Shown here: piece after piece, positions 1 through 64,000 of the stretch
Numbering within the stretch: the stretch's first letter is position 1
Layout: each line of letters opens with the position of its first letter
NCBI RefSeq assembly: GCF_036059255.1
Contig: NZ_CP107947.1
Coordinates: 3,906,001 to 3,970,000, forward strand
DNA from: Micromonospora sp. NBC_00389
GTDB lineage: Bacteria; Actinomycetota; Actinomycetes; Mycobacteriales; Micromonosporaceae
Direction: 5' to 3'
DNA length: 64,000 nt
Notes under the pieces: model-generated
The model's database searches: none
What the model was told of the DNA's origin: nothing
Seen by the model: only the letters and a program-made list of their open reading frames with translations
Made by a program: the position numbers and the translations under genes

Positions 1-784
1 CGATCCCGGCCACCGGCTGGTCGGTCACGGGCGCGTCCCCGTCGAGGCCCAGCAGCCGGCGCCCCTCATCGTTGATCAGTGCCACCCGGCGGTCGGTGGT
101 CAACACGACGAGGCCCTCCCGCACCGAGTGCAGGACCGCGTCGTAGTACTCGTACATCCGGGTCATCTGGGCCGGCCCGAGACCGTGCGTCTGGCGGCGC
201 AGCCGGCGGCTGAGCAGCCAGGAGCCGGACGCGGCGAGGGCGAGCGCCGGTGCGGCGACACCCAGCAGCACCGGCAGTTGACCGAGCAGCTTCCGGTTGA
301 TGGCCCGGGTGGTGATACCCACCGAGACCAGGCCGACGATCCGCCGCTGGTCGTCGTACACCGGAACGACCGCGCGCACCGACTCGCCGAGCGTGCCGAC
401 GTTGGTGATGGTGAATGGGTGGCCCGCCAGGGCGGGCTCGATCTCCCCGACGAACGGCTGACCGATCAGCTCCCGGGTCGGGTGCGAGAAGCGGGTCCGG
501 TCGGGGGCCATCACCACCACGAAGTCGGTGCCCGTCGCCAGCCGGGTCGACTCGGCGTACGGCTGGAGGGTGCCGGCCGGGTCGGCGGTCGTGAGGGCCT
601 CGCGGACGTCGGGAGAGCGGGCCACGGTCTGTGCCACCGCGAGCACCTCCTCCTGTGCGGCCTGCTGGGAGTCGCTGCGGGCCAGCCAGAACGCCCCCGC
701 CGCGCCGGCCAGCACCAGCAGCGTCACCACCACGGCCTGGAGGGCGAACAGTTGCCCTGCGATGCTCCACTGCCGTCGGGCCAC
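1..784 (-). CDS. CitA/DcuS-type sensor histidine kinase, N-terminal part (cut by window edge)
   Basis: Membrane sensor kinase of the citrate/C4-dicarboxylate two-component type. The minus-strand frame opens at GTG 784, which sits 8 nt after a strong AGGAGG. The product begins VARRQWSIAGQLFALQAV. A first membrane helix lies at about residues 8-30, followed by an extracytoplasmic PAS-like sensor domain (with SPDVREAL and a GQPFVGEIEPAL stretch). A second helix (LLGVAAPALALAASGSWLL) comes before the start of a cytoplasmic PAS domain (SVREGLVVL). The dimerisation and ATPase domains lie beyond the left edge. It is divergent from a DctA-type transporter, the usual arrangement when the kinase senses the transported dicarboxylate. 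The substrate is inferred from this context only. The assignment rests on domain order and neighbourhood. Confidence 0.85.
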   Translation of the reverse strand, partial: MARRQWSIAGQLFALQAVVVTLLVLAGAAGAFWLARSDSQQAAQEEVLAVAQTVARSPDVREALTTADPAGTLQPYAESTRLATGTDFVVVMAPDRTRFSHPTRELIGQPFVGEIEPALAGHPFTITNVGTLGESVRAVVPVYDDQRRIVGLVSVGITTRAINRKLLGQLPVLLGVAAPALALAASGSWLLSRRLRRQTHGLGPAQMTRMYEYYDAVLHSVREGLVVLTTDRRVALINDEGRRLLGLDGDAPVTDQPVAGI

Positions 785-897
785 CTCCACCACCTCCTCG
801 TTGCGCCTGTGTCGTTCGACGGCGTCACCGGTGATTTCGCGGTGAACAGAATGACCGCAAGGCTGTCAACGTGTGAGACGCGCTTCACATTGTCGAC
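785..897. promoter_or_regulatory. Divergent promoter region between sensor kinase and dctA
   Basis: This 113-bp gap separates the two divergent start codons, so it must hold both promoters and, if the two-component system controls dctA, the response-regulator site. It contains the kinase ribosome-binding site (AGGAGG on the minus strand) and an AT-richer stretch at about 835-880. I could not define clear -35/-10 boxes or a confident repeat. No good Shine-Dalgarno precedes the dctA ATG. Confidence 0.5.
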
Positions 898-2289
898 ATG
901 GACACCACCGCATCCACCACCACACCGGCACCGCCGGTCCGCCGGGACCGTACCCGGTACCTTTACCTGGCCGTCATCGTGGCCGTGCTGGCCGGCATCG
1001 TGGTCGGCCTCGTCGCCCCCGATTTCGGCAAGGAACTCAAGCCGATCGGCACCGGCTTCGTCAACCTGATCAAGATGATGATCAGCCCGGTCATCTTCTG
1101 CACCATCGTGCTGGGCGTCGGCTCCGTCCGGCAGGCCGCGAAGGTCGGCAAGGTCGGCGGCCTCGCCCTCGGCTACTTCCTGACCATGTCGACCGTCGCG
1201 CTCGCCATCGGCCTGGTGGTCGGCAACCTCATTCACCCGGGCTCCGGCCTGAATCTGGGGCAGGACCTCGCCGGTGCGGGCAAGGCCGCCGCTGGTGACG
1301 AGGCCGGCGGGACGGTGGACTTCCTGCTCGGGGTCATCCCGACCACGCTGCTCTCCGCGCTCACCGAGGGAGAGGTGCTCCAGACGCTGCTGGTCGCCCT
1401 GCTGGTCGGCTTCGCCGTCCAGGCCATGGGCCGGCGCGGTGAGCCGGTGCTGAACGCCATCGGGGTGATCCAGCGGGTGGTGTTCAAGGTGCTCGCCATG
1501 ATCATGTGGCTGGCGCCGATCGGCGCGTTCGGTGCCATGGCCGCCGTGGTCGGCGCGACTGGTGTCGACGCGCTCAAGAGCCTCGCGCAGATCATGGTGG
1601 GCTTCTACGCGACCTGTCTGATCTTCGTGCTGGTCTTCCTGGGCTCGCTGCTGTGGTTCGTGGCCCGGATCTCGATCTTCTCGCTGCTGCGCTACCTGGG
1701 CCGGGAGTTCCTGCTGATCCTGTCGACCTCATCGTCGGAGTCGGCGCTGCCGCGGCTCATCGCGAAGATGGAGCACTTCGGGGTGAGCAAGCCGGTCGTG
1801 GGCATCACGGTGCCGACCGGATACTCGTTCAACCTGGACGGCACGGCGATCTACCTGACGATGGCGTCGCTGTTCATCGCCGACGCGCTGGGCAAGCCGC
1901 TGTCGATCGGCGAGCAGGTGTCGCTGCTGCTGTTCATGATCATCGCGTCCAAGGGCGCTGCCGGGGTTACCGGCGCTGGGCTGGCCACGCTGGCCGGTGG
2001 CCTTCAGTCGCACCGGCCGGACCTGGTTGACGGGGTTGGGCTGATCGTGGGCATCGACCGGTTCATGTCGGAGGCTCGGGCGTTGACGAACTTCGCCGGT
2101 AACGCGGTTGCGACCGTGCTGGTCGGGACCTGGACCGGGGAGTTCGATCGGGATCGGGCGGCTGGGGTGCTGCGCGGCGACGACCCGTTCGACGAGGCCA
2201 CGATGCTGGACGAGCACGACGACGAGGATGAGTCGGCGGCGCGGCGCTCCGACGATGAGCCGGCCACGCCGGTTGGGGTGCCGGCCTGA
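898..2289 (+). CDS. dctA: C4-dicarboxylate/cation symporter, DctA (DAACS) family
   Basis: Inner-membrane symporter that imports C4-dicarboxylates such as succinate, fumarate and malate with protons or sodium. The protein is 463 residues, close to the usual family length. It has the expected helices, the serine-rich re-entrant loop (STSSSESALPRL, about residue 280), the conserved PTGYSFNLDGTAIY segment (NMDGT variant NLDGT, about residue 305) and the later SKGAAGVTGAGLATL loop that forms the transport site. The C-terminus is an acidic tail of about 35 residues rich in Asp and Glu. The start is ATG 898. Its divergent neighbour is a CitA/DcuS-like sensor kinase, so dicarboxylate-responsive expression is likely (inference). 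DctA is the closest family match. A glutamate or aspartate symporter of the same family cannot be excluded. Confidence 0.9.
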   Translation: MDTTASTTTPAPPVRRDRTRYLYLAVIVAVLAGIVVGLVAPDFGKELKPIGTGFVNLIKMMISPVIFCTIVLGVGSVRQAAKVGKVGGLALGYFLTMSTVALAIGLVVGNLIHPGSGLNLGQDLAGAGKAAAGDEAGGTVDFLLGVIPTTLLSALTEGEVLQTLLVALLVGFAVQAMGRRGEPVLNAIGVIQRVVFKVLAMIMWLAPIGAFGAMAAVVGATGVDALKSLAQIMVGFYATCLIFVLVFLGSLLWFVARISIFSLLRYLGREFLLILSTSSSESALPRLIAKMEHFGVSKPVVGITVPTGYSFNLDGTAIYLTMASLFIADALGKPLSIGEQVSLLLFMIIASKGAAGVTGAGLATLAGGLQSHRPDLVDGVGLIVGIDRFMSEARALTNFAGNAVATVLVGTWTGEFDRDRAAGVLRGDDPFDEATMLDEHDDEDESAARRSDDEPATPVGVPA

Positions 2290-2515
2290 TTCCACGGCTA
2301 GGAGCCACCCGGGGGTCGCGTCGGCCGAGAGGCGGCGCGGCCCCTGGTTGCCCAGGCGGCCGGTTGAGTCTGGAGCGGCGAGTCGATACTGAGCCGGCTC
2401 CCCCTGCTGCGCCTGCGCGGTGGCGAGAGGAGCGAGGTTGAAGGCCTTGCCACGGATGTACCACTCGTCCATCGGAGGCCACTCCACCACACAAAAGATC
2501 AAGTGGCGTGGAGTA
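2290..2515. other. Intergenic stretch, no supported gene
   Basis: About 225 bp lie between the dctA stop and the stop of the interrupted small gene on the minus strand. A minus-strand open frame (from about 2502) runs through it and on across dctA antisense. It has no ribosome-binding site and no recognisable domain, so I do not call it. No convincing terminator hairpin is visible. Confidence 0.4.
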
Positions 2516-2806
2516 CTAAGCCGGCGGCGAATCGCCGAGCCTGCGGAAGGCCTCGCCGCAGACGTCGACGCAGTGCGCCAGTACCACGTCGGCGGTGAGC
2601 GCCCCGGTCGTGGTGAACAGGAAGACCTCGCGGTCGACGCGTTCGACCGATTCGGTCCACGGCTCGGCCGTCAGCACCTGCTCGAAGACGTCGGTGCCGG
2701 GAGGGGACAGGTCGAAGACGATGAGCATGCCGCCGTCGAAGCTGAGGGTCCACTCCCGGCCGTCTTTCGTGGCGACCGCCAGATAGTCCGGCAGATCCTC
2801 CAATGT
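2516..2806 (-). pseudogene. C-terminal half of a small unknown gene split by the ISL3 element
   Basis: This minus-strand fragment encodes about 95 residues beginning EDLPDYLAVATKDGREW and ending GDSPPA. Read from the 8-bp target duplication, it continues in frame from the N-terminal half at 5855-6012. Without the mobile element, and counting one copy of the duplication, the two halves give 441 nt, exactly 147 codons including the stop. The reconstructed 146-residue soluble protein has no family I recognise. It would be the last gene of a minus-strand operon with the unknown gene, P-loop kinase and lipoprotein to the right. A TTG at 2803 could formally start a shortened product, but that codon is internal in the ancestral frame. 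Confidence 0.85.
2799..2806. repeat. Left 8-bp target-site duplication of the ISL3 element
   Basis: TCCAATGT abuts the left inverted repeat and is repeated exactly at 5855-5862 next to the right inverted repeat. Eight base pairs is the usual duplication length for the ISL3 family. Confidence 0.93.
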
Positions 2807-2830
2807 GGCTCTTCACAACGTGGGGTGTAG
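2807..2830 (+). repeat. ISL3 left inverted repeat
   Basis: It begins GGCTCTTCACA and ends GGGGTGTAG. It pairs with 5831-5854, matching at the outer GGCTC, the TCACA block and the inner GGGTGTAG block. Confidence 0.9.
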
Positions 2831-2931
2831 TTGGGGACCGAAATGCGCCGGGGCGCCCGTCAGGGATCGGCGCCGGCTCGATGCTGGCGGCGGCGCGTGA
2901 TGCCGGATGGGCCGTCGGCGATAATGTCGGC

Positions 2932-3771
2932 GTGGAGTATGTGTCCAGGGTGCCCGGTCCGCCGCTGGACGGGCTGATCGACGACCTCTACTACCTGGAG
3001 GGCGCCCCGCCGTACTCCCGGTTGATGCTGCCGGCGGCGCCCGCGCCATTGCTCATCGTCAACCTCGGGGCGCCGTTTCTCATCCGCGCAGGCACCGACG
3101 TAGACGCCGTGGAGTACGCCGACGGCTGCGCGGTTACCACGCCCACGCGTGCGTGGGAGTTCAGCTACCCAACCCCGACCCGGTCCGTGGGCGTCCACTT
3201 CAGGCCGTGGGGCCTGGCACCGTTCCTTCCGATGCCCGCGGCCGAGTTGTGCGACCGACCTGCGACGGTGGAGCAGATCTGGGGCCAGCCCGCTATCGCT
3301 GAATTGCGACACCGACTGACCTTGGCGGACGCACCGCACGAAATGCTGATGTTGCTCGAGGAGGAACTGGTGCGACGGCTGCGGGTGATCGACGGTCTTG
3401 ACCTGGTCCGCCAAATGAGCAGCGCCGTCGCGGCGACAGGCGGGACAGTGCCGATCAGCGACATCGGTGTGGCGGCCCGCGCCAGCAGCACGTATTTGGC
3501 GAAGCGGTTCAAGGCCGTAGTCGGTGTCACGCCAAAACGGCTGGCTCGCAGCTACCGCTTCAGCTCCACCGTGTTGGCGCTCGACGTCGCTGCACCGATC
3601 GACTGGGGAGACGTTGCCGCTGGCGCGGGCTACTTCGACCAGGCCCACTTCGTGCGCGAGTTCCGGGAGTTCACCGGGCTCACGCCGACCCGGTACGCCG
3701 AAGTCCGGCGGCGATTCCTGCGCGATCATCCCGACCACGTCCTGGACGGCTGGCCGCTCCCAGCCGATTGA
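2932..3771 (+). CDS. AraC-family transcriptional regulator (passenger of the ISL3 element)
   Basis: Cytoplasmic DNA-binding regulator of 279 residues. The N-terminal half (VEYVSRVPGPPLDGLIDDLY onward) resembles the uncharacterised N-terminal domain of a large actinobacterial AraC group. The C-terminal half carries two helix-turn-helix units, the first near SDIGVAARASSTYLAKRF and the second ending in the AraC signature DQAHFVREFREFTGLTPTRY. I chose GTG 2932 because the family N-terminus begins here. ATG 2881 is an in-frame alternative. A TAATGT box lies at 2922-2927. The gene starts about 125 bp inside the left inverted repeat and is followed 63 bp later by the RibD-like gene in the same direction, so it probably controls that gene (inference). 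No effector can be read from the sequence. Confidence 0.85.
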   Translation: MEYVSRVPGPPLDGLIDDLYYLEGAPPYSRLMLPAAPAPLLIVNLGAPFLIRAGTDVDAVEYADGCAVTTPTRAWEFSYPTPTRSVGVHFRPWGLAPFLPMPAAELCDRPATVEQIWGQPAIAELRHRLTLADAPHEMLMLLEEELVRRLRVIDGLDLVRQMSSAVAATGGTVPISDIGVAARASSTYLAKRFKAVVGVTPKRLARSYRFSSTVLALDVAAPIDWGDVAAGAGYFDQAHFVREFREFTGLTPTRYAEVRRRFLRDHPDHVLDGWPLPAD

Positions 3772-4505
3772 TTTCGTACAAGAGCGACAGCTCACGCCGC
3801 ACAAGACTTGGGACTCCAAACAGAGGAGGAATCCATGGGGAAAGTGGTCATGAACGCGTCGGTTTCGGTGGATGGTTTCATCGCGGCTGAGAACGACGAT
3901 CCCGGTCCGATCTTCGAGTGGCTGGTCAGCGGTGACGTGCCGTTGGACGACAGTGGCGTTCTGAAGGTGTCGCAGGCTTCGTTCGACTACGTCCGGCCGT
4001 ACTGGGACGAGGTCGGGGTGACCATTGCCGGCCGTCACGCCTTCGACATCACCGACGGCTGGGATGGGACGCCTCCGAGTGGGATCGACCATGTGGTCGT
4101 GGTGAGTCACCGTGGTGCGCCCGATGGCTGGGACCTCCAGGCGCCGTTCCACTTTGTCGACGGCATCGAGGCGGCCGTGGCCAAGGCGCGGGAGCTTGCG
4201 GGTGACCGCACTGTCGAGTTCGCTGCTGGCGACGTCGGCGGCCAGGCGCTCGCGGCAGGTTGGGTCGACGAGGTACGCATGGACGTCGCACCCGTCGTGC
4301 TCGGGTCCGGTAAGCGTTACTTCGGCTCCGTCGACGCGCAGCACCTGCTGGAAGGCCCAGACGTAGTTGTTCAGGGCAACCGGGTGCTTCACCTGCGCTA
4401 TCGGGTGCGCCGTTGACCGATCTGAGTGGGTACGCGAAGAAGACCGCTGCGACGGTGACACGAGATCGGGCGTCCGGCTGCGTTTGTGCATCGCTGCCCC
4501 GGGAC
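3770..4505 (+). repeat. RibD-like reductase module, copy A
   Basis: This stretch is closely similar to 8247-8985. The similarity begins upstream of the reductase gene (both copies have TACAAGAGCGACAGCTCACG) and runs through the gene into about 90 bp of 3' flank (both have TTGACCGATCTGAG just after the last codon). Copy A lies wholly inside the ISL3 element, copy B outside any intact element. Confidence 0.85.
3835..4416 (+). CDS. Dihydrofolate reductase-like (RibD C-terminal domain) protein, copy A
   Basis: Small cytoplasmic NAD(P)H-dependent reductase of 193 residues. It starts MGKVVMNASVSVDGFIA, the typical first strand of the RibD_C/DHFR-like fold. GRHAFDITDGW (about residue 68), the GDVGGQALAAGWVDEVRMD block (about residue 130) and a C-terminal VLHLRYRV strand complete the single domain. 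ATG 3835 follows an AGAGGAGGA ribosome-binding site. Members of this family reduce pteridine or pyrimidine-type substrates, but the substrate here is unknown. The gene is a passenger in an ISL3 element behind an AraC regulator. A close paralogue lies at 8311-8892. Confidence 0.88.
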   Translation: MGKVVMNASVSVDGFIAAENDDPGPIFEWLVSGDVPLDDSGVLKVSQASFDYVRPYWDEVGVTIAGRHAFDITDGWDGTPPSGIDHVVVVSHRGAPDGWDLQAPFHFVDGIEAAVAKARELAGDRTVEFAAGDVGGQALAAGWVDEVRMDVAPVVLGSGKRYFGSVDAQHLLEGPDVVVQGNRVLHLRYRVRR

Positions 4506-4525
4506 GGAAGTCGTGGTCTTCCAGA

Positions 4526-5848
4526 TTGGCACACCTCGACTTGTCTGACGCTACCTTTGCCTGCCCTGACCTGACCAAGTTCTGCCGGCTCGACGAGCTC
4601 GGCCTGGCCGTCACCGGCCAACGACTCAGGCCCGACCGTGCGGTGCTGGCATGCCGGGTCGTCGAGCCGGACCCGTGGTGCCGTCGCTGTGGTTGCGAAG
4701 GCGTACCGCGCGACACCGTGACCCGGGAGCTGGCCCACGAGCCGCTGGGCTGGCGGCCGACGATGCTCGTGGTGACCGTGCGCCGCTACCGGTGTACCGC
4801 TTGCGGTCACGTGTGGCGCCAGGACACCAGCCTCGCGGCTGAGCCGCGAGCGAAGCTGTCGCGTCGCGGGCTGCGGTGGGCACTCGAGGCGATCGTGTGT
4901 CAGCACCTGACCGTCGCGAGGGTCGCCGAGGGACTCGGGGTCGCGTGGAACACCGCCAACGACGCTGTCCTGGCCGAAGGCAAGCGGGTGCTGATCAACG
5001 ACGCCACCCGGTTCGACGGCGTGGCCGCGATTGGGGTCGACGAGCACGTGTGGCGCCACACCCGCCGCGGCGACAAGTACGTCACCGTGATCATCGACCT
5101 GACCGGCATCCGTGACGGCACCGGACCCGCTCGGCTGCTGGACATGGTCGAGGGCCGCTCAAAGCAGGCGTTCAAGTCCTGGCTCGCCGACCGTGATCAG
5201 ACGTGGCGCGACGGGGTGGAGGTGGTGGCGATGGACGGGTTCACCGGCTTCAAGACCGCCACCGCCGAGGAACTCCCCGACGCGGTTGCGGTGATGGATC
5301 CCTTCCACGTGGTCCGCTTGGCCGGCGACGCCCTCGACCGGTGTCGCCGCCGGGTCCAGCAGGCCATCCACGGCCACCGCGGGATGAAGAATGACCCGCT
5401 CTACTCCGCCCGCCGGACCCTGCACACCGGCGCCGACCTGCTCACCGACAAGCAGACCGACCGGCTCGCCGCCCTGTTCGCCGACGATGCCCATGTCGAG
5501 GTCGAGGCCACCTGGGGGATCTACCAGCGGATGATCGAGGCCTACCGCGAGCAGGACCGGGGTCGTGGCCGCGAGCTGATGGTCAAGCTCATCGACTCGA
5601 TCAGCCACGGCGTGCCGAAGCCCCTCACCGAGGTCATCACACTCGGTCGAACGCTGAAGAAGCGCGCGGCCGACGTGCTGGCCTACTTCGACCGACCTGG
5701 AACGTCCAACGGACCGACGGAGGCCATCAACGGCAGGCTCGAGCACCTGCATGGCTCCGCCCTCGGCTTCCGCAATCTCACCAACTACATCGCCCGATCC
5801 CTGCTCGAGACCGGCGGCTTCAGACCTCAACTACACCCTCATCTGTGA
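4526..5848 (+). CDS. ISL3-family transposase, full length
   Basis: DDE transposase that cuts and pastes the ISL3 element at its inverted repeats. An N-terminal zinc-finger region has two Cys pairs (WCRRCGCEG and YRCTACGHVW) before a helix-turn-helix (VARVAEGLGVAWNTAND). The catalytic core shows GVDEHVW and VAMDGFTGF (Asp residues) and NGPTEAINGRLEH (Glu). The C-terminus HGSALGFRNLTNYIA runs into the right inverted repeat, and the stop TGA (5846-5848) lies inside it. The start is uncertain: TTG 4526 or TTG 4541 give about 435-440 residues. No frameshift or internal stop is seen, so the protein is probably active. A truncated relative lies on the minus strand at 9114-11125. Confidence 0.93.
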   Translation: MAHLDLSDATFACPDLTKFCRLDELGLAVTGQRLRPDRAVLACRVVEPDPWCRRCGCEGVPRDTVTRELAHEPLGWRPTMLVVTVRRYRCTACGHVWRQDTSLAAEPRAKLSRRGLRWALEAIVCQHLTVARVAEGLGVAWNTANDAVLAEGKRVLINDATRFDGVAAIGVDEHVWRHTRRGDKYVTVIIDLTGIRDGTGPARLLDMVEGRSKQAFKSWLADRDQTWRDGVEVVAMDGFTGFKTATAEELPDAVAVMDPFHVVRLAGDALDRCRRRVQQAIHGHRGMKNDPLYSARRTLHTGADLLTDKQTDRLAALFADDAHVEVEATWGIYQRMIEAYREQDRGRGRELMVKLIDSISHGVPKPLTEVITLGRTLKKRAADVLAYFDRPGTSNGPTEAINGRLEHLHGSALGFRNLTNYIARSLLETGGFRPQLHPHL

Positions 5849-5854
5849 TGAGCC
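5831..5854 (-). repeat. ISL3 right inverted repeat
   Basis: On the minus strand it begins GGCTCATCACAG and ends GGGTGTAG, mirroring 2807-2830. It overlaps the transposase stop codon. Confidence 0.9.
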
Positions 5855-5862
5855 TCCAATGT
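5855..5862. repeat. Right 8-bp target-site duplication of the ISL3 element
   Basis: TCCAATGT is identical to 2799-2806 and sits directly outside the right inverted repeat. Confidence 0.93.
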
Positions 5863-6012
5863 GGGGTCCTGCGGCAGGCGCGCGGCGGCCTCGGTCACCG
5901 CGGGCAGCCCGGCCAGAGCGTCGCCGTCGAACACGTCCCAGCCGCCGCTGCTACGCCGCGGCTCGACACCGTCGACCGCGTAGGCAGGGCGGGAGCGTCG
6001 CAACCAGCTCAT
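5855..6012 (-). pseudogene. N-terminal half of the small unknown gene split by the ISL3 element
   Basis: It encodes MSWLRRSRPAYAVDGVEPRR through ARLPQDPTLE, from ATG 6012, 29 nt downstream of the stop of the preceding minus-strand gene. A GTGAGAG motif lies upstream of the ATG. At the 8-bp duplication it joins in frame to the C-terminal half at 2516-2806. With the element in place, the frame runs out inside the right inverted repeat. No family is recognised. The N-terminus is basic and not a signal peptide. Confidence 0.82.
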
Positions 6013-6041
6013 GACTCTCACTAACAAGTTCCGTTGGAGTA

Positions 6042-6470
6042 CTAGAGGTTCTCAGCGAGAAGCCGGCGAGCTTGATGTTGTTGGTCCACGCCGATGCATG
6101 CGAGGACCGAGGTGCCGTCAACCGCCAGGAACAGTTGGAAGTGGTAGGGAGGATCCGACTGGTTGACGCGGCCGAGCCGCAACGGTTGCTCCCCGAGTGC
6201 GTGAAGCGTCTCGACGGCCGCTACGAGGCCGCGGGTGGGGATTCCCCGCTCCCTGGTGTGGGCCTGCCGCCTTCGGTACGTGCGCGCCAGGTTGTCCGCA
6301 GGGACAAGGTCGTCGTCGATGTGGAAAGGACTTCCCTCTTCGAGAGCACTGCGGCACGCCTCGTGCACCGGCCTGTCGTCGACAAGAAGCGAGATCAGTT
6401 CCGCGCGCTCCACCTGGCGACCGTACAGCCGTTGCTCGAATCTGAACGGTACGGACGACGACGTGGTCAC
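6042..6470 (-). CDS. Hypothetical protein, third gene of the minus-strand operon
   Basis: Predicted soluble protein of 142 residues, starting VTTSSSVPFRFEQRLYGR and ending HQARRLLAENL. It has no signal peptide, no membrane helix and no motif I recognise. GTG 6470 overlaps the stop of the upstream P-loop kinase gene by 4 nt (GTGA), which indicates translational coupling. The small interrupted gene begins 29 nt further on. A TTG at 6473 is a possible alternative start. Coupling to a P-loop kinase suggests a joint function, but I cannot name it. Confidence 0.7.
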   Translation of the reverse strand: MTTSSSVPFRFEQRLYGRQVERAELISLLVDDRPVHEACRSALEEGSPFHIDDDLVPADNLARTYRRRQAHTRERGIPTRGLVAAVETLHALGEQPLRLGRVNQSDPPYHFQLFLAVDGTSVLACIGVDQQHQARRLLAENL

Positions 6471-7045
6471 CAAAGCAGGGCGATGACTGCCGCCTCGATG
6501 GTGTCGATGTCCGGAGCCCGATCGTGTGAGGAGTCGACATCGATGACGGCGTCGACTCGGTCGGGTGGCGCGAAGATCGACCGCGTCATGTCGCCTCGCT
6601 CAAACAGAGACGCGAGCTGTTGGTCGACGGCCCCGCCTCCGGCCGCCCGAGCCCGCAGACGCTCGCCGATGACCGACTCGTCGGCAACGACGTGAACAGC
6701 GAGCACTCGGGCGTCAGAGGCGACCAGCGCATCCAGCAGCCCGTGCGACAACACCGAGGACTCCACCACGAAGCTCGCCCCTGCGGTCGCGAGCAGCCGG
6801 GCTGCGTCGACCATTACGGCCTCGGCGCGGCGGCTGAAGGGACCGCCGGCGATGTGAAAATCCGGATCGAGGCGAAGGCCGCCGTCCTGGACCGCAGCGG
6901 AGGACAGCCCGATTCCGGTCTTGATCTCGTCGCGGGTCAGAAACGGCACACCGAGGCGGCGCGCTGTCGCGGAGGCAACGGTCGTCTTTCCGGCTCCCGG
7001 GGACCCGCAAACCGCAACCACTACAGGCCGTTCCTTCGTCGACAT
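6467..7045 (-). CDS. P-loop kinase, AAA_33/zeta-toxin-like
   Basis: Cytoplasmic ATP-binding protein of 192 residues. The Walker A motif is GSPGAGKTT (about residues 14-22). It is followed by a switch-like LTRDEIKTGIG segment, as in small-molecule kinases of the AAA_33 group, and by an arginine-rich lid-like stretch (IGERLRARAAGG). The family includes kinases acting on small metabolites or antibiotics and zeta-type toxins, and the substrate cannot be deduced here. The ATG at 7045 has a weak ribosome-binding site. The gene lies 24 nt after a lipoprotein gene and overlaps the next unknown gene by 4 nt, forming an operon. A zeta-like toxin with a partner is possible, but the small downstream protein is too large to be a typical epsilon antitoxin. 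Confidence 0.82.
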   Translation of the reverse strand: MSTKERPVVVAVCGSPGAGKTTVASATARRLGVPFLTRDEIKTGIGLSSAAVQDGGLRLDPDFHIAGGPFSRRAEAVMVDAARLLATAGASFVVESSVLSHGLLDALVASDARVLAVHVVADESVIGERLRARAAGGGAVDQQLASLFERGDMTRSIFAPPDRVDAVIDVDSSHDRAPDIDTIEAAVIALLW

Positions 7046-7069
7046 CCGCAGATGGTGCCACGTGCGCTG

Positions 7070-7657
7070 TCAGCAGCTGGCAGCCGCGTACTGGCGGAAC
7101 TCCTCGCGGGTCATGGCCAGGGGCTCTCCGAACGGATCCGGTACTGCCCATACCTCTCCGTCGGTGAGCGAGCGCAGGTCGCCGAGTGTGACCCGAACCA
7201 CGGCATCTCGACTCTCTGCCCCGTCGGTGTCTGCCCAGACCCCATAGTGCTGATCCTCTGCGAAGGCGGTCAGCAGGCGAGCTCCCCGCTCGACGTTCTT
7301 GAAGCGCACCTCGCCGCCCGGCTCGGTGATGCGCAGTTTCCAGCCGGGCGGAGTCTCCAGGAGTCGAATCTGTGTGACCGGGTCGTCGCCCTTGGCGTCG
7401 GCAACACTCCACCCGAGCGGAAGACCGGTGGCCGGCGCGGACCCGGTCATTTTCTCAACTGTCGAAACCACAACAACGTCGGAACGGCCACAAGGGTGGA
7501 AGAGGGCCGTCGGGTGGCCATCGTCAAGGAAAACGGCAGTAACCGAAATCTGGGCAGGCGAGCATCCGGCCGTGAGTAGGCAGCACAGCAGAATCAGGAC
7601 GCCCGCGAGCGCCCGCCGGCCACGCTGCGCCAATGTCGTGTGCGCTTCTGACCCCAT
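7070..7657 (-). CDS. Predicted lipoprotein of unknown function
   Basis: Secreted lipid-anchored protein of 195 residues. ATG 7657 is followed by a basic n-region, a hydrophobic core (RALAGVLILLCC) and the lipobox LTAGC at about residue 32, so Cys becomes the lipidated N-terminus. The rest is a soluble extracytoplasmic domain (SVTAVFLDDGHPTALFHPCG to EEFRQYAAASC) that I do not recognise. It has further Cys residues that could form a disulfide. It is the first gene of the minus-strand operon with a P-loop kinase and two unknown genes. Its upstream region ends at an orphan ISL3 end about 110 bp away, so promoter sequences may have been lost. Confidence 0.8.
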   Translation of the reverse strand: MGSEAHTTLAQRGRRALAGVLILLCCLLTAGCSPAQISVTAVFLDDGHPTALFHPCGRSDVVVVSTVEKMTGSAPATGLPLGWSVADAKGDDPVTQIRLLETPPGWKLRITEPGGEVRFKNVERGARLLTAFAEDQHYGVWADTDGAESRDAVVRVTLGDLRSLTDGEVWAVPDPFGEPLAMTREEFRQYAAASC

Positions 7658-7769
7658 GAACCAACCCTGGCCGTCGTAGGTGGATCGAAGGCTCCGGTGG
7701 CGTAACGATCCGAGTTCGGCTGCATCGGTGCTCTCTCGCCGCCGAACCCTTGACCCGGTCAGGCAATCG

Positions 7770-7791
7770 GGCTTTTCACAATGCAAAGTGT
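7770..7791 (+). repeat. Orphan ISL3-like inverted-repeat end
   Basis: GGCTTTTCACAATGCA followed by AGTGT matches the ISL3 end at 9089-9113 (GGCTTTTCACCAATGCA, then GGGTGT) at about 20 of 23 positions. It stands alone: no transposase is attached and no duplication is visible. It is probably the relic of a third ISL3 copy, or the outer end of a decayed one. Confidence 0.55.
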
Positions 7792-7832
7792 CTTCGGTGA
7801 CGCTGATGCGCCGATTCTCGTCGAACTCCCGC

Positions 7833-8246
7833 AAAAACCAGATCTACAAGGCGTTCCGGGAGGTCGGGCGCGTGATGCGGACCGTGGCGCTGCTGCGGTT
7901 CCTCGCCGACTCGGGGCTGCGGGCATGGGTGACCGCGGCCACCAACAAGGCCGAGGCCTACAACGGGTTCTCCGCCTGGACCCCGGTTCGGCAACCAGGG
8001 CGTGATCGCCGAGAACGACCCGGCCGAGCAGGAAAGTCGGTCAAATGGAACTCGCTGCTGTGCAACCTGATCGTGTTCCACACCGCGATCGACATGATGG
8101 AGGTCATCCGGAAGATGGTTGCCGAGGGGTGGCAGGTGACCGCTGAGGATCTGGCCCAGCTCTCGCCCTACCTGACCTCCCACATCCTCCGGTTCGGCGC
8201 CTACGCAACCGACGAACTCCACATCCCGCCGTACGTGTTCGCGATT
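7833..8246 (+). pseudogene. Tn3-family transposase, C-terminal remnant with two frameshifts
   Basis: The reading frame shows the conserved C-terminal core of Tn3-type transposases: NQIYKAFREVGRVMRTV, then ATNKAEAYNGF, then in a second frame FGNQGVIAENDPAEQE, and back in the first frame WNSLLCNLIVFHTAIDM and QVTAEDLAQLSPYLTSH. A one-base gain near 7980 and a one-base loss near 8035 compensate each other, leaving a garbled middle segment. The N-terminal part (about 800 residues in the family) and the terminal repeats are missing. The remnant is joined directly to copy B of the reductase module. Confidence 0.85.
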
Positions 8247-8985
8247 TCTTACAAGAGCGACAGCTCACGACACGCTAATTTGGGGGCACCCCAAAGCAAA
8301 GGAGAGCCCCGTGGGCAAGGTGGTCATGTACAGCTCGGTGTCGGTGGACGGCTTCATCGCGGACGAGAATGACCAGCCCGGACCGCTGTTCGACTGGTTG
8401 TCCAGCGGTGACGTCCCGTTGGACGAGAGCGGCGTGCTAAAGGTGTCGCAGACGTCCTACGACTACACCCGGCCGTACTGGGACCAGATCGGGGCGACAG
8501 TCGCCGGCCGCCACGTCTTCGACATGACGGACGGCTGGGACGGGAAGCCTCCGAGCGGGATCGACCACGTGGTCGTCGTGACGCACCGGCCGAAGCCCGA
8601 GGGCTGGGACCCCGAGGCGCCGTTTCACTTCGTCGACGGCGTCGAGGCAGCCGTGGCCAAGGCGCAGGAGCTTGCGGGTGACCGCATGGTCGAGGTCGCC
8701 GCCGGCGACGTCGGTGGCCAGGTGCTTGCCGCGGGCCTGGTCGACGAGGTGCGCATGGACGTCGTACCCGTCGTGTTCGGGTCCGGCAAGCGCTACTTCG
8801 GGTCGGTCCACGCGCAGCACCTGTTGGAGGATCCTGACGTGGTGATTCAGAGCAACCGGGTGCTTCACCTGCGCTATCGGGTGCTCCGTTGACCGATCTG
8901 AGCGGGTACGCGATGAAGTCCACTGCGAACGGTGACACAAGATCGGGCCTCCGGCTGCGTTTGCGCATCGCTGTCCCTGGTCGGG
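8247..8985 (+). repeat. RibD-like reductase module, copy B
   Basis: Second copy of the module at 3770-4505, in the same orientation. It includes the upstream TACAAGAGCGACAGCTCACG block, the gene and about 90 bp of similar 3' flank. It lies between the Tn3 transposase remnant and the end of the truncated ISL3 copy, with no AraC gene attached. Confidence 0.85.
8311..8892 (+). CDS. Dihydrofolate reductase-like (RibD C-terminal domain) protein, copy B
   Basis: A 193-residue reductase closely similar to the product of 3835-4416 along its full length and of identical length. It starts MGKVVMYSSVSVDGFIA and keeps GRHVFDMTDGWDG, GDVGGQVLAAGLVDEVRMD and VLHLRYRV. GTG 8311 follows an AAAGGAGAG ribosome-binding site. 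The frame is intact and the substitutions look conservative, so it is probably functional. No regulator remains beside it. Its promoter would have to lie in the Tn3-remnant junction. Confidence 0.87.
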   Translation: MGKVVMYSSVSVDGFIADENDQPGPLFDWLSSGDVPLDESGVLKVSQTSYDYTRPYWDQIGATVAGRHVFDMTDGWDGKPPSGIDHVVVVTHRPKPEGWDPEAPFHFVDGVEAAVAKAQELAGDRMVEVAAGDVGGQVLAAGLVDEVRMDVVPVVFGSGKRYFGSVHAQHLLEDPDVVIQSNRVLHLRYRVLR

Positions 8986-9113
8986 CAGCCGACGCCGATC
9001 CGCCCCAGCACCTCACCTGCGGCAAGTTCACCTCAAGATCACTGGTTGCCGGTTTCCGTCGTATCTTTGGCCGACCCCCAGGAAGAGCGGCTTTTCACCA
9101 ATGCAGGGTGTAG

Positions 9114-9230
9114 TCGCGGGGTCTGAATCCGCCTGTCTCGAGTAGGGATCGGGCGATGTAGTTGGTGAGGTTGCGGAAGCCGAGGGCGGAGCCGCGCAGG
9201 TGCTCCAGGCGGCCCGTTGATCGCTTCGGT
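9114..9230 (-). pseudogene. ISL3 transposase, C-terminal fragment
   Basis: The minus-strand sequence corresponds to PTEAING...LRGSALGFRNLTNYIARSLL of the intact copy. A one-base difference after the INGP codons puts the last 30 or so codons in a different frame from the Glu-containing part, so it would be inactive even without the IS481-type insertion. Confidence 0.8.
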
Positions 9231-10574
9231 TGGACAGTTTCCGCTCCGTGCTAACTGTCATGTCCCGGGAGGTGTGTCAAACGTGTGTCCCGGGACGTGT
9301 GTCATGGGGTGGGGGTGAGGCGGACGTAGCGGGTGTCGTTGGTGGTGGCATGGCCGATGGGGTGGCCGTCCGCGGTGTAGACGGTGATGTGGTGGTGGTC
9401 GCGGATGGCGGTGAGGTGGTGTCCGCGCCAGGCGCAGCCGATGCCGATGCGGGCGGGGCCGACGCGGATGGTTCCGGTGTCGGAGACGCGGGGTCGGTGG
9501 ATGGTGGCGTCGGTTTGGATCGGTAGGGCTTGGGGTCCGCCGTGGTGTGGCGCGGTGTGCCAGGTGTGGTGTGGGGTTGCCCGGCCGGGTAGGGCGCTGT
9601 GGCGGCGGTGGTTGTAGTGCTCGCGGTAGGTGTCGAGCAGTCGTTGCAGTTGCCCCAGGGTGCGGGGTTGGTGGGGTTGCGCGGTGAGCCATTTCTTCAG
9701 GGTCTGGTGGTGGCGCTCGACTTTGCCGCAGGTCTGTGGGTGGTAGGGGCTGGAGTGGATCAGTCGGGTGCCGTGTTGGTGCAGGGTTTGGGCGAAGCGT
9801 GATGGGCCGGCGTTGTCGTGGCGATGGCGGCTGGTGAATGCGGCGCCGTTGTCGGACAAGACGATCGCGGGTGCGCCGTGGTTGGTGATGGCGTGGCCGA
9901 TGGCGGCGATCGCGGCGGTGGCGGTTTCGGCGGTGGCGGCGTGGCAGGTCACGAGCATGCGGGTGCAGTCGTCGATGACGTCGAACACGGCGACGAGACG
10001 ACCGTCGGTGAGAGTGATCATGGTCGCGTCGATCTGGTAGCAGTCGCGGGGTTGGGCGTAGGCGAAGCGGCGCCAGGAACAGCGGGGCCTCTTGGCAGGG
10101 TTGCGGTGCAGCAGGTCATGGCGCGACAGCACCCGGTTGATCGTGGATCGTGACGGCACCGACCACGCGGGGCTGGTCTCGGCGTGGATGCGCACCAGTT
10201 CGTCGTGGATGTGATCCGCGCCGTTGTCCACGCCCAACTCGGCGCGCAGCTTGCAGATCCAGGCGTCCAGTTCCGGCGGGGCCTGGCCCGGGCTGTGGTG
10301 CGGCCGGCTCGATCGGGCTCGCCACGCACCCTCGGCGTTGATCCGCGCCCGGTGTCGGTAGAACGTGCGCGGGTTGACCCCGTTGTCACGACACCACTGC
10401 TGCACGTTATCGATTTTCACCCCTGCGGTGAGCAGGGCATCCACCGCGCTCATGACCTGACGCCGAATCGCCATGGCTTGCAGTCAAGCCCGACAACGCA
10501 CCCCCACCTACAAAGCTGATCTTGTGACACAGGAACCGGGACATGAACTGCGACAGAGGTCATGGGACTGAACA
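9231..10574 (-). mobile_element. IS481-family insertion sequence (boundaries approximate)
   Basis: About 1.34 kb inserted in the ISL3 transposase. Related ends are seen: TGGACAGTTTCCGC...TCATGTCCCGG on the left, and on the minus strand of the right TGTTCAGTCCCATGACC...TCATGTCCCGG. The left end also has tandem GTCCCGGGA/GTGTGTCA blocks (9261-9304). I found no clear target duplication. About 9-12 nt of ISL3 sequence seem to be missing at the junction compared with the intact copy. The transposase frame is complete. Confidence 0.75.
9302..10474 (-). CDS. IS481-family transposase
   Basis: Integrase-type DDE transposase of 390 residues. The N-terminal helix-turn-helix region includes VQQWCRDNGVNPRTFYRHRA. 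The integrase core has the expected acids: QIDAT (about residue 150), VLSDNGAAFT (about residue 209) and KVERHHQTLKKW (about residue 252). The ATG is at 10474. The C-terminal HHITVYTADGHPIGHA strand is typical of IS481 proteins. There are no frameshifts, so it is likely functional. It disrupts an older ISL3 copy and is therefore the younger insertion. Confidence 0.93.
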   Translation of the reverse strand: MAIRRQVMSAVDALLTAGVKIDNVQQWCRDNGVNPRTFYRHRARINAEGAWRARSSRPHHSPGQAPPELDAWICKLRAELGVDNGADHIHDELVRIHAETSPAWSVPSRSTINRVLSRHDLLHRNPAKRPRCSWRRFAYAQPRDCYQIDATMITLTDGRLVAVFDVIDDCTRMLVTCHAATAETATAAIAAIGHAITNHGAPAIVLSDNGAAFTSRHRHDNAGPSRFAQTLHQHGTRLIHSSPYHPQTCGKVERHHQTLKKWLTAQPHQPRTLGQLQRLLDTYREHYNHRRHSALPGRATPHHTWHTAPHHGGPQALPIQTDATIHRPRVSDTGTIRVGPARIGIGCAWRGHHLTAIRDHHHITVYTADGHPIGHATTNDTRYVRLTPTP

Positions 10575-11125
10575 GGGTGCCGGGCCGGTCGAAGTAGGCC
10601 AGTACGTCAGCGGCTCGCTTGCTCAGGGTGCGGCCGAGCTTGGCGATCTCGACCAGCGGCCTGGGGACGCCGGCGCTGAGCGACTCGATCAGCTTGACCA
10701 TCAGCTCGCGGCCCGCGGCTGGGTCGGGGTGCCGGTAGGCGGCGATCATCCGCTGGTAGATGCCCCAGGTGGCCTCGACCTCGACGTGCTCATCGATGGC
10801 GAACAGGGCCGTGAGTCGGGCGGCCTGCTTGTCGGTGAGCAGGTCGGCACCGGTGTGCAGGGTTCGCCGGGCACGGTAGAGCGGGTCGTTCTTACGGCCG
10901 CAGCGGCCGCGGGTGGTCTGCTGAACGCGGCGGCGGCAGTCGTTGAGGGCGTCGCCGGCAAGGCGCACCACGTGGAAGGGGTCCACCACCGCGACCGCGG
11001 CGGGGATCTCCTCAGCGGCGGCGGTCTTGAAGCCGGTGAACCCGTCCATCGCGACGACCTCCACGGCCTCGCGCCACGCCTGGGGGCGCTGGGTAAGCCA
11101 GGCCTTGAACGCGGCCTTGGAGCGG
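10575..11125 (-). pseudogene. ISL3 transposase, middle fragment
   Basis: Reading on the minus strand it starts RSKAAFKAWLTQRPQAW, keeps VAMDGFTGFKTAAAEE and PFHVVRLAGDAL, and ends AADVLAYFDRPGT at the IS481-type junction. Zinc fingers, the first catalytic Asp (GVDEHVW) and the start are missing. It is closely similar to, but clearly diverged from, the intact copy, so the two are not a recent duplication. Confidence 0.88.
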
Positions 11126-11869
11126 TCCGGCTCGCCGCGCTGAACTACCAGGTGCGGGCGGCCGAGTGGGAGTGGACGTACACCGATGCCAACGGCACGC
11201 CGATGCGGGCGACGAGCCGCGCCTTCGTCGATCGCAATGGGCACGCGTACACGATCGGCTGGACCACCTCGGACGCCGAGTGGTCGGTCAGCCGGGGGAT
11301 CTTCGAGCTGATCACGGATGGCTTCCAGGGGCTGCCGCTAGCCGCCGGCTCGCCGAGTGCCCCACCGGCAGGAGGTGCGGGGCGCCCGTCGACCGGGCCG
11401 GGCAGTGGTTCGACTGCCGCTGCGGGGATCCCAGGGCGGCAGCCCTCGGCGACGGCGGCTCCACCACCCACTGCGCCGGTCCGGCCGGCCGGCGCCAAGC
11501 AGATCGTCGGCAAAGAGACCGGGCTCTGCCTCAACAGCGGCGAACGCGACGGCGTGCGGGTTACGCTGCGCAAGTGCCAGGAGGTGCGGAACCAGTGGTG
11601 GTCCTTCTCGTCCGACGGCACCATCCGGGTAGGCAGCCTCTGCTTGGACGTCGCCTGGGGTGAGAAGCGCGACGGCGTTGCCGTGCAGTCCGCCAACTGC
11701 ACCACCGTGCATGCCCAGAAGTGGGAGTGGATCGAGAAGGATGGGCGCCGCTCACCTTTCAACCGCCTGACCGGCAGGTGTCTGGACGTCGACGGCCACG
11801 CGGCGGGCGCGCCGATGATGATCTGGACCCCGCGTGTTCAACGCGAAGCAGACGTTCAACCAGAAGTAG
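11126..11869 (+). pseudogene. C-terminal remnant of a ricin-B-lectin protein (possibly a receptor-type Ser/Thr kinase)
   Basis: The plus frame begins at the ISL3 junction with LAALNYQVRAAEWEWTY and RATSRAFVDRNGHAYTIGW. This resembles the extracytoplasmic domain seen after the membrane helix in some actinobacterial Ser/Thr kinases. A Pro/Ala/Gly-rich linker follows, and then a ricin-type trefoil (GKETGLCLNSGE, CQEVRNQWWSF, GSLCLDVAW, TGRCLDVDGHAAGAPMMIW). A one-base shift near 11832 moves the end into another frame, reading VFNAKQTFNQK and TAG 11867-11869. The 5' part is lost at the ISL3 junction. The kinase origin is inference. The lectin repeats are clear. Confidence 0.7.
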
Positions 11870-12010
11870 GCTGCCGTCGACGCTGCTGTCAGCGGCGATG
11901 ATGCCCGCCACCGCGGTGCCGGAACCGACGCAGTCAGTGTCGCCGCGTCCATTGCCGACGGTCACGTCCGCTCCGACGGCGACCGGCCGCAGTGCAACGG
12001 GAACGCCAAC
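11870..12010 (-). pseudogene. Fragment of a mycosin-like subtilase
   Basis: The minus-strand frame reads VAVGADVTVGNGRGDTDCVG then SGTAVAGIIAADSSVDG. This matches the catalytic-His region of type VII secretion mycosins (DTDC-GHGTAVAGIIA), but the catalytic His is replaced by Ser. Flanking sequence in the same frame has no similarity I can recognise, so only about 45 codons survive. The rest of 11870-12137 contains nothing else I can identify. Confidence 0.5.
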
Positions 12011-12137
12011 CAGAAAGGCGGGCCAGCCTCGGGCCGATTGGGGCGGAATAGCTGACGATTCGCAGCGAAAGCCGCCGCCACCGGGGAAGATGGTCAACCG
12101 GGGATAGGGGCGTGGCGACGAACCCGGGGGACCAGGC

Positions 12138-14324
12138 GTGCTCGGAACCAGCCTCCTGGGCCGGCTTCGTCGTCGTGACCCGGGGGATGCCGTCCTGCGG
12201 CGTGCTGCACGCCTGACGCTCGTCGCCTCCCTCGTCTTCTACGCCTGCCGCTACGGCGCGGGGAACCCAGTGCTGGCCACGTACGGCCTGTTCGGCACGG
12301 TCGCCGCCGGGTCGTTCGCGCAGTTGCCCGGTCCGGCGCCCCAGCGGGCGCGGATCCTGATCACGTCGCTGCCGGTGGTCTGGGCGCTGATCACCGTGGG
12401 CACGCTGCTGGCGTGGAGCACCTGGGCGGCGGCCGGCGGGATGCTGGTCATCGGGTTCGTCGTGGCGTTCGCCGGGGTCGGCAACCCGCGCCTCGTCGGG
12501 CTGGGCAGCGCGTTCCAGCTCTTCTACATCCTGGCGTCGTTCCCGCCGTACCAACCGGGCACCCTGCCGCAGCGGCTGGGTGGGGTCACGCTCGCCATCG
12601 TGCTGCTCGCTGTGGCCGAGGTGGTCCTCTGGCCCGATCCGGTTCCGGTCTCCTACCGGCAACGACTCACCGACGCCTCGGATGGCGTCGCGGCGTTCCT
12701 CAATGCCACGTCGGACGCGCTGGCCGACCCGCACGGCGGTCACGGCGGTCGGGAGACGCACCGCGAGCAGGCGTACGGCGCGGTGGCGGGGCTCGCCCTG
12801 AGCCGTACACCCGCGGCGTGGGCACCGATCGCCGCCGGCGCTCGTGACCGGGCACTGCGGATCTGCGCGTCGGCGCTGCGGGAGGTCCTCGCGGAGGCGG
12901 ACCGACTGGCGGCTGACGGCCCACCGGCGCAGACTACGGACCTGCCGGCGGCGCGGCTGCTGCGGTCGTGCGCCGACACGACCCGTGCCGCCGGCCGGAG
13001 CCTGTCTCCGGGTACGCCGCCAGTTGACCTCGGCAACCTGGACGCCGCGATCGGGCGGGCCGAGGGGGCGTACCCCGCTGGGCAGGACGGCGGCCGCGCC
13101 GTGCCGGACGTGTTCCGGTTGTGCCGGGACGCCACCGCGCTGGCCCTCGCCGACCAGGTGCGGGTCTTCGCCGTCGGTACTCGGGTGGCCAGCGGATCGC
13201 GACCCGACGATGGGGATACCTACTCAGGGCTCTTCGAGTACGCGAGGCGCAGTCCATGGACGTTGTACTGGCGGCAGTTCCGCGCCCACCTGGCGCCCCG
13301 CTCCGAACACCTGCACAGCTCGCTGCGGCTGGCCGTGGCGCTGGCCATCGCCCGGGTGGCCGCCGGGGTGTTGCAGCTCACCCACGGCTTCTGGGTGCTG
13401 CTGGCCACCCTCACCGTCCTGCGCACCTCGGCCGCCGACACCCGCACCGCGCTGCGGCCCGCCGTGCTGGGCACGATCGCCGGCGCCATCGTCAGCGGAC
13501 TGCTGATGTTCGTCATCGACGAGCCGATCGTCTACGCCGTCGCGTTGCCGTTCGCCCTGATGCTGGCCTTCGGCGTCGGTCGCCTGCTGGGTCCGGTCTG
13601 GCAACAGGCGCTGTTCACCCTGCTGCTGACGTTCGTCTTCGCCCAACTCGGCCCCAAAGGATGGCGGCTCGCCGAGGCCCGCCTGGTCGACGTTGTGCTC
13701 GGCGCGGTGATCGGCGTGCTGGTCGGCGTGGCGATGTGGCCGCGCGGCGCAAGCCACGACCTTCGGCGCAACGCCGCCCGCTACCTGGCGGCCAGCGGAG
13801 TCGCGGTCGAGCAGACCGTCCAGGCGCTGCTCGGCGGTCCTCCGCCCGAGCGTGCCTTCCACCGGGTTGGTCAGCGGATGATCCTGGTTGACTCGTCGCA
13901 CTGCCAGTACCACTCGGAGCGGCACGATCCGTCGAGCCGGCGGGTGGACTGGGACGCGGTCCTGGGCGCCGGGCACCACGTGATGTCCGGCGCTGAGTCG
14001 CTGCTGCGGCGTAACCCGCCCGGCTGCCTCGCCGGCTGGCCGCCGGCCACGGCATTGCTGCGGGAGTCCGCCGGCGAGCTGCGCTCGGCGTACGACGACC
14101 TCGCCGACCAGGTCGAGCACGGCCGACCTTCGGGGCCGGTGCCCACCCCGCCCGGCTGCGTCGACGAACTCGACCGGATCCGCCCGTTGCTCGGCGAGGT
14201 CGACTCGCGGTCCTCGGTCCGGCATCTGGTGGAGGCCGATCGGTGGCTCGCCAGTCTCGCCGACAGCCTCGCCCGGATCCACCCGCCCGCCCCTGATTCG
14301 GCCGACCGAGACGGGAAGGCGTGA
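12138..14324 (+). CDS. FUSC-family membrane protein (aromatic-acid exporter/YccS-like)
   Basis: Integral membrane protein of 728 residues with the FUSC duplicated layout. An N-terminal helical block (about residues 25-170, with LTLVASLVFYACRYGAG and PVVWALITVGTLLAWS) is followed by a soluble stretch (about 175-380), a second helical block (about 390-550, with LAVALAIARVAAGVLQLTHG and FWVLLATLTVLRTS) and a C-terminal cytoplasmic domain. The LLATLTVLR(T/P) motif is characteristic of the family. GTG 12138 follows GGGGGA. Family members export aromatic acids or affect envelope stress. The substrate here is unknown. It is probably monocistronic, and marks the end of the accessory island. Confidence 0.82.
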   Translation: MLGTSLLGRLRRRDPGDAVLRRAARLTLVASLVFYACRYGAGNPVLATYGLFGTVAAGSFAQLPGPAPQRARILITSLPVVWALITVGTLLAWSTWAAAGGMLVIGFVVAFAGVGNPRLVGLGSAFQLFYILASFPPYQPGTLPQRLGGVTLAIVLLAVAEVVLWPDPVPVSYRQRLTDASDGVAAFLNATSDALADPHGGHGGRETHREQAYGAVAGLALSRTPAAWAPIAAGARDRALRICASALREVLAEADRLAADGPPAQTTDLPAARLLRSCADTTRAAGRSLSPGTPPVDLGNLDAAIGRAEGAYPAGQDGGRAVPDVFRLCRDATALALADQVRVFAVGTRVASGSRPDDGDTYSGLFEYARRSPWTLYWRQFRAHLAPRSEHLHSSLRLAVALAIARVAAGVLQLTHGFWVLLATLTVLRTSAADTRTALRPAVLGTIAGAIVSGLLMFVIDEPIVYAVALPFALMLAFGVGRLLGPVWQQALFTLLLTFVFAQLGPKGWRLAEARLVDVVLGAVIGVLVGVAMWPRGASHDLRRNAARYLAASGVAVEQTVQALLGGPPPERAFHRVGQRMILVDSSHCQYHSERHDPSSRRVDWDAVLGAGHHVMSGAESLLRRNPPGCLAGWPPATALLRESAGELRSAYDDLADQVEHGRPSGPVPTPPGCVDELDRIRPLLGEVDSRSSVRHLVEADRWLASLADSLARIHPPAPDSADRDGKA

Positions 14325-14413
14325 GCCCGAGCGGGTGGGATGCGCTCGGATGACGCCGGACCCGAGCAGCTCAACAGCGCTGCTGGACCGGCAGGGTGTC
14401 GGCGGCGAGCGTG

Positions 14414-14445
14414 ATACCTCAGTGTCATATCTATACCTCAGTCAT
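14414..14445. promoter_or_regulatory. Direct repeat ATACCTCAGT in the gap before the PLP enzyme gene
   Basis: ATACCTCAGTGTCAT (14414-14428) is followed by ATACCTCAGTCAT (14433-14445), so the two copies start 19 bp apart, close to two helical turns. This is the only AT-rich patch in the 238-bp gap 14325-14562. It could be an activator or repressor site or a lost gene's promoter. It lies about 120 bp before the leaderless start at 14563. Confidence 0.4.
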
Positions 14446-14562
14446 CACGCTTGTTACGGCGATGCCCGCCCGCCGCCGACGGGTAGCTCATCGGTGTGCC
14501 GCAGGCCGCCGGTCGCCAATTGGCCGTGCCCATGCCAGGGCGCTCCGCCTAGCGTCGGTCGC

Positions 14563-15600
14563 GTGGACATTGAGCAGGCACAGAAGCTCTGGCAGCCGGA
14601 GCCCGGCTGGTTGAACACCGCCTCCTACGGGTTGCCGCCCGAGCCGGCCTGGACGGCGATGCAGGAGGCTCTGGCCGACTGGCGGGTCGGCCGGACGTCC
14701 TGGGAGGGCTGGGGGGACTCCGTGAACCGGGCCCGGACCGCGTTCGCCGGCCTGATCGGGGTGCCGGGCGAGGACGTGGCGGTCGGCGCGACCGCCTCGC
14801 AGATGCTGGCCCCGGTCGCGGCGTCGCTGCCGGCCGGTACGACGGTGCTGGTTCCCGAGGTCGAGTTCACCTCGAACCTCTTCCCCTGGCTGGTGCAGGA
14901 GGAGCGCGGCGTCAACGTCCGCACCGTGCCGCCGGAAGGGCTGGTCGACGCGATCGACGCCGACACCGACCTGGTCGCGTTCAGCCTGGTGCAGTCGGCC
15001 GACGGCCACGTCGCGGCGTACGACGAGATCGTGGCTGCGGCCCGCGCGCACGGTGCGCTGATCGTGGTGGACGCGAGCCAGGCGTGCGGCTGGCTGCCGT
15101 TCGACGGGAGCCTGGCCGACGTGGTGGTGGTGAGCGGTTACAAGTGGGTGATGGGCCCGCGTGGCTGCGCGTACGCCTATCTGGCCCCGGCGTTGCGTGA
15201 CCGGCTGCGCCCGGACGCCGCCGGCTGGTACGCGGGCCGCGACCCGCACGCCTCCTACTACGGCCCGCCGCTGCGACTGGCCGACGACGCTCGCCGGTTC
15301 GACATCTCACCGGCCTGGTTCAGCTGGGTCGGGGCCGCGCCCGCCCTGGAGTTGATCGCCGAGATCGGCGTGCCGGCGATCCAGGCGCACGACGTGGCGC
15401 TGGCCAACCGGTTCCTGACCGGGCTGGGCCGCCCGCCGGGGGAGAGCGCGATCGTCACCGTCGACGTGCCCGACGCGGAGCGGCGGCTGGCGGCGGCCGG
15501 AATCCGCGCGGCGGTACGGGCCGGGCGGGTCCGGGCGTCGTTCCACCTCTACTCCACCGAGGCCGATGTGGACGCCGCGCTGACGGCGCTGACCGGCTGA
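14563..15600 (+). CDS. Class V aminotransferase/cysteine desulfurase-like PLP enzyme
   Basis: Fold-type I PLP enzyme of 345 residues. WLNTASYGLPP near the N-terminus binds substrate in this class. GATASQMLAPVAASLP and IVVDASQACGWLP (PLP-ring Asp, about residue 168) precede VVVVSGYKWVMGPRG, whose Lys (about residue 191) should form the Schiff base. The C-terminal small domain is short (RVRASFHLYSTEADVD), and no conserved catalytic Cys loop of IscS/SufS is seen, so an aminotransferase or lyase such as the EgtE or kynureninase-like group is as likely as a desulfurase. GTG 14563 is preceded by TAGCGT at 14550-14555 with 7 nt between, as for leaderless mRNAs. It converges on the acyl-CoA dehydrogenase gene, 21 bp away. 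Confidence 0.83.
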   Translation: MDIEQAQKLWQPEPGWLNTASYGLPPEPAWTAMQEALADWRVGRTSWEGWGDSVNRARTAFAGLIGVPGEDVAVGATASQMLAPVAASLPAGTTVLVPEVEFTSNLFPWLVQEERGVNVRTVPPEGLVDAIDADTDLVAFSLVQSADGHVAAYDEIVAAARAHGALIVVDASQACGWLPFDGSLADVVVVSGYKWVMGPRGCAYAYLAPALRDRLRPDAAGWYAGRDPHASYYGPPLRLADDARRFDISPAWFSWVGAAPALELIAEIGVPAIQAHDVALANRFLTGLGRPPGESAIVTVDVPDAERRLAAAGIRAAVRAGRVRASFHLYSTEADVDAALTALTG

Positions 15601-15621
15601 GCCGGTCAGCGCCACGCCCGC

Positions 15622-16794
15622 TCAGGCCAGGTGACCGCCGATCTTCGTGTACCCGCGCAGCAGGTCCCGCGAGATGATCAGCCGCTGCATCTCGTCGGTG
15701 CCCTCGAAGATCCGGTACAGCCGGACCTGCCGGTACCAGCGCTCGATGGGCAGCTCCCGGGTGTAGCCCATGCCGCCGTGGATCTGGAGCACCCGGTCGA
15801 CCACCCGGTTGACCATGCCGGCGCCGTAGAGCTTGCCCATCGACGAGGCGTGTCGCGGGTCCATGCCCTGGTCGACCGTCCACGCCGACTTCAGCACCAG
15901 CCAGCGGGCGGCCTCCAGCTCGGTCTCCGAGTCGGCGATCATCCACTGGATGGCCTGGTTGGTGCCGATCTTCGCGCCGAAGGTCTCCCGGGTGTTGGCG
16001 TGGTCGATCGCCATCTGCAGGACCCGTTCGGCGATGCCGATGGCGTGCGACGGGATGGTGTAGCGGCCCTTGCCGATCCACTCCATGCCGAGGGTGAAGC
16101 CCTGCCCGATCTCGCCGAGGATGTTGCGGTGCGGCACGCGGACGCCGTCGAAGATCAGCGACGCCGGGCCGCCCTCGCCCATGGTCTGGATGAACTCCGA
16201 GCGCCAGCCCATCGACCGGTCCACCAGGAACGCGGTGGCCCCGCCGTTGCGGGCGCCCTTCTCCCGGTCGGTCACCGCCACCACGATGGCGAAGTCGGCG
16301 TCGTTGCCGCCGGTGATGAAGGTCTTCTCGCCGTCGAGGATCCAGTCGTCGCCGTCGCGGCGGGCGGACAGCCGGATGTTCGCCGCGTCCGACCCGGCGC
16401 CCGGCTCGGTGATCGCGAAGCAGGAGCGCCGCTCGCCCTCGATGGTCGGGATGAGGAACTCCTGCTTCTGCTCCTCGGTGGCGTGGAACAGAATGTTGTC
16501 CGCCTCGCCGCCGAAGCGGAACGGCACGAAGGTGTGGCCCAGCTCCGTCCAGATCAGTGACTGGAGTACGGCCGGCAGGTCCATCCCGCCGTACTCCTCC
16601 GGCGTGGCCAGGCCCCAGAACCCGAACTTGCGGGCCTTGAGTTGCAGCTCGCGCACCTCGGAGTGGTCCAGGCCCGGCTGGTGCGCGCGCTCCCGGCGGA
16701 GCACCTCCGCCTCCAGCGGCATCACCTCGCGGCGGATGAACGACCGGACGGTGTCCCGTACCGCCCGCTCCTCGTCGGTCAGCGAAAAGTCCAC
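15622..16794 (-). CDS. Acyl-CoA dehydrogenase
   Basis: FAD-dependent enzyme of 390 residues that introduces the 2,3-double bond into acyl-CoA in beta-oxidation or branched-chain degradation. It has FAITEPGAGSDAAN (FAD and substrate contact, about residue 130), DGEKTFITGG and the C-terminal QIHGGMGYTRELPIERWYR with RIFEGTDEMQRLII. The Glu in IFEGT is where the catalytic base of the short/medium-chain group sits. GTG 16794 is chosen because it follows AGGAGG at good spacing. An ATG 33 bp upstream would overlap the promoter. It is divergent from a TetR gene, and one 19-bp operator lies in the gap, so it is probably repressed by that TetR protein. Confidence 0.92.
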   Translation of the reverse strand: MDFSLTDEERAVRDTVRSFIRREVMPLEAEVLRRERAHQPGLDHSEVRELQLKARKFGFWGLATPEEYGGMDLPAVLQSLIWTELGHTFVPFRFGGEADNILFHATEEQKQEFLIPTIEGERRSCFAITEPGAGSDAANIRLSARRDGDDWILDGEKTFITGGNDADFAIVVAVTDREKGARNGGATAFLVDRSMGWRSEFIQTMGEGGPASLIFDGVRVPHRNILGEIGQGFTLGMEWIGKGRYTIPSHAIGIAERVLQMAIDHANTRETFGAKIGTNQAIQWMIADSETELEAARWLVLKSAWTVDQGMDPRHASSMGKLYGAGMVNRVVDRVLQIHGGMGYTRELPIERWYRQVRLYRIFEGTDEMQRLIISRDLLRGYTKIGGHLA

Positions 16795-16831
16795 GGTGGT
16801 CCTCCTGGCGTTGGCGCAGCCGGTCACCCTT

Positions 16832-16850
16832 AAACTAGCGGTGTAAGTTT
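16832..16850. promoter_or_regulatory. Candidate TetR operator, site 1
   Basis: AAACTAGCGGTGTAAGTTT has 5-bp inverted arms AAACT/AGTTT around 9 bp. It lies between the divergent acyl-CoA dehydrogenase and TetR genes, 38 bp from the former start and 41 bp from the latter. The reverse complement of site 2 (17563-17581) matches it at 16 of 19 positions. Confidence 0.75.
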
Positions 16851-16891
16851 TGCTGCGTCCAGACCCTACTGCCGAGACCGCGAGGAGCGCA

Positions 16892-17557
16892 GTGCCCCGA
16901 CCACGTCAGCCCCGGCTCACCCGGCAGCTCATCGTCGAGACCGCCGCGGCGGTGATCGACGCTGAGGGCCTGTCGGCGTTCTCCACCCGCCGGCTCGCCG
17001 CCGAGCTGGGCGTGCGCGGTCCCTCGCTCTACAACCACTTCGCCACCAAGGACGAGATCCTGGACGCGGTGGCCGACACGGTCGCCGCCGCCGTCGACAC
17101 CAGCGGCTTCGCCAGCCGGGACTGGGCCGCCGCGCTGCGCGACTGGGCCTGGTCGTATCGACGGGCGCTCACCGCGCACCCGAACATCGTGCCGTTCCTG
17201 GCTCAGGGGCCCGGGCGTCGGCCCGCCGCGCTGGCCATGGCCGACGCGGTCTACGGCGGGCTGGTGCGTGCCGGCTGGCCGCCGGCCCGGGCCACCCACA
17301 TCGGGGCGGCGCTGCGGTACTTCGTGGCCGGGTCGGCGCTTGGCTCGTTCGCCCGGGGCTTCGTCGAGGACCCCGAGCTGTACGCCGCGCACTATCCGCA
17401 CCTGCGCCAGGCGCACCGGCTCGCCGAGCACCAGCAGAGCGTGGACGAGGGCGCCTTCGCCCTCGGCCTGGACGCCCTGCTGCACGGCCTGGCCGCCGAG
17501 TACGCCCGCACCGTCGGCCCACTCGACCCGGTGGAGTCCGCCCGGCCCAGCGGGTAG
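16892..17557 (+). CDS. TetR-family transcriptional regulator of the acyl-CoA/aldehyde cluster
   Basis: Cytoplasmic repressor-type regulator of 221 residues. The N-terminal helix-turn-helix is clear (LSAFSTRRLAAELGVRGPSL then YNHFATKDEIL). The C-terminal ligand domain resembles the TetR_C group with FVAGSALGSFARGF. GTG 16892 follows GAGGAG. The gene sits between an acyl-CoA dehydrogenase (divergent) and an aldehyde/alcohol dehydrogenase pair (same strand). Copies of one 19-bp palindrome stand before the regulator and before the aldehyde dehydrogenase, which supports autoregulation and control of both flanking units. The ligand is probably an acyl-CoA or aldehyde-derived compound (inference). 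Confidence 0.88.
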   Translation: MPRPRQPRLTRQLIVETAAAVIDAEGLSAFSTRRLAAELGVRGPSLYNHFATKDEILDAVADTVAAAVDTSGFASRDWAAALRDWAWSYRRALTAHPNIVPFLAQGPGRRPAALAMADAVYGGLVRAGWPPARATHIGAALRYFVAGSALGSFARGFVEDPELYAAHYPHLRQAHRLAEHQQSVDEGAFALGLDALLHGLAAEYARTVGPLDPVESARPSG

Positions 17558-17562
17558 CGTCC

Positions 17563-17581
17563 AAACTCCCAGCGCTAGTTT
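17563..17581. promoter_or_regulatory. Candidate TetR operator, site 2
   Basis: AAACTCCCAGCGCTAGTTT has the same AAACT-N9-AGTTT geometry as site 1 and matches it at 16 of 19 positions when reversed. It lies 33 bp before the aldehyde dehydrogenase ATG, just after the TetR stop codon. Confidence 0.75.
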
Positions 17582-17613
17582 CCTCGCCCATCGCCCACCC
17601 CCGAAGGGACGAC

Positions 17614-19071
17614 ATGGACCTCGCCGCCCCGCCGTCGCAGGTGCTGCCCGACGCCCTGCGCCTCCGGCGCCACCTGCACATCGCCGGCGAGTGGACCGAG
17701 TCCACCGCCAGCGACGTGATCGGAGTGGAGAACCCGAGCACCGGTGAGCTGATCGGGCAGGTGCCGGCCGGCACCCCGGCCGACGTGGCCCGCGCCGTCG
17801 CCGCGGCCCGCGCCGCCTTCCCCGGCTGGTCGGCCGCCGCCCCCGCCGAGCGGTCCGCTCACCTCGACCGGCTGCACACCGCGCTCGCCGCGCGCGCCGA
17901 CGACCTCGCCCGCACGATCACCGCGGAGATGGGCGCGCCGCTCAAGCTCGCCACCCGGGTGCAGGTCGGGTTGCCGCTGACCGTGCTGCGCGACCACGTC
18001 GCGCTCGCCGCCCGCCCCCCGGTCGAGGAGAGCGTCGGCAACTCCCTCGTCGTCCGCGAACCGATCGGGGTGGTCGGCGCGATCACCCCGTGGAACTACC
18101 CACTGCACCAGGTGATGGCGAAGCTGGCGCCCGCGCTGGCGGCCGGCTGCACGGTGGTGCTCAAGCCCAGCGAGCTGACCCCGTTGACCGCGTACCTGCT
18201 CTTCGACGCCGTCACCGAGGCCGGGCTGCCGCCGGGTGTGCTCAACCTGGTCCCCGGCACCGGCCCGGTGGTCGGCGAGGCGCTCGCCGGGCACCCCGAC
18301 GTCGACCTGGTCTCGTTCACCGGCTCCACCGCCACCGGCGCGCGGATCATGCGGCTCGCCGCCGACCGGATCGCCCGGGTCGCGCTGGAGCTGGGCGGCA
18401 AGTCCGCCAACGTGATCCTTCCCGACGCCGACCTGGCCACCGCCGTCAAGGTGGGCGTCGGCAACGCCCTGATCAACTCCGGCCAGACCTGCACCGCGTG
18501 GACCCGGATGCTGGTGCACCGAGACCGGTACGCCGAGGCACTCGACCTGATCGCCGCGGCGGTGGCCGGCTATCGCCTCGGCGACCCGTTCGACCCGGCC
18601 ACCCGGCTCGGCCCACTGGTCTCCGCCGCCCAGGCCGAGCGGGTCCGCGGCCACGTCGACCGGGCCCTCGCCGACGGCGCCCGACTGGTCGTCGGCGGCC
18701 CGGACGCCCCGGTGCCCGCCCGGGGGCACTTCGTCGCCCCGACCGTCTTCGCCGACGTCCATCCGGACAGCGCGCTCGCCCAGGAAGAGGTCTTCGGCCC
18801 GGTGCTCGCCGTCATCCCGTTTGACAACACCGACGAGGCGGTGGCCATCGCCAACAACTCGAAGTACGGGCTGGCCGGGGCGGTCTGGTCGGCCGACACG
18901 GACGCCGCGCTGGCGGTGGCCCGGCGGCTGCGCACCGGCGCCGTCGACATCAACGGCGCGCAGTTCAACCCGCTCGCCCCGTTCGGCGGTTACAAGCAGT
19001 CCGGCCTCGGCCGGGAGTTGGGCGTGCACGGCCTCGCCGAGTTCTGCGAGCTGAAGGCGATCCAGCGATGA
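17614..19071 (+). CDS. NAD(P)-dependent aldehyde dehydrogenase
   Basis: Cytoplasmic oxidoreductase of 485 residues that oxidises an aldehyde to the acid. It has the Rossmann-side GAITPWNYPLHQ (about residue 154), FTGSTATGARI, the general-base Glu in VALELGGKSANVI (about residue 255) and the catalytic Cys in NSGQTCTAWTR (about residue 291). EEVFGPVLAVIPF and the C-terminal PFGGYKQSGLGRE complete the fold. ATG 17614 follows GAAGGGAC. It overlaps the downstream zinc alcohol dehydrogenase by 4 nt, so the two probably act in sequence, alcohol to aldehyde to acid, feeding the acyl-CoA dehydrogenase. The start lies 33 bp after a candidate TetR operator. Confidence 0.93.
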   Translation: MDLAAPPSQVLPDALRLRRHLHIAGEWTESTASDVIGVENPSTGELIGQVPAGTPADVARAVAAARAAFPGWSAAAPAERSAHLDRLHTALAARADDLARTITAEMGAPLKLATRVQVGLPLTVLRDHVALAARPPVEESVGNSLVVREPIGVVGAITPWNYPLHQVMAKLAPALAAGCTVVLKPSELTPLTAYLLFDAVTEAGLPPGVLNLVPGTGPVVGEALAGHPDVDLVSFTGSTATGARIMRLAADRIARVALELGGKSANVILPDADLATAVKVGVGNALINSGQTCTAWTRMLVHRDRYAEALDLIAAAVAGYRLGDPFDPATRLGPLVSAAQAERVRGHVDRALADGARLVVGGPDAPVPARGHFVAPTVFADVHPDSALAQEEVFGPVLAVIPFDNTDEAVAIANNSKYGLAGAVWSADTDAALAVARRLRTGAVDINGAQFNPLAPFGGYKQSGLGRELGVHGLAEFCELKAIQR

Positions 19072-20162
19072 GCGGCCCGGTCACCGTGCGGGCGCTGGTC
19101 GCGCGCGGGTCCGGCGCCGAGCTGCGGGTCGAGCAGGTACGCCTGCCCGCGCCCGGCCCCGGCGAGCTGCGGGTGACGATCCACGCCGCCGGCGTCTGCC
19201 ACTCCGACCTGTCCATGGTGAACGGCACCCTCGCCGCGAAGTTCCCGCTGGTGCTCGGGCACGAGGCGACCGGGGTGGTGGCCGAGGCCGGGCCGGGCAG
19301 CCGGCTGGCGGTCGGCACGCCGGTGGTGCTCAACTGGGCGCCCGCCTGCCGGGCCTGCTGGTGGTGTCAGCACGACGAGCCGTGGCTCTGCGCCGCCAAC
19401 ACCGCGCCGACCGTGGCGCGCGGCGAGACCGACGACGGCACCCCGCTGCACCTCACCCTCGGCCTCGGCGCGCTCGCCGAGGCGGTAGTGGTGCCCGAGA
19501 GCGCCGTCATCCCGATCCCCGCCGGGCTGCCCCCCGAGCGGGCCGCCCTGCTCGGCTGCGCGGTGCTCACCGGCGCTGGCGCGGTCCGCAGCACCGCCCG
19601 GGTGGCCCCCGGCGAGTCGGTGGCGGTGATCGGGCTCGGCGGGGTCGGGCTCGCCGTGCTCACCGCGGCCCGCCGGGCCGGCGCCACGCCGATCCTCGCC
19701 GTCGACGTCGCCGAGGCGAAGCGCGACCTGGCGCTCGCTGCCGGCGCGACCGACTTCCTGCTCTCCGACGACCGGCTCTCCAAGGACGTGCGGGCGCGCA
19801 CCGAGGGTCGGGGCGTCGACCACGCCTTCGAGTGCGTCGGTCGCGCCGCCACCATCCGGGCGGCCTGGCGGCTCACCCGGCGCGGGGGAGCGGTGACCGT
19901 GGTCGGCATGGGCGCCAAGGACGACATGGTCAGCCTCGGCGCGCTGGACATCTTCCACTCCGCCCGTACGCTGCGCTCCTCGGTGTACGGCTCGTCTGAC
20001 CCCGACCGCGAGGTGCCCGAGCTGGCCCGGGCCGCGCTCGACGGCACCCTGGACCTCGCGCCGTTGGTCAGTGGGGTGGTCACCCTCGACGAGGCGCCGG
20101 CCGCGTTCGATCGGCTGGCCCGGGGCGAGGGCGCCCGCTGGGTGGTCAGCTTCCCGGGCTGA
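19068..20162 (+). CDS. Zinc-dependent alcohol dehydrogenase, MDR family
   Basis: Cytoplasmic class III-like alcohol dehydrogenase of 364 residues. Catalytic zinc ligands are visible in AGVCHSD (Cys, about residue 43), GHEATGVV (His-Glu, about residue 64) and GCAVLTGAG (Cys, about residue 165). The structural zinc loop is CRACWWCQHDEPWLC. The NAD site is VIGLGGVGLAVL. It overlaps the aldehyde dehydrogenase stop by 4 nt (ATGA), so the two are translationally coupled. Its 3' end overlaps the convergent GntR-TetR regulator gene by 17 bp. Confidence 0.92.
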   Translation: MSGPVTVRALVARGSGAELRVEQVRLPAPGPGELRVTIHAAGVCHSDLSMVNGTLAAKFPLVLGHEATGVVAEAGPGSRLAVGTPVVLNWAPACRACWWCQHDEPWLCAANTAPTVARGETDDGTPLHLTLGLGALAEAVVVPESAVIPIPAGLPPERAALLGCAVLTGAGAVRSTARVAPGESVAVIGLGGVGLAVLTAARRAGATPILAVDVAEAKRDLALAAGATDFLLSDDRLSKDVRARTEGRGVDHAFECVGRAATIRAAWRLTRRGGAVTVVGMGAKDDMVSLGALDIFHSARTLRSSVYGSSDPDREVPELARAALDGTLDLAPLVSGVVTLDEAPAAFDRLARGEGARWVVSFPG

Positions 20163-21102
20163 GCTGAGGTCCGGCCGGCGGCCGCTGCTCGATCAACGCG
20201 GCGTAGCCGTCGAGGAGCCGCCGCAGGCCGAACTCGAAGACGCTCTCCAGGTCGAGGTCCAGGTCGCCCTCGTCAGTGAGCGCGGCCATCGTGGAGTAGC
20301 CGCCGCTCGCGATCACGTGCTGGAACGTGGTCACCTGGCGGTCCACCCACTGCTCGTCGGTGAGGCCGCTGTCCTGCTCCGCCTGCGCCCGCATCTCCAG
20401 GTTCGTCGCGATGCCACGTACGTACGCCATCAGCGTGATGGCGACGTGCCAGCGCACGTGCCGGTCGAGGCCCGCACCGGCGGTGGCCCGCAGGCCCCAC
20501 TCGGTGTGCGCCATGGCATGGGGCAGCACCTGCGGGCGGGCGATCGAGATGACGTGCGGCAGCCAACGGTGCCGCCGGTAGGTCGCCCACTGCGCTCGGG
20601 CGAGCAGCTCCAGCCGGGCCCGCCAGCCGGCTGGCGCGACCGCCGGCAGCGGCGCGTTGGCCAAGGCCGTGTCCGCCATCGTGAGGATCAGCTCATCCCG
20701 GCCGCGCACGTGCCGGTAGAGCGACATCGTGGACACCCCCAGCTCGGCGGCGATCTGCCGCATCGACACAGCAGCCAGGCCGCCCGCGTCGGCCCGGGCG
20801 ATCGCGGCCCGGACCAGCCGCTCCCGGGTCAGATCCCGCTCCGCGCCGTCGCCGCTCCGACGCGCCTGCGGCACTGCCGCGTGGGGCGGGGCGACCACGG
20901 TGCCCGCCCCCGGCCGGGTCAGCACCATCCCTTCGTCGCGTAGCAGCGCGAGGACCTTGGTGGCGGTGGCGATGGCCACCCCGTGCTCGCGGGTGAGCTG
21001 CCGGGCCGACGGCACCCGATCGCCCGGACGCAGCTCGCCGAGGTCGATCCGGCGGTGGATCTCCGCGGCGATCCGCCGGTACGGCGGCTCGGAACCGGTC
21101 AT
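20146..21102 (-). CDS. GntR-TetR fusion transcriptional regulator
   Basis: This 318-residue regulator carries two DNA-binding modules. Residues 1-75 form a GntR-type winged helix (YRRIAAEIHRRIDLGELRPG, then SARQLTREHGVAIATATKVL). Residues about 92-140 form a TetR helix-turn-helix (VSMRQIAAELGVSTMSLYRH). A TetR_C-type ligand domain follows. ATG 21102 has GGAGG upstream. Two copies of a CGTACTAG palindrome lie just upstream, probably its own operator. It is divergent from an FAD monooxygenase of the Tet(X)-like type, which it may control in response to a toxic aromatic compound (inference). Fusions of this kind occur in actinomycetes. Confidence 0.88.
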   Translation of the reverse strand: MTGSEPPYRRIAAEIHRRIDLGELRPGDRVPSARQLTREHGVAIATATKVLALLRDEGMVLTRPGAGTVVAPPHAAVPQARRSGDGAERDLTRERLVRAAIARADAGGLAAVSMRQIAAELGVSTMSLYRHVRGRDELILTMADTALANAPLPAVAPAGWRARLELLARAQWATYRRHRWLPHVISIARPQVLPHAMAHTEWGLRATAGAGLDRHVRWHVAITLMAYVRGIATNLEMRAQAEQDSGLTDEQWVDRQVTTFQHVIASGGYSTMAALTDEGDLDLDLESVFEFGLRRLLDGYAALIEQRPPAGPQLSPGS

Positions 21103-21120
21103 GGAACACCTCCGGTGCGG

Positions 21121-21132
21121 CGTACTAGTACG
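21121..21132. promoter_or_regulatory. Candidate operator palindrome 1 of the GntR-TetR regulator
   Basis: CGTACTAGTACG is a perfect 12-bp palindrome, 19-30 nt upstream of the regulator ATG. A near copy lies at 21163-21174, 42 bp away (four helical turns). Confidence 0.7.
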
Positions 21133-21162
21133 AGCCGCTCCCAGCGACCCTCCCCGGCCGAG

Positions 21163-21174
21163 CGTACTAGGTCG
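21163..21174. promoter_or_regulatory. Candidate operator palindrome 2 of the GntR-TetR regulator
   Basis: CGTACTAGGTCG matches the perfect palindrome at 21121-21132 at 10 of 12 positions. It stands between the regulator and the divergent monooxygenase, so one protein could act on both promoters. Confidence 0.6.
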
Positions 21175-21289
21175 GAACGGGCCCACTGAGCACGGTGGAA
21201 ACTACGGTTCAGCGCGCGGGGGAGACCTCCCGTCCGGACCTCGGCGACGGCTGGGTTGACGGTGTACACGCAATCTCAGGAGCGGTGCG

Positions 21290-22489
21290 ATGAACGACAG
21301 GACCGTACTCATCTCCGGCGCTGGTGTGGCCGGCCCCGCGCTGGCCTTCTGGCTGCGCCGGCACGGCTTCGCCGTCACCGTCGTGGAGCGGGCGGCCGGG
21401 CTCCGCCCCGGCGGGCAGGCGGTGGACGTGCGGGGGACCGCCCGTGAGGTCGTCGACCGGATGGGGCTGACCGCCCGGATCCGGGCCGAGTGCGTCCGGG
21501 AGCAGGGCATGGCGTACGTCGACGCGCGGGGTCGGGTGCGCAGCCGGATGCCGGTGCACGCCTTCGACGGCGAGGGCGTCGTGGCGGACATCGAGATCGA
21601 GCGCGGCGACCTGGCCCGCTTGCTGTACGAGGAGACCCGCGCCGACGTGGAGTACCTCTTCGACGACTCGATCGAGACGCTCACGCAGACCGGGGACGGG
21701 GTGCGGCTCACCTTCGCGCGATCCGCACCGCGCACCGTGGGCCTGGTCGTCGGGGCAGACGGCTCGCACTCGCGTACCCGGGCGCTGGCCTTCGGCCCCG
21801 AGTCGGCGTACGTCCGCCCGCTCGGGGCCTACCTGGCCTACTTCACCACTCCGTACCGGAACGAGAGCGGCTGGTTCGAGATGCACAACGCTCCGGGCGG
21901 CCGGGTGGTCGCCACCCGACCGAACCGGCACGGCCGAACGAGCGCGCTGTTCAGCTTCGTCTCCCCGCCGATCGACCTAGACCGCCGGGACCGGGACGCC
22001 CAGCAGCGGTTCCTCGCCGAGCGCTTCGCCGACGTCGGCTGGCGGACCGGGGAACTGCTGGCGGCGATGCCCGACGCCCCCGACTTCTACTTCGACCGGT
22101 ACGGGCAGGTGCGGATGGACACCTGGAGCACCGGGCGGGTAGCGCTGCTCGGCGACGCCGCCTGGTGCCCGTCCCCACTGACCGGGCAGGGAACGAGCCT
22201 GTCCCTGGTCGGGGCGTACGTGCTCGCCGGTGAGCTGGCGGCCGCCCGTGGTGACCACGTCGTCGCGTACCGCCGCTACGAGGAGACGCTGCGGGCGCCC
22301 GTGGCGCGCGGGCAGGAAATTCCGGGTGGAGGCATCTCCGGCTTCCTGCCGGCGACCCGGACCGCGATTCGCCTGCGCGACACAGCTATGCGCGCGATGA
22401 CCTCCCGCCCGTTGCGGAAGCTCACCGCGCGGCTCGTCTTCAGCCAGGCCGGCGGGCTGGCCCTGCCCGACTACGCCGTCAGCGCGTGA
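21290..22489 (+). CDS. FAD-dependent monooxygenase, Tet(X)/aromatic hydroxylase type
   Basis: Group A flavoprotein hydroxylase of 399 residues. The FAD-binding GAGVAGPALAFWLRRHG starts at about residue 10. The hydroxylase DG motif is VVGADGSHSRTR (about residue 160), and the second FAD motif is VALLGDAAWCPSPLTGQG (about residue 286), followed by SLSLVGAYVLAGEL. ATG 21290 follows CAGGAGCG. Such enzymes hydroxylate aromatic substrates with NAD(P)H and oxygen, and close relatives inactivate tetracyclines or rifamycins. It is divergent from a regulator with a TetR-type ligand domain, which would fit an inducible detoxification gene. The substrate is not known from sequence. Confidence 0.88.
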   Translation: MNDRTVLISGAGVAGPALAFWLRRHGFAVTVVERAAGLRPGGQAVDVRGTAREVVDRMGLTARIRAECVREQGMAYVDARGRVRSRMPVHAFDGEGVVADIEIERGDLARLLYEETRADVEYLFDDSIETLTQTGDGVRLTFARSAPRTVGLVVGADGSHSRTRALAFGPESAYVRPLGAYLAYFTTPYRNESGWFEMHNAPGGRVVATRPNRHGRTSALFSFVSPPIDLDRRDRDAQQRFLAERFADVGWRTGELLAAMPDAPDFYFDRYGQVRMDTWSTGRVALLGDAAWCPSPLTGQGTSLSLVGAYVLAGELAAARGDHVVAYRRYEETLRAPVARGQEIPGGGISGFLPATRTAIRLRDTAMRAMTSRPLRKLTARLVFSQAGGLALPDYAVSA

Positions 22490-22539
22490 CGATCGTCGGG
22501 TGACCCGGCCCCACCCGGTGCGGGTGGGGCCGGTCCCGG

Positions 22540-23397
22540 TCACTTGCCGGTGACGATGCCCGGGTTGATACAGAGACCCGGGTTGGCGCCGTTCTTCTCG
22601 GCGATCTCCAGGCAGCGGGTCACCTTGTCGACCTTCGCGTTGGTCTCGGTGATCTGCTTGGAGATCTCGGCGTTCTTGCGGTCCTGCTCCAGGTTGCGGG
22701 TCTGTGCCAGCTTGTCCTGGAACGCCTTGATGTTGCTCTCGGTCTTTTCGTCGTGGTTCACCCGGGTGATGGTCACCGAGAGGATGTCCACGTCGGTGGC
22801 GAGCCGGGTGTCCGCGCTGGCCTTGATGTTCGCCGCGAACGGCTTCAGGTCGACGTTGAGGTCACCGGTCTGTGCGTCGATCTTCTCCAGCGGGTTGTAC
22901 GCGGCGAACGCGTCGTTGACCGCGCTGTCGAGCTGCACGCCCACCCGCTGGCCCCGGAAGCTGGTGAAGTCTCCCTTGTAGTCCATGAACTGCTTCGGCG
23001 CGTTCTCCGGCTTGACCTGCCACTCGATGAGCACCTCGACGCAGGCGTCGGCGAGCGTGCCGGTGCGGACCCGGACGCAGTTGTTGCCGCCGATGTGGTC
23101 GTACTTCTGCCGGCCCGCGTCCCACTCGCCGACCTTCTGCCAGGGGGCCACCCACTTCAGGCCGGATCCGGTCACCTCGCCGGTGGGCTTGCCGAAGCTG
23201 GTGACGATGCCGACCGAGCGGATGGGCACCGAGTGGGCGCTGGAGGCGACGCCGATCAGCACGGTGACGGCGAGGAGGCCGAGCGCCGCGAGGGCGGCCG
23301 TCCGTTTCACCGCGCTTCTGGGGGCGACGAGCGCCAGGACGGCGCTGATCGCCAGGGCGACGGCGAAGACGATCGCCATGGTGAAGCCGACGGGCAT
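22540..23397 (-). CDS. SPFH/prohibitin-domain membrane protein
   Basis: Membrane-anchored protein of 285 residues. Two hydrophobic helices lie at about residues 4-24 (FTMAIVFAVALAISAVLAL) and 33-52 (AALAALGLLAVTVLIGVA). An SPFH-like domain follows (SVGIVTSFGKPTGEVTGSGL, then VDILSVTITRVNHDEKTES). A charged, likely coiled-coil stretch (QTRNLEQDRKNAEISKQITE) and a Cys-containing tail (VTRCLEIAEKNGANPGLCI) end the protein. SPFH proteins form membrane microdomain scaffolds. The function here is unknown. It is monocistronic, convergent with the monooxygenase gene and divergent from the liv operon. Confidence 0.82.
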   Translation of the reverse strand: MPVGFTMAIVFAVALAISAVLALVAPRSAVKRTAALAALGLLAVTVLIGVASSAHSVPIRSVGIVTSFGKPTGEVTGSGLKWVAPWQKVGEWDAGRQKYDHIGGNNCVRVRTGTLADACVEVLIEWQVKPENAPKQFMDYKGDFTSFRGQRVGVQLDSAVNDAFAAYNPLEKIDAQTGDLNVDLKPFAANIKASADTRLATDVDILSVTITRVNHDEKTESNIKAFQDKLAQTRNLEQDRKNAEISKQITETNAKVDKVTRCLEIAEKNGANPGLCINPGIVTGK

Positions 23398-23621
23398 GGG
23401 TTGGGGGCCTTCCGCTGGGCTGTGTGGATCATCAACCTAGGCGGCTCGGTCAAGGCGGCGACGCCGGGGAGTGGCGTTTGCGCACGTCTCCTGCCGGCCG
23501 AATATGGATGCCATCGACATGGCTCGACTCGCGGGGGCGGCCGTACGTTTCCTCCACGCGACGGCCCTGTGACCACGGTCACCGAATCGACCGTCGCCGC
23601 GACCATGCGGAGGATGAGGCG

Positions 23622-24369
<748 letters not shown>

Positions 24370-24383
<14 letters not shown>

Positions 24384-25062
24384 GAACCTCTCCGCCTGGT
24401 ACGGCGAGGCGCAGGTGCTGCGGGACGCCAGCCTGGAGGTCGCCGCCGGTGAGGTGGTCACCCTGGTCGGGCGCAACGGCGCCGGCAAGTCCACCCTGCT
24501 GCGCTGCGTGATGGGCCTGCACTCCGGCCAGCGCGGCACGGTGGAACTGGACGGGCGCGACGTCGGGAAGCTGCCGGCGCACCGGCGGGCCCGGCTCGGG
24601 CTGGGCTGGGTACCCGACGACCGCGGGGCGTACGCCACGCTGACCGTCACCGAGAACCTGACGCTGCCGCCCCGGGTTGGTCCCGACCCGTGGTCGCTGG
24701 AGCGCGTGTACGAGGCGTTCCCCGCCCTCTACACCCGGCGCGACTCCGCGGCCACCATGCTCTCCGGCGGCGAGCAGCAGATGCTCGCGCTGGCCCGGGT
24801 GCTGCGGATGGGTGCCCGGCTGCTGCTCTGCGACGAGCCCACCGAAGGGCTCTCCCCACTGCTCGTGCAGCAGGTCGGTGACCTGCTGCGGGAGGCCAAG
24901 CGGCACGGGGTGACCGTGCTGCTGGTCGAACAGAACCTGCACTTCGCCACCGGTGTCGCCGACCGGCACTACCTGCTGGCCGAGGGACGCGTCGCCGAGG
25001 CGATGGACAACTCCGAGGTGCGCTCGCGGGAACGCGAGCTGCTGGCGTACCTCGGGATCTGA
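24370..25062 (+). CDS. livF: Branched-chain amino acid-type ABC transporter ATPase, LivF-like
   Basis: Second ATPase of the importer, 230 residues. Walker A is GRNGAGKST, the signature is LSGGEQQMLALARVL, and Walker B is LLLCDEPTEGLSP. The LivF-type D-loop EGLSPLLV and the short C-terminus are as expected. It overlaps livG by 14 nt. A 53-bp gap separates it from the binding-protein gene, which has its own ribosome-binding site, perhaps to raise binding-protein synthesis. Confidence 0.9.
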
Positions 25063-25115
25063 TTTTTCTCTCAACAACGATCCGCGCGACGAAGCGCGGA
25101 ATGGATGGAGTGGGC

Positions 25116-26366
<1,251 letters not shown>

Positions 26367-26378
26367 GCGTGTGACGCT

Positions 26379-27260
26379 GTGTCCGGATTCGCGCAGAACA
26401 CGTTCAACGGGTTGGTGAGCGGGGCGTTCTACGCCCTGCTCGCCCTCGGGCTCGCGGTCATCTTCGGCATGCTGCGGGTGGTCAACTTCGCCCACGGCGC
26501 GTTCTACATGCTCGGCGCGTTCGGCGCGTACGTGCTGCTCACCGAGGCGGGCGTGCCGTTCTGGGCGGCCCTGGTGATCATGCCGGTGGGGTTGGGCCTG
26601 CTCGGCATGGCGCTGGAGCGGGCGGTGATCCACCGACTGACCAGACTCGACCCGCTCTACAACTTCCTGCTCACCTTCGGCCTGACGCTGATCCTGCAGG
26701 ATCTGGTGAAGCTGCGCTACGGCGTGCAGTCCAGCCCGTACGCCACCCCGTCGCTGTTGAGCGGGACGGTGAACTTCGGGCTCTTCGACTTCCCGACCTA
26801 CCGGGTGTTCATCCTCGGCTTCGCGGTGCTGCTCTGCGTCGCGGTGTGGTGGGTGCTCACCCGGACCCGGATCGGCATGGTGGTCCGCGCGGCCACCGAG
26901 CGGCCCGACCTGACCCGGGCGTTCGGTATCGACGTCGGACGCTGGGTGACGCCGGTCTTCGGCTTCGGCATCGGGTTGGCCGGGCTGGCCGGCGTGCTGG
27001 CCGCGCCGATGCGCGCGGTCAACCCGCTGATGGGCGCCGATCTGATCATCGTGGTCTTCGCGGTGGTGGTGATCGGTGGGCTGGGCTCGATCTTCGGCTC
27101 GGTCGCCGCCGGTTTCGGCATCGGCCTGGTCCAGGCGTGGGGCGAGGCGTACCTGTCCAACTTTCCGATCGTGTCGCAGACGATCGTCTTCATCGTGATG
27201 GCCGTCGTGCTGCTCTGGCGGCCGGCCGGCCTGTTCGGTCGTGAGGAGGCGCCGGCATGA
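26379..27260 (+). CDS. livH: ABC transporter permease, LivH-like
   Basis: Membrane permease of 293 residues with the LivH pattern. It starts MSGFAQNTFNGLVSGAFYAL and LALGLAVIFGMLRVVNFAHG (the GxxNFAHG motif), and has several further helices and GGLGSIFGSVAAGFGIGLVQ near the end. GTG 26379 lies 12 nt after the binding-protein stop. The stop overlaps livM by 4 nt. Confidence 0.9.
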   Translation: MSGFAQNTFNGLVSGAFYALLALGLAVIFGMLRVVNFAHGAFYMLGAFGAYVLLTEAGVPFWAALVIMPVGLGLLGMALERAVIHRLTRLDPLYNFLLTFGLTLILQDLVKLRYGVQSSPYATPSLLSGTVNFGLFDFPTYRVFILGFAVLLCVAVWWVLTRTRIGMVVRAATERPDLTRAFGIDVGRWVTPVFGFGIGLAGLAGVLAAPMRAVNPLMGADLIIVVFAVVVIGGLGSIFGSVAAGFGIGLVQAWGEAYLSNFPIVSQTIVFIVMAVVLLWRPAGLFGREEAPA

Positions 27261-28270
27261 CCAGCACTGTGGACACCCCGGCGGACGCGCCCCGAGCGGC
27301 GCCACCGTCCGGACTGGTCGCCGTGGCCCGCGCCCCTGGCTGGGTGCGGTACGCGCTGCTCGCCGTCGGGCTGGCCGCCGCCGCCTGGCTGCCCAACGGC
27401 CTCTACCCGGCGGTGGCGGTGGACATCCTCTGCTGGGCGCTGTTCGCGGTCGCCGTGGACCTGCTGCTCGGCTTCACCGGGCTGATGTCCTTCGGGCACG
27501 CCGCGTTCTGGGGCACCTCGGCGTACGTCACCGGGTTGGTGGCCATCCACGCCGGCCTGCCGTTCCCGCTGGCGGTGCTGGCCGGGGCGCTCGCCGCGGC
27601 CGTGCTGGCGGTGCCGATCGGTTACCTGGCGGTCAAGCGGACCGGCATCTACTTCGCCATGGTGACCCTGGCCTTCGCGCAGATGGTCTACTACGTCGCC
27701 AACGAGTGGCGCTCGGTGACCCAGGGCGAGAACGGCCTGCAGGGGGTGCCCCGGGAGCTGTTCGGCTGGGACCTCACCGACGACTACTACTTCTACTACG
27801 CGATCCTGCCGATCGTGCTGCTCGGGCTGGCCGCCGCCTGGCGGATCGTGCACTCGCCGTTCGGTCGGGTGCTGGTCGGCATCCGGGACAATCCGGCCCG
27901 GGCGCGGGCACTGGGCTATCCGGTGCACCGCTACAAGCTCACCGCGTTCGTGCTCTCCGGGTTCATCGCCGGGCTCGGCGGCGGGCTGTTCGCGGTCGGC
28001 CACCGCTTCGTCTCACTGGACGTGCTGCACTGGACCACCTCCGGCAAGGCGGTCATCGTGGTCGTGCTCGGCGGGATCGGCACGCTCTGGGGCGGGGTGC
28101 TCGGCGCCGGGATCGTGGTCCGGCTGGAGGACTGGTTGTCGTTCTCCGGGTTCGAGGCGATCGGCCTGGTCACCGGCGGCATCTTCGTCCTCGTCGTGGT
28201 GCTGTTCCGGCGCGGCATCTGGGGCAGCGCCGCCGCGCTGGCCCGCCGACTGGCGGCGCGCCGCCGGTAA
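27257..28270 (+). CDS. livM: ABC transporter permease, LivM-like
   Basis: Second permease subunit, 337 residues. After a Pro/Ala-rich cytoplasmic N-terminus come helices with DLLLGFTGLMSFGHAAFWG, the LivM form of the FGHA motif, and the transmission loop IRDNPARARALGYPVHRYK. GGIGTLWGGVLGAGIVVRLE lies near the end. It is the last gene of the operon. A strong terminator follows 40 bp after the stop. Confidence 0.9.
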   Translation: MTSTVDTPADAPRAAPPSGLVAVARAPGWVRYALLAVGLAAAAWLPNGLYPAVAVDILCWALFAVAVDLLLGFTGLMSFGHAAFWGTSAYVTGLVAIHAGLPFPLAVLAGALAAAVLAVPIGYLAVKRTGIYFAMVTLAFAQMVYYVANEWRSVTQGENGLQGVPRELFGWDLTDDYYFYYAILPIVLLGLAAAWRIVHSPFGRVLVGIRDNPARARALGYPVHRYKLTAFVLSGFIAGLGGGLFAVGHRFVSLDVLHWTTSGKAVIVVVLGGIGTLWGGVLGAGIVVRLEDWLSFSGFEAIGLVTGGIFVLVVVLFRRGIWGSAAALARRLAARRR

Positions 28271-28309
28271 ATCCCGCGACGGCGCATCCACCGCGCGCTG
28301 TTTCAGCGA

Positions 28310-28343
28310 ACCCCCGGGTAGGAGCGAACGCCTACCCGGGGGT
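28310..28343. terminator. Terminator of the liv operon
   Basis: Perfect 13-bp stem ACCCCCGGGTAGG / CCTACCCGGGGGT with an 8-nt loop (28323-28330), 40 bp after the livM stop. There is no U-tract, which is usual for actinobacterial terminators. Confidence 0.8.
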
Positions 28344-28495
28344 ACCTCTGGTCCTGGCTGACCGATGCTGGCGGATGCCGTGCGAGGGCGTCCGGGTCGG
28401 GCTGGACGTGTACCGCCGGGAGCCGGGCCGCCGCATGCCCGGCGACCTCCCGACCGCACCGAGCGGGCGTGGGCCGAGCGTGACGCCCACCACAT

Positions 28496-28520
28496 ACGAT
28501 ACGGATCCGTTCCGTATCGT
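28496..28520. promoter_or_regulatory. Candidate TetR operator before the MFS exporter
   Basis: Perfect 10-bp inverted arms ACGATACGGA and TCCGTATCGT around 5 bp. A further half-site CCGTATCGTAT lies at 28560-28570. They stand 85 and 35 bp before the MFS start. The gene after the exporter encodes a TetR-type regulator, the likely binder (inference). Confidence 0.75.
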
Positions 28521-28604
28521 TAATGCCGGCCTTACGCTGTCCGCAGTTACGAGTCTGGCCCGTATCGTATTGCGCGGCGGGTGAAACCGGGGGGAGAACC
28601 GGGC

Positions 28605-30173
28605 ATGGAGCTGCACGACAACACCGGACACCCGAGGAGGTGGGCGATCCTGGGGGTGCTGGTGATCAGCCTCCTCGTGGTCGTCCTCGACAACACGATC
28701 CTCAACGTCGCCCTGCGCACCCTGGCCGACCCGGTGCACGGCCTCGGCGCCAGCCAGGGCGAGCTGGAGTGGTCCATCAACTCCTACACTCTGGTCTTCG
28801 CCGGGCTGCTGTTCACCTTCGGGGTGCTCGGCGACCGCGCCGGCCGCAAGCGCTTCCTGATGATCGGCCTGGCGCTGTTCGGGCTGGCGTCGTTGCTCTC
28901 CGCGTACGCCCAGAGCCCGGCCCAGCTGATCGCGGCCCGCGCCCTGATGGGGGTCGGCGGCGCGGCCATCATGCCGGTGACGCTGTCGATCATCTCCAAC
29001 GTCTTCGACCCACGTGAGCGCGGCCGGGCGATCGGCGTCTGGGCCGGTGCGGTCGGACTGGCCGTGGCGATCGGCCCGATCCTCGGCGGCGCCCTGCTGG
29101 AGCACTTCTGGTGGGGCTCGGTCTTCCTGATCAACGTGCCGGTGGTGGCCGCCGGCGTGATCCTGGTCGCGCTGCTCGTCCCCGAGTCGCGCGACCCGCG
29201 CCCGGGCCGCGTCGACGTGCCCGGCGTCCTGCTCTCCGTGATCGGCCTGGTCGCACTCTCCTACGGCATCATCGACGGCGGCGAGCACGGCTTCGGCCGG
29301 CCGGTGGCCTGGGGCTCGATCCTGGTCGGCCTGGCGGTGCTGGCCTGGTTCGTGCAGCACGAGCGGCGCAGCGACCACCCGTCGCTGGACGTCCGGCTGT
29401 TCACGCTGCCCCGGTTCGCCGCACCCGTGGCCATCGTCGGCCTGGTGTTCTTCGCCGCGATGGGCGTGATGTTCTTCAGCTCGTTCTACCTGCAGCTGGT
29501 GCGCAACTACAGCCCGCTGCAGACCGGCCTGCTCTTCCTGCCCTTCGCCGGTGCCCAGCTGATCTTCGCGCCGCGCAGCGCCGCGATGGTCCGCCGCTAC
29601 GGCGGCCGGGCGGTCGCCACCGTCGGGCTGGCGCTGACCACGGTGGCACTTGCCGCGTTCGCCTTCGTCGACGCGACGACCCCGATCTGGATCGTGCTGG
29701 TCGTGTTCTTCTTCCAGGGCGTCGGAATGGCCAACATCATGCCGCCGGCCACCGAGTCGATCATGTCGGCGCTGCCCCGCGAGAAGGCCGGCGTGGGCTC
29801 CGCGGTGAGCAACACCGTCCGCCAGGTGGCCGGCGCGCTCGGCGTGGCGGTCCTCGGCTCGGTGCTCTCCGCGGTCTACCGGGCCGACGTGGACGGTGCG
29901 CTGACCGGCCTGCCCGCGCAGGCCCGCGAGGCGGCCAACGAGTCGATCTCCGGGGCGTACGCGGCGGCCGGGCAACTCGGCCCGGCGGCGCCGACGCTGA
30001 TCTCGGCGGCCAACGACGCCTTCGTCACCGCCATGCACTGGGCGGCAGCGCTGTCCGCAGTGGTCGCCGCGCTCGGGATCCTCGTGGTGCTGCGCTGGAT
30101 GCCGGGCCGGGAGGCCGCGGCTGCCGTACCGGCGGCGCCGGCCGCCGAGCCCGAGTTGGCCGGGACGGCCTAG
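28605..30173 (+). CDS. MFS drug exporter, DHA2 (14-helix) family
   Basis: Proton-driven exporter of 522 residues. [17 protein letters not shown] in helix 1 is the DHA2 signature. Motif A is [13 protein letters not shown] (about residue 78), and the antiporter motif C region is [20 protein letters not shown] (about residue 150). About 14 hydrophobic helices are seen. ATG 28605 follows GGGGAGA. A GTG 24 bp upstream is in frame but lacks a better ribosome-binding site. It is followed by a TetR gene 11 bp after its stop and preceded by a TetR-type operator, a common layout for inducible drug efflux. Confidence 0.92.
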
Positions 30174-30184
30174 GTTCGGGGACA

Positions 30185-30793
30185 ATGTCCGACATGACGT
30201 CCACAGCTGATGCTCCGCGGTCGCCTGGGCGGCCGCGGAGCCTCCGCGCCGATGAGGCGATCATCGAGGCCACCCTCGACCTGCTCGCCGAGGGCAGCAC
30301 CATCGAAGCGCTCTCGATCGAGGCGATCGCTGCCCGCGCCGGGGTCGGTAAGGCCACCATCTACCGCCGCTGGGCCGGCAAGGACGCTCTGTTGCTGGAC
30401 GCGCTGCGCCGGCTCAAGGGCGTCCTGCCGCAGCCCGAGGGGCACACCGTCCGGGACGACCTGATCCTGCTGGTCGGCGCGATCGGGAAGAACGTCGACC
30501 CGCGCGCGGCGAAGATCATGCCCTGCCTGGTGCCCGCGGTGAACCGCAGCCCGGACCAGTTCCAGCTCTACCAGAACATCATCGCCCCGCGCCGGCAGCT
30601 GATGCGCGAGGTGCTGCGACGGGGCGTCAGCGAGGGGGTGCTCCGGCCCGACCTCGACCTGGAGGTGACCATGGCGCTGCTTACCGGGCCGATGCTGATC
30701 CAGCGCGTGCTGCAGTGGAACCCGGAGCTGGACGAGCGGACCCTGCCAGAGCAGGTCGTCGACACCGTGTTGGAGGGCATCCAGGCCCGCTGA
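30185..30793 (+). CDS. TetR-family regulator of the MFS exporter
   Basis: Repressor-type regulator of 202 residues. The helix-turn-helix reads LSIEAIAARAGVGKATIYRR then WAGKDALLLDAL. The C-terminal domain (PRRQLMREVLRRGVSEGVLR) is of the TetR_C_16/33 type. ATG 30185 is preceded by TAGGTT at 30171-30176, which also contains the exporter stop. This could give a leaderless transcript in addition to readthrough from the exporter promoter. It probably binds the 28496-28520 palindrome. Confidence 0.88.
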   Translation: MSDMTSTADAPRSPGRPRSLRADEAIIEATLDLLAEGSTIEALSIEAIAARAGVGKATIYRRWAGKDALLLDALRRLKGVLPQPEGHTVRDDLILLVGAIGKNVDPRAAKIMPCLVPAVNRSPDQFQLYQNIIAPRRQLMREVLRRGVSEGVLRPDLDLEVTMALLTGPMLIQRVLQWNPELDERTLPEQVVDTVLEGIQAR

Positions 30794-30834
30794 CCCGGCC
30801 CGCTGGCTGACCGGTCGGGCCTGCCGGCCGGGGG

Positions 30835-32769
30835 TCAGCTGGCGGGGGCGCGGAGCCGGTGCAGGCGCAGCGCAAGCTGCACCTCCAACGCCCGCTCGGG
30901 CTTCTGCCAGTCGGCGCCGAGCAACTGCCCCACCCGTTCCAACCGCTGGGTCACCGTGTTGACGTGCACGTGCAACTGCTCGGCGGCCCGGGCCAGGCTG
31001 CCGCCCACCCCGAAGTACGCCTCCAGCGTCCGCACCAGCGCCGTGCCCCGCCGGGCGTCGTAGTCGACCACCGGCCCGACGGTGGCGGTGAGGAACTGCG
31101 CCACGTCCTTCTCGCCCCGGTCACCGACCGTGCCCAGCAGCAGCCCGACGAAGCCCAGCTCGGCGGTGCTCGCCCCCTGGCCGGAGCGGCCCAGCGCGCC
31201 GAGTGCGGTGAGGCAGCGGTCCGCCTCGTGGAACGTGCCGGCCAGCGACGCCGGCCCGGTCGACGGGCCGCTCGCCCCGGCGGTCACCGGCCGGCCGGTC
31301 ACCCGGGACAGGTCCCGGGCCACCGCGCGGGCGCTGGCGCCCGCGTCCCGCCCGGGCAGCATCAACACCACCCGGCCGTCGCGCGCCGCGGCCAGGCCGC
31401 CCCGGGCCGAGGCGTACGTGGTGGCCCAGGAGAACACCCGCTGGCGGGCAGAGCCGGTGGCGGCGATCGCGTCGTCGCCCACCGCCACCAGCACGTGCGG
31501 CGCGTCCAGGTCCACCCCGAGCCGGCGGGCGCGGTCGTGCAGGGCGTCGGTGTCGCGCAGCGGCCGGGCGATCAGGTCGTCCAGCAGCTCGCCGCGTACC
31601 CGCCCCTCGGCCTCGGCCACGGTGCGTCGGAACAGCAGCAGCAGTGCGGTGACCAGCGCGGCCCGTTCCAGGATTCGCTGGTCGGCGTCGACCAGCTCGT
31701 CGTCCGGTCGCAGTACCAGGGCGCCCAGGTTCTCCGTGCCCGCCACCACCGCCGCGTACCAGAGCGGGCCTCGGCGCACGCTGCGCCCCTCGGTCCGGGA
31801 CGCGGCCACCGCCTCGACGATGTCCGCCCGGTCCGGCTCGTCGATCTCGCCGACCCGGGCCAGCAGCCGGCCCTCGGCGTCCAGCGCCAGCAGCGCCCCG
31901 TCCAGCACCTCGGTCACCGCGGCTGCCACGTCCTCCACCCCGCCACCCCGCAGCACCAGCCCCGTCATCCGGTCGTGTGCCGCCGCCGCCCGCTCCACCG
32001 AGCTGCTGTGCGCGCGGATGGTGGTGTTCGCCGCCGACAGCTCGGCCAGCGCCGAGCGGGTCTCGGCCAGCAGTCGGGCGGTGTCGATCGCCACGGCGGC
32101 GTGCGCGGCCAGGGAGACCAGCAGCGCCACCTCCTCCCGGGCGAACGGGCGGGCCGAGCGGTTGGCCGAGTAGAGGACCCCGATCGAGGTGGAGCCGAGC
32201 CGCAGTGGCACCCCGAGGATCGCCACCAGACCCTCCTCGCCGACCCCGGCGTCGATCTCCCCGGTGTGGTGGAAGCGCTCGTCCTCGCCGTAGTTGGCGG
32301 TGACGTACGGGGCTCCGGACTGGGCCACCAGGCCGCCGAGGCCAGCGCCCATCGGCAGCCGCAGCCGCTGGAAGCGGGCCGAGACCGACCCGTCGGTGAC
32401 CCGCATGTAGGTGTCGCCGCGCTCCTCGTCGTCGAGCGTCATGTAGGCCACGTCGGCGCCGAGCAGGTTGCGGGCCCGGTGCACGATCGCCCGCAGCACG
32501 TCGTCCAGGTCGCGCAGCCCGGCGAGGTCGCTGACCGTGTCGTACAGGCCGGACAGCTCGGTCTCCCGGCGCCGCCGGCGCTCCAGCAGCGCGCGGACCC
32601 GCAGCGCCACCGTCCTGGCCTGTTCCAGCTCGGCCAGTCGGTCGGCGGGCAGCCCGGCGGCCCGCGCGGCCACCAGCGGTCCCTCGAACTCGACCGGCGC
32701 GGCCTCGCGGGCGAGCAGTTCCAGGAACTCCACCGGCGACGACATGGTCGACATTGTGCTCGGGCCCAC
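30835..32769 (-). CDS. PucR/CdaR-type regulator with GAF domain
   Basis: Cytoplasmic regulator of 644 residues. An N-terminal helical region with an Arg-rich stretch leads to a GAF domain (about residues 80-235, with LGADVAYMTLDDEERGDTYM and ILGVPLRLGSTSIGVLYSAN). A middle domain and a GGDEF-like CdaR region (about 385-520) come before the PucR C-terminal helix-turn-helix (LEAYFGVGGSLARAAEQLHV then HVNTVTQRLERVGQLLG). GTG 32769 shares one base with the stop of the dehydrogenase gene (TAGTG), implying coupling. ATG 32754 and 32745 are alternatives. Such regulators activate catabolic genes. The partner gene suggests short-chain hydroxy-acid metabolism. Confidence 0.87.
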   Translation of the reverse strand: MGPSTMSTMSSPVEFLELLAREAAPVEFEGPLVAARAAGLPADRLAELEQARTVALRVRALLERRRRRETELSGLYDTVSDLAGLRDLDDVLRAIVHRARNLLGADVAYMTLDDEERGDTYMRVTDGSVSARFQRLRLPMGAGLGGLVAQSGAPYVTANYGEDERFHHTGEIDAGVGEEGLVAILGVPLRLGSTSIGVLYSANRSARPFAREEVALLVSLAAHAAVAIDTARLLAETRSALAELSAANTTIRAHSSSVERAAAAHDRMTGLVLRGGGVEDVAAAVTEVLDGALLALDAEGRLLARVGEIDEPDRADIVEAVAASRTEGRSVRRGPLWYAAVVAGTENLGALVLRPDDELVDADQRILERAALVTALLLLFRRTVAEAEGRVRGELLDDLIARPLRDTDALHDRARRLGVDLDAPHVLVAVGDDAIAATGSARQRVFSWATTYASARGGLAAARDGRVVLMLPGRDAGASARAVARDLSRVTGRPVTAGASGPSTGPASLAGTFHEADRCLTALGALGRSGQGASTAELGFVGLLLGTVGDRGEKDVAQFLTATVGPVVDYDARRGTALVRTLEAYFGVGGSLARAAEQLHVHVNTVTQRLERVGQLLGADWQKPERALEVQLALRLHRLRAPAS

Positions 32770-33551
32770 TAGTTGGCCGTCCAGCCCCCGTCGAGCGCGA
32801 TCGACGCGCCCGTGATGAAGGCCGCCGGCGCGGAGCAGAGGTACGCCATCAGCTCGGCCACCTCCTCCGGTTCGATCAGCCGCTTGATGGCGGCCCGGGC
32901 CAGCATGATCTTCTCGATCACCTCAGTCTCCGGGAGGCCGTGGCTGGCCGCCTGGTCGGCGATCTGGCTCTCCACCAGCGGGGTGCGCACGTACGCCGGG
33001 TTGATGCAGTTGGCGGTCACCCCGTGCGCGGCGCCTTCCAGCGCGACCACCTTCGACAGCCCTTCCAGGGCGTGCTTGGCGGAGACGTAGGCCGCCTTGA
33101 ACGGCGAGGCGCGCAGCCCGTGCACCGAGGAGATGTTGATGATCCGGCCCCAGCCCCGGGCGTACATGTGCGGCAGGGCGCGGCGGATGATCAGGAACGG
33201 CGCCTCGACCATCACCCGCTGGATGTACTCGAAACGCTCGACGGGAAAGTCCTGCAGCGGCGCCACATGCTGGAGCCCGGCGTTGTTGACGACGATGTCC
33301 ACGTCCACGTCGAGCCGGTCCACCGCCGCGGTGTCGGCCAGGTCCATCCCCTCGGCGTGGCCGCCGGCCTCGGCGGCCACCGCCTCGGCCGCCTCCAGGT
33401 TGCGGTCCACCACGAGCACCTTGGCGCCGGCCGCGCCCAGTCGCAGGGCGCAGGCCCGCCCGATGCCGCTGCCGCCCCCGGTGACCAGGGCGGTACGACC
33501 GGCGAGGTCGACCTGTACGACGTGGGGGACCGCCACGGGTTCTGCCGTCAT
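32769..33551 (-). CDS. bdhA: 3-hydroxybutyrate dehydrogenase, SDR family
   Basis: NAD-dependent short-chain dehydrogenase of 260 residues, interconverting 3-hydroxybutyrate and acetoacetate. The cofactor site is TGGGSGIGRA (about residue 24). NNAG, the Ser of INISSVHGLRAS and the Tyr/Lys of AAYVSAKHALEG form the active site. NPAYVRTPLVESQIADQA is the distinctive substrate-loop of 3-hydroxybutyrate dehydrogenases. The end ASIALDGGWTAN is typical. ATG 33551 is preceded by TAACTT with 8 nt between, so it may be leaderless. It forms a two-gene operon with the PucR regulator. Confidence 0.88.
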   Translation of the reverse strand: MTAEPVAVPHVVQVDLAGRTALVTGGGSGIGRACALRLGAAGAKVLVVDRNLEAAEAVAAEAGGHAEGMDLADTAAVDRLDVDVDIVVNNAGLQHVAPLQDFPVERFEYIQRVMVEAPFLIIRRALPHMYARGWGRIINISSVHGLRASPFKAAYVSAKHALEGLSKVVALEGAAHGVTANCINPAYVRTPLVESQIADQAASHGLPETEVIEKIMLARAAIKRLIEPEEVAELMAYLCSAPAAFITGASIALDGGWTAN

Positions 33552-33567
33552 GGCGCAAGAAGTTACG

Positions 33568-33628
33568 AGCTGTGTGGCCCTGGGCACATGGGGCAGCGAC
33601 ACATACTCCGCACCAAAGCTGTGTGGCC
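33568..33628. promoter_or_regulatory. Direct repeats AGCTGTGTGGCC upstream of bdhA
   Basis: Two identical 12-mers stand at 33568-33579 and 33617-33628, 49 bp apart, in the gap upstream of the bdhA-pucR operon. They may be sites for the PucR-type regulator. This is inference from position and identity only. Confidence 0.45.
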
Positions 33629-33640
33629 ACCCCCGCTCCC

Positions 33641-33715
33641 GTCGATCATGGTGTTGTGGTGCCCGATCGATCCATATTTGCGGCCTCTGTCACCCACCAC
33701 AAATCCATGATCGAC
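33641..33715. repeat. Dispersed palindromic hairpin element 1 (GATCATGG type)
   Basis: Arms GTCGATCATGGTGTTGTGGT (33641-33660, continuing one base) and the inverted 33695-33715 match at 19 of 21 positions, with looser pairing of C/G-rich flanks outside. It resembles elements at 48622-48682 and 54737-54791. It lies between the divergent bdhA and ruvC genes, so it is not simply a terminator. Confidence 0.65.
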
Positions 33716-33802
33716 TGGGGCGGGCGTGTCTGTTGAGGCGGGTGGGAGGGCGGGCAGTAGGGTGTCGAACACACGTACTGGTGATGGTTGGGGAGGGGCG
33801 GC

Positions 33803-34330
33803 GTGCGGGTGCTCGGTGTCGACCCGGGGCTGACCCGGTGCGGGGTGGGCGTGGTCGAGGGCGTGCCCGGTCGGCCCTGCACCCTGGTCGCCTACTACGT
33901 GATCTACACCGACCCGGCTGACGACCTGTCGCTGCGGCTGCTGCACCTGGACCGGTCGCTGACCGAGTTGGTCGCCGAGCACCAGCCGGAGAGCGTCGCC
34001 GTCGAGCGGGTGTTCAGCCAGCACAACGTGCGCACGGTGATGGGCACCGCGCAGGCCAGCGGCATCGCCGTGCTGGCCGGGGCGCGCGCCGGGTTGCCGG
34101 TGCAGACGTACACCCCCAGCGAGGTGAAGGCGGCGGTGACCGGTTCCGGTCAGGCCGACAAGGCGCAGATGACCGCGATGGTGACCCGGCTGCTGCGGCT
34201 GGCCGAGCCACCCAAGCCGGCCGACGCCGCCGACGCGCTCGCCCTGGCCATCTGCCACGTGTGGCGGGGCGGCACCCGTTCCAAACTGGCCGCGGCGGCC
34301 GACCGGGCACGACGAGGAGGGGCACGATGA
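33803..34330 (+). CDS. ruvC: Holliday junction endonuclease RuvC
   Basis: Dimeric nuclease that resolves four-way DNA junctions with RuvAB, 175 residues. The catalytic acids are visible: [12 protein letters not shown] (Asp), [12 protein letters not shown] (Glu) and [14 protein letters not shown] (two Asp). GTG 33803 follows GGGGAGGGG. An upstream TTG is in frame but gives an atypical N-terminus. The stop overlaps the ruvA ATG by 4 nt. The promoter may include TAGGGT near 33756. Confidence 0.96.
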
Positions 34331-34929
34331 TCGCCAGCGTGCGCGGCACGGTGACCGCGACAGGTCCGGACCAGGCCGTGATCGAGGTCGGCGGGGTCGG
34401 CCTGGCCGTGCACTGCGCCCCGGGGACACTGGCCGACCTGCGGGTCGGCCAGACCGCCCGGCTGGCCACCAGCCTGGTGGTCCGGGAGGATTCGCTGACC
34501 CTCTACGGCTTCGCCGACGACGACGCCAAGGCGCTGTTCGAGCTGCTCCAGACCGCCAGCGGGGTCGGCCCGCGGCTGGCCCAGGCGGTGCTGGCCGTGC
34601 ACACCCCGGACGCGGTCCGCAAGGCGATCGCCAACGCCGACATCGCCGCGCTGACCCGGGTGCCCGGGATCGGCAAGAAGGGCGCCGAGCGCCTGGTGCT
34701 GGAGCTGCGCGACCGGATCGGCCCGGTGGCGATCGGCGCCGACGGCGTGGGCGGCGTGACCGGGGGCAGTTGGCCCGAGCAGGTCCGCCAGGCGCTGGTC
34801 GGGCTGGGCTGGACGGCCGGGCAGGCCGACCAGGCGGTGGCCGCGGTTGCGGAGACCGTCGACGGCGAGACCCCGCCCGTGCCGGTCCTGCTCAGGCAGG
34901 CCATCCGCCTGCTGGGTCGCAACCGATGA
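34327..34929 (+). CDS. ruvA: Holliday junction DNA helicase subunit RuvA
   Basis: Tetrameric junction-recognition protein, 200 residues. The N-terminal OB domain starts MIASVRGTV, the helix-hairpin-helix pair includes [13 protein letters not shown] and [19 protein letters not shown], and the C-terminal RuvB-binding domain is [20 protein letters not shown]. It overlaps ruvC and ruvB by 4 nt each. Confidence 0.97.
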
Positions 34930-35993
34930 GTGAGACCGAAGGGCTTGTCTCGGCGTACGTCAGCGACGCGGACCGGGACGCCGAGGCCACCGTCCGGCCC
35001 CGGAGGCTGGCCGAGTTCATCGCTCAGGACCGGGTCCGCGACCAGCTCGACCTGTTGTTGCAGGGCGCCATGCGGCGGGGCTCGCCGCCGGACCACATCC
35101 TGCTCTCCGGCCCGCCCGGCCTGGGTAAGACCAGCCTGGCCAACATCGTCGCCGCCGAGCTGGGCGCGGGCATCCGGGTGACCAGCGGCCCGGCGATCGA
35201 GCGCTCCGGTGACCTGGCGGCCATCCTGACCAGCCTCGGCGAGGGCGACGTGCTGTTCATCGACGAGATCCACCGGATCGCCCGGCCTGCCGAGGAGCTG
35301 CTCTACAGCGCCATGGAGGATTTCCGGGTCGACGTGGTGGTCGGCAAGGGGCCGGGCGCCACCGCCATCCCGCTGGACGTCGAGCCGTTCACCCTGGTCG
35401 GCGCGACCACCCGGTCGGGTCTGTTGACCGGGCCGATGCGGGATCGTTTCGGCTTCGTGGCACACCTGGATTTCTACGCCCCGGCTGACCTGGAGACGCT
35501 GCTGCACCGCTCGGCGCGGATTCTCGGAGTGCCGATCACCGCCGACGGTGCGGCCGAGATCGCCGGCCGGTCCCGGGGGACACCGCGGATCGCCAACCGG
35601 TTGCTGCGCCGGGTCCGGGACTACGCCGAGGTGCGGGCCGACGGGGTGGTCAACCTGGCCACCGCCCGTGCCGCCCTGACCGTGTACGACGTGGACGCGC
35701 TGGGCCTGGACCGGCTCGACCGGGCGGTGCTGACCGCGCTGGTCGACTCGTTCCGGGGTGGTCCGGTGGGGTTGTCCACCCTCGCCGTGGCGGTGGGGGA
35801 GCAGCCGGACACGGTCGAGGAGGTCTGTGAGCCCTTCCTGGTCCGCGCCGGTCTGCTGGCCCGTACCCCGCGGGGTCGGGTGGCCACCGAGGCCGCCTGG
35901 CGGCATCTGGGGCGTACACCGCCGAATGGTACATTTGGGGCGGATGTCCCATCGGCGCCCGATCTGTTCTCGTCGGATGCCGATCAGGCGTGA
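34926..35993 (+). CDS. ruvB: Holliday junction branch-migration ATPase RuvB
   Basis: Hexameric AAA+ motor of 355 residues that drives branch migration with RuvA. It has Walker [10 protein letters not shown] (about residue 60), Walker B FIDEIHR, sensor [19 protein letters not shown] and the C-terminal winged helix with [19 protein letters not shown]. The C-terminus extends about 20 residues past the RHLG core. The start overlaps ruvA by 4 nt (ATGA). Confidence 0.97.
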
Positions 35994-36134
35994 TGTGAAC
36001 GTGATCTGTGCCGCATTCGGTGTTCTCAGGTGCAGGGATTAGACTTCGCCGCGGTCTGTACAGGACGTGAGAATCCGCCTCCGCTCCGGCACCCCACGTG
36101 CCGGGCAGGTGGCTAATGGGAAGGTTCAGTAACC

Positions 36135-36473
36135 GTGTATTACGCAGCAGCGGGCGGCGGGGCCGGCAGTTTTACGCCGATCCTGATGATCGCCCTGCTC
36201 TTCGGTGTCATGTACTTCATGATGATCCGACCCCAGCAGAAGCGCCGCCGCGAGTCGGAGGCGATGCAGTCCAACCTCGGGCCCGGCGACGAGGTCGTGA
36301 CCATCGGCGGGCTCTACGGCACCGTCACTGGCATCGAGGACGACAGCGTCCTGCTCGAGGTCGCTCCGGGCGTGCAGACCCGGTACGCCCGGCCGGCCAT
36401 CGCCCGGGTGATCACCCGCGCGGAGCTGCCGAGCGAGCCGGTCACCGAGGACGCGGACTCCGCCAAGGAGTGA
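36135..36473 (+). CDS. yajC: Sec translocase accessory protein YajC
   Basis: Small single-pass membrane protein of 112 residues that associates with SecDF. After a short Gly/Ala N-terminus there is one helix (FTPILMIALLFGVMYFMMI), then the diagnostic RPQQKRRRE and the cytoplasmic PGDEVVTIGGLYGTV domain. GTG 36135 has GGAAGG upstream, somewhat far. A 141-bp gap after ruvB contains TTAGACT near 36038, a possible promoter. Confidence 0.93.
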   Translation: MYYAAAGGGAGSFTPILMIALLFGVMYFMMIRPQQKRRRESEAMQSNLGPGDEVVTIGGLYGTVTGIEDDSVLLEVAPGVQTRYARPAIARVITRAELPSEPVTEDADSAKE

Positions 36474-36481
36474 TCCTTCCT

Positions 36482-36526
36482 CCCGGGGGCGGGTCCGGCG
36501 TACGGCCGGTCGACCAGTCCCCCGGG
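36482..36526. terminator. Hairpin between yajC and secD
   Basis: CCCGGGGG (36482-36489) pairs with CCCCCGGG (36519-36526), and an inner CCGGC/GGCCGG hairpin fills the loop. It may be a terminator or attenuator. The rest of the 276-bp gap holds no gene that I can see. Confidence 0.4.
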
Positions 36527-36749
36527 GCCACCGCGCCCGATGGGGCAGCGGACGCGACGTGAAAACTGGATAGTTGGGTCGACGCCGGGCATCGGCACGT
36601 CCCCGTGACCGTCGGCGTCTCGCGTCGGCGCGTCCGGCCATCGTGTCGGCACCTCGCCGGCCCAGGTCAGACCGTCGACCGGGACCCCCGGCCCGACACC
36701 CGCCGCCGCCGCGCGCAGCGGCGCGACCGTACAGGGAGACAGGACAACC

Positions 36750-38666
36750 GTGGCACCACCTCAGGGACAGATGCGGCCCGGCAGGCAGCTCGCCGTGCTC
36801 GGGTTCATCTTCGTCGTCCTCTACCTTTTGGTGTTCTTCGCGGGCGGCGCCAGCGGCAGCTTCAAGGACCGGCTCGAGCCTCGGCTCGGCCTGGACCTGA
36901 TCGGCGGCACCCGGATGACGCTGGAGGCGACCAACAGCGTCGATGGCAAGCCCCCGACGGCAGAAAACCTCGAGGAGGCCCGCCAGATCATCGAGAGCCG
37001 GGTCAACGCGTTCGGCGTGGCCGAGGCCGAGGTGGTCACCGAGGGCAACCGGAACATCGTCATCTCCCTGCCCGGTGAAAACCGGGACCTCACCGACGTG
37101 GGCAGCGCCGCCGAGCTGCGCTTCCGCAAGGTGCTCAAGGCCGCCGACGGCAGCGGGACGGCCGCCGTGCCGCCGCCGGCCGCCACGCCCGCCCCGTCGG
37201 GCAGCGCCAGCCCCGCCCCGTCCGGCAGCGCGTTGCCGACCCCGTCCGGCAGCGCCGCGCCGAAGGTGACCACGTCACCCAGCGGTGGGCAGGGTGGGAT
37301 GGCCCCGGCGCCCAGCGCCAGCGCCACGCCGTCCCCCGCCGCCTCGGCCTCGCCGAGTGCCGCCGCGCCGTCGCCGACCGCCAGCGAGGAGCCGGTGCCC
37401 GCCAGCATCGAGGAGCAGCGCAAGGCCGTCGAGCAGAAGGTCGGCGCCGCGTCGTGGCAGGCCGCCAACGGCTTGCAGGCCCCGGCCGACCTGACCGCCG
37501 ACCCGTCGTTGGCCGACAAGCTCAAGCCGTTCGGCACGCTGTCGCCGCAAGAGGTGGCCGTGCTGCCGGCGCAGATGCAGTTCAACGTGCCGACGATCGG
37601 CTGCGCGCAGCTCGACAAGCGCCCGCCAGCGTCGATCTCCGACCCGAAGCAGCAGGCCGTCTCCTGCGAGGACGGCGCTTCGAAGTACCTGCTCGACCAG
37701 GCCAAGGTGCTCGGCACCGACGTGGACGACGCCGACGCGGTGCTCGACCAGACCAACGCCTGGGTGGTCAGCCTGGACTTCACCGGTGACGGCCAGGGCA
37801 AGTGGACCGCTCTCACCCGTGAGGCGTTCAACAACGAGGGCCAGGCCTGCGACGCGACCGCGCTGGGTCAGGACGGCAAGTGCCGGGTGGCCGTCGTGCT
37901 GGACAACGAGATCGTCTCCTCCCCGGAGATCCAGGGCGTACTGACCGGCAACTCCCAGATCACCGGCAACTTCACCCAGAAGGACGCCAGCGCGCTCGCC
38001 GGCCAGCTGCGCTACGGCGCGCTGCCGGTGACCTTCGAGCAGCAGGAGCGGCAGAACGTCACCGCCACCCTGGGCGCCAGCCACCTGCGGGCGGGTCTGC
38101 TCGCGGCCGGCATCGGCATGCTGCTGGTCATCATCTACGCGTTCTTCTACTACCGGCTGCTCGGCTCGGTCATCTTCCTGAGCCTGATCCTCTCGGCGCT
38201 GCTCGTCTTCGGTGCGCTGGTGGTGCTCGGCCGGCAGATCGGCTTCACGCTCACCCTCGCCGGCATCGCCGGCATGATCGTCTCGCTCGGTGTGGCGGCG
38301 GACTCGTTCGTCATCTACTTCGAGCGACTGAAGGACGAGATCCGGGAGGGGCGCAGTCCGCGCAGCGCGGTGCCCCGGGCCTGGATCCGGGCCCGTAAGA
38401 CGATCATCTCGGCCAACGCGATCACCCTGCTCTCCGCGGTGGTGCTCTACGTGGTCTCGGTCGGCACGGTCAAGGGCTTCGCGTTCGCCCTCGGCCTGGC
38501 CACCGTGCTGGACCTGGTCGTGGTCTTCCTCTTCCGGCACCCGATCATGACGATGTTCGCCCGGACCCGGGCGTTCCTGTCCCCGCGGGTCAGCGGTCTG
38601 GGCCGGGCACTTCCGGCCCGCAGCCAGCAGACTCAGCCCCGCAACCCGCGCGCCAAGGAGGCCTGA
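36750..38666 (+). CDS. secD: Protein-export membrane protein SecD
   Basis: Proton-motive-force-driven component of the Sec export machinery, 638 residues. Helix 1 (about 13-33) is followed by the SecD motif RLGLDLIGGTRMTLEA. The large extracytoplasmic P1 domain is interrupted by a Pro/Ser/Ala-rich low-complexity insert (about residues 137-218). The second part has SSPEIQGVLTGNSQITGNF. The C-terminal five helices include GIAGMIVSLGVAADSFVIYF and SVGTVKGFAFALGLATVLDL. GTG 36750 follows AGGGAGACAGG. secF starts 2 bp after the stop. Confidence 0.95.
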   Translation: MAPPQGQMRPGRQLAVLGFIFVVLYLLVFFAGGASGSFKDRLEPRLGLDLIGGTRMTLEATNSVDGKPPTAENLEEARQIIESRVNAFGVAEAEVVTEGNRNIVISLPGENRDLTDVGSAAELRFRKVLKAADGSGTAAVPPPAATPAPSGSASPAPSGSALPTPSGSAAPKVTTSPSGGQGGMAPAPSASATPSPAASASPSAAAPSPTASEEPVPASIEEQRKAVEQKVGAASWQAANGLQAPADLTADPSLADKLKPFGTLSPQEVAVLPAQMQFNVPTIGCAQLDKRPPASISDPKQQAVSCEDGASKYLLDQAKVLGTDVDDADAVLDQTNAWVVSLDFTGDGQGKWTALTREAFNNEGQACDATALGQDGKCRVAVVLDNEIVSSPEIQGVLTGNSQITGNFTQKDASALAGQLRYGALPVTFEQQERQNVTATLGASHLRAGLLAAGIGMLLVIIYAFFYYRLLGSVIFLSLILSALLVFGALVVLGRQIGFTLTLAGIAGMIVSLGVAADSFVIYFERLKDEIREGRSPRSAVPRAWIRARKTIISANAITLLSAVVLYVVSVGTVKGFAFALGLATVLDLVVVFLFRHPIMTMFARTRAFLSPRVSGLGRALPARSQQTQPRNPRAKEA

Positions 38667-38667
38667 G

Positions 38668-39861
38668 ATGGCTCAGAACGGTCTGGCGAGCCGCCTCTAC
38701 AACGGCGAGGCCGGTCTCAACGTCGTCGGCCGGCGCAAGCTCTGGTTCGGCGTCGCCGGGATCCTGATCCTGATCGCGATCCTCAGCTTCTCGATCCGTG
38801 GGTTCAGCCTCGGCATCGAGTTCGCCGGTGGTAACTCGTTCCAGGTGCCGGCCAGCGTCGGCACCCTGGAACAGGCCGAGGAGGAGGTCAACTCGGCTCT
38901 CGCCGCCGAGAACACCGGTATCGAGGTGGCCACCGCGCAGAAGGTCGGCGGCCCCGGCGGCGACTCCTACGAGCTGCGCACCGGGCAGCTCAGCGCCGAG
39001 CAGGCCAACGCGGTGCAGACGCGCATCGCGCAGGACTTCGGCATCAACGTCAACCAGGTCAGCGGCAACCAGGTCAGCGAGGCGTGGGGCAGCCAGGTCA
39101 CCGAGCGGGCCGTCCTCGGCCTGGTCATCTTCATCGCGCTGGTGATGGTCTACCTGATCCTGCGCTTCGAGTGGCGGATGGCGGTCGCCGCCGTCTCCTC
39201 GCTGTTCATGAACCTGATCCTCACCGCCGGCATCTACTCGCTGGTCGGCTTCGAGGTCACCCCGTCGACGATCATCGGTTTCCTCACGATCCTGGGCTTC
39301 GCGCTCTACGACGTGGTGGTGGTCTTCGACAAGGTCCAGGAGAACACCCGGGGCATCACGGCCAACAACAACCAGACGTACTCCGAGGCGGCCAACCTGG
39401 CCGTCAACCAGAGCCTGATGCGGTCGTTGAACACCTCGGTGGTCGCCCTGCTGCCGGTCGGTGGTCTGCTCTTCATCGGTGCCGGCCTGCTCGGCGCCGG
39501 CACGCTGAAGGACCTCGGCCTGGTGCTGTTCGTCGGTATGGCGGTGGCGTTCGTGACCTCCATCCTGGTGGCCACGCCGCTGCTGGCGCTGCTGAAGAAC
39601 TACGACCCGCGGATCCAGGCGCACAACAAGCGGGTGCTGGCCCGCCGGGGCGCGCTGGCCCGTGGCGAGGTCACCCCGAAGGGTGCCCCGAGCCCGGCCC
39701 AGGCCGACGCGACCGACGCCCAGCTCGACTCGGATTCCGCCGCGCTGGCCGGTGCCGCCCCCAAGGTGGGCGCTCGGCCGGCCGGCAAGCGGCCGACCGG
39801 TGCCCGGGGCGGTCGCCCGGGTGGCGGCGGCAACCGGCCGGGTGGCGCCAAGCGGCGCTGA
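38668..39861 (+). CDS. secF: Protein-export membrane protein SecF
   Basis: Partner of SecD, 397 residues. Helix 1 (LWFGVAGILILIAILSF) comes before the P4 domain with GFSLGIEFAGGNSFQV. The C-terminal helices include TPSTIIGFLTILGFALYDVV (the conserved Asp is in YDVVVVFDK) and NQSLMRSLNTSVVALLPVG. A cytoplasmic tail of about 80 residues rich in Gly, Ala, Pro and Arg ends GAKRR and is longer than in enterobacteria. ATG 38668 follows AAGGAGG. Confidence 0.95.
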   Translation: MAQNGLASRLYNGEAGLNVVGRRKLWFGVAGILILIAILSFSIRGFSLGIEFAGGNSFQVPASVGTLEQAEEEVNSALAAENTGIEVATAQKVGGPGGDSYELRTGQLSAEQANAVQTRIAQDFGINVNQVSGNQVSEAWGSQVTERAVLGLVIFIALVMVYLILRFEWRMAVAAVSSLFMNLILTAGIYSLVGFEVTPSTIIGFLTILGFALYDVVVVFDKVQENTRGITANNNQTYSEAANLAVNQSLMRSLNTSVVALLPVGGLLFIGAGLLGAGTLKDLGLVLFVGMAVAFVTSILVATPLLALLKNYDPRIQAHNKRVLARRGALARGEVTPKGAPSPAQADATDAQLDSDSAALAGAAPKVGARPAGKRPTGARGGRPGGGGNRPGGAKRR

Positions 39862-39897
39862 CGGCCCCCGGGGGAGACCCGGGAGGAAACGCCCGAA

Positions 39898-39938
39898 CGG
39901 CGTCCGGCATGCTGTGCGAGCAGCATTGCCGGACGCCG
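39898..39938. terminator. Hairpin between secF and apt
   Basis: CGGCGTCCGGCATGCTG (39898-39914) pairs with 39921-39938 with one bulged base around a 6-nt loop, 37 bp after the secF stop. It is a likely terminator of the secDF transcript or an attenuator before apt. Confidence 0.65.
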
Positions 39939-39966
39939 TCGTCGTTGGAGAGGAAGCGGAACAGCC

Positions 39967-40533
39967 GTGACGGAGACCCACAGCACCGCGGCGCGCGGGG
40001 ACAGCGGCCCGGAGGCCGCCCAGCTGATCGCCAGCCGGGTGCTGGATGTGCCCGACTTTCCCCAGCCCGGTGTCATGTTCAAGGACCTGATGCCGCTGTT
40101 CGCCGACGGCAAGGTGTTCCGCGAGGTGGTCGACGGGATCGTCGCGTACCACGGGCGGGATGGCTTCGACGTGGTGGTCGGCATCGAGGCGCGCGGGTTC
40201 GTCGTCGCGGCGGCTGTCGCGTACGCGGCCGGGGTGGGCGTGGTGCCGGTGCGCAAGGCCGGCAAGCTGCCCCGCCCGGCGCACTCGGTCTCCTACGCGC
40301 TGGAGTACGGCGAGGCCACCCTGGAAGTGCACGAGGACGCCTTCACCGCTGGGCACCGGGTGCTGGTGGTCGACGACGTGCTGGCCACCGGCGGCACTGC
40401 CGAGGCGACGCTGGACCTGGTCGAGCGGGCCGGGGGGACGGTCACCGGCTTCACTGTTCTGCTGGAGCTCGCTTTCCTGGGCGCCCGCGAGCGGCTGGCC
40501 CCGCGTCCCGTCCATGCCCTGCTGACCGTTTGA
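39967..40533 (+). CDS. apt: Adenine phosphoribosyltransferase
   Basis: Purine-salvage enzyme making AMP from adenine and PRPP, 188 residues. It has the APT N-terminal DVPDFPQPGVMFKDLMPLFA (known pattern PDFPxPG-FKDIT), VVVGIEARGFVVAAAVAYA and the PRPP loop VLVVDDVLATGGTAEATL. GTG 39967 follows a GAGAGGAAG stretch. It lies between secF and relA as in other actinobacteria. Confidence 0.95.
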   Translation: MTETHSTAARGDSGPEAAQLIASRVLDVPDFPQPGVMFKDLMPLFADGKVFREVVDGIVAYHGRDGFDVVVGIEARGFVVAAAVAYAAGVGVVPVRKAGKLPRPAHSVSYALEYGEATLEVHEDAFTAGHRVLVVDDVLATGGTAEATLDLVERAGGTVTGFTVLLELAFLGARERLAPRPVHALLTV

Positions 40534-40703
40534 ACAGCGACCCGTCGGGCGGACCGGGCGCCGACCGTCCGGCGGAGCGGCAGGGGACCGTCCGTGCGGG
40601 TAGCATTGCCCTTTGCTGACGCCGGCGGTACGCCGTCCGGCGGCGCGAGACCAGGCCGGCCGACGTACGGCCGGTGTGTTTCCGGCGAGCGGTGAGGAGG
40701 CCG

Positions 40704-43229
40704 GTGTCCCACGATGTCGTCCCTCCGGTGGAGGGCACGGTGCACCCGACAGGCGACGCTGACGGCTCGGTGACCGACCGGAACGGTGACGCGCCGGCCC
40801 GGGTGACGGGCACCGGTAACGGCTCAGGCAGGGCTCCGGCCGAGGGCACGGTGCTTCCGATCGGTGCCGCATCGGGTGCCGTCGAGGCGTCCCCCGGTGC
40901 CGACGGTGTCGTGGTGCCGTTCCCGACCGATGCCGGCATCGACCCGTCGCCGAGCGGTGGTTTCGGGCTGTCCAACGCGCCCACCGGCCGGCGGGTCCGG
41001 GCCCGGCTGGCCCGGTTCAACGCGCCGTGGCAGACCTCGCAGGTCAGCGAGGTGCTGGAGCCGCTCATCGCGAGCCACCGGGTAAACCACCCCAAGGCCG
41101 ACGCCCGGTTGCTCCAGCGCGCCTTCGACACGGCCGCGCGGTGGCACTCCGGGCAGTACCGCAAGTCCGGCGACCCGTACATCACGCACCCGCTCGCGGT
41201 GGCCACCATCCTGGGCAACCTGGGGATGGACACCACCACGCTGGTCGCCGCGCTGCTGCACGACACGATCGAGGACACCGAGTACACCCTCGACCAGATG
41301 CGCGCCGACTTCGGCGGCGAGGTCGCCCTGCTGGTCGACGGTGTCACCAAGCTGGACAAGGTCAAGCTGGGCGACGCGGCCAAGGCCGAGACGATCCGCA
41401 AGATGGTCGTGGCGATGGCCAAGGACCCGCGGGTGCTGGTGATCAAGCTGGCCGACCGGCTGCACAACATGCGCACTCTGACCTTCCTGCCCCGGCCCAA
41501 GCAGGAGCAGAAGGCCAAGGAGACGCTGGAGATCCTGGCCCCGCTGGCCCACCGGCTGGGTATGAACACCATTAAGTGGGAGCTGGAGGATCTCGCCTTC
41601 GGCACGCTGTTCCCGAAGCGGTACGAGGAGATCAACCGGCTGATCGGGGAGCACCAGCCGCAGCGTGAGGCACTGCTGCGGCAGGTGACCCAGAAGGTGC
41701 AGACCGACCTCAAGGCCGCGAAGATCAAGGCGGAGACGACCGGTCGGCCGAAGCACCTCTACTCGATCTACCAGAAGATGATCGTGCGGGGTCGCGACTT
41801 CAACGACATCTACGACCTGGTCGGGGTGCGGATCCTGGTCGACACAGTTCGGGACTGCTACGCGGCGCTGGGTGTGATCCACGCCAACTGGCAGCCGGTG
41901 CCGGGTCGGTTCAAGGACTACATCGCGATGCCCAAGTTCAACATGTACCAGTCGTTGCACACGACGGTCATCGGGCCCACCGGCAAGCCGGTGGAGATGC
42001 AGATCCGCACGTACGCGATGCACCGCACCGCCGAGTTCGGCATCGCCGCGCACTGGAAGTACAAGGAGCACAAGGGCACGCAGATCGTCGGCCCGCCGGC
42101 GCACATCGACGAGATGACCTGGCTGCGGCAGTTGCTGGACTGGCAGCGGGAGGCGGCCGACCCGAGCGAGTTCCTGGACGCGTTGCGCTTCGACCTGTCC
42201 AGCCAGGAGGTGTACGTCTTCACCCCGAAGGGTGACGTCATCCCGCTGCCGACGGGTTCGACGCCGGTGGACTTCGCGTACGCGGTGCACACCGAGGTCG
42301 GGCACAAGTGCATCGGGGCGCGGGTCAACGGCAAGTTGGTGCCGCTGGAGTCGACGCTGTCCAACGGCGACGTGATCGAGATCTTCACCTCGAAGTCCGA
42401 GACCGCCGGCCCGACTCAGGACTGGCTGGGCTTCGTCAAGAGCCCTCGCGCGCGTACGAAGATCCGCCAGTACTTCAACAAGGAGCGCCGCGAGGAGGCG
42501 ATCGAGGCCGGCAAGGACGCGATCGTCAAGGCGATGCGCAAGCAGGGCATGCCGTTGCAGCGGATGCTCACCTCTGACGCGCTGATGTCGATCGCCCGGG
42601 ACCTGCACCTCGCCGACGTGGCCTCGCTCTACGCGGCGGTCGGCGACAGCCAGGTCTCCGCGCAGTCGGTGGTGCAGAAGCTGATGGCCGCGTACGGCGG
42701 CGAGGAGGGCGCGGCGGAGGACATCGCCGAGACCGCCGTCGCCACCCGGCCGCCGCGCAGCCGGCAGAGCAGCAACGACCCGGGCGTGGTGGTCCGGGGC
42801 GTCAGCGACGTCTGGATCAAGCTGGCCCGCTGCTGCACCCCGGTCCCCCCGGATTCGGTGTTCGGCTTCGTCACCCGCTCCGGCGGGGTGAGCGTGCACC
42901 GCGACGACTGCGCCAACGCCGAGGACCTGCGGGCGCAGAGCGAGCGGGTGGTCGAGGTCAGCTGGAAGCTCACCTCCGCCTCGACGTTCCTGGTGGCCAT
43001 CCAGGTGGAGGCGCTGGACCGGCACAAGCTGCTGGCCGACGTCACCCGGGTGCTCTCCGACGAGCGGGTCAACATCCTCTCCGCCACCGTCACCACCACC
43101 CGCGACCGGGTGGCGGTGAGCCGGTTCAGCTTCGAGATGGCCGACCCGAAGCACCTGGGCCACCTGCTGGCCACGGTCCGCAAGGTCGACGGCGTCTTCG
43201 ACGCGTACCGGGTCACCTCCGGCGCCTGA
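40704..43229 (+). CDS. relA: Bifunctional (p)ppGpp synthetase/hydrolase Rel
   Basis: Stringent-response enzyme of 841 residues. A variable N-terminal extension of about 110 residues comes before the HD hydrolase domain ([15 protein letters not shown] region, [25 protein letters not shown]). The synthetase domain contains [20 protein letters not shown] and [20 protein letters not shown]. The TGS domain ([20 protein letters not shown]) and a C-terminal ACT domain ([20 protein letters not shown]) follow. All catalytic segments look intact, so both activities are expected. GTG 40704 has GAGGAGG close by (3 nt), and GTG 40692 is an alternative. A TAGCAT box near 40599 may be the promoter. Confidence 0.95.
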
Positions 43230-43289
43230 CCGCGTGCCGCCCTCCCCGGGCGGCGCCGATCCCCGGACACGACAGAGTTCCCGGACACG

Positions 43290-43322
43290 GAAGCGCCCGC
43301 CGGCTCAGCCGGCGGGCGCTTC
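43290..43322. terminator. Bidirectional terminator between relA and cyclophilin gene
   Basis: Perfect 15-bp stem GAAGCGCCCGCCGGC / GCCGGCGGGCGCTTC with a TCA loop, between the convergent relA and cyclophilin genes. It should serve both strands. Confidence 0.9.
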
Positions 43323-43338
43323 GTCGTCTTCTCGGGCG

Positions 43339-44178
43339 TCAGCCCTGCGGCGCGCTCATGGCGAGGTCCTTGATGATGACCTCCTTCTTCGGGTGGCCAC
43401 CGCCAGCCTGCTGGGCGAACGCCCCGTCGTCGCCGGTCTTGGCCACGTCCTTGACGATGTCCAGGCCACCGGTGACGGTGCCGAGCACGGTGTACGCCGG
43501 GTCCAGCGGTGAGTCGCCGTACACGATGAAGAACTGGCTGCCGGTGCTGCCCGGCTGGCCCGAGTTGGCCATCGCGATGACGCCCTCCGGGTACGGCGGA
43601 CGCTTGTCGGTGGGCAGGTTCTCCTCGGGCAGCTTGTAGCTCGGGCCACCCATGCCGTCGGTCTCCCGCCAGCCGTTGCCGGTGGCGCTCGGGTCACCGC
43701 ACTGCAGCACCTTGATGCCCTCGGTCACCAGACGGTGGCACTTGGTGTTGTCGAAGAAGTTCTTCTCCGCGAGGTAGCTGAAGCTGCCCGCCGTGCACGG
43801 CACCAGCGACCGGTCGACCTTGGCGGTGATCGGGCCCAGGTTGGTGTCGATCGTCATGGTCTGCACGCCGGTGCCGGACTGCTGGTTGCTCGGCAGCCCC
43901 ACGTCCTTGATCTGCGGGCTCCGCTGGTCCGCGGGCAGTTGGTTGTACACGCACTCGGACGCGCCGGGCGCCTGGGCGGCGGTGTCGGTCTTGTCGTCGT
44001 CACCGCCGAGGCTCATCGCCAGCCAGACGGTGCCGGCGACCACGAGCACCAGCGCAGCGCCCGCGCCGATGATCGCCTGCGTCTGCCGGCGCTTGCGGGC
44101 CTTGGCCGAGCGCTCGGCCATCTCCTTCTCGAGCCGGGCGCGTGCCGCGGCGCGCTGCCGATCTCTGGTGGACGTCAC
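43339..44178 (-). CDS. Membrane-anchored cyclophilin-type peptidylprolyl isomerase 1
   Basis: Extracytoplasmic proline isomerase of 279 residues. A basic cytoplasmic N-terminus (RARLEKEMAERSAKARKRR) leads to one helix (AIIGAGAALVLVVAGTVWLA). The cyclophilin domain has TCHRLV-like KCHRLVTEGIKVLQCGDP, EGVIAMANSGQPGSTGSQFF and LGTVTGGLDIVKDV. The usual active-site FHRVI appears as CHRLV, and the GQF motif as SQFF. It is tandem to a second cyclophilin gene and corresponds in position to ppiB of mycobacteria. It may help fold exported proteins. Confidence 0.9.
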   Translation of the reverse strand: MTSTRDRQRAAARARLEKEMAERSAKARKRRQTQAIIGAGAALVLVVAGTVWLAMSLGGDDDKTDTAAQAPGASECVYNQLPADQRSPQIKDVGLPSNQQSGTGVQTMTIDTNLGPITAKVDRSLVPCTAGSFSYLAEKNFFDNTKCHRLVTEGIKVLQCGDPSATGNGWRETDGMGGPSYKLPEENLPTDKRPPYPEGVIAMANSGQPGSTGSQFFIVYGDSPLDPAYTVLGTVTGGLDIVKDVAKTGDDGAFAQQAGGGHPKKEVIIKDLAMSAPQG

Positions 44179-44237
44179 GCCTGGATCCTCCTGGCTGTCT
44201 GCTGCTGGGTGCCGCTCGGGTGGGGTGGGGCGACCGG

Positions 44238-45122
44238 TCAGCCGGCACTCGGGCTGCTGGCCGGGGCGCCGGAGGCCGACGGCGACGGTGCCGCAGCGGT
44301 GACCGGCTCACCAACGGTGAGGCTCTGGATCACCACGTCGGTCTTGGGTTTGACCTGGGCCCCCGTCCCATTGTCCACGGTCGGCAGGGCGCCGATCTTC
44401 TCCACCACGTCCAGCCCGCCGGTCACCCGGCCGATCACCGGGAACTTGGGGTCGGTGGTGGTGAAGTCCTTGAAGAAGATCAGGAACTGACTGCCGTTGC
44501 TGCCCGGCGGGTTGGAGATCATCGCCACGGTCCCCTTCGGGTACGTGGGCGGCTGGCCGGGCGCCGGGCTGGCCGACGGCGACGCCGACGGCACGGTCGG
44601 CACGTCCTCGTCGTAGAACGAGTAGGTCGGCCCGCCGAGGCCGGTGCCGCTGGGGTCACCGCAGCGCAGCGCGCCGTCGGCGGTGATCTCGTGGCACTTG
44701 GTGTTGTCGTAGAACGACCGGCTCGCCAGGTGGGTGATGCTCGCCGCGGCACACGGGGAGCTGGTCAGATCCAACTCCGCGGTGATCGGCGCGCCCTGGT
44801 TGGTGGTCACGGTCATCGCCCGGGTGCCGTCGGTGGGCAGGCCCTTGGTCTCCGGCGTGCCGACGTCCTTGAGGTTGGTGTTGGCCGTCGCGTCCTGCGG
44901 CGTCCAGAGGCAGATGTCCTCCGCGGCCGTGTTCTGCTTCGGGTCGGAGTCGAAGGCCCCGAGCGCCCAGGCCGAGCCGGCCACGATCAGCACGAGGACC
45001 ACAGCGGCGCCGACACCGGCCTGGATCTGCCGACGGCGCCGCGTGGAGGCGGCTCGGCGGGCCAACTGCCGGTCGAGCTTGGCCCGCGCCAGTTTGCGCT
45101 GCCGGTCCCTGCTGGAAGCCAC
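44238..45122 (-). CDS. Membrane-anchored cyclophilin-type peptidylprolyl isomerase 2
   Basis: A 294-residue paralogue of the next gene downstream. Both share the basic N-terminus (RDRQRKLARAKLDRQLARR), a single helix (AAVVLVLIVAGSAWALGAF) and the cyclophilin layout (KCHEITADGALRCGDPSG, GTVAMISNPPGSNGSQFL, IGRVTGGLDVVEKIG). The conserved active-site Arg in HRL(V) is replaced (CHEIT), so catalytic activity may be reduced. A Pro/Ser insert (VPSASPSASPAPGQPP) and a Ser/Ala-rich tail are specific to this copy. It lies 59 bp upstream of its paralogue, divergent from the MBL gene. Confidence 0.88.
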   Translation of the reverse strand: MASSRDRQRKLARAKLDRQLARRAASTRRRRQIQAGVGAAVVLVLIVAGSAWALGAFDSDPKQNTAAEDICLWTPQDATANTNLKDVGTPETKGLPTDGTRAMTVTTNQGAPITAELDLTSSPCAAASITHLASRSFYDNTKCHEITADGALRCGDPSGTGLGGPTYSFYDEDVPTVPSASPSASPAPGQPPTYPKGTVAMISNPPGSNGSQFLIFFKDFTTTDPKFPVIGRVTGGLDVVEKIGALPTVDNGTGAQVKPKTDVVIQSLTVGEPVTAAAPSPSASGAPASSPSAG

Positions 45123-45387
45123 CCGTGCTCCCCTTCCTCTACCTGGTCGTCGCCGGCGGCCGGGCGTCCCGGCCCATCAGGCGTCACGTGTGCCGCGCCA
45201 CACGCCCGCCAGAGTGTACGGCTAGCGACTGGGAATGTGGTGTACGAGGTCCACCCCGCCGCCAGCAGCCCTTATCGGGCGATGTCACTGTGCCCGGCGG
45301 GGCGGGAGGGACGGACGCGGCAAACCGGATCGCGTCGCCGGTTAGGCTGCTGGGCAGGACGACAGCTCGACGGAAAGGACAGCGCCA

Positions 45388-46098
45388 GTGCTCGTGGCCG
45401 GCTTTCCCGCGGACGCCTTCGGCACCAACTGCTATGTGGTGGCCACCGCGCCGGGGGAGCAGTGCGTGGTGGTCGACCCCGGCATCGGGGTGCTCGACCA
45501 GCTCGACGCGCTGCTCGCCGAGCACCGTCTGCATCCGGCCGCTGTGCTGCTCACCCACGGCCACCTCGATCACACCTTCTCGGTGGCGCCGGTCTGTGGT
45601 GCCCGCGGCATCACCGCGTACGTGCACCCCGGCGACCGGGAGATGCTGGCCGACCCGGCCAAGGGTCTCTCGACCGACCTGAGTTCGCTCTTCGGCGGCC
45701 GGTTGAGCTACACCGAGCCGGAGGACGTGGCCGAGCTGACCGACGGCGCGACCCTCACGCTGGCCGGTCTGGAGATCGCCGTCGACCATGCCCCGGGCCA
45801 TACCGGCGGGTCGGTGCTGTTCCGGCTGCCCGGCGCCGGGTCGGGCTGGGAGGCCGACGAGATCTGCCTCTCCGGCGACGTGCTCTTCGCCGGCTCGATC
45901 GGCCGCACCGACCTGCCCGGCGGCAGCATGCCGGCGATGCTGACCAGCCTGCGCGACAAGATCCTCCCGCTGGCCGACGACACCGTCGTCCTGCCCGGCC
46001 ACGGCCCCAGCACCACCATCGGCCGTGAGCGCGCCAGCAACCCGTACCTCGTCGAGGTGGCTGGCACGTCGCCGGCCGCGCCCACCAGGGGCCTCTAA
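45388..46098 (+). CDS. MBL-fold metallo-hydrolase, glyoxalase II-like
   Basis: Cytoplasmic zinc hydrolase of 236 residues. The metal-binding motif is LTHGHLDHTFS (about residue 56). Further ligands are in DHAPGHTGGSVLF (His) and CLSGDVLFAGSIGRTDLPGG (Asp), and a final His in LPGHGPSTTIGRE. The family includes hydroxyacylglutathione hydrolase and related thioesterases. Actinobacteria lack glutathione, so the thiol partner would be mycothiol or another compound (inference). GTG 45388 follows GGAAAGGA. It is next to hisS as in mycobacteria. Confidence 0.9.
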   Translation: MLVAGFPADAFGTNCYVVATAPGEQCVVVDPGIGVLDQLDALLAEHRLHPAAVLLTHGHLDHTFSVAPVCGARGITAYVHPGDREMLADPAKGLSTDLSSLFGGRLSYTEPEDVAELTDGATLTLAGLEIAVDHAPGHTGGSVLFRLPGAGSGWEADEICLSGDVLFAGSIGRTDLPGGSMPAMLTSLRDKILPLADDTVVLPGHGPSTTIGRERASNPYLVEVAGTSPAAPTRGL

Positions 46099-46166
46099 AC
46101 CGTCGTCTGCGCCGTGCGGACCCACGGCGTCACCGCGCATTGCCGCGGAACCGCAAGGAGTACGTG

Positions 46167-47495
46167 ATGAACAAGCCCACGCCCATCTCCGGCTTCCCCG
46201 AGTGGACGCCCGGCCAGCGGATGACCGAGCAGTTCGTGCTCGACCGGATCCGGGCCACCTTCGAGCTGTACGGCTTCGCCCCGCTGGAGACCCGTGCGGT
46301 GGAGCCGCTGGACCAGCTACTGCGCAAGGGGGAGACCTCCAAGGAGGTCTACGTGATCCGCCGGCTGCACGCCGACGCCGACGGTGCGGCCGGCGACGAC
46401 CAGCTCGGCCTGCACTTCGATCTCACCGTGCCGTTCGCCCGGTACGTGCTGGAGAACGCCGGCAAGTTGGCCTTCCCGTTCCGCCGCTACCAGATCCAGA
46501 AGGTGTGGCGGGGTGAGCGGCCGCAGGAGGGGCGCTACCGGGAGTTCGTCCAGGCCGACATCGACATCGTCGACCGGGACACCCTGGCCCCGCACCACGA
46601 GGCGGAGATGCCACTGGTGATCGGGGACGCGCTGCGCGCGCTGCCGATCCCGCCGGTGACGATCCAGGTCAACAACCGCAAGATCTGCGAGGGCTTCTAC
46701 CGGGGCATCGGGTTGACCGACCCGGAGGCGGCGCTGCGCGCGGTCGACAAGCTCGACAAGATCGGCCCGGCGAAGGTGGCCGAGCTGTTGGCCCAGACCG
46801 CCGGGGCGAGCGAGGCGCAGGCCAAGGCGTGCCTGGCGCTGGCCGAGATCTCCGCGCCGGACGCCTCGTTCGCCGACGCGGTGCGTGCGCTCGGGGTCGA
46901 CGACCCCCTGCTGACCGAGGGCATCGAGGAGCTGGTCCGGGTGGTGGAGACCGCCGCCGAGCACTCGCCCGGGCTCTGCGTGGCGGACCTGCGCATCGCC
47001 CGGGGTCTGGACTACTACACCGGCACTGTCTACGAGACCCAGTTGCGCGGCTACGAGCGGTTCGGCTCGATCTGCTCCGGCGGCCGGTACGACAATCTGG
47101 CCAGCTCCGGTGCCACCTCGTACCCCGGGGTGGGGATCTCGATCGGGGTGACGCGGCTGCTCGGCCTGCTCTTCGGCGCGGGCGAGCTGTCGATCTCCCG
47201 AGAGGTGCCGACCGCTGTGCTGGTGGCGGTGACCAGCGAGGAGCGGCGTACGGCCAGTAACCGGGTGGCCGAGGCGCTGCGGCGGCGCGGGGTGCCGACC
47301 GAGGTGTCGCCGAGCGCGGCGAAGTTCGGCAAGCAGATCCGCTACGCCGAGCGGCGCGGCATCCCGTACGTCTGGTTCCCGGGGGCCGACGGCGCGCCGG
47401 ACGAGGTGAAGGACATCCGCTCCGGCGAGCAGGTCACGGCGGCCGCGGGGGAGTGGATGCCGCCCCGGGAGGACCTCAAGCCGATGGTCAGCTGA
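46167..47495 (+). CDS. hisS: Histidyl-tRNA synthetase
   Basis: Class II synthetase of 442 residues that charges tRNA-His. It has motif 2 RRYQIQKVWRGERPQEGRYR, the histidine-specific IARGLDYYTGTVYE and CSGGRYDNL, motif 3 GVGISIGVTRLLGLLF and the C-terminal anticodon-binding domain (AVLVAVTSEERRTASNRVAE). ATG 46167 follows AAGGAG with 6-nt spacing. Confidence 0.96.
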   Translation: MNKPTPISGFPEWTPGQRMTEQFVLDRIRATFELYGFAPLETRAVEPLDQLLRKGETSKEVYVIRRLHADADGAAGDDQLGLHFDLTVPFARYVLENAGKLAFPFRRYQIQKVWRGERPQEGRYREFVQADIDIVDRDTLAPHHEAEMPLVIGDALRALPIPPVTIQVNNRKICEGFYRGIGLTDPEAALRAVDKLDKIGPAKVAELLAQTAGASEAQAKACLALAEISAPDASFADAVRALGVDDPLLTEGIEELVRVVETAAEHSPGLCVADLRIARGLDYYTGTVYETQLRGYERFGSICSGGRYDNLASSGATSYPGVGISIGVTRLLGLLFGAGELSISREVPTAVLVAVTSEERRTASNRVAEALRRRGVPTEVSPSAAKFGKQIRYAERRGIPYVWFPGADGAPDEVKDIRSGEQVTAAAGEWMPPREDLKPMVS

Positions 47496-47526
47496 ATCTC
47501 ACCACTGGCGCGTTCGGCCGCGGGGA

Positions 47527-47557
47527 CCTACGGTAGCGTAAGTTACGCCACCGTAGG
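47527..47557. promoter_or_regulatory. 31-bp palindromic operator before the desaturase gene
   Basis: Left arm CCTACGGTAGCGTAA (47527-47541) and right arm 47543-47557 are inverted copies differing at one position, around a central G. The site ends 9 nt before the start codon and would block the promoter. The size and form fit a TetR-type regulator of fatty-acid desaturation (inference). No such regulator is adjacent. Confidence 0.85.
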
Positions 47558-47566
47558 GAGTTTCTC

Positions 47567-48508
47567 GTGACCATGAGCACCACACTGAGCCAGACCGCAC
47601 TCCTCGTCGAGTTGGAGCCGGTGGTTGAGCGCAACCTCGACCGCCATCTCTCGCTGGCCAAGGAGTGGTTCCCGCACGAGTACGTGCCGTGGAGCGAAGG
47701 GCGTACCTTCGACGGGCCGCTCGGCGGTGAGGCGTGGTCGCCGACCGACTCCACCATCCCCGACGTGGCGCGCACCGCGCTGATCGTCAACCTGCTGACC
47801 GAGGACAACCTGCCCTCGTACCACCACGAGATCGCCACCCTGTTCGGCCGGGACGGCGCGTGGGGCACCTGGGTGCACCGGTGGACCGCGGAGGAGGGCC
47901 GGCACGGCACGGCGATCCGCGACTACCTGACGGTCAGCCGGGCGGTCGACCCGGTGGCGCTGGAGCGGGCCCGGATGACGCACATGTCCACCGGCTACGT
48001 CAACGTGCACGACGACGAGGTGCTGCACTCCCTGGCGTACGTCTCGTTCCAGGAGCTGGCCACCCGGATCTCGCACCGCAACACCGGCAAGGCCACCGGC
48101 GACCCCGCCTGCGAGGCACTGCTGGCCCGGGTTGCCGCCGACGAGAACCTGCACATGGTCTTCTACCGCAACCTGCTCGCCGCCTCGTTCGAGCTGGCCC
48201 CGAGCCAGGCCATGCGGGCCGTCGCGGACGTGGTGGCCGACTTCCAGATGCCGGGCAACGGCATCGACGGCTTCGCCCGCAAGTCGGTGGCGATCGCCCT
48301 GGCCGGCATCTACGACCTGCGCCAGCACCGCGACGAGGTGCTGATGCCGGTGCTGCGCCAGTGGGACGTGTTCAACGTGACCGGCCTGAACGCCGACGGC
48401 GAGGCCGCCCGCGAGCAGCTCGCCGCCCAACTCGACACCCTGCACGTCGCCGCCACCCGCTTCGAGGAGAAGCGCGACGCCCGCGCCGCCCGCCTGGCCC
48501 TCCGCTAA
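47567..48508 (+). CDS. Acyl-ACP desaturase (diiron, DesA-type)
   Basis: Soluble diiron desaturase of 313 residues introducing a double bond into acyl-carrier-protein-bound fatty acids. The iron ligands are seen in LLTEDNLPSYHHE, WTAEEGRHGTA (ExxH) and AADENLHMVFY (DExxH, where the family has EExxH). The helical layout matches the stearoyl-ACP desaturase family of actinobacteria. GTG 47567 follows AGGGAG with 6-nt spacing. ATG 47573 is an alternative. A 31-bp palindrome overlaps its promoter. Confidence 0.9.
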   Translation: MTMSTTLSQTALLVELEPVVERNLDRHLSLAKEWFPHEYVPWSEGRTFDGPLGGEAWSPTDSTIPDVARTALIVNLLTEDNLPSYHHEIATLFGRDGAWGTWVHRWTAEEGRHGTAIRDYLTVSRAVDPVALERARMTHMSTGYVNVHDDEVLHSLAYVSFQELATRISHRNTGKATGDPACEALLARVAADENLHMVFYRNLLAASFELAPSQAMRAVADVVADFQMPGNGIDGFARKSVAIALAGIYDLRQHRDEVLMPVLRQWDVFNVTGLNADGEAAREQLAAQLDTLHVAATRFEEKRDARAARLALR

Positions 48509-48528
48509 ATCCCCACCGCACCCCACCC

Positions 48529-48607
48529 GCGCTGCCCCACCCGCGCTGCCCCACCGCGCTGCCCCACCGCGCTGCCCCACCGCGCTGCCCCACCGCGCTG
48601 CCCCACC
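48529..48607. repeat. 13-bp tandem repeat after the desaturase gene
   Basis: Six tandem units of GCGCTGCCCCACC (the first has one extra C) begin 20 bp after the desaturase stop, followed by a degenerate half unit. This is a minisatellite that could vary in copy number. No coding role is seen. Confidence 0.85.
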
Positions 48608-48621
48608 CACGCGCCCACCTC

Positions 48622-48682
48622 GTTGATCATGAGGTTGGCGGGCTGTTCGATCTCCCGATCACCCGTCAATCTCATGATCAAC
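48622..48682. repeat. Dispersed palindromic hairpin element 2
   Basis: GTTGATCATGAGGTTGGCGG (48622-48641 plus one base) is mirrored at 48662-48682 at 19 of 21 positions, with a 19-nt loop. It lies between the convergent desaturase and thioesterase genes and may act as a terminator. It belongs with the elements at 33641 and 54737. Confidence 0.75.
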
Positions 48683-48687
48683 CTGGG

Positions 48688-49209
48688 TCAGGCGGGGGAG
48701 TCGGCGGGGATGGGGAAGAGGAGGCAGGTGCTGGTGGCGTGCGCGATGAGGCGGGAGCTGGCGTCGGTGAGGCGGGCCTCGGCCAGGGCGGTGCGGCGGC
48801 CGCGCTGGAGTACCGTGCCCTCGCAGCGCAGGATGCCGCTGTCGACGGTGACCGGTCGGAGGAACTTCACGTTCAGGTCCAGCGAGGTGTAGCCGATGCC
48901 GACGGGCAGCGTGGTGTGCACGGCGCACCCGGCAGCGGTGTCGAGCAGGGTGGAGATGACGCCACCGTGGACGGTGCCGAGCGGGTTGTAGTGGAACTCC
49001 TGCGGGACCAGCTCGACGGCGACCCGTCCCTCGTCGGCCTCCATCCGGGCCATGTCGATCAGGTGCATCACCGGCGGTGCGGCCAGCTCGCCGGCGATCA
49101 TCGCCCGGAGCAGGTCGAGGCCGCCGCGCTGACCGAGCTGCGCGGCGTTGGTCGCCGGATCCGACCAGGTGAAGGTACGGCTGCGCGTCGGCTCCTGCGT
49201 CTGTGTCAT
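48688..49209 (-). CDS. PaaI-family hotdog thioesterase
   Basis: Hotdog-fold acyl-CoA thioesterase of 173 residues. The core GTVHGGVISTLLDTAAGCAV carries the HGG motif with the catalytic Asp (LLDTA). LNVKFLRPV is the usual later strand. ATG 49209 follows GAGG at about 8 nt. An upstream in-frame TTG is unlikely. It is divergent from an HxlR regulator, with 55 bp between starts, which suggests co-regulation. Confidence 0.88.
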   Translation of the reverse strand: MTQTQEPTRSRTFTWSDPATNAAQLGQRGGLDLLRAMIAGELAAPPVMHLIDMARMEADEGRVAVELVPQEFHYNPLGTVHGGVISTLLDTAAGCAVHTTLPVGIGYTSLDLNVKFLRPVTVDSGILRCEGTVLQRGRRTALAEARLTDASSRLIAHATSTCLLFPIPADSPA

Positions 49210-49264
49210 GGACGCAGCCTCGCAGCACGTTGCTGAGTCTGTCAATCAGACCTAGCCTGGGCGG

Positions 49265-49741
49265 ATGAGACCCGCGGCACTGGACTGGTCGGTGGAGAAC
49301 TGCACCATCGCCCGCGCGATGGAGATCCTCGGCGAGCGGTGGACCCTGGTGGTGCTCCGCGAGGTGTTCAACGGCGTACGCCGCTTCGACGACATGCGGG
49401 TGCGCACCGGGATCCCGCGTCAGGTGCTGACCAACCGGCTGAGCACCCTTGTCGAGCAGGGCGTGCTGCGCCGCGAGCCGTACCGGGAGCCGGGCAGCCG
49501 GCTGCGCCACGAGTACCGGCTGACCGAGAAGGGCCTGGACCTGTGGCCGGTGCTGGTCGCCGTGCTCGGGTGGGGCGACCGGTACCTCGCCGACCCGGAG
49601 GGCTCGCCGCTGAGCGTGGGTCACCGCGACTGCGGTGCGGAGGTGCGCGTCGAGCTGCGTTGCGTGGACGGGCACGAGGTGAGCGGGCACCACGACGTGC
49701 TGCCCCGCCCCGGTCCCGCCGCCCGCCGCCGTACCCCCTGA
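49265..49741 (+). CDS. HxlR-family transcriptional regulator
   Basis: Winged helix-turn-helix regulator of 158 residues. The HxlR core is CTIARAMEILGERWTLVVLR (the Cys is at the usual redox-sensing position), FDDMRVRTGIPRQVLTNRL and LRHEYRLTEKGLDLWPVL. A C-terminal extension has Cys and His (GHRDCGAEVRVELRCVDGHE), which could bind metal. The ATG is preceded by TAGCCT at 49253-49258 with 6 nt between, as for leaderless mRNA. It probably controls itself and the divergent thioesterase. Confidence 0.88.
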   Translation: MRPAALDWSVENCTIARAMEILGERWTLVVLREVFNGVRRFDDMRVRTGIPRQVLTNRLSTLVEQGVLRREPYREPGSRLRHEYRLTEKGLDLWPVLVAVLGWGDRYLADPEGSPLSVGHRDCGAEVRVELRCVDGHEVSGHHDVLPRPGPAARRRTP

Positions 49742-49901
49742 CGCGTCCGGCGAGTGCCGCCGGGTATCGGCGGCCGTGCCCCCGACGGTGGCGAGGCAGC
49801 CCGACTGTCGTACCGCCGGGCTTTCACCCTCATGCCGGACAGTTCCCGGTGCCGCATCGCGGGCGTCCGATGGCAGGTCGTGTCCGAAAGGGACCGGCGG
49901 A

Positions 49902-49995
49902 GATGCGGTGTGACGGTGGCGGTTCGCGAGTGCGTCAGTGGTGTTGCGGATGCGGTGTGACGGTGGGCGTTCGCGAGCGTGTCAGAGGTGTTGCG
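49902..49995. repeat. 47-bp direct repeat, two copies
   Basis: Copy 1 (49902-49948) and copy 2 (49949-49995) both start GATGCGGTGTGACGGTG, are adjacent and match at about 42 of 47 positions. They fill part of the 425-bp gap before the protease gene. No gene is seen in that gap. Confidence 0.8.
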
Positions 49996-50040
49996 GCTAC
50001 GTGGCCAGCGAAGATCGGCAAATCCGGGCGAAACCAAGTC

Positions 50041-50070
50041 TTGTCAATGATCTTAAGTATGTGAATACTT
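50041..50070 (+). promoter_or_regulatory. Promoter-like sequence of the secreted protease
   Basis: TTGTCA (50041-50046) and AATACT (50064-50069) with a 17-bp spacer fit a sigma-70-type promoter, in an AT-rich island. A small palindrome AAGTAT-GTGA-ATACTT (50055-50070) overlaps the -10 and could be an operator. The protease ATG lies about 100 bp further on. Confidence 0.55.
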
Positions 50071-50166
50071 CAGTTTGCTCGGCCGGTTTTCCCAGATCGG
50101 CCGGGTTGCCCCCTCGGGTTCGCCGCCCCCGGCGAGACCCGTTCCCCCGCCCAGGAGGTTTATTAC

Positions 50167-51213
50167 ATGCGACCCACAAGGTCCTCACTCCGCGTCGCGG
50201 CCACCGTCGCCGTGGCCGGAACCCTGGTCGTCGGCTCACTCGTCGGCGCGCCCGCCCAGGCCGCCCCCGCCGCCTCTCCGGATGCCGCCGCCGCCCTCTC
50301 CGCACAGCTCGGCGACAGCTCCGCCGGCTCGTACATCGACGCCAGCGGCAAGTCCGTCGTCACCGTGACCGACGCGGCCGCCGCCCGCAAGGCGAGCAAG
50401 GCCGGCGCCACCGTCCGGTACGTCACCCGCGGCGCCGCCGAGCTCAACCGGGCCACCGCGGACCTGGAGGGCTCCGCCAAGATCCCGGGCACCGCCTGGT
50501 GGAGCGACCCGGTCACCAACCAGGTCGTCGTCTCCGTGGACAGCACCGTCACTGGCGCGAAGCTGGAGCGGGTCAAGGCTGCTGCGGCGCGGGCCAACGG
50601 CGCGGTCCGGATCGAGGCCGAGGCCGGCGTGCTGAGCACCCGGATCTCCGGTGGACAGGCCATCTACGCCGGTGGTGGCGGGCGCTGCTCGCTCGGCTTC
50701 AACGTGCGCAGCGGCAGCACCTACTACTTCCTGACCGCCGGGCACTGCACCAACATCTCGTCGAGCTGGTACTCGAACTCCGGCCAGACCGCGCTGATCG
50801 GCACCCGTACCGGCACCAGCTTCCCGGGCAACGACTACGGCATCGTGCGGCACAGCAACTCGGCCAACGCCGCCGGCAACGTCTACCTCTACAACGGCAG
50901 CTACCGGGACATCACCGGCGCCGGCAACGCCTCCGTCGGCCAGTCGGTGCAGCGCTCCGGCAGCACCACCGGCCTGCGTAGCGGCTCGGTGACCGCGACC
51001 AACGCCACGGTGAACTACGCCGAGGGCTCGGTCTCCGGCCTGATCCGGACCAACGTCTGCGCCCAGCCGGGCGACAGCGGCGGCTCGCTGTTCAGCGGCA
51101 GCACCGCCCTGGGCCTGACCTCCGGCGGTAGCGGCAACTGCACCACCGGTGGCACCACCTTCTTCCAGCCGGTCACCGAGGCGCTGAGCCGCTACGGCGT
51201 CAGCGTCTTCTGA
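50167..51213 (+). CDS. Secreted S1 serine protease, streptogrisin/alpha-lytic type
   Basis: Exported protease made as a preproenzyme of 348 residues. A signal peptide ([20 protein letters not shown], cleavage near AQA at about residue 38) precedes a propeptide of about 120 residues. The mature domain begins around [20 protein letters not shown]. The triad is visible: TAGHCTN (His), [10 protein letters not shown] (Asp) and [12 protein letters not shown] (Ser). The Cys pairs GRCSLGF/GHCT and NVCAQPG/GNCTTGG fit the family disulfides. ATG 50167 follows AGGAGG. A strong terminator follows. Confidence 0.94.
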
Positions 51214-51228
51214 TCCACTCACCGCTCA

Positions 51229-51256
51229 CGGGCCGCCGGAACCCTCCGGCGGCCCG
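51229..51256. terminator. Terminator after the secreted protease gene
   Basis: Perfect 12-bp stem CGGGCCGCCGGA / TCCGGCGGCCCG with a 4-nt loop, 15 bp after the stop and between convergent genes. Confidence 0.88.
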
Positions 51257-51285
51257 TTCGCGCGGCCCGGCGTCGGCGATGACGG

Positions 51286-51936
51286 TCAGCGGGGCCCGGA
51301 CGGTCCCCGCCGCCGCTCCGAGGCCAGCGCGGCGAGCACGGCGGCCAGCGGTACGGCCGCCTCGGCGGCCGCCACCAGCCGCTCCGTCAGCCCGATCCGT
51401 GCGCCGTCGGCGAAAAGCTCGACGGCGAACCAGCCGAGCAGCCCGAGTAGGACCGCCGCCACCGCGAACGCTGTCCAGCGTGCGGGTCCGCTCGGCGCTG
51501 ACCCGTCCGGCGGATGGCGGTGATCCCGGCCGAGGGGCGGCGCCGCTCGGCGGGGCACGGCCAGGGCCGGCCAGACAGCCAACGCCCCGAACGCCACACC
51601 AGCGGCCACGACGTGCGTCATCGAGCCGCCCGCCGGGCGCTGCGGGAAGGCGACCAGCACCAGGGTGGCCAGTCCGCCCAGCGCGAGCAGCCCTCGGCCC
51701 GCCGGCGCGGCGGTGACCAGGCCCAGCGCGGTTATCAGGTGACAGAGGCCCAGGCCGGCCAGCCCGATCGTCATGATCCAGCGATGGTCCGCGTTCGAGG
51801 CGGCAAGCGCGCTGATGGTCTGCCGGACCGGGTCGAATTCGTCGGGTTGGGCGGCCTGCGCCAGCGTCCAGCCCCCGATGAGAAACAGCGGTGCGCCACC
51901 GGCTGACAGCAGGGCCCAGCGGGGAACGGCCGACAT
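51286..51936 (-). CDS. DUF998 membrane protein 1
   Basis: Integral membrane protein of 216 residues with about six helices. It has the DUF998 N-terminal pattern GWTLAQAAQPDEFDPVRQTI followed by SALAASNADHRWIMTIGLAG. The function is unknown. It is a tandem paralogue of the next gene upstream (52022-52756), 85 bp apart on the same strand, probably an operon. Confidence 0.82.
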   Translation of the reverse strand: MSAVPRWALLSAGGAPLFLIGGWTLAQAAQPDEFDPVRQTISALAASNADHRWIMTIGLAGLGLCHLITALGLVTAAPAGRGLLALGGLATLVLVAFPQRPAGGSMTHVVAAGVAFGALAVWPALAVPRRAAPPLGRDHRHPPDGSAPSGPARWTAFAVAAVLLGLLGWFAVELFADGARIGLTERLVAAAEAAVPLAAVLAALASERRRGPSGPR

Positions 51937-52021
51937 CGGGCGATCGTAGCGGTGCGACCGGCGCCTCGCGCTCGAGCGGATGGGCCGACGTCGCTGCCGC
52001 CGGGCTATGTCGGGCGACGAC

Positions 52022-52756
52022 TCACGGCAGCCAATCGGGCCGTCGAGGAGCTGGCCCGTGAGTTGGTCCCAGCGGATCCGGGGGTACGACGCCGACCGTC
52101 GGTAGGTCCGGGCCGACGGGTACGGCGCCGCCGGCGGCCCACGCGAGGTGCACCCGGCGGGCGGAGAGGACCGCGAGCAGCGGCCAGAGCGAGACGGCCA
52201 CCGCCGTCACCCGCTCGGCCAGGCCGGTCCGGGACCCGCTGGTCACCTCGAACGCGAACCAGCCGAAGAGGGCCAGCAGCACGACCGTGGCGCTCAACCC
52301 CACCCCCCGGCGGAACGCCCAGGGCGGCTCCGGCGCGGCTGGATGCGCGGCGTCCCGGCCGCGCGGCAGCCACAGCGCCGAGCCGGCCGGCCAGAGCGCC
52401 AGGGCGAGGACGGCCACCGTCGCTGCGATGCCGTGGCTGACGGAACCGCCCACCGTCGGCCGGGGAAACGCCACCAGCGCGATGGTGGCCACCCCGCCGA
52501 CGGCGAGCAGGAAGCGGCTGGGCAACCCGGCCGCGTGCAGCGCGGCGGCGATCGCCAGGTAGCAGCAGCCGAGCAGCACCAGACAGCTGATCATGATCCA
52601 GGCGTCGGTGGCGTCGTGCCCGGCCAGCTCGCTGATGGTGTCCCGAACCGGGTCGTAGCCGGCGGGCTGCCGGCCTTCCGCGACCGTCCAGCCGGCCACC
52701 AGCAGCAGGGGCGCGGCCACCGCCGTGGCGACGGCCCAGTTCGGTACGGCGCGCAT
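52022..52756 (-). CDS. DUF998 membrane protein 2
   Basis: A 244-residue paralogue of the DUF998 protein next to it. It has GWTVAEGRQPAGYDPVRDTI, then SELAGHDATDAWIMISCLV and about six helices. A Pro-rich cytoplasmic tail (after about residue 215) is specific to this copy. It is divergent from aspS, with a 153-bp gap that contains both promoters. Confidence 0.82.
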   Translation of the reverse strand: MRAVPNWAVATAVAAPLLLVAGWTVAEGRQPAGYDPVRDTISELAGHDATDAWIMISCLVLLGCCYLAIAAALHAAGLPSRFLLAVGGVATIALVAFPRPTVGGSVSHGIAATVAVLALALWPAGSALWLPRGRDAAHPAAPEPPWAFRRGVGLSATVVLLALFGWFAFEVTSGSRTGLAERVTAVAVSLWPLLAVLSARRVHLAWAAGGAVPVGPDLPTVGVVPPDPLGPTHGPAPRRPDWLP

Positions 52757-52909
52757 TTCGCCACGTTAACCAACACGCCAGCCCGCCGAGCACGGTTCGA
52801 CCGTCTGCCCACCGGCGAATCGCTCCGGCCTGCCGGGTGCCCCAAAGGAGGCCGGCCGCCCCTGACAGAATGCCGGTGAGGACTGTTCCACGATGAGGAG
52901 TTGCCAGCC

Positions 52910-54715
52910 GTGATCCGTACCCACAATGCCGGAAGCCTGCGCGCGACGGACGCCGGCGCGACGGTGACGCTCGCCGGGTGGGTGGCCCGCCGACGCGACC
53001 ACGGCGGCGTCATCTTCGTCGATCTGCGCGACGGCTCCGGCGTGGTCCAGGTGGTGTTCCGGGAAGAGGACGCGCACGCGCTGCGCAACGAGTTCTGCGT
53101 GAAGGTCACCGGCGAGGTGACCCGCCGGCCGGCCGGCAACGAGAACCCGGAGCTGCCCACCGGTGACGTCGAGGTGACCGCCGCCGAGCTGGAGGTGCTC
53201 TCCGAGGCGGCCCCGCTGCCGCTGCCGGTCGACGACCAGGTCGAGGCCGGTGACGACATCCGGCTCAAGTACCGCTACCTGGACCTGCGCCGCAGTGGCC
53301 CGGCGAACGCGCTGCGGCTGCGCTCGCGCGCCAGCCACCTCGCCCGGGGCGTGCTGCACGAGCGGGACTTCCTGGAGATCGAGACGCCGACGCTGACCCG
53401 CTCGACGCCCGAGGGCGCCCGCGACTTCCTGGTGCCGGTCCGCCTCCAGCCCGGCAGCTGGTACGCCCTGCCGCAGTCGCCGCAGCTGTTCAAGCAGCTG
53501 CTGATGGTCGGCGGCATGGAGCGGTACTACCAGATCGCCCGCTGCTACCGGGACGAGGACTTCCGCGCCGACCGGCAGCCGGAGTTCACCCAGCTCGACA
53601 TCGAGATGTCCTTCGTGACCGAGGACGACGTGATCGACCTCGGCGAGGCGATCGTCTCGGCGCTCTGGAAGGACCTGGCCGGGCACGAGATCACCCGACC
53701 CATCCCGCGGATCACCTGGCACGACGCGATGGCCCGGTACGGCTCCGACAAGCCGGACCTGCGCTACGGCGTGGAGCTGACCGAGCTGACCGACTACCTG
53801 CGCGGCACCGAGTTCCGGGTCTTCGCCGGGGCGATCGACGCGGGCGGCTACGTCGGCGCGGTGGTGATGCCGGGCGGAGCGGCGCAGAGCCGCAAGGAGT
53901 TGGACGGCTGGCAGGACTGGGCCAAGGCGCGTGGCGCGCGCGGCCTGGCGTACGTGGTGCTGGACGCCGAGACCGGCGAGGCGCGCGGCCCGGTGGCCAA
54001 GAACCTCTCCGCCGAGCACCTGGGCGGGCTCGCCGACGCGGTCGGCGCCAAGCCGGGCGACGCGGTCTTCTTCGCCGCCAGCAACACCACCCGGGAGGCG
54101 CAGGAGCTGCTCGGCGCGGCCCGCATCGAGATCGCCAAGCGGGCCGGGCTGATCGACGAGAGCGCCTGGGCGTTCTGCTGGGTGGTCGACGCGCCGATGT
54201 TCGAGCGCACCGACGAGGGCGGCTGGACGGCCGTGCACCACCCGTTCACCTCGCCCAACTCGGAGTGGGTGGACCGGTTCGAGGAGGCACCGGACCGGGC
54301 GCTGGCGTACGCGTACGACATCGTCTGCAACGGCAACGAGATCGGCGGCGGCTCGATCCGTATCCACAGGGGTGACGTGCAGAAGCGGGTCTTCGATCTG
54401 CTCGGCATCACCCCGGAGGAGGCGCAGGACAAGTTCGGCTTCCTGCTGGAGGCGTTCAAGTACGGCGCCCCGCCGCACGGCGGCATCGCCTTCGGCTGGG
54501 ACCGGGTCTGCATGCTGCTGGCCGGCGCGGACTCCATCCGCGAGGTGATCGCCTTCCCGAAGACCCGGGGCGGCTTCGACCCGCTGACCGGCGCGCCGAC
54601 GCCGATCACCGCCCAGCAGCGCACCGAGGCCGGCATCGACGCCAAGCCGAAGCCCCCAGCCACCGCCCACACCGGCACCGCGGGCCCGGCCGCCCCGGTA
54701 GCCGACCCGGTCTGA
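52910..54715 (+). CDS. aspS: Aspartyl-tRNA synthetase (bacterial type)
   Basis: Class IIb synthetase of 601 residues. The N-terminal OB fold begins [16 protein letters not shown]. Motif 1 lies near [20 protein letters not shown], motif 2 is [20 protein letters not shown], the bacterial GAD insertion follows, and motif 3 is [18 protein letters not shown] Pro/Ala-rich tail follows. GTG 52910 is chosen from the family N-terminus, with GAGGAG 9 nt upstream. A TTG at 52901 is in frame. Whether it also charges tRNA-Asn cannot be decided by eye. Confidence 0.96.
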
Positions 54716-54736
54716 CCGCCGCCCACCTGCTTGGTT

Positions 54737-54791
54737 GATCAAGAGGTTTGCGTCATGCTCGCCCCGTCGAGGTGACGCAAACCTCTTGATC
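54737..54791. repeat. Dispersed palindromic hairpin element 3
   Basis: GATCAAGAGGTTTGCGTCA (54737-54755) is mirrored perfectly at 54773-54791 around a 17-nt loop, 22 bp after the aspS stop. It probably also terminates aspS. The outer GATCAWGRKGTT form matches the elements at 33641 and 48622. Confidence 0.8.
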
Positions 54792-54811
54792 GTTGGCGGG
54801 GGAGTGGTGGC

Positions 54812-55624
54812 ATGCGGGTGCTCGTGGTGGGGGCGAGTGGGTTTCTCGGGCGTGAGGTGTGTCGGCGGGCGGTGGACGCCGGCTGGTCGGTGGTGGGGAC
54901 GTGCCACTCCGGCGACATCAGCACGCCGGGCGTCACGGCGCGCCGGCTGGACGTGACCGACCGGGCCGCCGTGCGCGCGCTGGTCGCCGAGGTGCGCCCG
55001 GACGCGGTGGTCTCCACCCCCTACCGGTACGACGACTGGACGGTGACCGCCGACGGGGCCGCGTATGTGGCGGTCGCGGCAGCCGAGGTGGCCGCCCGTC
55101 TGGTGCACGTGTCCAGCGACGCGCTGCACGCCGGCCGGCCCGAGCCGTACGCCGACGACGACCCGCCGACGCCGGTGAACGCGTACGGCGCCGCGAAGGC
55201 CGCGGCCGAGACTGCCGTGCGAGCGGTCGACCCCGGCGCGGCACTGGTACGTACCTCGCTGATCCTGGGGGAGGGCAGTAAGCAGATCCAGCTCTCCCGG
55301 GACGCGCTCGCCGGCCGGGCCACCCTGTTCACCGACCAGATCCGCTGCCCGGTCGACGTCACCGACCTGGCCGCCGCCGTTCTGGAGCTGGTCGACAGCG
55401 CGTACGCCGGCCCGCTCAACGTGGCCGGTCCGGACGCGGTCAGCCGCGCCGAGCTGGGCCTGCTGGTCGCCGAGCGGTTCGACCTGGACGCGGCCGGGCT
55501 GAAGTCCACCACCAGCACCGCCGCCGGTGTGGTCGGCCCCACTGACGTACGCCTGGACTCCACCCGCGCTGCCAGCCTGCTGCGTACCCGGCTACGCGGC
55601 GTGCGCGAGATCCTGGCTCGCTGA
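54812..55624 (+). CDS. NAD(P)-dependent epimerase/dehydratase, RmlD-like
   Basis: Extended short-chain dehydrogenase of 270 residues. The N-terminal Rossmann motif is VVGASGFLGREVCRRA. The active-site Tyr/Lys occurs in VNAYGAAKAAAE. VSSDALHAGRPEPYADDD resembles the dTDP-4-dehydrorhamnose reductase group (STDYVFDG). It is not in a sugar cluster, so the substrate is open. It starts 20 bp after palindromic element 3. Confidence 0.82.
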   Translation: MRVLVVGASGFLGREVCRRAVDAGWSVVGTCHSGDISTPGVTARRLDVTDRAAVRALVAEVRPDAVVSTPYRYDDWTVTADGAAYVAVAAAEVAARLVHVSSDALHAGRPEPYADDDPPTPVNAYGAAKAAAETAVRAVDPGAALVRTSLILGEGSKQIQLSRDALAGRATLFTDQIRCPVDVTDLAAAVLELVDSAYAGPLNVAGPDAVSRAELGLLVAERFDLDAAGLKSTTSTAAGVVGPTDVRLDSTRAASLLRTRLRGVREILAR

Positions 55625-55642
55625 GCCCACCGCCCCGCAGGT

Positions 55643-55683
55643 GCACACTTCCTATGCATAGCTCTTGTGCATAGGAAGTGTGC
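55643..55683. promoter_or_regulatory. 41-bp palindromic operator before the ArsR-like/MFS operon
   Basis: Perfect 16-bp arms GCACACTTCCTATGCA and TGCATAGGAAGTGTGC around 9 bp. A further TTGTGCA half-site lies at 55691-55697. TATTGT (55689-55694) is the likely -10 for the leaderless start at 55701, so a bound regulator would block transcription. Confidence 0.85.
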
Positions 55684-55700
55684 AGAGTTATTGTGCAGTC

Positions 55701-56309
55701 ATGGTGAACGACGGAGAGACGCCGAGACCGGCGCCGCGTGAGGTACGGATCGACAAGCGGCAGGTCCGGGTGCTGGCGCACCCGCTTCGGATGCGGCTGC
55801 TCGGGGCACTGCGGGTGAACGGGCCCGCCACCGCCACCACCCTGGCGGAGCTGCTCAGCACCAACACCGGCGCGACCAGTTACCACTTGCGCCAGCTCGC
55901 CGAGGTGGGGCTGGTGACCGAGGACCCCGACCGGGGCAGCGGCCGGCAGCGCTGGTGGCAGGCCGCACACGACGTCACGAACTGGGAGCCGACCGACTTC
56001 GACGACGACCCCGACGCCCGGGCTGCGATCGAGTGGATCCAGGGCGACCAGGTACGCCTTCTCGTCGAGCACGCCGAACGCTGGTTCGCCATTCAGCACG
56101 AGTGGTCCCCCGCCTGGCGGGACGCCATCGGCATGGGCGACATCTTCATGACGATCCCGCCAGACCGGCTGAAGGCGCTCCAGGCGGAGGTGTGGCAGGT
56201 GCTGGAGCGGTACAACCGCGAGGCCGGCCTCGTCGACTCCGCTGATCCGCAGGCCCGCCCCGTGCAGGTCTTCCTGGCCGCCTACCCGTTGCTGGAAGGG
56301 CCCCGATGA
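55701..56309 (+). CDS. ArsR-like winged-helix regulator (HTH_20)
   Basis: Cytoplasmic regulator of 202 residues. The winged helix is VRVLAHPLRMRLLGALRVNG, then ATATTLAELLSTNTGATSYH, then LRQLAEVGLVTEDPDRGSGR. A C-terminal helical domain (about 90-200) may sense a ligand. No metal-binding Cys motif of classical ArsR is seen. ATG 55701 is 6 nt after TATTGT, suggesting a leaderless mRNA. It overlaps the MFS gene by 4 nt and lies just behind a 41-bp palindrome, so it most likely represses its own operon. Confidence 0.87.
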   Translation: MVNDGETPRPAPREVRIDKRQVRVLAHPLRMRLLGALRVNGPATATTLAELLSTNTGATSYHLRQLAEVGLVTEDPDRGSGRQRWWQAAHDVTNWEPTDFDDDPDARAAIEWIQGDQVRLLVEHAERWFAIQHEWSPAWRDAIGMGDIFMTIPPDRLKALQAEVWQVLERYNREAGLVDSADPQARPVQVFLAAYPLLEGPR

Positions 56310-57607
56310 GCACGCTGACCGTACGCCAGGTCCGGCGTCGCTACCTGACGCTCTACGGCCTGCGCTGGCTGCCGACCGGCCTGATGATCCCGGTGATGAT
56401 CCTGCTGATGCAGGAGCGCGGCCTGTCGCTGCCGCAGATCGGCCTGGTCTTCACCGCGCAGGGGCTGCTGGTGCTTGCGCTGGAGCTGCCCACCGGCGGG
56501 CTCGCCGACGCCCTCGGCCGCCGCCCGGTGCTGCTCGCCGCCGGAGCGCTCAACCTCGTCTCGCTGTCACTCTTCGCGGTGGCCGACTCGTTCTGGATGT
56601 TCTTCCTGGTCTGGGCATTGCAGGGGGTCTACCGGGCACTGGACAGCGGCCCGCTGGAGTCCTGGTACGTCGACGCCACCCTGGCCGCCGACCCGGAGGC
56701 CGAGTACGAACGGGGCCTCGGGCACGCCGGCACCGTCATCGGCGGGGCCATCGGCGCTGGCGCGCTGCTCAGCGGCGGCCTGGTGGCGCTCGGCCCGATC
56801 GGGCCGGTCAGCGCGCTCACGGTGCCCGTGCTGGTCGCCATCCTCGCCCAGGCGGCGGCGCTGGTTGCGCTGGTCGTCCTGCTGGTGGAGCAGCGGCCGG
56901 CCACCGGCCTCGCTGCGCTGCGCGCCTCGGTGCTCCAGGCGCCCCGGATGATCGGCGAGGCCGTCGGGCTGCTGCGTCGCTCGCGGGTGCTGCTTGCCTT
57001 GGTGTCGGTGGAGCTGTTCTGGGGCTTCGGCATGATCACCTTCGAGTCGCTGCTGCCGGTCCGGCTCGCCGAGGTGGTCGGCGACCCGGAACGCGCCGCC
57101 GCGCTGCTCGGGCCGGCCAACTCGGCCGCCTGGCTCGCCTCGGCAGCCGGCGCGGCGCTGACACCGCTGCTGCTGCGCTGGCCCGGCGCTGCGCCGGGCG
57201 CGGCTCTGCTGCGCATCCTGCAGGGCGTCACGGTGGTCGGGATGGGGCTCTTCGCCGGGCCGGTCGGGGTGCTCGTGGCCTACCTCGCCTGCTACACCGT
57301 GCACGGCGCGTCCAACCCGCTGCACAGCGGGCTGCTGCACCGACAGGTCGACGGCCCGTACCGGACCAGCGTGCTCTCGCTGAACTCGATGATGGCGGGG
57401 ACGGCCGGTGCACTCGGCGGGGTGGCCCTGACCGCGCTCGCCGCCGCCACCAGCATCAGCACCGCCATGGTCGTCGGCGCGGTCGTCCTGGCCGTCGCCG
57501 CCCCGCTCTACCTGCCGGCATGGCGGGCCGGCCGTCGGCCCGCGGCGGATACCGCCGACCCGCCCGCGGTACCCGAACCCACCGAGCCGCAGACCGCCGG
57601 GCGTTAG
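56306..57607 (+). CDS. MFS transporter (12 helices)
   Basis: Putative exporter of 433 residues. It has about 12 helices and motif A-like GGLADALGRRPVLLAAGAL (about residue 63). The pattern fits small-molecule or macrolide-type efflux permeases. It is translationally coupled (ATGA) to the upstream ArsR-like regulator, so efflux is probably induced by the exported compound (inference). The C-terminus is a short Pro/Thr-rich tail. Confidence 0.88.
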   Translation: MSTLTVRQVRRRYLTLYGLRWLPTGLMIPVMILLMQERGLSLPQIGLVFTAQGLLVLALELPTGGLADALGRRPVLLAAGALNLVSLSLFAVADSFWMFFLVWALQGVYRALDSGPLESWYVDATLAADPEAEYERGLGHAGTVIGGAIGAGALLSGGLVALGPIGPVSALTVPVLVAILAQAAALVALVVLLVEQRPATGLAALRASVLQAPRMIGEAVGLLRRSRVLLALVSVELFWGFGMITFESLLPVRLAEVVGDPERAAALLGPANSAAWLASAAGAALTPLLLRWPGAAPGAALLRILQGVTVVGMGLFAGPVGVLVAYLACYTVHGASNPLHSGLLHRQVDGPYRTSVLSLNSMMAGTAGALGGVALTALAAATSISTAMVVGAVVLAVAAPLYLPAWRAGRRPAADTADPPAVPEPTEPQTAGR

Positions 57608-57645
57608 GAAGGACGCCCTTCCGCTACCCGCGGCGATTCCAGCGG

Positions 57646-57690
57646 AACCCTCCCGCTCAGCCCAGCCGTAGCGAGCTGAGCGGGAGGGTT
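57646..57690. terminator. Terminator between the MFS and GNAT genes
   Basis: Perfect 16-bp stem AACCCTCCCGCTCAGC / GCTGAGCGGGAGGGTT with a 13-nt loop. It lies between convergent genes and its right arm includes the last codons of the GNAT gene. Confidence 0.85.
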
Positions 57691-58397
57691 TCGGTGAAGC
57701 CGAGCCGCCGGTAGAGCCGTGCCGCCCCGACGTTGTCCGTGTAGACGCCGAGCCCGACCGTGTCGTAGCGGGCCAGCAGCGCCCGGGTCATTCCGGCGGT
57801 CAGCGCCGCGCCCAGCCCCCGACCCCGCTGGTCGGGGGCGACGGTCAGGCCGGCGAGGAACCCGATGTCGCCCCGGCTGCGGTCCGCGCCGCACGCCACC
57901 AGCCGGCCGCCGACCCGGATGCCGTACCAGTCCACCACCTCTGCGTCTCCCGGGCGGGCGGTGGTGCTCGGGAACGCCTCGTCGATCAGCGCCTCCAGCG
58001 CCGGATGGTCGGCCTCGGCGAGTCGTACCACCCGCTGCTCGTCCGCCTGTGCCGGTGGTGGCGTGTCGGTCCAGTGGAAGTCCCAGTCGTCGTGCCGGGT
58101 CACCGCCAGCCGGCCCGCCAGCAGGGCGGGATCGTGCCGGGGTAGGTGCAGCCGCTGCCCCGGGCGCAGCATCCCGTCGCCGACCAGCGCGACACAGACC
58201 TCGATCGCCGGCCCGGCCGGGCCGATCGCGCAGCCGGCCGGCCCGTGCTCGGGCGGCACCAACCACAGCACGGTGCCGTCGCGCCGGTAGCCGCGCGCCG
58301 GCGCGCCCCGCCCGAGTGCGTGCCGGGCGAACGGGTGGTGGCCGACGGCGGCCAGGATGGCGGTCCGGTCCAGGACCACCTGGTCGTCGATGATCAT
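57657..58397 (-). CDS. GNAT-family N-acetyltransferase
   Basis: Acetyltransferase of 246 residues. The C-terminal GNAT domain has LTVAPDQRGRGLGAALTAGM, the acetyl-CoA pyrophosphate loop (Q/RxxGxG/A), and VYTDNVGAARLYRRLGFTET. The N-terminal 110 residues are not a standard GNAT and may bind the substrate. Substrate unknown. The stop codon lies within the terminator hairpin. Confidence 0.87.
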   Translation of the reverse strand: MIIDDQVVLDRTAILAAVGHHPFARHALGRGAPARGYRRDGTVLWLVPPEHGPAGCAIGPAGPAIEVCVALVGDGMLRPGQRLHLPRHDPALLAGRLAVTRHDDWDFHWTDTPPPAQADEQRVVRLAEADHPALEALIDEAFPSTTARPGDAEVVDWYGIRVGGRLVACGADRSRGDIGFLAGLTVAPDQRGRGLGAALTAGMTRALLARYDTVGLGVYTDNVGAARLYRRLGFTETLPLSSLRLG

Positions 58398-58536
58398 GCG
58401 ACCAGCCTAGGAGCCGGGGGTCGAACGCTTGCGCCGGGCCGCCACGGCCAGGCCGAATCCATGGTGGAGATTGACGAGTCGACCGATTGGGTACATCCGG
58501 GGCCGACCTACTGGGAACCCCCACCGGAGGACCGAC

Positions 58537-58749
58537 ATGCTCGCCATTCTGGCCGCCATTGTCTTCGGCTTTGCCCTGCTGATCGACCTGCTCGACACCA
58601 ACTTCGGAGCGCCGGACCTGTTCAACTGGAACACGCTCGTGCTCCTCGGATTGTTCCTGCTCTCGCTCTACCTGGGCGGCGTGGGCAACGGCCCGCGCGG
58701 CGGTGGCGGCGGCCGCTGGTACCGGGGCCGGCGCCCCGGTCGCGGCTGA
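58537..58749 (+). CDS. Small two-helix membrane protein
   Basis: A 70-residue protein. MLAILAAIVFGFALLIDLL and LVLLGLFLLSLYLGG form two likely helices, and the tail is Gly/Arg-rich (GPRGGGGGRWYRGRR). ATG 58537 has CGGAGG with 6-nt spacing, which supports the call despite the short length. Function unknown. Similar small proteins are common in actinomycetes. The gap before it (58398-58536) holds no other gene I can see. Confidence 0.78.
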   Translation: MLAILAAIVFGFALLIDLLDTNFGAPDLFNWNTLVLLGLFLLSLYLGGVGNGPRGGGGGRWYRGRRPGRG

Positions 58750-58824
58750 CCGGAACCGATCACCAGTGGCCCGGCCCGCGGCGCGATTCCGGCGTCGCGG
58801 GCACGGCCCGGTACTGTCTTCGTG

Positions 58825-60363
58825 ATGGAGTCCGACGCCCTCTTCTCCCTCGGTGCACCCGCCGGGTCGCGCAGCGCGCCCGACGGTTCCGCCAGTGTCG
58901 ACGGCTTCACTCCGGTAGCAGCCGATTCGCCCCTGCCCGTCCGGATGCGCCCGGCGACCCTCGACGAGCTGATCGGGCAGGCCCACCTGCTCGCCCCCGG
59001 CGCGCCGCTGCGGCAACTGGTCTCCGGCGGCGCCCCGATGTCGGTCATCCTCTGGGGACCGCCGGGCAGCGGCAAGACCACCATCGCGCACCTGGTGGCC
59101 GGGGCCACCGACCGCCGGTTCGTGGCCATGTCGGCGCTCTCCGCCGGCGTCAAGGACGTCCGGGCGGTGATCGAGGCGGCCCGCCGGCAGCGCCGCTCGG
59201 GCGGCCCGCAGACCGTGCTCTTCATCGACGAGGTGCACCGGTTCAGCAAGACTCAGCAGGATTCGCTGCTCGCCGCCGTCGAGGACCGTACGGTCACGTT
59301 GCTGGCGGCGACCACCGAAAACCCGTACTTCTCGGTCATCTCCCCACTGCTGTCACGCTGCGTGCTGCTCACCCTGCAACCGCTGGACGACGAGGCGGTG
59401 CGCAGTCTGCTGCGCCGTGCGGTGACCGACGAGCGTGGCCTGGGCGGCACGCTCACCCTGGCCGACGAGGCCGAGGACCACCTGGTCCGGCTCGCGTCCG
59501 GCGACGTTCGCAAGGCGCTGACCGCACTGGAGGCGGCGGCGGCCTCCGCCACGGCGCTCGGCGCGAGCCGGATCGACCTCGCCACCGCCGAGCAGGCGGT
59601 CGACGTGGCGGCGGTGCGCTACGACCGCGACGGCGACGCCCACTACGACGTGGTCAGCGCGTTCATCAAGAGCATGCGCGGCTCGGACGTGGACGCCGCG
59701 GTGCACTGGCTGGCCCGGATGCTGGTCGCCGGGGAGGACGCCCGGTTCATCGCCCGCCGGCTGGTCATCTTCGCCAGCGAGGACGTGGGCATGGCCGACC
59801 CCGGCGCGTTGAGCGTGGCCACCGCCGCCGCGCACGCCGTCGAGTACGTCGGGCTGCCCGAAGCGCAGCTCAACCTTGCCCAGGCAGTGATCCACCTGGC
59901 CACCGCGCCCAAGTCGAACTCGGCCACCACCGCCATCGGCGCCGCGATCGCCGACGTGCGGTCCGGCCGGGGCGGCCCGGTGCCGCGCGGGCTGCGCGAC
60001 GCGCACTACGCCGGCGCCCGAGGGCTGGGCCATGGCACCGGCTACCGCTACCCGCACGATGACCAGCGTGGCGTGGTCACCCAGCAGTACGTCCCGGACG
60101 ACCTGGTGGGCACCGACTACTACCGGCCCAGCCCGCACGGGGCGGAGCGGTCGGTGGCCACCCGGCTGCCGCTGCTGCGCGGGATCGTGCGAGGGCTGCC
60201 GGCCCCGCCCGCCCGCCCGGAGGCCCCGCCGGCCGCGCCGCCCGTAACGGCGCAGAACGGGCCGGCGCTTGCCGACGAGAACGGTCGCCCGACGACGGGC
60301 ACGGGCGGTCCCGGCACGATGCAAGACAGCGGCACCAACGCCGCAGGAGAGGGTCAACAGTGA
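58825..60363 (+). CDS. rarA: Replication-associated recombination protein RarA (MgsA)
   Basis: AAA+ ATPase of 512 residues acting at stalled replication forks, related to eukaryotic WRNIP1. It has the N-terminal [19 protein letters not shown], Walker [10 protein letters not shown] (about residue 78), Walker [17 protein letters not shown], sensor-1 [13 protein letters not shown] and the C-terminal tetramerisation region ([31 protein letters not shown]). The last 75 or so residues are a Pro/Ala/Gly-rich extension. ATG 58825 lies 7 nt after TACTGT (58812-58817), so it looks leaderless. The stop overlaps the next gene by 4 nt. Confidence 0.94.
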
Positions 60364-63167
60364 AGTCGCGTGGTGCGGACCGCCCGGACGAGGGCCCGGA
60401 TGAGCGGCGCGATCCCCGCGCCAAGGGCCGCCGCTGGGGTCGAGGCCGGGCCGAGGCCGAGCCGGAGGAGCCGGTAGCCGGCGAGGAGTTCGGCTGGATC
60501 GACGACCTGCGGTCGGCCAAGCAGCAACGTTCCGAGCTGGGCCCCGACGGGGCCGCGGTAGAGCCCGCAGGGCCACGCGGGGGCGCCCCGGTGCCGCCGG
60601 ACGGCCCGGTGCCACCCACCCCGCGCCGTGGTGACCCGGACGGTCCCGCCGCGCGCCGGCCGGCCGGCGGACCATGGCCGGGCGACGCGCCGCCGCCGGG
60701 CCGCCGCCCGGACGAGCGGCCACCCGCCGACCGACCCCGGGCCGCCGGCCCCGGAGTCCCCGCCCCGGGCCAGCCGGCCCGCCGCGGGGCACAGCCGGCA
60801 CCCGGCAGCGGCCCTCGCGCCGCCGGGCCGCCGCTCGCGCCTCCCACCGCCGCCCGCCCGGCCGGTGGCGAGCCGGCAGGCCCACCCGGACCCCCGACCT
60901 CGGGCGTACCGGCCGGCCCGGCCCGGCCCCGCCCGGGCGCTGCCCCGGCCGGCCCGCCCGCCGGCCCGCCGGGCACCGGCGCACCGACCGGTCGCCGCCC
61001 GGCCGCCGTCCCCCCATCGGGTCGAGCGGACGCGATGCCGCCGCTACGCCGGCCCGACGCCGGGCCGTTGGGTCGCAGACCCGGCCCGGAGACCACCGAG
61101 CCCGGCCGTCCACTGCCCACCGACGGCGGGCCCGCCGGTCGGCGTACGACCGATCCGGCGCGGGCCGCCGGTTCACCCACCGCCCCCGGCGGGACCCGCT
61201 TCGACGCGGCGCCGACCGGTGCCGTACCGCCGGTCCCCGGTGGACTGCGACCCGACCCCGCCGTCGACCGTGATCCGCGGAACGCCCGGCGTCGCCCGGG
61301 CACAGTCGACCCCGGCGCGACGGAGACGTCCGGCCAGGGGCCGGCCGACCGCACCCGCTCGTCCTCCGGCGGGCACCGCCGCGCGGCCGAACCCGACGAG
61401 CCGGTGGTGCCCCGTTCGGGCAACGCCCCGGCGGTGCCCGACGCGTCCGGCCACACCGGCGCCGCGCCGACCATCGGCCCGGCCGACGGCACCGGGCGCC
61501 GCCGGACGGTCCCGGACGAGCAGGAGCGCCGCGCTCCGGCCGGCGGCGAGCCCCGGACCGACCGCCCGGAGCGGCCGGCCGACTGGCTGCGCCAGGCAGG
61601 CCGCCTGCCGCACACCGACCCCGCCCTGCCGGTGGTCAACCGGCGCGGTGGCACCCCGCCGCCGGCCGGCCGCCGTCCTGGGCCGCCCGCAGGTGCGGGC
61701 GATCTCACCGACCACTCGCCCGGCCGGCTCGCCGTGCCCGACCCGGCCGCGGAGCGCGGCGCCGGCCGCCGGCCCGCCGGGCCGCCGGCCGACCCGGCCG
61801 CGGACGCCCCCACCGGTCGCCGTGCCGTCCGGCCCGGCGCGACGGGCGACCGTGGCGACGACCCGTACGCCGGTCCCGCCGGCGGCGGGCGACCCGCGCC
61901 CGGTGGCAGTGCCGCCGGTCCGGGCGCACCGGCCCGCGGCGCCGCCCGCTCCACCCCGCCCGGTCGTGCCCGGCCCGCCCCCGGCGACGCGCCGGCCACC
62001 GGCGCCGGACACCGTGGTCCCGACGGGCCATCCCGGCCCGGCCCGGGTGCCGAGACCACTGCCCGTGGCGCCGCCCGCCCGGACGGCCCGGCCCGTGCCG
62101 CCGTCCCACCGGGCATCGGCCCGGATGGCCCGCCCCGGCAGCGCCCGGACGGTCCGGCTCGCGCCGCCGTCCGCCCCGCTGGCGCCGGGCACCCGCCCGT
62201 GAGCGGCGAGCCCGGCACCGGTCCCGGAGCTCCCGCGGTGGCCCGCGGCGGTGCGCCGGCCGCTCGACCCGCGCCGGCCGATCGCGCCGCCGGCCGTGCC
62301 CTGCCACCGAACCGGGAGCCCGGTCGTCCCGAGCCCTCCGGTGTCGCACCCGTGCCACCGCCCGGCCGCCCCGGCGAGCCCGTCGGTGTGGCCCGGGCCG
62401 CCGCCGTGGTGCCCACTGCGGGCGGACCGGTGGACCGGCCGGTGCCCGCGCCGGCCGACGGGCCCGCGCTGCGCCCAGCCGGCCAGGACGTGCCCGACGA
62501 CGACGGCGCCGCCCCGGGCGCCCGGTCCGAGCTGCGCCGGCAGTTGCGCGAGCGGCGCCGGCTGCGGGCGGCGGTGCTGGCGCTGGTCAGCGTCGTCCTG
62601 CTCGGCGCGGTGCCGCTCTTCTTCGGCATCCGTACGCTGAGCCGGGACCCGGTCTTCGACAACCTGGACCAGCTGAACGTGCCCGGCTGGGCCGCGGCGA
62701 AGACGGTCGACGAGGTCAGCGGCAGTCGTTGGTGCCTGCTCGACTGTCGACTGCGCGAGCGCACCGTCACCTCGGAGAAGTCGCCGGAGGAGACGGCGGG
62801 GGTCTACGAGAACGCGCTGCGACAGGACGGCTGGCAACCGTGGAAGGTGACCCGCTGCCCCGAGCAGGAGACGAAGGGGAGCTACACCTGCTGGCGTCGC
62901 GATGAGCTGACTCTCGACCTGTGGGTGCGCGAGCCGACCTGCGTGCCGCCGCCGGTCGACGGCGAGCCGGCGATCGTGCCGTCTCCCGGCCCCTCGGCCG
63001 CTGCGGCGGAGTGCGCCGGCTCGTTGGTATCGGTGAAGGTGCGCAACGCGATCGACGACGAGCGGACCAAGCCACAGCCGAGCACCGATCCGTCACTGAC
63101 CGGAGAGGATCCGTTCCCGACAGTCAGCGCGGACCCGCTGGGTGAGTTGACACCCTCACCGTCGTGA
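60360..63167 (+). CDS. Large proline-rich single-pass membrane protein
   Basis: A 935-residue protein, coupled to rarA by a GTGA overlap. Residues 1 to about 735 are Pro/Gly/Ala/Arg-rich and almost certainly disordered; the first 60 residues are charged ([17 protein letters not shown] [15 protein letters not shown]). An Arg-rich stretch ([12 protein letters not shown]) precedes a single helix at about 737-757 ([20 protein letters not shown]). The last 178 residues are probably extracytoplasmic, with six Cys ([33 protein letters not shown]). I do not recognise a domain. It might link the envelope to cytoplasmic partners through its disordered tail (inference). Confidence 0.83.
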
Positions 63168-63317
63168 GCCGGTTTCCATCACGGACGGTAGGGTCTGGGG
63201 CTGGTAGGCCCGTCCGCTGCCGTTGATCGGTGACGGTTCGGTGGGCCCGGTACGGGTACCACGGTTGTGCGTTCCGGGGACGTCGGGTCCCCGGAACTCT
63301 GCTTGAGGAGGACAGGC

Positions 63318-63782
63318 GTGGGCGACATTGGAGCGGTTGCGGCGCTGATCGCGGCGTGCGCGTTCGCGGTGCTGGTGCTCATCCTGACGCTGCCCATCCT
63401 GCGGCTGCGGCACACGGTGGACGCCACCACCCGGATGATCAACGACCTCAACGATCGGACCGCACCGCTGCTCGGCGACGTGAACACCACGGTGAAGAAC
63501 GTCAACACCGCCCTGGAGCAGGTGCAGACCTCGCTCGACGGCGTGAACCTCCAGTTGGCGAAGGTCGACACCATGACCAGCCACGCGCAGAACATCACCG
63601 CCAACGTCGCCAACCTGGCCACCGTGGTCTCTGCCGCGGCCGCGAACCCGCTGGTCAAGGTAGCCGCGTTCGGCTACAGCGTGCGCAAGGCCGCGGCCAG
63701 CCGCCGGCACGCCGAGACCGAGCGCGAGGTGCGCGACACCATCAAGCAGCAGCGGCGGGCCACCCGGCGCGGCAACCGCTGA
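63318..63782 (+). CDS. DUF948 membrane protein
   Basis: Small membrane protein of 154 residues. The N-terminal helix (VAALIAACAFAVLVLILTLP) is followed by a long helical, probably coiled-coil, domain (DLNDRTAPLLGDVNTTVKNV, then NTALEQVQTSLDGVNLQLAK), as in DUF948. The tail is basic. GTG 63318 follows GAGGAG. It stands just before another small membrane protein and, in relatives, upstream of alaS. Function unknown. Confidence 0.88.
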   Translation: MGDIGAVAALIAACAFAVLVLILTLPILRLRHTVDATTRMINDLNDRTAPLLGDVNTTVKNVNTALEQVQTSLDGVNLQLAKVDTMTSHAQNITANVANLATVVSAAAANPLVKVAAFGYSVRKAAASRRHAETEREVRDTIKQQRRATRRGNR

Positions 63783-63811
63783 CCGGCCGGCGCACCAGGA
63801 GGTAGCGAGAC

Positions 63812-64000
63812 ATGAGGCGATTGTTCTGGTTGGGCATCGGGCTCGCCGTCGGCGTGGTGGTGGTCCGCAAGGCGACCCGGACCGCGCAGGCGTACACCCC
63901 GGCCGGCATCGCGAGCACGTTGTCGGAATCCGCTGGCGGGCTGGTCGAATCGCTGCGTAGCTTCGTGGAGGACGTCCGCGTCGGGATGGCCGAACGCGAG
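63812..64000 (+). CDS. Small membrane protein (DUF6167-like), cut by window edge
   Basis: The first 63 codons are visible, starting MRRLFWLGIGLAVGVVVVRK, with one N-terminal helix followed by TPAGIASTLSESAGGLVESL. ATG 63812 follows AGGAGGTAGCGAGAC. The arrangement after a DUF948 gene is the usual one upstream of alaS in actinobacteria. The rest lies outside the window. Confidence 0.8.
   Translation, partial: MRRLFWLGIGLAVGVVVVRKATRTAQAYTPAGIASTLSESAGGLVESLRSFVEDVRVGMAERE

Follow-up and report, generated by a model that had tools for sequence, protein, structure and literature searches.

Insertion sequences of the ISL3 family duplicate 8 bp of target DNA. ISPst2, with the isoforms ISPst2a and ISPst2b on Arthrobacter plasmids, is an ISL3 element of 2,985 bp whose passengers are an ArsR regulator and a permease, and the ISL3 elements in Table 3 of the same report have 8-bp repeats (PMC6305408). 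ISPpu12 and ISPpu12a, ISL3 elements of 3,372 bp that were captured using a trap plasmid, are said to resemble non-composite transposons (PMC4133298, PMC4447125). The cargo of ISPpu12a comprises a regulator with LspA-like and CzcD-like genes, and TnpR regulates the transposition of ISL3-like elements according to the title cited as reference 30 in that paper (PMC4133298). In Enterococcus, fosB3 is a cargo gene on an ISL3-like circle, and the discussion of that report describes circle formation by ISL3 elements and names ISPst9 as an element that transposes by way of a circle (PMC3812183).

With ISPst2 and ISPpu12a in print, passenger-bearing ISL3 elements, including those with a regulator and an effector, are therefore a known kind (PMC6305408, PMC4133298), and the novelty suggested in the first-pass annotation of the locus described here is to be reduced accordingly. 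What we add is the AraC-RibD cargo, the frequency of cargo in this lineage, and the capture scars. A search of titles and abstract openings in the open-licence PMC literature found no ISL3 element with AraC and RibD cargo, and nothing related on ISL3 in Micromonospora was found in the open-licence PMC literature.

An ISL3 unit carries an AraC-reductase pair

We analysed a stretch of 64,000 nucleotides from contig NZ_CP107947.1 of Micromonospora sp. NBC_00389, here called the window, to which all positions refer. A genuine, recently mobile, cargo-bearing ISL3 unit of 3,048 bp spans positions 2807-5854. The features in and around it are as follows.

2516..2806, minus strand: 3' part of the target gene, part of an interrupted 147-codon frame
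2799..2806: left copy of the 8-bp target duplication, TCCAATGT, perfect, directly outside the left end
2807..2842, plus strand: outer left end (IRL), 27/36 identity with the right end
2845..4507, plus strand: cargo segment at its greatest observed extent, 80-83% shared with the genus's stand-alone pair loci
2932..3771, plus strand: AraC-family regulator, cargo gene 1 (PF12833, PF00165, PF20240)
3835..4416, plus strand: RibD_C/DHFR-like reductase, cargo gene 2 (PF01872)
4541..5848, plus strand: ISL3-family transposase, ISPfr2-like (PF01610, NF033550)
5819..5854, minus strand: right end (IRR), matching IRL
5855..5862: right copy of the 8-bp target duplication, TCCAATGT, perfect, directly outside the right end
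5863..6012, minus strand: 5' part of the target gene, part of the same 147-codon frame
8311..8892, plus strand: second reductase copy (80% at the amino acid level) at an older, broken pair locus, outside the unit
9089..11128, minus strand: broken ISL3 copy beside the second reductase, outside the unit

The two ends, the first-listed inverted repeat within 2500-6200, are identical at 27 of 36 positions and at 18 of the outer 24, so that the repeats first annotated as 24 bp lie where they had been placed, but are longer and less perfect. The imperfect terminal inverted repeats of the window unit are of the GGCTCTTC type found in this lineage, and this type also occurs at the ends of its relatives with 8/8 duplications. 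The perfect duplication noted earlier outside both ends was confirmed as identical copies of TCCAATGT, an 8-mer that occurs three times across the whole window against 0.44 expected. Domain matches likewise agreed with the three genes read inside the ends, all on one strand: the AraC regulator, the RibD_C reductase (PF01872, 36.6 bits, cut-off 24.1) and the ISL3 transposase (PF01610, 195.7 bits, cut-off 23; NCBIfam NF033550, 367.3 bits, cut-off 180), whose stop codon falls within the right end. Judged from its DDE transposase, 8-bp duplication and imperfect inverted ends, the unit is a member of the ISL3 family. We rejected it as a composite transposon, with two whole IS copies around the cargo: the unit has one transposase gene, and its upstream side holds only an end of at most 36 recognised bases.

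The start of AraC (GTG at 2932) is a provisional choice from the sequence, the longest frame running from 2803, within the duplication. The ATG of the reductase at 3835 has AGAGGAGG just upstream, and the related frame at 8311 begins at the equivalent place. The TTG of the transposase at 4541 was placed by the annotated start of a Rhodococcus relative.

When the flanks were joined without the unit and one copy of the duplication, they gave a minus-strand frame that encodes 146 aa and closes with a stop codon, which is the exact 147-codon frame predicted at first reading. No Pfam match was found in either half of this target gene or in its intact orthologue in G100. The insertion point is uninterrupted in four of 160 same-genus genomes (the window's own counted among the 160), namely G100 (91%), G051 (92%), G122 (87%) and G158 (84%). 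Intact target frames were recovered from G100 (146 aa), G122 (145 aa) and G158 (141 aa); the motif-and-length filter returned none from G051, though its DNA spans the site.

The unit has transposed as one piece

The same 3,048-bp unit was found in another species (G079), with 27 differences (99%), at a different site and flanked by a perfect 8-bp duplication, CGTATTCG, which differs from TCCAATGT in the window. The presence of one unit at two sites with different duplications indicates that transposition uses the outer left end and takes the cargo along. The genome search that had been proposed thus yielded an independent insertion with its own duplication and the same cargo, and the claim that the whole 3-kb unit transposed as one is upheld, with further backing from the uninterrupted target in relatives. 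The AraC regulator and the RibD-type reductase are genuine cargo, having moved within the ends at both sites. Neither inverted repeats around the transposase only nor a pair always at this locus, the two patterns that the first-pass annotation had set against its own reading, turned out to refute it. The second site rules out coincidence, and equally a single insertion next to a chromosomal pair.

Among the matches listed for the 160 genus genomes, the whole unit occurs in its own genome and in G079, and a copy in G027 (95%) has all of the unit except the outer left 24 bases, with no matched duplication. A family-wide search of 354 genomes gave no further whole unit among the matches listed. 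Among these matches, G228, G308 and G249, which belong to other genera, hold the left end and the pair at 95-97%; no transposase was found in the approximately 1.5 kb beyond the pair in any of them, except in G249 a remnant of 71 bases (90%) that follows directly on the reductase. In G308 and G249 the left end itself is worn. The left end and pair without transposase in other genera show that the unit or its cargo has crossed genera and that the transposase tends to be lost.

The pair is widespread, often intact and under purifying selection

At least part of the pair was present in at least 73 of the 160 genus genomes, mostly with no transposase found nearby. Of 76 loci, 75 with cargo, both genes are intact in 56 and the transposase in three; as the loci were selected by their match, this rate of intact genes is biased. 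Both genes are intact at 48 of the 76 with no transposase match above 60% identity within the stretch fetched, which is what absence of the transposase means at these loci; G111 and G014, among these 48, have weaker transposase fragments. The 75 pair loci fall into 60 upstream-neighbourhood groups, defined by blastn matches of at least 300 nt, with some stretches stopping at contig ends, and the pair is therefore not fixed at one place. The idea of a fixed chromosomal pair, beside which an ISL3 element inserted with end repeats and duplication arising by chance, would suit a pair that is common without a transposase, but it retains virtually no probability, as it is already refuted by the second site with another perfect 8-bp duplication and is contradicted by the uninterrupted target in relatives and by the 60 neighbourhood groups.

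Compared with the window copy, the older copies gave dN/dS values of 0.271-0.448 for AraC (median 0.354, n=52) and of 0.175-0.328 for the reductase (median 0.249, n=53), from which we infer that the pair is under purifying selection. This implies that the pair does something, though not what, and the metabolic or resistance role suggested in the first-pass annotation is a possibility at most. The ratios of the window copy against G079 (AraC 0.59; RibD with no synonymous change) and against G027a (AraC 0.22; RibD 1.3) come from too few changes. A neutral hitchhiker, useless to host or element, fits poorly with 56 of 76 loci having both genes intact against three intact transposases, and with dN/dS medians of 0.25 (RibD) and 0.35 (AraC). 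We regard this view of the cargo as unlikely, even with no function assigned to the cargo and with 3kgy, the only solved relative of the reductase found by sequence (E 6.8e-13), named merely by domain as a 'bifunctional deaminase-reductase domain protein'.

Traces of ISL3 elements accompany several older copies of the pair. An ISL3-type end lies 62 bp upstream of the first AraC query codon in G103, G077 and G045, and 61 bp upstream in G029. Transposase pieces lie beside the pair in G119, G100, G157, G103, G112, G033 and G027, with weaker ones in G111 and G014; the piece in G112 is a C-terminal fragment directly upstream of araC. In the window, the broken ISL3 copy beside the second reductase consists of remnants at 9089-9239 and 10577-11128 with another IS between them. 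We read the older copies beside ISL3 ends or fragments as the product of an older round of ISL3 carriage, which is a reading and not proof.

Most of the pair loci scanned had no recognisable pair of ends. Two-ended cassettes were the window unit and G079, with 8/8 duplications, and G077, a candidate mobile insertion cassette of 1,717 bp with two ends, no transposase and a 7/8 duplication; a search for the empty site of the latter gave no spanning match, its flanks matching different places. Two further candidates, G001 (7/8) and G061 (6/8), were counted as chance, the left 'end' lying inside the AraC coding region.

Related transposases carry different modules in the same slot

We scanned transposase relatives in one genome per species and kept 79 loci, the best 79 of at least 569 confirmed relatives. 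Both ends with 8/8 duplications were found in 42 of these 79, including L124, a transposase-only element with a CGCTC end; the other 37, with no 8/8 duplication in the scan, were left unclassified. Within this sample, 15 of the 42 hold the transposase only (about 1.4 kb), and 27 of the 42 hold cargo, defined as a distance of over 500 bp from left end to transposase, although 17 of the 27 belong to one near-identical lineage (module A). The 27 elements carry eight modules beyond that of the window, six of them with a regulator.

Module A: DJ-1/PfpI-AraC regulator and a 103-aa protein; 17 elements, second gene called in 15
Module B: TetR, SDR and an unmatched protein; single element
Module C: AraC and an alpha/beta hydrolase; single element
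Module D: TetR, SDR and an F420H2-dependent quinone reductase; single element
Module E: mycothiol-S-transferase; 3 elements
Module F: TetR and a small multidrug-resistance protein; 2 elements
Module G: methyltransferase (PF04072) and an unmatched protein; single element
Module H: SDR and MarR; single element

The 103-aa protein of module A has no Pfam match and is 97% identical to a Cryobacterium 'antibiotic biosynthesis monooxygenase'. Module D was found again, at 95% identity across 2.5 kb, in the same-genus genome G048, where the element has a separate perfect duplication, GGTTTCGC, and a frame-shifted transposase. In a rough transposase tree, whose bootstrap is not settled, the window unit groups with G079 and G027 (100/98), the sister of this clade carries module B (99/91), and module E stands at two places separated by supported branches. 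This placement indicates that related transposases carry different cargo and that one cargo travels with distant transposases. The transposase-only relatives suggest that the cargo genes are not needed for transposition.

A regulator in the slot might serve transposition, as TnpR does for ISPpu12, with the reductase as an incidental companion. ISPpu12a has tnpR, called a transcriptional regulator gene (PMC4133298), and AraC, reductase and transposase share a strand in the window unit. We nevertheless consider such a role for AraC very unlikely, given the 48 of 76 fetched loci with an intact pair and no transposase match above 60% identity, the purifying selection on AraC at loci without transposase, and the slots of relatives, which hold unrelated regulators (TetR, MarR, other AraC types) or none.

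Scars at the left side suggest decayed composites

In 24 of the 27 cargo elements from the best 79 of at least 569 relatives, part of the element's own ISL3 sequence is found again on the outer left side. In 22 of the 27 (17 of module A, one each of B and C, three of E) this repeat comes from the left part or the early transposase and is in direct orientation. All 17 module-A elements repeat 138-186 bp of their own left part (86-98%), and the outer left of L123, L126, L134, L161 and L182 keeps left-end or early transposase sequence, also direct (72-99%). In the two module-F elements (L153 and L154; 2/27), the outer left is instead the inverted right end over 167 bp (77%). L133, L191 and L193 (3/27) have no scar beyond a short end at most.

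As the duplications flank the outer end, the outer end is the one in use. The inner left end is altered in all 14 scored cargo elements: it reads GGGTC in 11 of 11 scored module-A elements, which share descent, and in all three module-E elements an inspection by eye showed six additional bases inside the repeat. Among proximal ends with a duplication, 14 of 15 start with GGCTC and one with CGCTC. We read the outer-left repeats as the scar of a composite transposon that decayed into a unit.

The left end in the window was compared with ISL3 left and right ends. Its bases 25-36 match ISL3 right ends at a mean of 8.0 of 12 and left ends at 4.1 of 12; in the same-base control, left ends reach 1.5 to 6.3, and random GC-rich 12-mers reach 8.0 in 0.01%. 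Four W-type left ends, which are mutually homologous, are right-end-like over bases 25-36 as well (7.1 to 8.2 of 12). The left-end-type log-odds of the window is -1.1, which favours neither type, lying between -34 to -13.5 for left controls and +10.2 to +25.9 for right controls. By blastn, the cargo part matched the transposase part over 36 bases only (E 0.08). The transposase fragment upstream of araC in G112 points likewise to a decayed ISL3 copy at the left end. On the match of bases 25-36 and the G112 fragment, and with the log-odds and the short blastn match counting against it, the left end of the window unit is probably the former right end of an older ISL3 copy.

It is possible, if doubtful, that the transposase adopted a sequence upstream of araC as its outer left end, by chance or as a surrogate, and that no decayed IS end is involved. 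Such an origin would account for the resemblance to an ISL3 end being confined to 36 bases at E 0.08, for a log-odds of -1.1 between left and right controls, and for the older pair loci of G103, G077 and G045, where an end of another appearance lies 62 bp before the same araC codon; it agrees less well with the 27/36 identity to the right end, which includes the part inside base 24, with the right-end-like bases 25-36 of the four W-type left ends, with the fragment kept upstream of araC in G112, and with the scars in 24 of 27 other cargo elements.

A proposed route from simple IS to gene carrier

We hold with good confidence that the window carries an ISL3 unit transposon with a two-gene cargo between its outer left end and its transposase, together with the following steps. 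The slot would have originated when two ISL3 copies flanked the gene pair and the composite moved by its outermost ends. The older copy, upstream of araC, would have eroded to a solo end, the downstream copy keeping its transposase, and the inner end would have been lost or damaged, leaving the IS unable to depart without its cargo. The unit would excise and insert by its DDE transposase like other ISL3 elements, perhaps via a circle. AraC would control the reductase, and a benefit to the host would keep the pair intact once the transposase is lost.

Whether this extends to ISPfr2-type ISL3 elements of Actinobacteria as a general cargo platform is, in our judgement, evenly balanced. In such a platform, composites would repeatedly capture modules between left end and transposase and decay into units after inner-end damage; hosts would keep the cargo, or transposase-less cassettes would move, after transposase loss. 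The captured modules would then combine a regulator and a gene for redox reactions, detoxification or efflux. Arguments on how a bare IS turns into a transposon with useful genes generally start from the end products. In the single transposase lineage described here, transposase-only elements stand beside cargo elements with long repeats or short remnants, each with perfect duplications, and the route from composite through inner-end damage and erosion to unit is thereby readable and testable. Close relatives with other gene sets in the slot illustrate one way in which simple IS elements become gene carriers. Genes in 27 of the 42 perfect-duplication elements (best 79 of at least 569 relatives) suggest that true left ends, and hence cargo, can be overlooked when these ISL3 elements are annotated as units of 1.4 kb.

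Comparison with known systems

ISPfr2-type elements on actinobacterial plasmids (PLSDB) match the transposase part of the unit, with about 80% of the DNA identical across 43% of the unit's length. Unlike the window unit with its cargo, only the transposase is annotated as the element in these records. One Rhodococcus record has an altered GGGTC inner end after CGTTTCAG, and its true left end may therefore be further out. ISPst2 resembles the window unit in its family, its 8-bp duplications and its two passengers, a regulator and an effector, but differs in its ends (GGGTATCC versus GGCTCTTC) and in its unrelated cargo genes; the sections of the report that present it describe no capture scar (PMC6305408). 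The fosB3 circle, which is like those of ISL3 elements, resembles the window unit in carrying a cargo gene, but its cargo and host are different (PMC3812183). ISPpu12, a Pseudomonas element, differs in its TnpR for transposition and its LspA-like and CzcD-like cargo, and is like the window unit in being an ISL3 element with a regulator and accessory genes (PMC4133298).

Broken pair locus beside the intact transposon

At a distance of 1.9 kb from the intact ISL3 unit, a second locus for the AraC regulator and RibD-type reductase pair, which is broken, occupies window 7770-11128. The same cargo, diverged, lies in two carriers at close range. In place of AraC there is a segment that includes part of a Tn3 transposase (PF01526, 3e-35), and a further IS is located within the broken ISL3 copy.

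Features of the broken pair locus (window positions)
7770, ISL3-type left end
8311-8892, reductase, intact
9089-9239 and 10577-11128, ISL3 remnants
9302-10474, minus strand, IS with rve-type transposase (PF00665 match)

Elsewhere in the same genome, a third, partial ISL3 copy (G000:C1:4933827-4934774; loci L002, L006, and L052) is 88-94% identical to the transposase part and has a right end.

The sequence GGAAGAGC immediately adjoins an ISL3 end of the GGCTCTTC type at window 9081-9096 and in loci L014 (G157), L017 (G100), and L225 (G310). This near-palindrome, whose spacing from the preceding reductase is the same in several genomes, perhaps represents two joined ISL3 ends.

Other cargo in related elements

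Another ISL3 element was located in G048, a genome of the same genus.
L044 1318-5156, ISL3 element of 3.84 kb, perfect duplication
Its transposase is frame-shifted, and its cargo (TetR, SDR, and an F420H2-quinone-reductase-like protein) is 95% identical in Nonomuraea (L133).

On plasmids of Cryobacterium (L057) and Arthrobacter (L060), regulator genes adjoin annotated ISPfr2-type transposases. Since a search over 600 bp in L057 revealed no left end, and the gene neighbouring the transposase is 97% identical to cargo of module A (DJ-1/PfpI-AraC regulator and 103-aa protein), the L057 cargo probably lies inside the ISL3 element.
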